The position numbers and the translations under genes were made by a program. 32,064 bases of DNA from an archaeon (GTDB taxonomy: Archaea > Nanobdellota > Nanobdellia > Woesearchaeales > GW2011-AR9), in assembly GCA_023259115.1 (NCBI GenBank), contig JAHFQW010000018.1, forward strand, positions 1 through 32,064, read 5' to 3'. Position 1 is the first letter of the stretch. Every line of letters begins with the position of its first letter. Shown in pieces: positions 1 through 32,064 of the stretch. Under the pieces are notes generated by a model. It searched no databases. It was not told the DNA's origin and worked only from the letters and a program-made list of their open reading frames with translations.

Positions 1-640
1 GGAAGGTTTGCAGCCAGAAACGTTTGAGAATGGGATGGAGGGAAATTACTCTGAAGCCGTGTTGTTCGAGTTCGGTTATGAGCTGGGATTTGGTGTATAG
101 TTTGTCGTAGACGAAATATCGTGATTTTCCAAGTAGGAAGCGAAGAGGGGAGATGATGGTTTTGTTCATGGCTTCGAATACGATGTAGCCTTGAGGTTTG
201 AGGTTATTTTTTGCTTGGCTGTAGATTTTTTCTCTGTCTTTTTTATGAAAGTGGAGCAGGAAGCGAAAGCAGAAGAGGAGATCGGCGGGTTGTTTGAGAT
301 GTAATTGGTGGTTGAGAATGTCTGCTTGTTGGAATTGCCAGTGTGGGTTGATTGTTTGCATGCGTTGGGAGGCGAGGGTGAGCATGCTTTCGCTGGAGTC
401 GATACTTATGCCGCTCTCAATTTGTTGGTGGTTGAGTTCGGCGGTTATTCTGGCAGGACCGGGAGCAAATTCGAGGAGGTGTTTACTATTTGTTGATTTG
501 ATGAGCTGGTTGAGAAAGTGGATTTGCTGCTGGTGTTCGATGATGTTGAGGGGTTCGGTGAAGCGTTTGTTGATGTAGTTTTCTGCGACGTTTTGTTTTT
601 GGTAGTACTCTTTGACTTGGGTGGGGTGGTGGAGGGCCAT
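1..640 (-). CDS. SAM-dependent methyltransferase (class I), 3'-truncated by window edge
   Basis: Minus-strand reading from ATG at 640 gives MALHHPTQVKEYYQKQNVAENYINKRF...HLLEFAPGPARITAELNHQQIESGISIDSSESMLTLASQRM..., open to the window edge; LEFAPGPARI resembles motif I. Missing from the ORF track because no stop is in the window. Confidence 0.75.
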   Translation of the reverse strand, partial: MALHHPTQVKEYYQKQNVAENYINKRFTEPLNIIEHQQQIHFLNQLIKSTNSKHLLEFAPGPARITAELNHQQIESGISIDSSESMLTLASQRMQTINPHWQFQQADILNHQLHLKQPADLLFCFRFLLHFHKKDREKIYSQAKNNLKPQGYIVFEAMNKTIISPLRFLLGKSRYFVYDKLYTKSQLITELEQHGFRVISLHPILKRFWLQTF

Positions 641-687
641 GGTTAGTTAGTTTTTTGTATTATTTTCTTTTGTTTTTTTTGTTTCGA

Positions 688-2079
688 TTATGATATTTCT
701 TTTTGAGAAGTTATTTCTTTTTGATAGGCGTTTATAAGTCTATGGGCAATGTTTTTTTCTTGGTATTGTGTTAGATTTTCAGTGTTTGGTTTGCTCTTTT
801 TTTTAATTTTTTCTTCTATGATTTTTTGAATGGTGTTATGAAGTGTTTGAGGATCACCGGGGGGGACGAGAAAATCATTTGGACTGATAGTTTCGGGAAT
901 AGCACCACTGTTTGAGGCGATGACGATTTTGCCTGCGGCGTGGGCTTCGATAGGGATTCTACCAAATGGTTCGGGCCACAGGGAGGGGAAGAGGATGATG
1001 TCTGCGTGTTGATAAAGTTGGGGGATTTGGGTGTAGGCAACGGGTGGATGGATGGTTGCGTCTATATGATGTTGAGTGATGTAGGTTTGAAGTTCTGATT
1101 TGAGAGAGCCATCGCTGTATAAATCGAGATGGACGTTGAGGTTTTTTATTGCTTGGAGGATAATTTGAGGGCCTTTGAATGCGGTGAGCGAGCCAAGGTA
1201 GAGAAGAGTAGGTTTCTTTTTGTTGTTAATGATGTTGTCGCTTTTTTGAGTTAGTTGTTTTGCTGCGTTTTGGAATGGTTTTATGTCGAGAGCGTTGGGG
1301 ATGATGATACTTTGATGTTGCTGTTGGGTGAGAAGGGTTTGGACGTATGCGCTAATGGCGATGAGATGGCAGTGTTGTAATGAGGAGTTGAGTTGTTTGT
1401 AGTAGTGGTAGATGGAGAAGAGGAAGAGGGGGTTGTATTTGAGATACCAGTGGTTTTGGATTTTGCCGATTTCGGTTGATTGTTGCTGGCAGATGAGAAA
1501 TTTTTGGAGTGTGCAGATGTGCGGACAGGCGTGTTTGCTTTTGTAGAAGCGATCGCCTTTGGGGCATAAAGCGGGATAGCTTTCGATGGTGGCAAAGAGA
1601 GGAATGTTTTTTGTTTTGGGGTGGGTTTTTAGAGGAGTTTGATTAACCCTATAACACTTGTCAAACTCCTCTAAGAAGGACTTTGAATATTGATGAATAT
1701 ATAGGTTATTCAAAGTCCTCTTTAGTTGTTTTGCGGCGATGATACTTGGGCCGATGAAGTGGATGATGTCAATAGGGGGTTGGTTGGTTTTTTGGAGCTT
1801 GCGAATGAGGGAGATTGTTTGTTTTATGATGGAGGGGGGGAAGAAAATGCGGCGTTTGAGGTTTTGGATGAGCGAGTTGGGGGTGGTGCCGGTTTTTAGT
1901 GTGCGATAGATGTGGACGTTGTTGAGGGTTTCGTGTGTTGGAAGATGGGGGAATTTTGCGGTGAGAATAGAGATGGTGTGATTTTCTTTGGCGAGGGCGT
2001 GGGCTATGGTTTGGAGGTTGATTTCGCCGCCGCCCATGATTTTTGGGGGGTAATATTCGGAAATAAAGAGGATGTGCAT
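688..2079 (-). CDS. Glycosyltransferase family 4 / group 1
   Basis: 463 aa; N-terminal ILFISEYYPPKIMGGGEI and C-terminal LFPSLWPEPFGRIPIEAHAAGKIVIASNSGAIPETI typical of GT4. Contains an extra segment coded by a palindromic element (1628-1724). Confidence 0.88.
   Translation of the reverse strand: MHILFISEYYPPKIMGGGEINLQTIAHALAKENHTISILTAKFPHLPTHETLNNVHIYRTLKTGTTPNSLIQNLKRRIFFPPSIIKQTISLIRKLQKTNQPPIDIIHFIGPSIIAAKQLKRTLNNLYIHQYSKSFLEEFDKCYRVNQTPLKTHPKTKNIPLFATIESYPALCPKGDRFYKSKHACPHICTLQKFLICQQQSTEIGKIQNHWYLKYNPLFLFSIYHYYKQLNSSLQHCHLIAISAYVQTLLTQQQHQSIIIPNALDIKPFQNAAKQLTQKSDNIINNKKKPTLLYLGSLTAFKGPQIILQAIKNLNVHLDLYSDGSLKSELQTYITQHHIDATIHPPVAYTQIPQLYQHADIILFPSLWPEPFGRIPIEAHAAGKIVIASNSGAIPETISPNDFLVPPGDPQTLHNTIQKIIEEKIKKKSKPNTENLTQYQEKNIAHRLINAYQKEITSQKEIS
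1628..1724. repeat. Two-hairpin palindromic element inserted in frame inside the GT4 CDS (copy 1)
   Basis: Hairpin 1: ttagaggagtttga (1629-1642) / tcaaactcctctaa (1661-1674), 14 bp perfect. Hairpin 2: ggactttgaata (1678-1689) / tattcaaagtcc (1707-1718), 12 bp perfect. Related copy at 31803-32055. Confidence 0.85.
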
Positions 2080-2105
2080 GACGTTTTATAGAGTTAAATT
2101 TTGGT

Positions 2106-2120
2106 TTATAAGGGTTGTGA
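2106..2120 (-). promoter_or_regulatory. Archaeal BRE/TATA-like promoter upstream of the GT4 gene at 2079
   Basis: Minus-strand TCACAACCCTTATAA about 27 nt upstream of the start; identical 15-mer upstream of the GT2 gene at 4905. Confidence 0.6.
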
Positions 2121-2156
2121 TAGAGAGGTTAAGAGAGGGGATTTTTTTGGAGGATA

Positions 2157-2231
2157 TCACTTTTTCACAAATTCTACGCGGGGGAGATCTTTGAATTGTT
2201 CGTCACCTGTTAGAAAGAGGAGGTTGTGGTG
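2157..2231 (-). pseudogene. Possible C-terminal remnant of a PIN-domain (VapC-like) protein
   Basis: Minus-strand reading HHNLLFLTGDEQFKDLPRVEFVKK-stop, resembling the C-terminus of archaeal PIN-domain proteins (LLTGDxxFxxLxxVEFVK). In-frame stop a few codons upstream and no start. Confidence 0.45.
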
Positions 2232-2241
2232 AAAATAAAAT

Positions 2242-3402
2242 TTATTTACTTTTATTTTTCAGCAATGATTCATATATCCCTAAGTACTTCCCCACGCTGT
2301 CGTCCCATTCGAAGCGTTTTAATGGCTTCTGCCAGTGTTTGTTTTTGGAGACCATGATGACTTTTTCGGCTAAGTCGCTGCTGTTTTGGCTCTCAAAGAT
2401 TTGATATTTGCCGGAGATGACTTCGGGGAGGGAGCCGGCGGAGCTTACGATGACGGGAACGTCCATGGCGGCGGATTCTACGGCGGTGTAGCCAAAGCCT
2501 TCGGCGGTGGAGGGGACGATGACGCTGTGTGCGCTTTTGATGTAATTTCTAATTTGAGAATAGGGGGTGTTGGTGAGGACGGTTGTGTGCTCTTTGATGT
2601 GTTGGCTGTCTATGAGGTTGAGAAGTTCTTGATATTTTTTTTGGTATTTTTCGGGCGAGCCGAATATGAGGAGAAGATGGGCGTTAGGGATTTGTTGTTT
2701 TATGTTGGGGAATGATTGGATGAGGTATTCAAAGCCTTTGGATTGACCGGGGCGGCCGTAGGCGAGGAGGATGTATTTATCTTGTAATTTATGTGATTCT
2801 TTGAGTTGTTGAATGTCTTTTTCTGCAACGGATTTAGGATTCCAGAATTCATAGTCAAGACCGTTGTAGATGGTTGTGACTTTATTTGAATGAGTTGTTG
2901 CGAGATGAGGTTTATGTTTGAGTAGGTCTGATTTTGTGGCGTCGGAGACGCAGATGTAGTGGTCATAGGGGAGAAAATAGATACAACGTTCTAGGAGATT
3001 ATGAATTGATGATTTGAGTTTTCCGAAGCCGGTAATTTTTGACCATTTGCCAATCCAGACTTCATGCACGGTGAGTACCACGGGTTTTTTGGTTATTTTT
3101 GCGGCAAGCCAGGCGGGAAATGCACCGTTAAATGTGGTGGTTTGGATGATGTCGTGATTTTTTGCGAGGGAGATGGCTTTGGGGATGGAGGCAAAGGTGA
3201 AGATATATCGTGAGAATAATGAGGGAATACGATGGATGTTGACGCGGTTGAGTGTCTCTGTTTTTTGAGTGTTTTTGAGTTGATGGGTGAGAATGGTTGT
3301 GTGATGGGAAGATTGGGTGTAGCGTTCGGCAAGGTTTTTAAAGAGGATTTCCGCGCCACCAGTGTGTGGGAGGTAATTTTCGCAGATGAAGAGAATGTTC
3401 AT
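2242..3402 (-). CDS. Glycosyltransferase family 4 / group 1
   Basis: 386 aa; MNILFICENYLPHTGGAEILFKNLAERY, LAYGRPGQSKGFEYLIQSF, VPSTAEGFGYTAVESAAMDVPVIVSSAGSLPEVI. Confidence 0.92.
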   Translation of the reverse strand: MNILFICENYLPHTGGAEILFKNLAERYTQSSHHTTILTHQLKNTQKTETLNRVNIHRIPSLFSRYIFTFASIPKAISLAKNHDIIQTTTFNGAFPAWLAAKITKKPVVLTVHEVWIGKWSKITGFGKLKSSIHNLLERCIYFLPYDHYICVSDATKSDLLKHKPHLATTHSNKVTTIYNGLDYEFWNPKSVAEKDIQQLKESHKLQDKYILLAYGRPGQSKGFEYLIQSFPNIKQQIPNAHLLLIFGSPEKYQKKYQELLNLIDSQHIKEHTTVLTNTPYSQIRNYIKSAHSVIVPSTAEGFGYTAVESAAMDVPVIVSSAGSLPEVISGKYQIFESQNSSDLAEKVIMVSKNKHWQKPLKRFEWDDSVGKYLGIYESLLKNKSK

Positions 3403-3434
3403 GGTAGAAAAACGGTAGGAGGGGGGTTATAAAG

Positions 3435-3803
3435 TTAATGGTGTTTCTGTTCAGATTTGGCTGAGGTTTTTTCGGCGTTGTCTAGGGCTTGTTTTCGAAC
3501 GTAGGTTTCGAGTTTCTTTTCCATTTTTTTGACGGTGCTATAGTTGTAAAATCCCAACCCTAAGAGGACGAAAAAGCCTAATACGACAAAAAAATCGAGT
3601 CGGCGGTAGAAATGTAGAGGAGCGATGATGGGATCAAGAAGATTTGGGATGATGGCGACGAGGATGAGCATGAGCCAGAGGCCAAACCATAGGCCTAATT
3701 CTAATGAGGAGAGTTCTTGGCGTTTGTATTTGACAAATGTAAAGTATAACATGGCGGCGCCAAAGATGACGCCGATCAATTGAATCCAAAGTGTTGTGCT
3801 CAT
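3435..3803 (-). CDS. DUF2304 family membrane protein
   Basis: 122 aa, three predicted TM segments; LIGVIFGAAMLYFTFVKYKRQELSSLELGLWFGLWLMLILVAIIP matches the DUF2304 pattern; near a GT2 gene. Confidence 0.75.
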   Translation of the reverse strand: MSTTLWIQLIGVIFGAAMLYFTFVKYKRQELSSLELGLWFGLWLMLILVAIIPNLLDPIIAPLHFYRRLDFFVVLGFFVLLGLGFYNYSTVKKMEKKLETYVRKQALDNAEKTSAKSEQKHH

Positions 3804-3869
3804 GGTAGAGAGGATTTTTTTTATTTACTTGCGGTTGAGAGGGATTTATAGTACTGGTGAATAATTTTC

Positions 3870-4240
3870 GAATTCGAGTCACTGCGGTTCGTGATAAAGT
3901 CACTAGCGTTCCTCAAGTCACTGACGTTTGTGACTTGCTTATCAGTAAGTAATGTTGCTGATGCAACACTTTGCTGAAGCAAAGCTTTGTTCACCATTAT
4001 ACTCACTCACTCACTCACATAAATAATTAAGCAATACTTGCTCGTTTGTAATAAACAAAGAACATATCTAAAGATAATTGCGTTATTATTGTTACATTAC
4101 ACGCAATTATCTAATAAGTAAATTGCCTAATTTGATGTAACTTAATTACTGCAATTTACTATATTGCTAAATTATTTGTGTTCTTTGCTATACTAATAAG
4201 TAAATGTGTAGATTAATATTATTTTACACATTTACTATAT
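3870..4240. repeat. Cluster of inverted repeats/hairpins in intergenic DNA
   Basis: Stems: 3914-3921/3930-3937; 3953-3958/3963-3968; 3969-3974/3979-3984; 4024-4036/4162-4174 (12/13); 4056-4064/4179-4187; 4072-4082/4102-4112; 4117-4126/4151-4160; 4199-4210/4225-4236 (perfect unless noted). Confidence 0.8.
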
Positions 4241-4905
4241 TATTTTAATAGTTTTGCGCTGATCATTTTGCTGACAATAGTTATGCCATCAAGAACGGTT
4301 GTGCCTTTATATTTGTCGTTGTAGATGGTTTGAATAGGAATGGTTGTGTATTTGAGTTTTTGTTTGCCGGCGCGAATGGTCATTTCGGTTTCGACAAAAT
4401 AATCTTGGGCATCCCAGCAAATTTTGGGGTAGGCTTGTGCGGTAAATGCACGATAGCCACATTGACTATCTTTAATATTTATGTTGTGAAAAAAAGTGAG
4501 AGTTTTATTTATAAATGTATTGCCAAAGCGCATGACCAGGGGCATGGATTTGGGCATGGTTCGCACACCAAAAGCGATGTCATGTTCTTGTAGAGCGTTG
4601 AGAAGAGGAGGGATTTCTTTTGGGTCATGTTGGCCGTCGGCATCCATGACGATGAGATGGGTAGCGCCTCTGGATAGAGCATATTCACAGCCGGTTTTTA
4701 ATGCTGCACCTTTTCCAAGATTTACTTTATGTGAGAGGATGATGGCGCCTGTTTGGGCGGCATTTTGGGCGGTTTGGTCGTGTGATCCGTCGTTTACAAC
4801 GATGATATTTTGGCAGTACGTCTGCACGGCTTTTATGACGCTAGGAAGATGTGTTTGTTCATTACGAGCAGGGATTATGATGTAGGGGTTCATATCGGAG
4901 GGCAT
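4240..4905 (-). CDS. Glycosyltransferase family 2 (dolichyl-phosphate sugar synthase-like)
   Basis: 221 aa; YIIIPARNEQTHLPSVI, IIVVNDGSHDQT, HLIVMDADGQHDPKEIP. Confidence 0.92.
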   Translation of the reverse strand: MPSDMNPYIIIPARNEQTHLPSVIKAVQTYCQNIIVVNDGSHDQTAQNAAQTGAIILSHKVNLGKGAALKTGCEYALSRGATHLIVMDADGQHDPKEIPPLLNALQEHDIAFGVRTMPKSMPLVMRFGNTFINKTLTFFHNINIKDSQCGYRAFTAQAYPKICWDAQDYFVETEMTIRAGKQKLKYTTIPIQTIYNDKYKGTTVLDGITIVSKMISAKLLK

Positions 4906-4928
4906 TTGTGTATGAGATAGAATTGGTT

Positions 4929-4943
4929 TTATAAGGGTTGTGA
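4929..4943 (-). promoter_or_regulatory. Archaeal BRE/TATA-like promoter upstream of the GT2 gene at 4905
   Basis: Minus-strand TCACAACCCTTATAA about 24 nt upstream of ATG; same 15-mer as 2106-2120. Confidence 0.6.
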
Positions 4944-5000
4944 AAAAAGGATGAGATGAGGTTGTTTGAAAGAAATATTGTTTATATTCATTGTGAATAT

Positions 5001-8000
5001 TTACGTTGTTCTTTTTTCTTTAACGTAAATCAAGTGATAACCAAATTGAGTTTTAATTGGGCCGGAAATTTGTCCGGGTTCTAAACCGAAGGCGACGTTT
5101 TCAAATTCGGGAACCATCATGCCTTTACCAAACCACCCTAGCTCGCCGCCGTTATTTTTTGAACCTGGATCTTGGGAGTATTTTTGGGCGTAGTTAGCAA
5201 AGTTATCTTTGGTTAGTTGTTTACGAAGTTCTTTTGCTTGGTTGAATACTTCGGTTTCGTTTTTGTTTTGTGTACTGAGTAAGATATGAGCGGCGTTAAC
5301 TTCTGGTTTTGGTAAGAAGTAGATTTTATTTTCTTGCTGGCAGTTGTAGTCAACAAGCCAGGTGCTGATTTTTCCACCGCTCATTTCATTTGTTTGGCTG
5401 AATTTCTGGAAACATTTCAGGCCATGACCGTTGAAGAAGAATAATTTAGTAAATGTACTTGCGGCAATGGCAGGGTCTGCAACTAGTGTTTGATAGCTAT
5501 CATCTTTAGGTAAGAGTATGATGGAGGCAGGCACGGTTTTGGTGTCTTTTCTTTGGAATTTTTTTTCTTTTACTGATTCTTTGTCTGCGTAGACTAATGA
5601 TGCAGGATAGACTTTTTCTTTTTGATCGTTTTTAAATGTGGCATCCATGGTGCGAAGATCAATTTCTACGATGGCGTTGCCTTCGCGTGTTTGGATGGGG
5701 CAGAGAATGGTTTGGTTGATGGGCTTCTCACAATTACTTATACCAGAGAGGTAGGAAGGCCAGTTGGCAATCCATTTGTCGGCATCAGTAGTTTGAATTT
5801 CGGCATGGATTTTATCGGCTTGATCTGCAGTGAGATTGAAATGTGCAGTTAGATATTTCACTGCTTCTTCACGGTTCATGTTGTGAGTTTTTTGATACAT
5901 GACGGCTTTTTCAAAGTCCCACGTGCCAAAGTGGCCCCAGACGCCAGTTTTGCCAACCATATCGTCAGAGGTGATGTAGTAGTCTTTTGGTGCGTTATCG
6001 CAGTGTGTGTATTTTAAGATTTGATCGGCTTGCTGAGCGGTTAATTTGTATTTCTGGGTTAATGTTTTTTGCGCATCTGATTTTGATTGAACAATGATTT
6101 CGTTTAATAGGTTAATTTCCTCATCGGTTCGATTGAGCGTTTCTTGTGTTTTACTTGCGGCAATCTTATCTAGTTTATCAAATGCGTTGTTTTGGCCGCA
6201 GTTGAGCATATGCACTATACCGGTTGATAGTTTTTCGTCTGAAGTTGCAAGTGATTTTCCGACCCAGTAGGCATCGTAGCCGACTTGTGTTCCACCATCA
6301 AACGTAACAGGGCGATCGGCAACGGCTTTAAACCAGTGACCAAAGTCCCACCAAGATGTGATTATGGCATTAGGCGGCGCTTCGGTTTTAATTTTAGTGA
6401 GGGCATTATACCAGCCGTCGTTCATACTAGAAACGGAGTTATAGGCTTGGCTATATCCTGATTTGATGGGTGCGATAAGTAGAAAACAGAGTAGTGCGAA
6501 TATGGTGATTTTGGTGAGAAGGTTGTTGAGTTTTAGTTCTTTGGAAAGCCATTGTGAAGCGTGGTGCCATGTAAAGCCCATGAATGCGCCAAGACTTATG
6601 GCCATGACGGGAGTTACTTGGAGGATGAAACGCACGCCTTTAGTGGTTCCATACATTGCGGCGATGAACCACATGGCAAGGAAAAAAGTTGTTTTAATAT
6701 CGCGGCGGGATGTTTGTTCGTTCTCAATACGCTCAGTACGTAGAAGGCATAATAAAATACCAATACAGGCTAGGGTGATGAGTAATTGACCATCAAGTTG
6801 TTCTATAACTTTGCTGAGTGAGACAACGTTTAATTCTGCAACGGTTGTGTGAATATTAGGCCAATAGGAATATACACCAACGGCTTTGAGTACGGAAAAG
6901 CCTATCATTCCTAAAACAAGGCGTTTGAATTCTTCAAGAGATACAAAAAGGGTGACAAATAGTGCGGAGGAGAGGAGATATATGCCAATCATACTTAGAG
7001 GAGGTAGAATGGCGGTTTTCCATTGATGGCGTTCCATTATTATGGTGTAGATTAAATATATCCCTAACGTGGCGAGAATGAAATCAGAGATATACCACCA
7101 TCCCGTCCAGGCGAAGGCAAATAGGCCTGTTGCGAGTCCTGCACCTGCAAGCCAGATCAATTTACGTTTGAGATTTCTTGCGTCAAATGAGGCGAGGAAT
7201 AACCATGTTATGAGCATGGGAAAAAATACGGTGTAGACATCGGTATCAGAACTCTCTCCAGTGGTTCGAGCAACAAAGAATGCGGATACGGCAATTAACA
7301 TGGCGGTGAAAAAGCCGCCGACATTATTTTTGGTGATGATTCTGCCAATGAAGAATGCGGGGATGACGGTTAATGCTGCGAAAATGGTACCTGTGTAAAA
7401 GAATGTGGCCATGACGGGCAGGGTTGTAAAGAGGTTGATAATGGTATATATAATGAAACTGGCGATGTTGTGAAAGTTCCAATCGGCTTCTTTTCCGATG
7501 GGTGCCAGACGATAGGAATCCCATAGTTTACCATCTTTGTATTCAGTTCCTGGATAGCCGTGTTCGACAATGTTTCTTGTTTCGCGATAATAATAATAGG
7601 GATCAATTCCAAGAATATAGATGTTTCCGTTATCATCTTTAAACTGATTACGATATTGGTCTGCGAGTTGGGTTGTTTGTGTTTCGATTTGCGCTTTGTT
7701 GGAGTTATAAAATGTAGCCCATTCTTTATCTAAGATGGATTTTTTATTTGCCTGGGGAAGATTGGGGTATTGCTGGTTTACCTGAGATTGTAATTGATTC
7801 TGATAGTAATTATTGATGGTGTTTTGGGCCCAATCATTGGCAATAGGAAGGCGCTGGGGCATGGTGCGCAAGTAGACGGAAAAAGAAATAGCAATGAGGA
7901 TACAGATAAGGGGGATAATCCATTTGGCATGGGTTTTGAAAAATGTTTTTACAGATGCGGTGTCTATGGAGAAGTCGTCATCATTTTTTTTTGGATGAGA

Positions 8001-8189
8001 TAGTTCAGAGGACTGTGTATGTGATGATGGTGAGGGGGTATGAGGGTGTGCGGGGTGATGGTCTGTTTTTGTATGTTCTGGGGTGTTTGATGTATCAGAT
8101 TTGAAGAGGTTTTTTATTTTTGAGGTGAATTTTGAGAAGTCGAGAACTATTTCGTCATCGGATTTTTCGGGATGAGTTTTGTCAGTCAT
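5001..8189 (-). CDS. STT3/AglB-type oligosaccharyltransferase with C-terminal PpiC (parvulin) peptidyl-prolyl isomerase domain
   Basis: 1062 aa, multi-TM; catalytic SWWDFGHWFKAVADRPVTFDGGTQ (WWDxG) and SSDTDVYTVFFP. C-terminal AAHILLSTQNKNETEVFNQAKELRKQL...GGELGWFGKGMMVPEFENVAFGLEPGQISGPIKTQFGYHLIYVKEK is a canonical parvulin. Confidence 0.95.
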   Translation of the reverse strand: MTDKTHPEKSDDEIVLDFSKFTSKIKNLFKSDTSNTPEHTKTDHHPAHPHTPSPSSHTQSSELSHPKKNDDDFSIDTASVKTFFKTHAKWIIPLICILIAISFSVYLRTMPQRLPIANDWAQNTINNYYQNQLQSQVNQQYPNLPQANKKSILDKEWATFYNSNKAQIETQTTQLADQYRNQFKDDNGNIYILGIDPYYYYRETRNIVEHGYPGTEYKDGKLWDSYRLAPIGKEADWNFHNIASFIIYTIINLFTTLPVMATFFYTGTIFAALTVIPAFFIGRIITKNNVGGFFTAMLIAVSAFFVARTTGESSDTDVYTVFFPMLITWLFLASFDARNLKRKLIWLAGAGLATGLFAFAWTGWWYISDFILATLGIYLIYTIIMERHQWKTAILPPLSMIGIYLLSSALFVTLFVSLEEFKRLVLGMIGFSVLKAVGVYSYWPNIHTTVAELNVVSLSKVIEQLDGQLLITLACIGILLCLLRTERIENEQTSRRDIKTTFFLAMWFIAAMYGTTKGVRFILQVTPVMAISLGAFMGFTWHHASQWLSKELKLNNLLTKITIFALLCFLLIAPIKSGYSQAYNSVSSMNDGWYNALTKIKTEAPPNAIITSWWDFGHWFKAVADRPVTFDGGTQVGYDAYWVGKSLATSDEKLSTGIVHMLNCGQNNAFDKLDKIAASKTQETLNRTDEEINLLNEIIVQSKSDAQKTLTQKYKLTAQQADQILKYTHCDNAPKDYYITSDDMVGKTGVWGHFGTWDFEKAVMYQKTHNMNREEAVKYLTAHFNLTADQADKIHAEIQTTDADKWIANWPSYLSGISNCEKPINQTILCPIQTREGNAIVEIDLRTMDATFKNDQKEKVYPASLVYADKESVKEKKFQRKDTKTVPASIILLPKDDSYQTLVADPAIAASTFTKLFFFNGHGLKCFQKFSQTNEMSGGKISTWLVDYNCQQENKIYFLPKPEVNAAHILLSTQNKNETEVFNQAKELRKQLTKDNFANYAQKYSQDPGSKNNGGELGWFGKGMMVPEFENVAFGLEPGQISGPIKTQFGYHLIYVKEKRTT

Positions 8190-8336
8190 ATAATGGCCAC
8201 CAGTTTTTGATAAAAGTATAATCTGTTATTATTCTCTCTATTTTGTTTTTGGGATGATAATCTATTTATAAAACTTATGCGACTGGAGAAGTGAGATGAT
8301 GGTTTTTTCTAGAAGAATTATGAATACGATTATCTC

Positions 8337-10211
8337 TCACTTTTTCTCTTTTTCGTCAAGCAAATATAATATGTCATCTGTGGGATGTCTATATAGTTCG
8401 GCGTTGAGGCGTTTTTGGTCGAGGATGTGGCCTATGAATCCAATACTTCGGCTGAGAGCGAAGAGGGCATTGAGGTAGCCGATACTAATGATTTGGCTGA
8501 TTTCTTCTGGGGTGAATTGGTTTGAGGATGTAATGGCGTCAAGAAAACAGACGGCGATGCAGCCATCCACATTTAAGATGAGGTTTTCGGCTTTTTCAAG
8601 AGTGATTTTTTCTACATTGAGCGCGTAGTTGAGATAGTGGGTTGATGCGAAGTGGATTTTGGCGTATTGTTTGAGGAGTTCGACGCGTTTGTCGGGGTTG
8701 CGTTTGGATTTAATGCGGTGACCAATACCTGGGATGAGGATGTTTTGCTGTTTCATTTGTTCTACGAATTGTTCGGCAGGTGTATTGGTGTCTTTTGCTT
8801 GTTTGAAATAGCGTGCGGCGTCGTCGATGGCACCACCAAATCTCGGGCCTATGGTGAGAAGTCCTGCGCATAATGAGGAGATGATGTCTTTGCCGGCGCG
8901 TGCGGTAACAATAGCGTTATGCGCACCAGAGACGGCGGGGCCGTGGTCGGCACAAATTATGATTGCGAGTTCGATGAATTTGGTGATGGGGGTAGAGAGT
9001 GGTTTTTTGAACCAGAGCAGAGCGATGATGTCGCCTATGGAACTATTTTGTTCGATTAATTGGCTGATGGGGAACTGGTTGTAGGTTGGTTCTTCTCCGA
9101 TGTCAGAGGAAATGGTGGTTGTGAAGTTGGTTGGTTTACGTATGATGCCTGCGTTTAGGGCGTCGATGTAGTCTAGGGGTACGGGTTTAGGAGTAGCGGT
9201 TGTTTTTTTGCTGATGTCTGTGTTGTGCATGTTTTTTCCTGTGTCTTTTTTTTCTGTGTCAACGATCTTTTTAAATGTTTGTTGAAGTATGTTCTCTAGT
9301 TTTTGAAAATTTTCTGGAACGATGATGCCGGCGTCTCGGAGGGCTTGGTTTTTGGCTTTGGCACTTTCTTGTGTCTTTCCAGCTTTGGCACCGGCATGGC
9401 CAAATTGGATTTCCCAAGGGAATAAAGAGGCGCAGGTTCCAGGTACCCACATGACGAGAGGTTTGGTTATTTTTCCGGCGTTTTTTGCGTCTATTATGTC
9501 ATATTCTTGTGTGCCGCCTAATTCTCCGAGTGTTACGAGCATGGAGATGTCTGGGTCGGCTTGGAAACGCAGGAGGTGATCCAGCAGAGTGGAACCGGGA
9601 TAGAGATCTCCACCTATGGCGATACCTTCTTTTATGCCATCAGTAGTTCTAGAGATCATATTGAATAGTTCGTTCATCATGCCGCCGGATTTGGATACTA
9701 AACCTATGGAACCGGGTTGGTATAATTTTGCTCGCAGAACATTTTCAATTTTTCCTCCGGCGTAGCCGGCAATGCGAAATGAACCTGCGGCAATACCTCC
9801 GACAGTTGAGGGACCAATGAGGAGTTTTGGATGTTGGGGGTCTTGTTTTGCAAGAGCAATGAGTTGTTTTGTTTGTTGTTCAGGTATGCCTTCGGCGACG
9901 ATGACGATGGTCTTAAGTGAGGGTGAGGCGAGTGCTTGTTTTGATGAGGAGAAGGCGGAGCGATATGAGGCAAAGTTAATGAGGACTTCGGCTTTGGGGT
10001 GGTTGTGTGTTGCGTCTGTGAGTGATTGATAGAGGGGGATGCAGATTTCTTGTTGTCCAAAAAATGCTTTATGAAAGCCAGAACGGCCGGGATGAATGAT
10101 GGCGACAACGCTGGGAGTTCTGTTGCACATGTAATCAAAGTCAAGCATCTGTTGGATGGGGAGAGCTTTGAGGTTGTAAAAGATGGCGGTGGTGTTTCTG
10201 GTGAAGTTCAT
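8337..10211 (-). CDS. aclA: ATP-citrate lyase alpha subunit (CoA-ligase alpha + citryl-CoA lyase/citrate synthase-like domain)
   Basis: 624 aa; phospho-His motif IQFGHAGAKAGKTQESAKAKNQALRDAGIIVPENF; C-terminal GLLTIGPRFGGAIDDAARYF, GIGHRIKSKRNPDKRVELL, ALNVEKITLEKAENLILNVDGCIAV, IGFIGHILDQKRLNAELYRHPTDDILYL closely resemble ACLY/AclA. Confidence 0.93.
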   Translation of the reverse strand: MNFTRNTTAIFYNLKALPIQQMLDFDYMCNRTPSVVAIIHPGRSGFHKAFFGQQEICIPLYQSLTDATHNHPKAEVLINFASYRSAFSSSKQALASPSLKTIVIVAEGIPEQQTKQLIALAKQDPQHPKLLIGPSTVGGIAAGSFRIAGYAGGKIENVLRAKLYQPGSIGLVSKSGGMMNELFNMISRTTDGIKEGIAIGGDLYPGSTLLDHLLRFQADPDISMLVTLGELGGTQEYDIIDAKNAGKITKPLVMWVPGTCASLFPWEIQFGHAGAKAGKTQESAKAKNQALRDAGIIVPENFQKLENILQQTFKKIVDTEKKDTGKNMHNTDISKKTTATPKPVPLDYIDALNAGIIRKPTNFTTTISSDIGEEPTYNQFPISQLIEQNSSIGDIIALLWFKKPLSTPITKFIELAIIICADHGPAVSGAHNAIVTARAGKDIISSLCAGLLTIGPRFGGAIDDAARYFKQAKDTNTPAEQFVEQMKQQNILIPGIGHRIKSKRNPDKRVELLKQYAKIHFASTHYLNYALNVEKITLEKAENLILNVDGCIAVCFLDAITSSNQFTPEEISQIISIGYLNALFALSRSIGFIGHILDQKRLNAELYRHPTDDILYLLDEKEKK

Positions 10212-11497
10212 TGTAATCTCTCCATTGCTTTTCCTACAATTTCAATCATTGGCGAATCTGGGCTCTTGATGATCATAGGAATGTTCATTTCTTTTCCTGC
10301 TTGCTCGATGAGTTGTAATGCGCGTTCGTAATTTGGTCCGCCTCTTCTGACAAAAATGGAAATTTTTCCAAGGCGCAATTTTTCTTGATATTCTCTGAGG
10401 GCGTTGATGATGCCTCTAAATGTTTTTTCTACGTCGGTGAAATTTGCTATCGCCCCGCCAATGATTAAGATTTTTCCTTGGGGGTGAGGGGTTCTGGTCA
10501 TTAAATCAAGAATGGTTTTGGCATATTGATACGATTCTTCTGTTGTGGGGTTGCCGGAGTATTCACCATAGTTGGCAATTTCTTGTTGTTTTCCAAGATC
10601 TGCGATGGTGTCGAGGTAAATAATACTGGCACCACCTCCAGAGAGGATGTTCCAGATTCTGCCGCGTGGATTGAGTAGGGTTAGTTTTAATGAGGCGCCA
10701 CTTTCTTTGTTGAGATGTTCAATATATTGTTCTTCGGGGAATGATGTTTGTCCAAACGCTTTTGGGAAGGTGAGGTTTTTCCATTCGAGGGGGTGTTTAA
10801 ATGAGGCGCAGTCATCAACTTGGGCAACGGTGTCAAGTATGATGATTTCTTCTTGCTCATTAAAAGTGAATGGATTGAATTCTAGGTAGGTGAAATCTAA
10901 TTCTAAAAAGAGAGTGTACATTGTTTGAATAAATGTAATTATTTTTGTTTTTTCTTTTTCAGTTATGATTTTTTGGGCAACGTTTTCTCGCATTTGGAGG
11001 AATTCTTTTACTTTTTCTGTCTCTAATGGGGTACCCGTTGCTAAAAAAAGAGTTGCAACAGATGTCCAATTCTCTTCAATGTCAATTCCACCGTTATATG
11101 AAAAATAAAGATTATTTCCATCACGAGAATTAGAACTGATGGCAAGATAATATTCCGTTTTATGTTTTATATAGGGTTCGATGAGGAAATGGGTTAGTTT
11201 GCCGGTGGCGTTGCCAATGGTTATTTCTGTGTTATGATTTGAGATGAATTCTTGCACTTGCTGATAATTGAGATTTGTTCCAATCAAGCCCAATTTTCCA
11301 CGTTTGCCAAAGAGTTGATCTGGTTTGATGACGAGAGGCGTTGTGAGGAGCCAAGGGTGTTGTTGGGGCAGAGAGGGGAGATTAGTTTGCGGGGTTACTA
11401 AGATTCCTTTCCCTGATAAAGGGAAATTGTGGTTTTGGGAGATATAGTTTTGAATAAGTTGTTTTGCGTCATATTCACGGATTTTACGGTGAGCCAT
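10208..11497 (-). CDS. aclB: ATP-citrate lyase beta subunit (ATP-grasp)
   Basis: MAHRKIREYDAKQLIQNYI..., IKPDQLFGKRGKLGLIGTNL, LEFNPFTFNEQEEIIILDTVAQVDD, GRIWNILSGGGASIIYLDTIADLG, RRGGPNYERALQLI. The ORF-track start at 11542 is GTG; ATG at 11497 fits the family N-terminus better. 4-bp overlap with aclA. Confidence 0.92.
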   Translation of the reverse strand: MAHRKIREYDAKQLIQNYISQNHNFPLSGKGILVTPQTNLPSLPQQHPWLLTTPLVIKPDQLFGKRGKLGLIGTNLNYQQVQEFISNHNTEITIGNATGKLTHFLIEPYIKHKTEYYLAISSNSRDGNNLYFSYNGGIDIEENWTSVATLFLATGTPLETEKVKEFLQMRENVAQKIITEKEKTKIITFIQTMYTLFLELDFTYLEFNPFTFNEQEEIIILDTVAQVDDCASFKHPLEWKNLTFPKAFGQTSFPEEQYIEHLNKESGASLKLTLLNPRGRIWNILSGGGASIIYLDTIADLGKQQEIANYGEYSGNPTTEESYQYAKTILDLMTRTPHPQGKILIIGGAIANFTDVEKTFRGIINALREYQEKLRLGKISIFVRRGGPNYERALQLIEQAGKEMNIPMIIKSPDSPMIEIVGKAMERLQ

Positions 11498-11535
11498 ATT
11501 TAAAGAGGGAGAGGGTTTCTTTTTAAAATTAATGA

Positions 11536-11568
11536 AATTCACATTTTTCTTTTGATTTCATGTGAATT
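11536..11568. repeat. Inverted repeat upstream of aclB
   Basis: aattcacat (11536-11544) / atgtgaatt (11560-11568), 9 bp perfect, 15-nt spacer, ~40-70 nt upstream of the preferred aclB start. Confidence 0.55.
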
Positions 11569-11680
11569 TTAAACATAAAAATTGCTCTAGATATCAAACA
11601 TTCTTTGTTAGAATTTGAGGGTCATTTTTTGAATGTTGATTAGGGAAATTTAATATAGCTGTTTGTTCTTCTTTGAGAAA

Positions 11681-12109
11681 ATGGTTTCAAGTGTTGTTAA
11701 AGAAAATGTGAAGTTGATGGCGTCAGCTGATGAGAGGGGGATGAGAAAGTTTTTGAATACGGAGAGTCATGGAGGAAATGCTTCTTCGTATAAAGGAAAG
11801 TTATGTGTTGGGGCGAATTTTTGGTTTGAGAGTGAGACGGGGAAGATTATGGAGTTTACCACTGAAACGGATACAAGGTTTAGTACAGGTATATTTAAAG
11901 TACAGTTGGCAGAGAATTTTCTTGATGTTGAACAGTACAATGCAAGAGCGATGGCAAAATATCTCTCTATTGTGGGGTATGAAATTATTTCGGGAGGTGT
12001 GTGGGGCAAACAAGCAACGGCACAAGCGGAAGTAGCAATTCAAGAGACGGTGAAGTTGTATAATCAATTTTGTGAGGCGATGAATCGGAGAGGAATTTTT
12101 AAGTGGTGA
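11681..12109 (+). CDS. Conserved-looking hypothetical protein
   Basis: 142 aa from ATG 11681 (track start 11663 is TTG); TATA-like aatttaatata at 11647-11657 sits ~25-30 nt upstream of 11681. No family recognised. Confidence 0.6.
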   Translation: MVSSVVKENVKLMASADERGMRKFLNTESHGGNASSYKGKLCVGANFWFESETGKIMEFTTETDTRFSTGIFKVQLAENFLDVEQYNARAMAKYLSIVGYEIISGGVWGKQATAQAEVAIQETVKLYNQFCEAMNRRGIFKW

Positions 12110-12163
12110 GTGACGTTTTTCTATTAGGAAGGGTTTAAAAAGAGGAGTATTTTTGGAGGAGGT

Positions 12164-12643
12164 ATGGCAGTTTGTGAGATGTGTGGGAGGGCTGGATCCC
12201 TTGTGAATGCGGATGTAGAAGGAGTTATGCTACAAGTGTGTCAAGGTTGTTCTAAGTATGGGCAAGTGCGACGAGATAATTCTCGTCCATTTTCGGGTGG
12301 CGGGAGAGGTAATTTTCGTTCTGCGGCACCCGTTGTGAGAGAAGGTGTGGAGTTTAGAGTGGTTGTGGATTTTGCAGCGATTTTGCGGGGAGTACGGGAA
12401 CGTAAAAAAATGACACAAGAAGAGTTTGCGAAGTTTTTGCAAGAGAAGGAGAGTATTGTGGTTAATTGGGAGCATGGGACTGTGAAGCCGTTTGTGGATA
12501 CGGCGAAGAGGCTAGAGAGAGTGCTTGGAGTTAAGTTAATTCAGAAGGAGGATGCTGTTGATGTTGGTGAAGTTGTTGGTCAGAAGAAACGTACGGATGA
12601 GTTGACGCTGGGTGACTTTATTAAAGTGAAGAAGAGAGGATGA
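12164..12643 (+). CDS. Archaeal multiprotein bridging factor 1 (Zn-ribbon + HTH)
   Basis: MAVCEMCGRAGSLVNADVEGVMLQVCQGCSKYG zinc ribbon followed by ILRGVRERKKMTQEEFAKFLQEKESIVVNWEHGTVKPFVDTAKRLERVLGVKLI HTH; SD ggagg upstream. Confidence 0.92.
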   Translation: MAVCEMCGRAGSLVNADVEGVMLQVCQGCSKYGQVRRDNSRPFSGGGRGNFRSAAPVVREGVEFRVVVDFAAILRGVRERKKMTQEEFAKFLQEKESIVVNWEHGTVKPFVDTAKRLERVLGVKLIQKEDAVDVGEVVGQKKRTDELTLGDFIKVKKRG

Positions 12644-12735
12644 ATGAGGGTTAAGGTTTTTATGCTGATTGAGTAAGGATGTTGATTTGAGGTTTTTTGT
12701 TGGTATTTTTTCTATTGGTATTGTTTTAGTTAAGG

Positions 12736-12753
12736 GTATTCAAAGTTCTCTAT
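12736..12753. repeat. Solo arm related to hairpin 2 of the palindromic element
   Basis: gtattcaaagttctctata vs tattcaaagtcctctata at 14170 and 32038; spans the PAP2 stop codon. Confidence 0.5.
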
Positions 12754-13205
12754 AAAAGTATTACATTGGTTATCCCAAAAGTTATTACTCCTAAAATGAT
12801 TCCGGCAATTAAATCAATCCAATCGTGTTTTTGTAAATAGATGCGGGAATAACAAACAAGAATGCTTACTATGGTGAGGATGATGCTGATTCCGATATTT
12901 TGGAAAAAAGTGTGAAGTGTGAGGGAGAGGAAGATGATTCTTGCGGCGTGCCAGCTGGGAAAGGCGGAGGCGTCTATACGTTCGATGAAGTTGGTATATT
13001 CACGTTTTTTAGGACGGTGTTTGAAGTAGATGATGCGGGCGAGAGTTATGATGATGCCTGTGAATATGAAGCCTATGATGAGAGATTTTGCTAGTGGGTA
13101 GAGATGAAGTACGAGAGTTAAGAGAGTGAGAAGGGTGTAGAAAAATGTGCCACCTAGAGCGGTGATGTCTTTCCAGAGACCCTTTTTTATTTGGAACATG
13201 GTCAT
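12750..13205 (-). CDS. PAP2-superfamily membrane phosphatase
   Basis: 151 aa; PAP2 motifs YFKHRPKK, SAFPSWHAAR, SRIYLQKHDWIDLIAG. Confidence 0.88.
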   Translation of the reverse strand: MTMFQIKKGLWKDITALGGTFFYTLLTLLTLVLHLYPLAKSLIIGFIFTGIIITLARIIYFKHRPKKREYTNFIERIDASAFPSWHAARIIFLSLTLHTFFQNIGISIILTIVSILVCYSRIYLQKHDWIDLIAGIILGVITFGITNVILL

Positions 13206-13272
13206 GTTGAGGGTGTCAATAATGTGTATTTAACGTTTATTTAACGTGTATTAATAATTGAAATAAATTAAT

Positions 13273-14142
13273 TTAATAAATTAATACAGTGGTTATAATA
13301 ATCCAGAGGAGTATACCTATGAGGAGGGGGGTGTCGTAGATGAATTGTTCGGGATGTCGAGCGATTTTGGAGCCGCTGTTGATGAGGTAGTAGTAGCGGA
13401 AAATGATGTATAATGCGAAGGGGAGGGTGTAGAGGAGATGATTATATGGGCTGAGAAATGAGTATAATGCGTAGGAGAGAACGAATAACGTTGTTGCGAT
13501 GATCATGAGTGAATTGGTGAGGGAGGGAGTGTATTGCAGCAGAACAAGACGGGTGGCTGAGGCTTTTTCTTTGAGCAGGCAGAGGTCAGCGTGGCGTTTG
13601 CCAATGGAGAGAAAGAGAGAGAGAAAGAACGGACACATGATGAGCCAGGGGGAAATGATTACATCTATGGTGAGGGCTCCGATAATGGCGCGTAGGACAA
13701 AGAGGGTGGCGATAGTTAGAATATCGGCGAAGAGGATATTTTTGAGAATGAATGAGTAGATTAGGTTGAGCAGCCAGAATATGAGCAAGATGTATATTAA
13801 AACGGAGGGAAGATAGGTTGAGAGCCATAGGCCAAGAGCGAGGGAGATGAGTGAGAGAAGTGAGGCGGCAAAAAGTGATATTTGGCCTGAGGCGATGGGC
13901 CTTTGTTTTTTTTCGGGATGAAGTAGATCGCGTTTTCTATCTATGATGTCGTTGATCAGATAGGATGATGAGGCGATAGTGGAAAGAGCGAGAAAAGCGA
14001 GGCATGTTTTGAGAAGAAGCGGTTCGTTGAAGAGATTGGTTGAGAAGAATAATGCGAGGAAGACGATGAGATTTTTGTACCATTGGCGCAGACGTAGGGC
14101 ATTGGTGTAGAGGCTTATAATTTGGGTGGTTTTAGAGATCAT
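13273..14142 (-). CDS. UbiA-family prenyltransferase, decaprenyl-phosphate phosphoribosyltransferase-like
   Basis: 289 aa, multi-TM; LRLRQWYKNLIVFLALFFS and SSSYLINDIIDRKRDLLHPEKKQRPIASGQIS (NDxxDxxxD motif) as in DPPR synthases. Confidence 0.85.
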   Translation of the reverse strand: MISKTTQIISLYTNALRLRQWYKNLIVFLALFFSTNLFNEPLLLKTCLAFLALSTIASSSYLINDIIDRKRDLLHPEKKQRPIASGQISLFAASLLSLISLALGLWLSTYLPSVLIYILLIFWLLNLIYSFILKNILFADILTIATLFVLRAIIGALTIDVIISPWLIMCPFFLSLFLSIGKRHADLCLLKEKASATRLVLLQYTPSLTNSLMIIATTLFVLSYALYSFLSPYNHLLYTLPFALYIIFRYYYLINSGSKIARHPEQFIYDTPLLIGILLWIIITTVLIY

Positions 14143-14169
14143 CTTTTTTTGATACTGATATATGTGGTT

Positions 14170-14187
14170 TATTCAAAGTCCTCTATA
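14170..14187. repeat. Degenerate/solo copy of palindromic element hairpin 2
   Basis: tattcaaagtcctctata, identical to 32038-32055; preceding tttgatactgatatatgtgg resembles the copy-1 loop and a decayed left arm. Confidence 0.55.
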
Positions 14188-15642
14188 TTATTTATTTGGG
14201 ATGTATATGGAATAGGTGCAGTCTTTAAAGATTTGTTGGTATTGCAGGGTGTTTTCTTGGGTGATTTGGATTAGAAGAGATTGTTTCTTTTTGGCGCAGA
14301 GGTTGTCGTTTGGGGGGCAGGAGAGATCGCAGTTGTTGATGAATAAGAGTTGATAGTGTGTTTTTTCTTGGCTGTATATTTTGGCGGCGTATTCAATGCC
14401 ATCGAGTGTAATGATGCGTTGGTTGAGAAAGGATACAAATGCGGGATCAGAGGTGAGAATGGTGCCATTGATTTGATTTTGTGTGATGATATCATTTATT
14501 TCTTTTTCAAATGTGGGGGGATGTTGAAAATGGAGAGTGATGGGAAGGGGGAGAAGTATCATTATGAGGCAGAGGGTGATTAATGCGTGAGGGGTGATGA
14601 GGGGTTTTGTTTGTTTTTTGAGATTGTTATAGATTTTTGTTATGGCGTAGGCGCTCATTATGGCGAAGAGGGGAAGTACGGTTACAAGATAGCGTGTTTC
14701 TTTTCTGGGGACGTAGAGGAAATAGATTAGGGTGAGGAGGGGAATGCAGAGTAGTACGTTTTTTTGCCAGGTTTTCCATTGTTGTTCTGTATGGAAGAGG
14801 TAGAGGTAATACCAGAAAAAGAGGTATATAGGGAGTGCGAGAAATAGTCGAATGAAGTAGTAGGATATGCCTGAACCGTAGAGCCAGGTTGCGGTTTCAA
14901 CAATTTTGCTCCCCTGAATAAATGGTTCGAGAGGGTTGTGGTAGAGATGGTAATTTAGCAAGAGATAAGGGATTAGAGGGAGGAGAAAGCCTAGGGTGAG
15001 GGGGAGAAGGGTTTTGATTTTTTGGATGAGGGGTTCTGGTTTTGTTGTTAGAATGAGGAAAATTGTGCCAAACCAGATGCCTTGAGGAAATTTGGTGAGA
15101 AAAGAGAGGGCAAGAAGAAAGCCTGCGCATAAAAGATGCCAAGGGTGCTGATGAAGTTTAAATGTATGGGGTGTTTGGAGGAGGATGAGAAGTGCTAGTA
15201 ATCCCAAGACGATGGCGAGGGGTTCGGTTAGGATAAGACCACTGAAAATAATAAAGAGGGGAGTGAGGCTGAATATGGCGGCGCTGAGAAGAGCGATTTT
15301 TTCATCGAAGATATTTTTGGCTACAAGGTAGAGAAGGTAGATGGCGATGGTTGAGAGTATGATGTCTAGTATTTTTCCGATGATAAAAGGATTGATTCCG
15401 AGTTTCCAAAATAAGCCTAAGATGAATGGGTGAATGAGGGGGCGAAATGATTCCCAGATGCCTAATTTTCCTTGCGAAAAAATATATTTTCCAATGCCGA
15501 TATAGACATGTGAATCCCACCACAGAGGGTAGTTTAATAAAACGTAGCCTACGCGGATTATGGCAGAGAGCAGAAGAAGATAAAATACAGGGTAGCGCGA
15601 GAGGTGGCTTTTAATTTGGGGCAGGTGTGCTATTTTGGTCAT
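14188..15642 (-). CDS. GT39/ArnT-like membrane glycosyltransferase
   Basis: 484 aa multi-TM; LWWDSHVYIGIGKYIFSQGKLGIWESFRPLIHPFILGLFWKL and YVPRKETRYLVTVLPLFAIMSAY. Confidence 0.82.
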   Translation of the reverse strand: MTKIAHLPQIKSHLSRYPVFYLLLLSAIIRVGYVLLNYPLWWDSHVYIGIGKYIFSQGKLGIWESFRPLIHPFILGLFWKLGINPFIIGKILDIILSTIAIYLLYLVAKNIFDEKIALLSAAIFSLTPLFIIFSGLILTEPLAIVLGLLALLILLQTPHTFKLHQHPWHLLCAGFLLALSFLTKFPQGIWFGTIFLILTTKPEPLIQKIKTLLPLTLGFLLPLIPYLLLNYHLYHNPLEPFIQGSKIVETATWLYGSGISYYFIRLFLALPIYLFFWYYLYLFHTEQQWKTWQKNVLLCIPLLTLIYFLYVPRKETRYLVTVLPLFAIMSAYAITKIYNNLKKQTKPLITPHALITLCLIMILLPLPITLHFQHPPTFEKEINDIITQNQINGTILTSDPAFVSFLNQRIITLDGIEYAAKIYSQEKTHYQLLFINNCDLSCPPNDNLCAKKKQSLLIQITQENTLQYQQIFKDCTYSIYIPNK

Positions 15643-16390
15643 GTGGGGAGGTGGGCGTTTGATTTAGAGAGGTATTAGGTATATTGAGTTGGCATTGTGG
15701 TGAATCTTTTATTGAGTTGCATATTATGGTTTGAAGTTCTTCTTTTTTGATGACGCCTTCGTATTTGTTGTTATCAACAATGATGGTGGGATATTTTGTA
15801 ATGTTGAATTGGGCCATGGCGATTTCAATCATGGGTTCTTGAGAGCGGTAGTCAAGCTTACTGGGGAAGATGAGAACTTTTTCACCAAAGATTTTTTTGA
15901 AGTAGGTTAAAATGACGCCTTGGTTAGGGCAGGAAGGGCAATCTGAGGAATAAAAGTAGGTGATGGTTACAAGATCGAGGTTGCATTTCTGTTTGCCTTC
16001 TTGCGCAAGAAGAAGGTAGCGTAGGTTATCAATGGCGTAGCGACGCATGATAATGTCTCTGCGTTTGTCGGTGGTTTTTTGCTCTTCTTCGTAGGATACG
16101 ACTTCACTTAATGAATCGGAGAGGTCTTGCACGGTACTTTTGAGAGTGGCGGAGAGGATGGGACAGCTGTTATTATTAAATGAGTGATAAGAGTTGAGAT
16201 AGAGGTACTGGGTTTGAAGGCTGAGGTATTTTACTTCTTGTTCCATATTTATTTCTTCAACGATATTGTAACGGTGCTGGTCTATGATAAAACCTAAGGT
16301 TAGTCCGAGCGCGAATATGAGAAATGTGATGATTCCAGCGGTGATGTATTTATCTTTACTGAATGTTCGAGTAAGAGGTGTAGTGGTCAT
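15611..16390 (-). CDS. Membrane-anchored thioredoxin-fold protein
   Basis: 259 aa; N-terminal TM, then VTITYFYSSDCPSCPNQGVILTYFKKIFGEKV...AQFNITKYPTIIVDNNKYEGVIKKEEL (CPSC motif plus cis-Pro strand). Confidence 0.78.
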   Translation of the reverse strand: MTTTPLTRTFSKDKYITAGIITFLIFALGLTLGFIIDQHRYNIVEEINMEQEVKYLSLQTQYLYLNSYHSFNNNSCPILSATLKSTVQDLSDSLSEVVSYEEEQKTTDKRRDIIMRRYAIDNLRYLLLAQEGKQKCNLDLVTITYFYSSDCPSCPNQGVILTYFKKIFGEKVLIFPSKLDYRSQEPMIEIAMAQFNITKYPTIIVDNNKYEGVIKKEELQTIICNSIKDSPQCQLNIPNTSLNQTPTSPHDQNSTPAPN

Positions 16391-16509
16391 GTGAGGAGAT
16401 TGTTTTTTTGTTTCTAATTTATTTTTTAATTTGTTTTCTTTTCTTTAAGTGTTTTTTTTATATTTTACTCTTCTATTTTAATTAATATTTTTTTTGTTTC
16501 TTCCGTTCT

Positions 16510-17823
16510 CTACCATTTAAACTTTTTGCGTTGAGTGAATTGGAATAGAGTGAGGATGAGGATAGTGGCTTTGAGGGTGTAATAAAATGCAAAATAAGGG
16601 ATTAGGGGGACCCAGCCAAATTTGTTGATTTTTTCGTTGGCGTTTTTGTGGGCGACGTAAAAGAAATAAATACCTAATATGGTTAATGAGAGGATGATGA
16701 AGCCTTTACGAAAATCGGTGAGAAGAAAAGTGAGGAAGGTGATTTTGATTTTGAATGTGGCAAGATAAGGGGCTATATTGAAATTTATGAGAAAGAGTTC
16801 TTTTATATTTTCAACCCAGGGTTGTATTATGAAAGTGATGGCGATGGCGATTCCCGTTATGGCGAGAAGATATCCTGCGGCGTTTTTGACCATTTGCATC
16901 ATACCAAAATCCCCATATTTACGGTTGGCAATCAGGTTGCGATATTGGTGTACGCAGAGGATGCTGCCAAGGTACCATCTTCTGCGTTGGCGATAAAATT
17001 GTTTTAGTTTACTGGGGGCGGTGGTGTAGACGTAGCCATTGGGACATTGTTTGATGCGGTACTGATGAGATTGTATGCGATAGGCGATTTCTTGATCTTC
17101 GGTGATATTTTTTTCATCAAAGCCGCCGAGCTGTTTTATGATTTTGGTGTTATATAGTGAGAATGGGCCGGGAGCAACGTAGAGTGAGTCGAGCTGACTG
17201 GTGATTCTGCCTATTAAGATGATGACAAGGTACTCGAGCCATTGCACTTTTTGTAATATGTTTTTTGGTTCATGGACTTTCATGGCAGGGGTGATGATGG
17301 CGAGTTGGGGGTCGTTTTCTTGTTCATATATTGTGAGCATTTTTTTGAGGGTGAGGGGTTCGACGAAGGAATCGGCATCAAGACAGGCAAAGAATTCACC
17401 AGTTGCGTGGGTTAGGGCGATGTTGAGTGAGGCGGCTTTTCCACGGTTGCTGTGGCTGATGAGATGAAAATAGGGTTTATCTTGAATGTATTGGGTAATT
17501 TTTTCTTTTGTTTGATCTGTGGAGCCGTCGTTGATAACGAGCACTTCGATTTTGTCTTTGGGGTAGTTGATGTTATAAATTGATTCTAGGGTTTTTACAA
17601 TGGTGGATTGTTCGTTATAGGCTGGAACAAGTATAGAAATAAATGGATGATGAGAAATGTTGAATGTATTGTTTAATGTATTTTTGAGAGAGGTATTTCT
17701 TTGCGAATTGGCGCGGGGGTCTACTTTAGGGTTTTGTTCAACATATACTAGGAAGAGAAAGATGGAGAAGTAGAGGGAGATTATGTAGGTAATCCATAAT
17801 AAGATGTCGATAATGATATTCAT
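16510..17823 (-). CDS. Processive-type GT2 membrane glycosyltransferase (BcsA/HasA/PgaC-like)
   Basis: 437 aa; FISILVPAYNEQSTIVKTLESI, VLVINDGSTDQT, FFACLDADSFVEP, ITEDQEIAYRI (TED) and RQRRRW (QxxRW-like), with C-terminal TMs. Confidence 0.92.
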   Translation of the reverse strand: MNIIIDILLWITYIISLYFSIFLFLVYVEQNPKVDPRANSQRNTSLKNTLNNTFNISHHPFISILVPAYNEQSTIVKTLESIYNINYPKDKIEVLVINDGSTDQTKEKITQYIQDKPYFHLISHSNRGKAASLNIALTHATGEFFACLDADSFVEPLTLKKMLTIYEQENDPQLAIITPAMKVHEPKNILQKVQWLEYLVIILIGRITSQLDSLYVAPGPFSLYNTKIIKQLGGFDEKNITEDQEIAYRIQSHQYRIKQCPNGYVYTTAPSKLKQFYRQRRRWYLGSILCVHQYRNLIANRKYGDFGMMQMVKNAAGYLLAITGIAIAITFIIQPWVENIKELFLINFNIAPYLATFKIKITFLTFLLTDFRKGFIILSLTILGIYFFYVAHKNANEKINKFGWVPLIPYFAFYYTLKATILILTLFQFTQRKKFKW

Positions 17824-17885
17824 AATACACGCTCAAAATAACTTGAAATCTCTCTTCTTGAGGTTATTTCCCAGGGTTTATTTTT

Positions 17886-19445
17886 CTACTTTTTAGGTGG
17901 TAGGATTGTTGTTTTTATTGGTTCTGGGTGAAATTCCCATACTTCATTATTTTCTGACGTATGAACTAATTTAAATCTTTCGTTTTTTAAGAGAAATAGG
18001 ACGTTTTGGTTAGAGGGGAGGGTTTGACGCATTTGAGTTGTTATATACATAAGAGTTATATTCTGTTCTTCTAAGAGGGGGAAGAGTTGGGTGATATAAG
18101 AGGAGTCTAGGATTGATTGAGATATGTTTTGAATTTGAGGAACTGATTGCAGGGTGCTTAGAGGAGTTATATGGGTGTAATATTTTATGTAATTACCGTT
18201 TTCTGGAAGGGAGAAGATTTTTTGTTGAGGTGCGGTGAGTTTGTTGAGTTCAGTGAGGGGATAGGTTTGGCTTATCCAGGTGAGGGAGCTGATGTCTTGG
18301 GCAGAGGGATTGAGATCATTTACACGAAGCAGATAGGTTGTGGTTGAGAAGATGAGGCCGAGTAGGATTATGAAGAGGGTGAAATTTTTAAGAGGAGGAA
18401 TTGTCCATTGTCGCTGCAGGAGGTGAAGGAAGGCAATGGAGCTGAGGTAGGCTATCATAATGGCGAATATAATGGTTATTTGTGTATGCCAGAAATATAG
18501 TGTGAGACAGATGAGGCCAAAGAGAAGAGAACTATAAAATGTTTGTTTTTGTTTTCGGGTGAGGATGAATCCAATAAATCCGAGTATGGCGAGGAAAATG
18601 CTTATTCCGGCAACTGAGCCAAAATCAGAGAGAAAGTCGTTCCAATGGTTTTGAAGATAGAATGGTCCTGCGATTAATGATTCTGATAGAGTGCTTGCGC
18701 CGAAGATTTTGAGGAGGAAGATAATTCCCACTATGGTGAGAATTATTTGAAAGAAGTTTGTTATGTTTTGAACTGATTCTGTTTGTGGTTGATTATGAGT
18801 TGTACTGATTCTTTGATTATTGTTTTGGTTATGATTTAGGCTATAATAATATAATAATAGAAGAGCGAGTGTGAAGAAAATCTGCCAGACATCGAAGAAT
18901 ATAATGGTGAAGAAGGAAATTAGGGAGAGGATGTGACTTAGGCTGAGGGGAGTTGTTTTCTTTTGTTTGAAGGCAAGATTTTGTGTAGAGGTGAGGGTAT
19001 AGAATCCGAGTGCGAGGAGGAAGAAGTAGAGGCTATAGGAGCTGAGGGTTGTGAGGGTGTACATAAATGCGGGTGTTATGATTAGAAAAAGGTGAAATAG
19101 AGCGTTTTGTTTTTTAGGAATATTTAGATGTTCTAGTGTTTTTAATGAGAGGTGGAGTGTGACAAGGCTGAGAACAAGAGGAATGATAATTAAAGTGGAG
19201 AGAGGGAGGTGACGCTGTAAGAAATGTAGAGTTAGATGCGGGAGGTCGTACCAAGGGGCAGTTAGGGATTGGGTGAGATGATAATAACTCTCGTCGCCGC
19301 GAATGAGCGGTTGATGAGTGGTTATGTTTTGAATGATGGGGATTAGTGCGATGAGAAGCAGGATTATTGTGAGGTAGAGTTTATGATAGGTTAGGAGATG
19401 ATTTTCAATATGTTGTTCGATGTTGGATTTTTTTGGCTGGGTCAT
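17886..19445 (-). CDS. Multi-TM GT-C-like protein
   Basis: 519 aa; RGDESYYHLTQSL motif after TM1, many TMs, soluble C-terminus; 4-bp overlap with the upstream ORF. Confidence 0.7.
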   Translation of the reverse strand: MTQPKKSNIEQHIENHLLTYHKLYLTIILLLIALIPIIQNITTHQPLIRGDESYYHLTQSLTAPWYDLPHLTLHFLQRHLPLSTLIIIPLVLSLVTLHLSLKTLEHLNIPKKQNALFHLFLIITPAFMYTLTTLSSYSLYFFLLALGFYTLTSTQNLAFKQKKTTPLSLSHILSLISFFTIIFFDVWQIFFTLALLLLYYYSLNHNQNNNQRISTTHNQPQTESVQNITNFFQIILTIVGIIFLLKIFGASTLSESLIAGPFYLQNHWNDFLSDFGSVAGISIFLAILGFIGFILTRKQKQTFYSSLLFGLICLTLYFWHTQITIIFAIMIAYLSSIAFLHLLQRQWTIPPLKNFTLFIILLGLIFSTTTYLLRVNDLNPSAQDISSLTWISQTYPLTELNKLTAPQQKIFSLPENGNYIKYYTHITPLSTLQSVPQIQNISQSILDSSYITQLFPLLEEQNITLMYITTQMRQTLPSNQNVLFLLKNERFKLVHTSENNEVWEFHPEPIKTTILPPKK

Positions 19446-20926
19446 GAGAGTTCACGCAGCGAGCAGCGAATTTTATATATTTTGGTTTGGTTTTGATACG
19501 CGATAGGATAGAAACATTGTTTGGTGATGTATTTCGCGGGGGTTTTAGTGTATTCTTGTTGGGTGGAAGAAGTGATTACAAGATACTGGATGTTATATTT
19601 GTCGGTTAGGCTGAGTGCTTGTGTTTGAAAACTGGAGGAGAAGATGGTATTTATGTCGGCGAGTCTTGTGTCGATGTCGGGCTCAAGAGCGAATTGGTCG
19701 TCTATAATATTTTTACGATGACTATAATAAGTGAGGAGGTGACCTTCTTTGAGGGAGGCGAGAATGTTGCTATTGGGTTCAGTATTTTTTTCTAGCCAAC
19801 GAAATGCACTGATTTCTTCGGAGGAGGGGGTGTCTTGATTTAGAGCAACGGTGAGGGAGGGGAAAATCATGCTGGCAATTAAAATTATTATGGTTATGAC
19901 AGAGAACCAATGGTGGTAGTTTGAGATTTTCATTTTTTGGATGTACTCAAAGACTTCTTGATAAAATGAGGCAAATAAAATGGAGAGGATGAGGCCAAAA
20001 AAAGCGAGAGTGGTTTTGAAGGGTAATAATCTAAACCAGGTGAGGAGGGTGGTTGAAATGACGAAGCTTATGAGCAGGAAAGATTTGGCGGTTTTGAGTT
20101 GGAATAAGGAGCGATAGACAACGTATATGCCTATTAAGAATGGAACGATACTTACTAACACAAGGCTTTGCGCTAATGAGAATTTTGGAAAATATTGCAA
20201 AATTATATCATTGGGGATGTTATGCCAGATGAAGCTTGATCCTTCGGCGAGGAAGTTTTTTTTGAAGAAGAGTATTTGGCTCCAGAGGAAAAAGAAGCAG
20301 GAGAAGAGGATGGTTTCTAATTCGGCACGGTCGATTTTTTTTCCTTCGGTGAATGAGAGGATGATGTAGATGCCAAAGCCTATGAGCAGTAGGAATGTGG
20401 CGGAACTGGTGAAGCAGAGAAGGAAGAATAAGAGGAGGTAACTATAGAAATATTTTTTGGTTTGGATGTTGAGAAAAGCGTAGATGCAGAGAAAGAGCAG
20501 GGGGAGAAAGAGGGTTTCTACGGTTACGTCATTGGTATAGTATAAGATGGGGAGGAATCCGGCGATGAGCGCGGTGTAGAGAGGGGCGTTTTTGTTATCG
20601 GTTATTTTGGTGGCTATGAGGTAGGTGATAATGGTGAGTGAGGCGATGAGAAGATTGGGGAGAATTTTTGCGGTGATTTCAAGAGGGATGAGCAGGCTTG
20701 TGAATGCGAGGAGGTAGTGGAATACGGGGAGAAAACGATATTCTCGGCCGCCGTAGGAGAGAGGGTCGGTGTAGAGTGGCGTGCCGGTTTGGGCGATATG
20801 CTGGGCTTGACGAAGATGAAAGTAGGATTCGTAGGTGAAGTTGGGTGTGAGAAACGCAAGAGTGATTCTGAGGATAGCAATTATGAGAAAGATACTTACA
20901 AGTATGTAGAGTTCTCTTTTTTGCAT
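19442..20926 (-). CDS. Multi-TM GT-C-like (STT3/PMT-like) protein
   Basis: 494 aa; TPNFTYESYFHLRQAQHIAQTGTPLYTDPLSYGGREYRFLPVFHYLLAF, many TMs, soluble C-terminus. Confidence 0.72.
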   Translation of the reverse strand: MQKRELYILVSIFLIIAILRITLAFLTPNFTYESYFHLRQAQHIAQTGTPLYTDPLSYGGREYRFLPVFHYLLAFTSLLIPLEITAKILPNLLIASLTIITYLIATKITDNKNAPLYTALIAGFLPILYYTNDVTVETLFLPLLFLCIYAFLNIQTKKYFYSYLLLFFLLCFTSSATFLLLIGFGIYIILSFTEGKKIDRAELETILFSCFFFLWSQILFFKKNFLAEGSSFIWHNIPNDIILQYFPKFSLAQSLVLVSIVPFLIGIYVVYRSLFQLKTAKSFLLISFVISTTLLTWFRLLPFKTTLAFFGLILSILFASFYQEVFEYIQKMKISNYHHWFSVITIIILIASMIFPSLTVALNQDTPSSEEISAFRWLEKNTEPNSNILASLKEGHLLTYYSHRKNIIDDQFALEPDIDTRLADINTIFSSSFQTQALSLTDKYNIQYLVITSSTQQEYTKTPAKYITKQCFYPIAYQNQTKIYKIRCSLRELS

Positions 20927-21064
20927 CGATGGAAGGAAGCATAGGGATTTTATAAATGTGATGGGTATTTTGCATTTGTGATGTTAGAGTGCATTTAACA
21001 ATACTATTTCTTTTAGATTTTTTTACCATAATCTTTATGTAGATACTCTGCTTTTTTTGAGTTT

Positions 21065-21745
21065 ATGTTAAAGATATCTAGTGGGGTTGATTTTTTGGAT
21101 GAGTTTTTAGGAGGAGGGTATGATACTGATGTTATTACAACAGTATATGGGCCGTCGGGGGTAGGTAAGACGAATTTGTGTTTGCTGTGTGCGGTGCATG
21201 TGGCGTTATCAGGGAAGAAAGTTATGTTTATGGATACGGAGGGGGGCATTGCGGTGGAGCGAATCAAACAGATTACACCAAGATATGAGGAGGTGTTGGA
21301 GAGGGTACTTTTTTTTAATCCGGTGACGTTTGTTGAACAAAAAGAGTTGTTTGAACAGATTCGGGAGATGGTGTATGAGAATGAGAGTTTTGGGTTGATT
21401 GTGGTGGATTCGATTTCGATGTTGTATAGGTTGGAGTTAGGGAAGAATGAGGAAGTGTATGAGGTGAATTCGTCTCTTGGTCGACAGATGGCGTATCTGG
21501 TGGAGATTGCGCGCAAGAAAAAGATTCCGGTGCTTATTACAAATCAGGTGTATGCGGATTTTGATAACAAAGATAAGGTTAAGATGGTGGGTGGTGATTT
21601 ATTGAAGTATGGTTCGAAGTGTTTAATTGAGCTTGTGAAGTTTGCGAATTGCCGGGGACTGGTGCTGCGAAAACACAGGTCGATGCCGGAGGGTTTAGAG
21701 TTGAAGTTTAAGATTGTGGAGAGAGGAGTGGAGGTTGTGAGATAG
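21065..21745 (+). CDS. radB: RadB, archaeal RecA-superfamily recombinase paralog
   Basis: 226 aa; Walker A GPSGVGKTNLCLL, VMFMDTEGG, FGLIVVDSISMLYRLEL (Walker B), IPVLITNQVYAD. Confidence 0.93.
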   Translation: MLKISSGVDFLDEFLGGGYDTDVITTVYGPSGVGKTNLCLLCAVHVALSGKKVMFMDTEGGIAVERIKQITPRYEEVLERVLFFNPVTFVEQKELFEQIREMVYENESFGLIVVDSISMLYRLELGKNEEVYEVNSSLGRQMAYLVEIARKKKIPVLITNQVYADFDNKDKVKMVGGDLLKYGSKCLIELVKFANCRGLVLRKHRSMPEGLELKFKIVERGVEVVR

Positions 21746-21822
21746 ATTTGGTTGTTATTTTTGGAGGGAGAGTTTTTATGGTTTTGATTCTTTATTTGAG
21801 AAGATGATTCAGGCGTAGTAAT

Positions 21823-21831
21823 CTTTATAAA
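21823..21831 (+). promoter_or_regulatory. Strong archaeal TATA box, probable promoter of the uS2 leader
   Basis: ctttataaa within aatctttataaataaag, ~165-173 nt upstream of the uS2 ATG. Confidence 0.5.
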
Positions 21832-21995
21832 TAAAGCGTGAAATTGATTATTCATAGCCGAAGTTGGTCAATGATAGATCAATGGAGCTGCATGAGGCAA
21901 AAAAAAGTGCAGACAAGATTAATTGGTTTATTCTTGGGTTGCTAAGTTAGAATTAAAAAGTGCTTAATTGAATAGTGCTTTAAAGGTGAAATATT

Positions 21996-22601
21996 ATGGC
22001 AGAACAAACAGAACATTTATTGATTGATTCAAATGAATATTTGAAGTCAGGGATTCATATCGGGACGAAGTTTAAGACGAAGTATATGAGTAATTTTATT
22101 TATAAAACACGTCCAGATGGTCTTTCGGTGTTGAATCTGAAGAAGATTGATGAGCGGGTGGGGATGGCAATTAATATGTTGTGTCATTATGCTCCCTCGG
22201 AGATTTTAATTATTAGCAGACGGGAGAATGGCTGGAAGGGGTTAAAGCAGCTGCATAAGTGGACGGGAATTGAAGTGATTCATGGCAGATATCCTCCTGG
22301 GATTTTGACAAATAGTAATTTAGAGACGTTTACGGAGCCGAAAATTTTGATGGTGGCTGATCCATGGCCAGATAAGAATGCGGTGGATGATGCGCATAAG
22401 ATGGGAATTCCTATTATTGCGTTATGTGATACAAATAATCAATCCAATAAGTTAGATTTAGTGGTTCCTTGTAATAATAAAGGAAAGAGATCGGTGGGAC
22501 TTGTGTTCTATTTAATTGCACGGGAGTATATGAAACGCAAGGGATTGCTGTTAGGTAATGAAGAACCTAAGTTTACGGTGGATGATTTTGTTGAGGAGTA
22601 G
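21996..22601 (+). CDS. rps2: Small ribosomal subunit protein uS2 (archaeal)
   Basis: 201 aa; SGIHIGTKFKTKYMSNFIYKTRPDGLSVLNLKKID, GRYPPGILTNSNLETFTEPKILMVADPWPDKNAVDDAHKMGIPIIALCDTNN. SD aaggtga upstream. Confidence 0.97.
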   Translation: MAEQTEHLLIDSNEYLKSGIHIGTKFKTKYMSNFIYKTRPDGLSVLNLKKIDERVGMAINMLCHYAPSEILIISRRENGWKGLKQLHKWTGIEVIHGRYPPGILTNSNLETFTEPKILMVADPWPDKNAVDDAHKMGIPIIALCDTNNQSNKLDLVVPCNNKGKRSVGLVFYLIAREYMKRKGLLLGNEEPKFTVDDFVEE

Positions 22602-22722
22602 GGGGTAGATTTTTTTACTCTCGTACTTTTATACTCTTATTATGATTATTATTTTACTTTTTCATTTTTGGTTTTAGATGTTTTTGAGGGTTTATGATTA
22701 GATGTTTTTGACGGAGGGATTT

Positions 22723-23523
22723 ATGATGGAATTTTCAGATATCGAGAGATGTATTTTAAATGGATTTAGTTTGGATGAGCTAGAGAAGAGATTAAAGCCG
22801 TGTAAACCACAATTTGAAGATAAGGTGTGGATTGATACTTCGAGCGGTGGTTTTCTTGCACCTCATGAGAAATTACTTGGGGTTGTGCGAGCAGACTATG
22901 ATCTACTTTGTTCTATTGGAAAAACGTATGAGGAGATGGCGGGGTTTGCGGCTAAGGTTTTAGAATATGAGAAAATTCGAGAAGATAAAGTAGATGGCAA
23001 CTGGTTGATGCGACGGGCTAGAGAACTGTCATTGGGATTTGAAAAATTTGTTTTGAATAGGGGTAGAGAAATTGAGCGAGAGAGTATGTCTCTGGAGGGC
23101 AATGTTTGTCTTGATGCAGAAAAATTTACATTTGCGCGAATTATTTCAGGGGGATTTCAGAGTTGTCCTTGGGGATGTAATGGCAGTGATGTATTTGGCT
23201 ATCAAACGGTGGGTTCGGGAGAGGTTTATGTTTTTGAATCGGGAAAAGAAATTTCAGATTTGATGGAGCGAAGGTTTGAAGGGCATTTGCCCATTAGTAT
23301 GAATCATAATCTTTCTAGAACAGAAAGAGATACTCTATTAAAAGAATTTGATACGAGTTTGGGTATTGAATTTGGGGGAATGAGTAGGGTGTTATATTTA
23401 TCAGCTTATACTGTTGTAACGGATTTAACGCCGCATTTGATTGCGTCACATTATTTCTTTGAGGGGGAGGCTTGCTATCGAACTGACCCGCGAAAGTTGT
23501 TGGACGTTGTGGGTCTTAAATAG
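22723..23523 (+). CDS. Hypothetical protein
   Basis: 266 aa from ATG 22723 (SD-like ggaggg just upstream); ISGGFQSCPWGCNGSDVFGYQTVGSGEVYVFESGKE, LPISMNHNLSRTERDTLL, LTPHLIASHYFFEGEACYRTDPRKLLDVVG. No family recognised. Confidence 0.7.
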   Translation: MMEFSDIERCILNGFSLDELEKRLKPCKPQFEDKVWIDTSSGGFLAPHEKLLGVVRADYDLLCSIGKTYEEMAGFAAKVLEYEKIREDKVDGNWLMRRARELSLGFEKFVLNRGREIERESMSLEGNVCLDAEKFTFARIISGGFQSCPWGCNGSDVFGYQTVGSGEVYVFESGKEISDLMERRFEGHLPISMNHNLSRTERDTLLKEFDTSLGIEFGGMSRVLYLSAYTVVTDLTPHLIASHYFFEGEACYRTDPRKLLDVVGLK

Positions 23524-23665
23524 TTTTGTATTATTATTAATTATTATTGTGATTTAATCGGTATTGTTTAATAGGTATTGTTTAATGGGTTTATATTTCT
23601 AAGTCCGTTTATTTGCTTTCTATTTTCACAAGCTTTAAAAGGGTTTTTGGTGTGATGGGTAGTAT

Positions 23666-24640
23666 ATGAAGAAAGTTGTGGTTATTGGCGGGGGAACAGG
23701 GAATTTTGTGGTTCTGTCGGGGTTGAAGAATTATCCTCTTGACTTAAGTGCGATTGTGTCGATGGCGGATGATGGGGGGAGTACGGGGGTGCTACGTGAT
23801 GAGCTTGGGGTATTGCCTCCAGGAGATGTACGACAGTGTTTGGTGGCGTTGTCAGATTCAAGTAGGTTAATGAGAAATTTAATGAATTATCGGTTTGAGA
23901 ATGGGGGGTTGGGTGGACATAGTTTTGGAAATTTACTTTTATCAGCGCTTGAGAAAGTGACGGGGAGTTTTGAGAAAGCGGTGGAAGAAACAGGACGAAT
24001 TATGAATATCAAAGGGAAAGTGATTCCGGTGACGACGCATCAAGTCCGTTTAAAGATGATTTTGAATTCGGGAAAAGTGCTGGAAGGGGAGGGGCATATT
24101 TATACATCAACAGAGATTGAGAGAGGGTTTAGCAGTATTTATCTTGAGCCGATTCCTGAGGTTAATAAGAGAGCAATTGATGAGATTATGAATGCGGATA
24201 TGGTGGTGTTTGGGCCGGGAGGATTGTATACATCGTTGATTCCAAATCTGTTGGTGGAGGGGGTAGCAAAGGCGTTGCGGGAGACGAAAGCGAAGAAAGT
24301 ATTTATTGTAAATTTGATGAATCGCCGCGGACAGACGACGAATTTTAAAGTGGGTGATTATGTACGTGAGATTAAACGTTTTACAGGAATTGATGTGTTT
24401 GATCATATTTTGGTGAATTCGGGCAAGCCTAAGAAAGAGTTGATTGAGATGTATGCGCAGGAAGGGTCGATGGTGGAAAATGATCTGATCTCTGATGGGC
24501 GGATTGTGGCGGCGGATTTACTGAGTGAGCAGAAGTCGGAGATGGCGAGTGTGGATATGCTAGCGAAACATCGGGCGTTTATTCGTCATGATTCTACAAA
24601 AGTGGCGACGGAGTTGATGCAGATTGTTGCTCATCTTTGA
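23666..24640 (+). CDS. YvcK/CofD-family protein (gluconeogenesis-factor type)
   Basis: 324 aa; VVVIGGGTGNFVVLSGLKNYPLDLSAIVSMADDGGSTGVLRDELGVLPPGDVRQCLVALSD, GHSFGNLLLSALE, VVFGPGGLYTSLIPNLLVEGV. Confidence 0.93.
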   Translation: MKKVVVIGGGTGNFVVLSGLKNYPLDLSAIVSMADDGGSTGVLRDELGVLPPGDVRQCLVALSDSSRLMRNLMNYRFENGGLGGHSFGNLLLSALEKVTGSFEKAVEETGRIMNIKGKVIPVTTHQVRLKMILNSGKVLEGEGHIYTSTEIERGFSSIYLEPIPEVNKRAIDEIMNADMVVFGPGGLYTSLIPNLLVEGVAKALRETKAKKVFIVNLMNRRGQTTNFKVGDYVREIKRFTGIDVFDHILVNSGKPKKELIEMYAQEGSMVENDLISDGRIVAADLLSEQKSEMASVDMLAKHRAFIRHDSTKVATELMQIVAHL

Positions 24641-25139
24641 TTTGGATGATACGTTGTTTGAACGGATGCCGGATGATTATTCTGATGAGGATTTGAAGAA
24701 GCTGGTGTTATTTCCTTATGCACGGGAGATTTTGACGTTACGGGATGTTAAAAAAGTGCTTGTGTCAAAGGGGGATGCGTTTTTTCAATTTCAAAAGATT
24801 CGACGATTAGGAGTTGAGAGTTTGTTTGATGCAATTTTGATTGCGGCAACGGATGAGGGAAAGAAGAGTTGTTTTCAACAGGCGCTGGCGCAGTTTCCTA
24901 CGAAAGATACTCAAGATACTAAAAATACTCAAGAGGTGTGGGTAATTGGAGATAGGGTAGATTCGGAAATTAAATATGGGAATGAATTGGGACTTAAGAC
25001 GGTGCTGTTTCGACATGAGAGAGGAAAGTATAAATCTCTGGTGCCCAAGAGTGGGATGGAGAAGCCGATGTATGTGATTGAGCGGTTTGAGGAATTACGT
25101 CGAATTTTGGGAGTGGAGGAGAGGGAGGAGAGAATTTAA
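24624..25139 (+). CDS. HAD-superfamily hydrolase
   Basis: 171 aa; LLIFDLDDTLFERM (motif I), KKVLVSKG, VWVIGDRVDSEIKYGNELGLKTVLF (motif IV). TTG start overlapping the upstream CDS; in-frame stop just upstream forces a start at 24624 or 24627. Confidence 0.85.
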   Translation: MLLIFDLDDTLFERMPDDYSDEDLKKLVLFPYAREILTLRDVKKVLVSKGDAFFQFQKIRRLGVESLFDAILIAATDEGKKSCFQQALAQFPTKDTQDTKNTQEVWVIGDRVDSEIKYGNELGLKTVLFRHERGKYKSLVPKSGMEKPMYVIERFEELRRILGVEEREERI

Positions 25140-25170
25140 TTAGGTGATTATTATTGGGTGATTATTTACT

Positions 25171-25890
25171 ATGGTTAAAGCAGTATTATTAGCGGCGGGG
25201 AGAGGAACGCGTTTATTACCACTTACGTTAGATATACCAAAGGTGCTCATTGAGGTGAATGGCAAACCGTTTTTGTGGTATGTGTTGGAGCATTTGCGAT
25301 TAGCAGGTGTTGATGAGTTTGGTTTGGTGGTGGGATATAAGAAGGAGAAGATTGCGGAATTTGTTCGTGACTATTTAGTGCATCAGGGAGGAGTGAGAAT
25401 TACACTTATTGAGCAGCAGGAGCAGGTAGGTACGGGGCATGCGGTGTTGTGTGCGAAAGCGTTTGTGGGTGAGGATAATTTTATTGTGTATTCTACGGAT
25501 AATTTGATTAGTGAATTGGATCTGCAGCGATTGCCACAGGATGATGGGTTTACGTATGTGATGGCGATGCAGGTGGAGTTTCCGGAGCGATATGGGGTTT
25601 TAGTTCATGAGGGGGAGAGGTTGAAAGAAATTCGAGAGAAACCCAAAGAGTTTTATGGCAATTGGGTGAATGCGGGGATTTATAAGTTTACACCAGAAAT
25701 ATTTACGCTGCTTGAGGGTGTGAAGGTTTCGGTGCGCGGTGAGATTGAGGTGACAGATGCAATTAATCTGCTGGCGAGACAGGGAAAAGTGAGATTGATT
25801 AAGCTGCAGGAGTATTGGTTGGATTTAGGGAAGAAAGATGATATTCCAAAGATTCATGAGTTTTTGAGAGGAAAGTTTCGAGGGGTGTAG
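25171..25890 (+). CDS. Sugar-1-phosphate nucleotidyltransferase
   Basis: 239 aa; MVKAVLLAAGRGTRLLPLTLDIPKVLIEVNGKPFLWYVLEHL, GTGHAVLCAKAFVGEDNFIVYSTDNLI, EYWLDLGKKDD. Confidence 0.93.
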   Translation: MVKAVLLAAGRGTRLLPLTLDIPKVLIEVNGKPFLWYVLEHLRLAGVDEFGLVVGYKKEKIAEFVRDYLVHQGGVRITLIEQQEQVGTGHAVLCAKAFVGEDNFIVYSTDNLISELDLQRLPQDDGFTYVMAMQVEFPERYGVLVHEGERLKEIREKPKEFYGNWVNAGIYKFTPEIFTLLEGVKVSVRGEIEVTDAINLLARQGKVRLIKLQEYWLDLGKKDDIPKIHEFLRGKFRGV

Positions 25891-26032
25891 GGAGCTTTAG
25901 ATGTGGGTTTTTCTGGCTTTTCTCATTCTTGTCTAATAGGCTCTCTCTTTTTTTTCCGATATATTTAAATGGTAGTTTGTTTTCTGAGGATTGTTGTTTT
26001 GTGGTTGTTGTGAGAGATATTTGGTGTGGATG

Positions 26033-27601
26033 ATGAAAAAAATAAATGTAGTATGTGTGTTTTTGTTGGGTGTCTTATTGCTATTGATTGTTTCTAGTTG
26101 TGGGTTGCAGCCGGGCAAGAGTGTGTTTGTGGGTAATGCGGTGGCAGGATATTCTAATAGCGGATGTGTTAAAGGACTGTGGTATTATCAGGTTAATGGA
26201 AAAGTAGTGGGTAGAGATACGGGATGTACTACGATGAATGATCAAGGAGTGAATGGAAAAGAAAAGCCTTGGTGTCCAATTCAGATGGTGAATCAAAATG
26301 GCAAACAGGTGTATGTGGGCCAGAGTGGGATGATGTGGCAATCCTGCTCAATGGAAAAAGTGGGGCTCTCTGAAGAGGAGATGAAAAAACAGGGGATAGG
26401 GTATGGTGGGAGTTCTTGTACGGATTCGGATAATGGATTAAACTATTTGGTAAAAGGAGTGTTAACGACCCCCTCTGGAGAAGACTTTGAGGATTTTTGT
26501 AGTTTGGGTGCGGGAGGGAGTGCTGGTGCGGGCGTAAAAAAACCAACTTCGAGTTATGTATATGAATATTATTGTTTTGATGATAAAACAAAAACGGGTG
26601 GTACGGAGATTGTGAAGTGTGAGAATGGTTGCGAGGATGGAAAATGTTTACCTTGTACTCCAATTGTTTTTGCTGATGCGAATTTGGAGTGGGCAGTTAA
26701 ACAACAGATGAATGTTGCTCAAACGGAAAAAGTGTGTGCGGAGAAAGCTAAGGGAGTTAGTAATTTAGAGTTATCGAGCTTAGGAATTGAGAATTTAGGG
26801 GGATTAGAGTATTTTACTAATTTGCAATCACTTAATTTAGGGTATAACACTATTACTAATGTAACTCCATTAAAAGGGTTGGTTAATCTTAAAGAGTTGT
26901 CTTTGGAAGGAAATACCGTGGGAGATATTAAAGCACTGGGTGGCTTGACTAATTTGCACACGCTGACTTTGAGTTATAATATGGTTAATGATGTTGGGCC
27001 GTTGAAGGGGTTGATTAATTTACAAGATCTCTTTTTAGGTTCTAATCAGATTAAGGATGTTAGTGCGCTGAGTGGTTTGGTCAAGTTAAAATCTCTTAAT
27101 CTTGTGCTTAATAAAGTGAGTGATATTAGTGCGTTGAGTGGGATGATAAATCTAGAGGAGTTACATTTGGGTTCTAATCAAATTGTGGACGTGACTGGGT
27201 TGAAAGGGTTGGTTTCTTTGCATTGGTTGTTTCTTTCGAATAACATGATTAAAGATATTAGTGGGTTGAGCGGCTTAGTTAATCTTGAGGCGATTTTTTT
27301 AGAGAATAATCAGGTGGCTGATGTAGGGGCGTTGAAAAATGATGTTAAACTAGAGGTATTATATTTAGGAGTTAATATGATTGCGGATGTTACACCATTG
27401 AAAAATGCGGTAAATATGCAGATTCTAGGACTTAATAATAATAACATTCAAGATATTAGTTCGTTGAATGGCTTGGTGAATTTACAACAGTTTACATTGG
27501 GAAATAATCCATTGCAATATCCTCTGCAGGTTTGTTCTTTTATGAAGGGGCTGAAGAATAAAGGAACCTATATTGATGGGTTTGATTTTAGTAAGTGTTA
27601 A
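26033..27601 (+). CDS. Secreted/lipoprotein-like leucine-rich-repeat protein with N-terminal Cys-rich module
   Basis: MKKINVVCVFLLGVLLLLIVSSCG signal with lipobox-like VSSC; C-terminal ~22-aa LRRs (GLVNLKELSLEGNTVGDIKALG GLTNLHTLTLSYNMVNDVGPLK ...). Track start 25991 is upstream of the likely signal peptide. Confidence 0.88.
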   Translation: MKKINVVCVFLLGVLLLLIVSSCGLQPGKSVFVGNAVAGYSNSGCVKGLWYYQVNGKVVGRDTGCTTMNDQGVNGKEKPWCPIQMVNQNGKQVYVGQSGMMWQSCSMEKVGLSEEEMKKQGIGYGGSSCTDSDNGLNYLVKGVLTTPSGEDFEDFCSLGAGGSAGAGVKKPTSSYVYEYYCFDDKTKTGGTEIVKCENGCEDGKCLPCTPIVFADANLEWAVKQQMNVAQTEKVCAEKAKGVSNLELSSLGIENLGGLEYFTNLQSLNLGYNTITNVTPLKGLVNLKELSLEGNTVGDIKALGGLTNLHTLTLSYNMVNDVGPLKGLINLQDLFLGSNQIKDVSALSGLVKLKSLNLVLNKVSDISALSGMINLEELHLGSNQIVDVTGLKGLVSLHWLFLSNNMIKDISGLSGLVNLEAIFLENNQVADVGALKNDVKLEVLYLGVNMIADVTPLKNAVNMQILGLNNNNIQDISSLNGLVNLQQFTLGNNPLQYPLQVCSFMKGLKNKGTYIDGFDFSKC

Positions 27602-27689
27602 AACCAATAGTCCTATGGTCCCTTTATGGGTTCGAGAATAAGATTTTCTGCCATAAGCTTTATGTAGGTTGTTTGATTTTTGTTTTTTT

Positions 27690-29081
27690 ATGTCAAGTAA
27701 GCCAAGTAAGTCCAGTCTTTCTACCACTTCTAGTCATTCTATTATCTCAGGTGATTCTATCACTTCTAGCACTTCTATCTATGAGCCACGGGAGGATTCG
27801 TATTTGTTGCAGCGTTATATTCGTGAATATGCGTTTGGCAGAGTGTTGGATATGGGGACGGGGTCAGGAATTTTGGCGTTGAGTGCTATAATGAATCCAA
27901 ATGTGCGGGAAGTGGTGGCGGTGGATATCAATTTGGACGCGGTGGATGCGCTGAGGGAGAAGGTGAAGAAGGAGAGGCTGCGCAAGATGACGATTATTGA
28001 GAGTGATTTGTTTGCAAAAGTGGATGGGCAGTTTCATCTTATTGTGTTTAATCCGCCGTATTTGCCACAAGATGTGATTGGTGGGGAAGGCAGAGAGGAA
28101 GGTCGAGGGGCGAGAGTTATTTCTGATGCGGCGTTATATGGTGGTAAAAAAGGGTGGGAGATTAGCGATAGGTTTTTTTCTGAAGTGGGAAAATATTTGT
28201 TTGCGGAAGGGATGGTGTTGTTTTTGTTTTCTTCTCTGACGAATAAAGAGAAGGTGGAGGAGATTCTGGTGCACAATATGATGGAGTTTCGAGAACTTGA
28301 GCGATTGAAGATTCCATTTGAGGAGTTGTATGTATATGAGGTTCGTAAATCGGGGCTTTTGCGAGAATTGGAGAAGAAGGCGATTGAGGGGATTCATTAT
28401 TTTGCGAAAGGAAGTCGAGGAGTTATTTTTGTGGGAAAGCATAATTTAAGCACGCGGGTGAAGAAGATGATTCCGTTGACGCCTCGGTTTCAAACAGTGG
28501 CGATTAAGGTTGAGAATTTGGCAAGTAAGGCGGAAGGGACGATACGCAGCGAGGCACTTTGGTTAGAGCGGTTGAATGCGGAGGGGATTGGACCTCGGTT
28601 GTTGTTTGCAGGAGAAGTGGAAGGGGAGGAATATGTGGTGTATGAGTTTGTGGAGGGGGAGTATTTGGAGGATTGGCTGGCGGGTGCTGATACGAAAGAG
28701 GTGGAAGTTGTTTTTACGCGCGTATTAGAGCAGTGTTTTGTGCTGGATTTACTTAAAGTGTCTAAAGAAGAGATGCATAGGCCATTGAAGCATGTGATTG
28801 TGCAGCAAAATTTACATCCAATATTGATTGATTTTGAGCGAACAAAAGCGACAGAGAAGCCACAGAATGTGACGCAGTTTTTAGAATATATTTGTCGAGT
28901 GGAAAAAGAGTTGGAGAAAAAAGAGATTCGGTTTTCGGTTGCGAAAGTGCGGGAGGCGGCTCGTTTGTATAAGTCGTTGTTAAATCGAGAACAGTTTGAG
29001 TGTATTATTGATTTGTTGTTCGCGAAAGAGGGTAAGGGTGGTTGTGATAATGATAGTGGCCGTGGGGTGAAGAAGGTATGA
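27690..29081 (+). CDS. Fusion: HemK2/Mtq2-type methyltransferase + COG2112-like atypical protein kinase domain
   Basis: 463 aa from ATG 27690 (TATA-like gctttatgta 27655-27666). N-half: YEPREDSYLLQRYIREYAFGRVLDMGTGSGILALSA...FHLIVFNPPYLPQD (NPPY). C-half: VAIKVENLASKAEGTIRSEALWLERLNAEGIGPRLLFAGEVEGEEYVVYEFVEGEYLEDWL...MHRPLKHVIVQQNLHPILIDFERTKATEKPQNVTQFL. Confidence 0.88.
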   Translation: MSSKPSKSSLSTTSSHSIISGDSITSSTSIYEPREDSYLLQRYIREYAFGRVLDMGTGSGILALSAIMNPNVREVVAVDINLDAVDALREKVKKERLRKMTIIESDLFAKVDGQFHLIVFNPPYLPQDVIGGEGREEGRGARVISDAALYGGKKGWEISDRFFSEVGKYLFAEGMVLFLFSSLTNKEKVEEILVHNMMEFRELERLKIPFEELYVYEVRKSGLLRELEKKAIEGIHYFAKGSRGVIFVGKHNLSTRVKKMIPLTPRFQTVAIKVENLASKAEGTIRSEALWLERLNAEGIGPRLLFAGEVEGEEYVVYEFVEGEYLEDWLAGADTKEVEVVFTRVLEQCFVLDLLKVSKEEMHRPLKHVIVQQNLHPILIDFERTKATEKPQNVTQFLEYICRVEKELEKKEIRFSVAKVREAARLYKSLLNREQFECIIDLLFAKEGKGGCDNDSGRGVKKV

Positions 29082-31123
29082 AGTATGCAGATGTTCCTAT
29101 TTTGATGTATCATGATATTGGATTGGCAACGAGTGAGTGGTGTGTGTCTGAAGAAAATTTTACGCAACAGATGATGCTGTTGAAACAGAGGGGATATCGC
29201 ACGATGAGTTTATCTGAGTTGAAAGAGGGGGTGGAGGAAGAGATTGAGGGGAGAGGGCGAGCGCTTGTAGGAAACGCGGTGGTTATTACGTTTGATGATG
29301 CGCGGCGGGGAGTGTATAGTGTTGCGTATCCGTTGTTGCAGCGTTTGGGGTTTAAGGCTACTATATATATAGTGCCAAAATGGATTGAGGGGGAGGGTGT
29401 TCCACGTGAGGAGTTGTATTCTGGGTTTTTGAATTGGAATCAATTACGAGATTTGGCATTGGCGGGTTGGGAGATGGGGAGCCATTCGCTGAAACATCAA
29501 GATTTGAGGGTTCTTTCTGAGGAACAGTTAGTAACGGATTTGATGGAGGCGCAGGGTATAATTCATCGCCAGACGATGCAACATGCTCGGCATTTTTGTT
29601 ATCCTTATGGGAAATATACTGAATCGGTTTTGCAGATTGTACAGAAGAGGTATAGTACGGGTGTGAGTGTGCATAAAGGTTTTGCGAAGAAACGAGGAGA
29701 ATTTGCACGGCAGTGGGTGTTGCGGAATACGACGCTTTCTTTGTTTGAGCGGTTGCTCTCTCGACCAAGGATATCTTTGTGTATGATTGTGAAAAATGAA
29801 GAGCAGTTTTTAGGTGATTGTTTGAAATCGGTTGCGGGGTTGGTTGATGAGATGATTGTTGTTGATACGGGTTCGGTTGATGGGACTAAAGAAATTGCGC
29901 TTAACGCGGGAGCTAGAGTGTTTGATTTTGGGTGGTGTAATGATTTTTCTTCTGCACGCAATGAAGCGTTGAAGTATGTGACAGGGGATTGGATTTTAGT
30001 ATTGGATGCGGATGAGGTGCTGGTGCGGGAAGATCATGGAGTGATTTTAGAGGCGGTGAATGAGTGGGGGGTGAGTGGGTATCGTGTTCTTACAAAGAAT
30101 TATAGCAATCAGTCGGGGGTGAGTAATTGGGTTGCTTGTGCTGCAAATGAGGTGTATGCCCAAGGGTTTTCTGGCTGGCATCCTTCGTTGAAAGTGAGGT
30201 TGTTTCAGAAGCGCGAGGGAGTGATCTTTGAAGGAGCAGTGCATGAGATGGTGGATGGTTCTATTACTGGGCTGAAGGGAAGAATCGAGGAGTTACCTGT
30301 AGTGGTGCATCATTATGGAGCGTTGCGAGGTAGTGAGGATATGCGAGGGAGTAGGGGTACGAGTGAAAGGGAGAGGGAGGATAGTGGGGATAGTAAGGAT
30401 AGAGAAAATAGGGAGGAGAAGAAGAGGGAGATGTATATTGCGCTGGCGCAGAAAAAAATTGAGAATGATCCTGAAGATGGCAAGGCGTATTTTGAGTTAG
30501 GTGTGCAGTATAAAGAGAGAGGGGAATTTGGGAAAGCGGAAGAGATGCTACGCCGTGCGGTGAGTTTAGTGGGAGAGGAGACGGTGATACCTTTGCTTAA
30601 TTTAGGGATTGTGCTGCATAAACAGCAGAAGTGGCGAGAGGCGGAGAATGTGTATGCGGAGGTGGTTGAGCGAGGTAGCGGGGCGAGTGGATGCGCCGAG
30701 GCGTATTTTGGGTTAGGGTTTTGCGCGCTGCGACAGGGACGATTGAATGATGCGCGGGATGATTTTGAGAAAGCGGTGGCGGCAAAAGAAGGGTATCTGG
30801 ATGCGCTGATTAATTTAGGATCTGTCTATGAACGTTTGGAGTTGTACCCGCAAGCGATTAAGGTATTAGCTCGAGCGATTACGCTACACCCTCGTAATGG
30901 GATGGCGTATTATAATTTAGGTGTGGTATATGAGAACGTATTTGCGATTCCTAAAGCAATTATGTGTTATAAGAAAGCAATTGAACTGAGGTATGTGCGT
31001 TTGGAGGAGTTGCGGGAAAAAGTTGTGAAGATGGAGACGTTTTTGAGAGAGGAAGAGAAGCATAGGAAAGAGGAGAAGAGTTTGGATGAAGGGAAGAGAA
31101 GTTTATCTCCAAAAGAGGATTAG
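29078..31123 (+). CDS. Fusion: polysaccharide deacetylase (NodB) + GT2 glycosyltransferase + TPR domain
   Basis: 681 aa; PILMYHDIG, AVVITFDDARRGVYSVAYPLL, GSHSLKHQDL; RISLCMIVKNEEQFLGDCLKSVAGLVDEMIVVDTGSVDGT...LDADEVL; TPRs (AYFELGVQYKERGEFGKAEEMLRRAVSL ...). ATGA overlap with the upstream CDS. Confidence 0.93.
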   Translation: MKYADVPILMYHDIGLATSEWCVSEENFTQQMMLLKQRGYRTMSLSELKEGVEEEIEGRGRALVGNAVVITFDDARRGVYSVAYPLLQRLGFKATIYIVPKWIEGEGVPREELYSGFLNWNQLRDLALAGWEMGSHSLKHQDLRVLSEEQLVTDLMEAQGIIHRQTMQHARHFCYPYGKYTESVLQIVQKRYSTGVSVHKGFAKKRGEFARQWVLRNTTLSLFERLLSRPRISLCMIVKNEEQFLGDCLKSVAGLVDEMIVVDTGSVDGTKEIALNAGARVFDFGWCNDFSSARNEALKYVTGDWILVLDADEVLVREDHGVILEAVNEWGVSGYRVLTKNYSNQSGVSNWVACAANEVYAQGFSGWHPSLKVRLFQKREGVIFEGAVHEMVDGSITGLKGRIEELPVVVHHYGALRGSEDMRGSRGTSEREREDSGDSKDRENREEKKREMYIALAQKKIENDPEDGKAYFELGVQYKERGEFGKAEEMLRRAVSLVGEETVIPLLNLGIVLHKQQKWREAENVYAEVVERGSGASGCAEAYFGLGFCALRQGRLNDARDDFEKAVAAKEGYLDALINLGSVYERLELYPQAIKVLARAITLHPRNGMAYYNLGVVYENVFAIPKAIMCYKKAIELRYVRLEELREKVVKMETFLREEEKHRKEEKSLDEGKRSLSPKED

Positions 31124-31776
31124 TAAAATTCTGTTTTGCCTTCGAGCTGGATGCCTTGGTTGAGTTTGATGGGACGCCAGCTGTCTTGCACGAGTGTGGC
31201 ATCAAGCCAGTTGGCGAGTTCTTGGGGATTGCCGATGGTTGCGGAGAGACCGATGAGTTGGGGTCTTATGAGCATTTTGAGCAGAGTGAGAATGATTTCT
31301 AAAGTGGGGCCTCTACTTGGGTCGTTGAGAAGATGGATTTCATCGATGACTACGGTTTTGATTTCGTTGAGCCAAGAGACACGATGCCGGAGAAGGGAGT
31401 CGAGTTTTTCGGTTGTGAGAATTAAGAGGTGGTAGTTTGCAAGATAAGGAGAGTCGGAGTCGATGTCGCCGGTGGCTATGGTGACTTTGAATTCGGTTGA
31501 CTGGAAGAGAGCTTGATATTCTTTGAATTTTTCGTTGGCAAGAGCTTTGAGGGGGACGAGGTAGATGGCTTTGCTTGATTTTGTGGTGTTGAATGTGTTG
31601 CAGATAGCCATGGTGGCGATGAGGGTTTTGCCGGAGGCGGTGGGAGCGCAGATCAGTTGGGATTTATGTTTTAGGAGGTCGGCGTGGATGGCTTTTTCTT
31701 GGATGGGGGTAAGAGAGCTGAGTTTAGAGTAGAATTGGTGGAAGTACGTGGGAAGGGGGAGGTCTTTTGGGTTCAT
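31120..31776 (-). CDS. Hel308/Ski2-like helicase, RecA domain 1 only
   Basis: 218 aa; LTPIQEKAIHADLL, APTASGKTL, LVPLKALANEKFKEY, VVIDEIHLLND, LIGLSATIGNPQELANWLDATLVQDSWRPIKLNQGIQ, then stop. No second RecA domain in the window. Confidence 0.85.
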   Translation of the reverse strand: MNPKDLPLPTYFHQFYSKLSSLTPIQEKAIHADLLKHKSQLICAPTASGKTLIATMAICNTFNTTKSSKAIYLVPLKALANEKFKEYQALFQSTEFKVTIATGDIDSDSPYLANYHLLILTTEKLDSLLRHRVSWLNEIKTVVIDEIHLLNDPSRGPTLEIILTLLKMLIRPQLIGLSATIGNPQELANWLDATLVQDSWRPIKLNQGIQLEGKTEFY

Positions 31777-31802
31777 ACTAGCGTATCTGGGGAGAACTAT
31801 TA

Positions 31803-32055
31803 TAGAAGGGTTTGATTAACTTTATAAAACTTGTCAAACCCCTCTAAGAAGTATACCAACGAACCTATTTTTTAATTAAAATAGTTATGTTCGTTGTACA
31901 AGAAAACAAACAACGATTTGTTTTCTGTACAGAAAATAAGTTATTTCTTATTTTCTTGTATATACAAAGGCACTAGCTATTTTTGGAATTAATTAGTGCC
32001 TTTGGTATACTTTGAATAATTGATGAATAATAGGGGTTATTCAAAGTCCTCTATA
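31803..32055. repeat. Copy 2 of the two-hairpin palindromic element, split by an inserted segment
   Basis: Hairpin 1: gggtttga (31808-31815)/tcaaaccc (31834-31841). Hairpin 2: actttgaata (32009-32018)/tattcaaagt (32038-32047). Flanks match copy 1 (tttgattaac, cttgtcaaac, ctctaagaag, tgatgaata, ttattcaaagtcctct). Confidence 0.82.
31849..32012. mobile_element. Candidate MITE-like palindrome-rich insertion inside palindromic element copy 2
   Basis: Perfect 11-bp terminal inverted repeats AAGTATACCAA (31849-31859)/TTGGTATACTT (32002-32012); internal hairpins 31857-31864/31889-31896 with inner 31865-31871/31878-31884; 31901-31910/31917-31926; 31931-31940/31947-31956; 31965-31975/31994-32004. Confidence 0.65.
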
Positions 32056-32064
32056 TATACCAAT

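What the first reader, a model, noticed from the sequence alone, without database searches (positions are those of the whole stretch)
1628..1724. Palindromic element inserted in frame inside a glycosyltransferase gene
A ~97-bp element of two back-to-back hairpins (14-bp and 12-bp perfect stems) sits inside the GT4 ORF and is read through, adding roughly 30 residues (about RTLNNLYIHQYSKSFLEEFDKCYRVNQTPL) between GPSIIAAKQLK and KTHPKTKNIPLFATIE. A clearly related copy lies in non-coding DNA at 31803-32055. This parallels Rickettsia palindromic elements, which are mobile palindromes tolerated within ORFs; I know of no described archaeal equivalent of this sequence.
Basis: partly seen in the sequence, partly recalled or inferred. 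Interest (0 to 1): 0.85.

Follow-up and report, generated by a model that had tools for sequence, protein, structure and literature searches.

The report
Mobile double-hairpin element inside archaeal gene
A small jumping DNA element made of two hairpins has landed, in frame, inside a sugar-transferase gene of a Woesearchaeota-type archaeon, adding 31 amino acids; about 50 copies of it sit elsewhere in the genome, often nested inside other hairpin elements, an arrangement resembling one known from Rickettsia bacteria that I found no report of in these archaea.

Summary
Window 1628-1724 is one copy of a 97-bp double-hairpin element ("A"): an 89-bp core flanked by a 4-bp direct repeat, here TTTA. 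It sits in frame in a GT4 glycosyltransferase gene (688-2079, minus strand) and adds exactly 31 codons. Eight family orthologs lack them.

The genome has about 50 two-ended A copies (22 uninterrupted, 28 split by other elements) plus relics. Another element supplies an occupied/empty pair showing a 4-bp TATA duplication. Compensatory changes support both hairpins. A occurs in 10 of 49 genomes of the archaeal family. Named records with it are all Ca. Woesearchaeota; none was found in virus, phage or plasmid collections.

The Rickettsia-palindromic-element parallel is only partly right. GT4 is the only in-frame case; nearly all other copies are intergenic, and most carry a stop in every frame. 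A lacks the GTAG and CGTC end tags.

Best reading: a non-autonomous, MITE-like transposon. Its transposase was not found. An IS630 partner is suggested only by the shared end 5'-TATAGA, and A's 4-bp duplication argues against it. The more unusual feature is nesting: several unrelated double-hairpin families sit in each other's junctions and loops, including 31801-32055.

The parts
688..2079 (-). GT4 glycosyltransferase gene, 463 aa; the element adds 31 residues (about 121-151)
   Evidence: ORF; Pfam Glycos_transf_1 E 8e-27; orthologs lack the insert
1628..1631 (.). left target-site duplication TTTA
   Evidence: matching 4-bp direct repeats at copy ends; empty site for another copy
1632..1720 (+). 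element A core, 89 bp, GAGGAGTTTGA...CAAAGTCCTC
   Evidence: multicopy family of constant length
1629..1674 (+). hairpin 1 (stem 1629-1642 with 1661-1674)
   Evidence: fold; compensatory changes at 4 pairs
1677..1719 (+). hairpin 2 (stem 1677-1689 with 1707-1719)
   Evidence: fold; compensatory changes at 4 pairs
1721..1724 (.). right target-site duplication TTTA
   Evidence: removing 93 bp leaves GPSIIAAKQLKTHPKTKNIP in frame
31801..32055 (+). second, intergenic A copy with TATA flanks, split by nested elements
31854..32007 (+). element E' (TACCAACG...TTTGGTA) at the centre of A; TA on both sides (31852-31853, 32008-32009)
   Evidence: same arrangement in L065-L071
31899..31958 (+). element F (CAAGAAAAC...TTTTCTTG) at the centre of E', TA on both sides
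   Evidence: the same kind of element without F (element E) in L034 and with F in L030
14160..14187 (+). decayed relic: right end of an A copy
   Evidence: repeat family D1
12727..12754 (+). decayed relic: right end of an A copy (71%)
   Evidence: repeat family D1

Best explanation
Element A is a non-autonomous, MITE-like DNA transposon. It is an 89-bp double hairpin with imperfect terminal inverted repeats (TATAGAGGGGTTTGATTAACC and TATAGAGGACTTTGAATAACC, 18 of 21 equal, flank included) that inserts at AT-rich 4-bp sites, mostly TATA, and duplicates them. Net gain is 93 bp, or 31 codons. In the minus-strand frame used by GT4, the element of many copies has one stop, a TAG made by the TATA flank plus the first core base. 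Insertion at TTTA instead gives AAG, so this copy is read through as 31 residues in a loop between a helix and a strand of the N-terminal domain. Elsewhere copies survive between genes. TATA-like or TA sites remain at hairpin junctions, so new elements land there and nested composites grow. Shown: multicopy family, target duplication, in-frame insert, hairpin conservation, nesting. Inferred: a DDE-type transposase acting in trans, possibly of the IS630 family; that GT4 stays functional; that junction TATA/TA sites explain the nesting.
For: Copies: 103 BLAST segments in the own genome; about 50 two-ended copies hand-counted plus L133. 158 end motifs against 0 for the reversed pattern. Near-constant 97-bp length, and 7 copies with matching non-TATA 4-mers on both sides, 0 of 20,000 shuffles. 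DNA-level empty site: element G without A in L145 and L147 reads AATTTC-TATA-TATTGAAA; with A in L009 it reads AATTTC-TATA-[A]-TATA-TATTGAAA. GT4 orthologs lack the insert. Compensatory changes at 8 of 27 pairs, 0 of 500 shuffles. Identical copies with different flanks in two relatives point to recent movement there. Frame analysis. An IS630 transposon in a relative (L093, DDE_3, TIR TATAGAYAATTCTG) has its end motif in hairpin repeats of the window's genome.
Against: No transposon with A's own ends was found. The window's genome has no match to PF13358, PF01797, PF01609 or PF13701, though contigs break at repeats and other transposase families were not tested. A's 4-bp duplication does not fit the TA duplication usual for IS630 (own knowledge). 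Nested families differ in apparent duplication length (A and G 4 bp, E and F 2 bp, B about 3 bp), so one common transposase is unlikely. The link to IS630 rests on five or six terminal bases.
Confidence: 0.82

Rival explanations
1. A REP/REPIN-type repeat copied through single-stranded DNA by a Y1 (RAYT) transposase that recognises the hairpins.
For: Two hairpins per element and covariation that keeps each hairpin suit a hairpin-recognising enzyme; Y1 transposases occur in some relatives.
Against: No Y1 gene in the window's genome. No GTAG or CGTC tag at the hairpin ends. A 4-bp duplication that varies with the target is not expected of Y1 insertion.
Confidence: 0.1
2. A cellular regulatory hairpin, such as a terminator or RNA-stabilising 3' element, kept by selection near gene ends, with the GT4 copy an accident.
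For: Copies are almost all intergenic and several begin within a few bases of a stop codon. Both hairpins are conserved by compensatory change.
Against: Patchy presence (10 of 49 genomes of the family), copies on both strands and at gene starts too, decayed relics, target duplication, and nesting in other repeats. Selection against genic hits explains the location equally well.
Confidence: 0.06
3. The 31 residues are an ordinary lineage-specific protein loop that happens to be palindromic.
For: The frame is open and uninterrupted.
Against: The same nucleotides occur at dozens of non-coding places at up to 93% identity, and removal of 93 bp restores a readable sequence like that of the orthologs.
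Confidence: 0.01

Closest known systems
Rickettsia palindromic elements (RPE)
   Same: Short palindromic mobile repeat; can sit in frame in a protein gene and be translated; many copies per genome.
   Different: Unrelated sequence and domain of life; no CGTC end tag; one in-frame case among about 50 copies, whereas nearly half of R. conorii RPEs are in ORFs (PMC10969869, PMC3733652).
SMR-A small mobile repeats of the archaeon Haloquadratum walsbyi
   Same: About 110 bp, terminal inverted repeats, up to about 54 copies, no transposase, insert into palindromes of other elements (PMC3119063).
   Different: SMR-A makes no target duplication and targets PATEs/IS605 elements; A duplicates 4 bp and consists of two hairpins.
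MITEs of prokaryotes, including IS630-related ones
   Same: Short, non-coding, inverted ends, target duplication, AT-rich target.
   Different: Two side-by-side hairpins instead of one; 4-bp rather than TA duplication; parent transposon not identified.
Double hairpin elements (DHE/RHE) of fungal and sponge mitochondria
   Same: Paired hairpins, mobile, mostly intergenic, sometimes inside genes without being removed (PMC2800124).
   Different: Organellar, sequences unrelated; nested multi-level composites were not described in the passages read.
REP dimers nested in palindromes (Anabaena variabilis GTAG-15, H. neapolitanus CGTC-1)
   Same: Palindromic repeats lodged inside other palindromes, in A. 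variabilis with TATAGGA...TCCTATA ends (PMC3733652).
   Different: Those carry GTAG/CGTC tags and are bacterial; A has no tag.

Membership tests
MITE | short, no transposase gene, multicopy | tested here: met
   97 bp with flanks, about 50 two-ended copies
MITE | terminal inverted repeats | tested here: met
   18 of 21 positions equal between the ends of the consensus
MITE | target-site duplication | tested here: met
   4 bp; matching ends and empty site in element G
MITE | autonomous partner with the same ends | tested here: inconclusive
   none found in seven genomes by end pattern (list cut) or near 19 transposase loci; contigs break at repeats
IS630-derived MITE | TA target duplication | tested here: not met
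   A duplicates 4 bp
IS630-derived MITE | ends shared with an IS630 element | tested here: inconclusive
   only TATAGA shared with L093 TIR TATAGAYAATTCTG
Rickettsia palindromic element | large share of copies in frame in ORFs | tested here: not met
   1 of about 50
Rickettsia palindromic element | CGTC tag at one end (RPE-4, RPE-6) | tested here: not met
   no CGTC or GACG in 1628-1724
Rickettsia palindromic element | in-frame, translated insert in a protein gene | tested here: met
   GT4, 31 codons by sequence; translation itself not tested
REP / REPIN | GTAG tag and RAYT (Y1) transposase | tested here: not met
   no GTAG or CTAC in the element; no PF01797 in the genome
SMR-A (Haloquadratum) | no target duplication | tested here: not met
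   4-bp duplication

The most novel reading that the evidence does not exclude
These archaea carry a set of unrelated double-hairpin mobile elements that share one build and preferentially insert into each other's hairpin junctions and loops, so that the repeats serve as landing sites that spare genes; the machinery may recognise hairpin or cruciform DNA rather than a given sequence.
Probability: 0.25. Interest if true: 0.75.

Novelty: new variant of a known kind. Interest (0 to 1): 0.55.

Why it matters
It extends protein-altering palindromic insertions, described in Rickettsia and other bacteria, to an uncultured archaeal lineage. It also shows why one copy could be read through: the insertion adds a whole number of codons, and the 4-bp target sequence decides whether a stop codon arises. 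The nested composites, with occupied and empty sites in one genome, make the order of insertion readable and give a test bed for how transposase-free hairpin elements move.

Tried and rejected
Rfam: no family. Viral contigs, phage and plasmid records: no match. The one exact pattern match outside Woesearchaeota, in Methanolobus (L096), is chance: no full element there. Transposase families PF01797, PF13358, PF01609, PF13701: none in the window's genome. The 19 transposase loci fetched from relatives (Y1, IS630-type and PF01609) do not carry A's ends. A TA-only duplication for A was considered and dropped because TTTA, TAAA, TGTA and TATT pairs match over four bases. Selection on the 31-residue peptide was considered: the same frame is open apart from the flank stop in many copies, but one open frame among six in AT-rich DNA is not surprising, so nothing is claimed. 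Structure prediction was not run: the orthologs came from a source that tool does not accept, and a single-sequence model would be weak. The additional end-motif matches at C8, C11, C15 and elsewhere, all but one of the 20 stretches fetched, are truncated, decayed or single-hairpin relics, not full copies. The automatic gene-context table has duplicate rows and was used only to look for copies inside long ORFs and next to stop codons.

Full report
What is there. The window is contig 42 of a 1.57-Mb, 96%-complete archaeal genome. Window 1628-1724 contains two adjacent hairpins with 14- and 13-bp perfect stems; the single-strand fold is far stronger than shuffles. The 463-aa ORF 688-2079 (-) passes through it and is a GT4-type glycosyltransferase.

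Clean insertion in the gene. Orthologs in eight genomes of the same family align on both sides and lack about 31-35 residues there. The insert falls between the helix '...IIAAKQLK' and the strand 'NIPLFATIES'. Taking out 93 bp, one 4-bp repeat included, leaves GPSIIAAKQLKTHPKTKNIP in frame, comparable with the orthologs' 'GTSIIAAPKLRSLGIP'.

A multicopy family with fixed ends. BLAST finds 103 segments in the own genome. By hand I count about 50 two-ended copies and L133: 22 uninterrupted, 28 split by other elements. A scan for the end motif finds 158 ends against none for the reversed pattern; all but one of the extra stretches fetched hold only truncated, decayed or single-hairpin relics. Uninterrupted copies in this genome measure 96-98 bp, mostly 97, between TATA and TATA. 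Seven copies have other tetranucleotides that agree on both sides: TTTA four times, TAAA, TGTA, TATT (0 of 20,000 shuffles). These are direct, not inverted, so they are target duplications. An independent test comes from element G: two intact copies read AATTTC-TATA-TATTGAAA, and one with A at that place reads AATTTC-TATA-[A]-TATA-TATTGAAA. Hence an 89-bp core, a 4-bp duplication and a net gain of 93 bp.

Why the GT4 copy is readable. In the frame used by GT4 the typical element reads '*RTLNNPYIHQYSKSFLEGFDKCYRVNQTPL'. In many copies the only stop is the first codon, TAG, formed by the TATA flank and the first core base. With TTTA as target that codon is AAG. Of 30 copies of exactly 97 bp, five frames always hold a stop and the sixth is open in two copies only. 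A search with the peptide across seven genomes finds one match in a long open frame of a recognised gene: GT4. A second copy, L133:1228-1324, lies across the start region of a small ORF next to a nucleotidyltransferase gene and appears to interrupt it. With 92% of the window coding by my tally, two genic hits in 50 is far below random expectation, from selection, target choice or both.

Structure under constraint. On 32 copies, 8 of 27 pairs show changes on both sides and 92.6% of cells pair; no shuffle reaches the observed score and slid structures fall to about half. Conserved function of the hairpins, or correction between the two arms during replication, would both give this.

Nesting. Copies of A carry other elements at constant places: E or E' at the junction of the two hairpins, flanked by GA/GA or TA/TA; F inside E, E' or C, flanked by TA; B in the loop of hairpin 1; C in the loop of hairpin 2. 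Window 31801-32055 is A containing E' containing F. A in turn sits at the centre of G. These families are multicopy too. E in 'AAGAAGGAC' copies and E' in 'AAGAAGTAC' copies, each duplicating its own dinucleotide, indicate at least two independent insertions at the same junction. Inference: because double hairpins keep a TATA or TA at the junction, they offer the target for the next insertion. Part of the abundance of composites may also come from composites moving as units; the two were not separated here.

Distribution. A scan of 84,980 genomes with a 21-base pattern finds A only in Candidatus Woesearchaeota records, plus one chance match; the window's own record is not named. A covariance model finds it in 10 of 49 genomes of the family, 7 of 36 genera. 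Two relatives have identical copies at different places, so it has moved recently there. No match in viral contigs, phages or plasmids.

How it probably moves. Staggered 4-bp duplication points to a DDE-type transposase acting in trans. The helper is unknown: the genome lacks matches to four tested transposase families. A relative carries an IS630 transposon (L093) with ends TATAGAYAATTCTG; the same end forms hairpin repeats in the window's genome, and several families here begin TATAG. That is a lead, not proof: IS630 usually duplicates TA only, and A duplicates four bases.

Against the literature. RPEs were found 44 times in R. conorii and nearly half of them lie in ORFs (PMC10969869). REPs inside ORFs and REP dimers inside palindromes are known in bacteria (PMC3733652). 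Archaeal precedents are MITEs and the SMR-A repeats of Haloquadratum, which insert in palindromes of other elements (PMC3119063). My searches of the library found no paper on such elements in Woesearchaeota or DPANN archaea; the library is incomplete. I therefore rate it a new variant of a known kind.

Noticed in passing
window 3860-4240: Another intergenic cluster of nested palindromes, unrelated to A; 4055-4187 recurs at C34:23496 and C54:4391 and in part at C24 and C18.
   Followed up: partly
window 5001-8189 (-): Oligosaccharyltransferase STT3 fused to a C-terminal parvulin-type prolyl isomerase domain (Pfam), an unusual combination.
   Followed up: partly
window 8337-11542 (-): Two adjacent genes whose domains are those of a two-subunit ATP-citrate lyase (citrate-binding, ATP-grasp, CoA-ligase and citrate synthase domains).
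   Followed up: partly
L078:404-761: An A copy with B in one loop and C in the other, C holding several F-like hairpins in a row.
   Followed up: partly
L033, L069, L098: Some copies have one hairpin with its loop inverted, as if the hairpin had flipped by recombination between its arms.
   Followed up: no
L189:1311, L181:1578: Single-hairpin versions made of A's two outer ends, possible deletion products or ancestral monomers.
   Followed up: no
L095:1255-1360: A relative (G003) carries a different double-hairpin repeat of the same build, suggesting such elements are common in the family.
   Followed up: no
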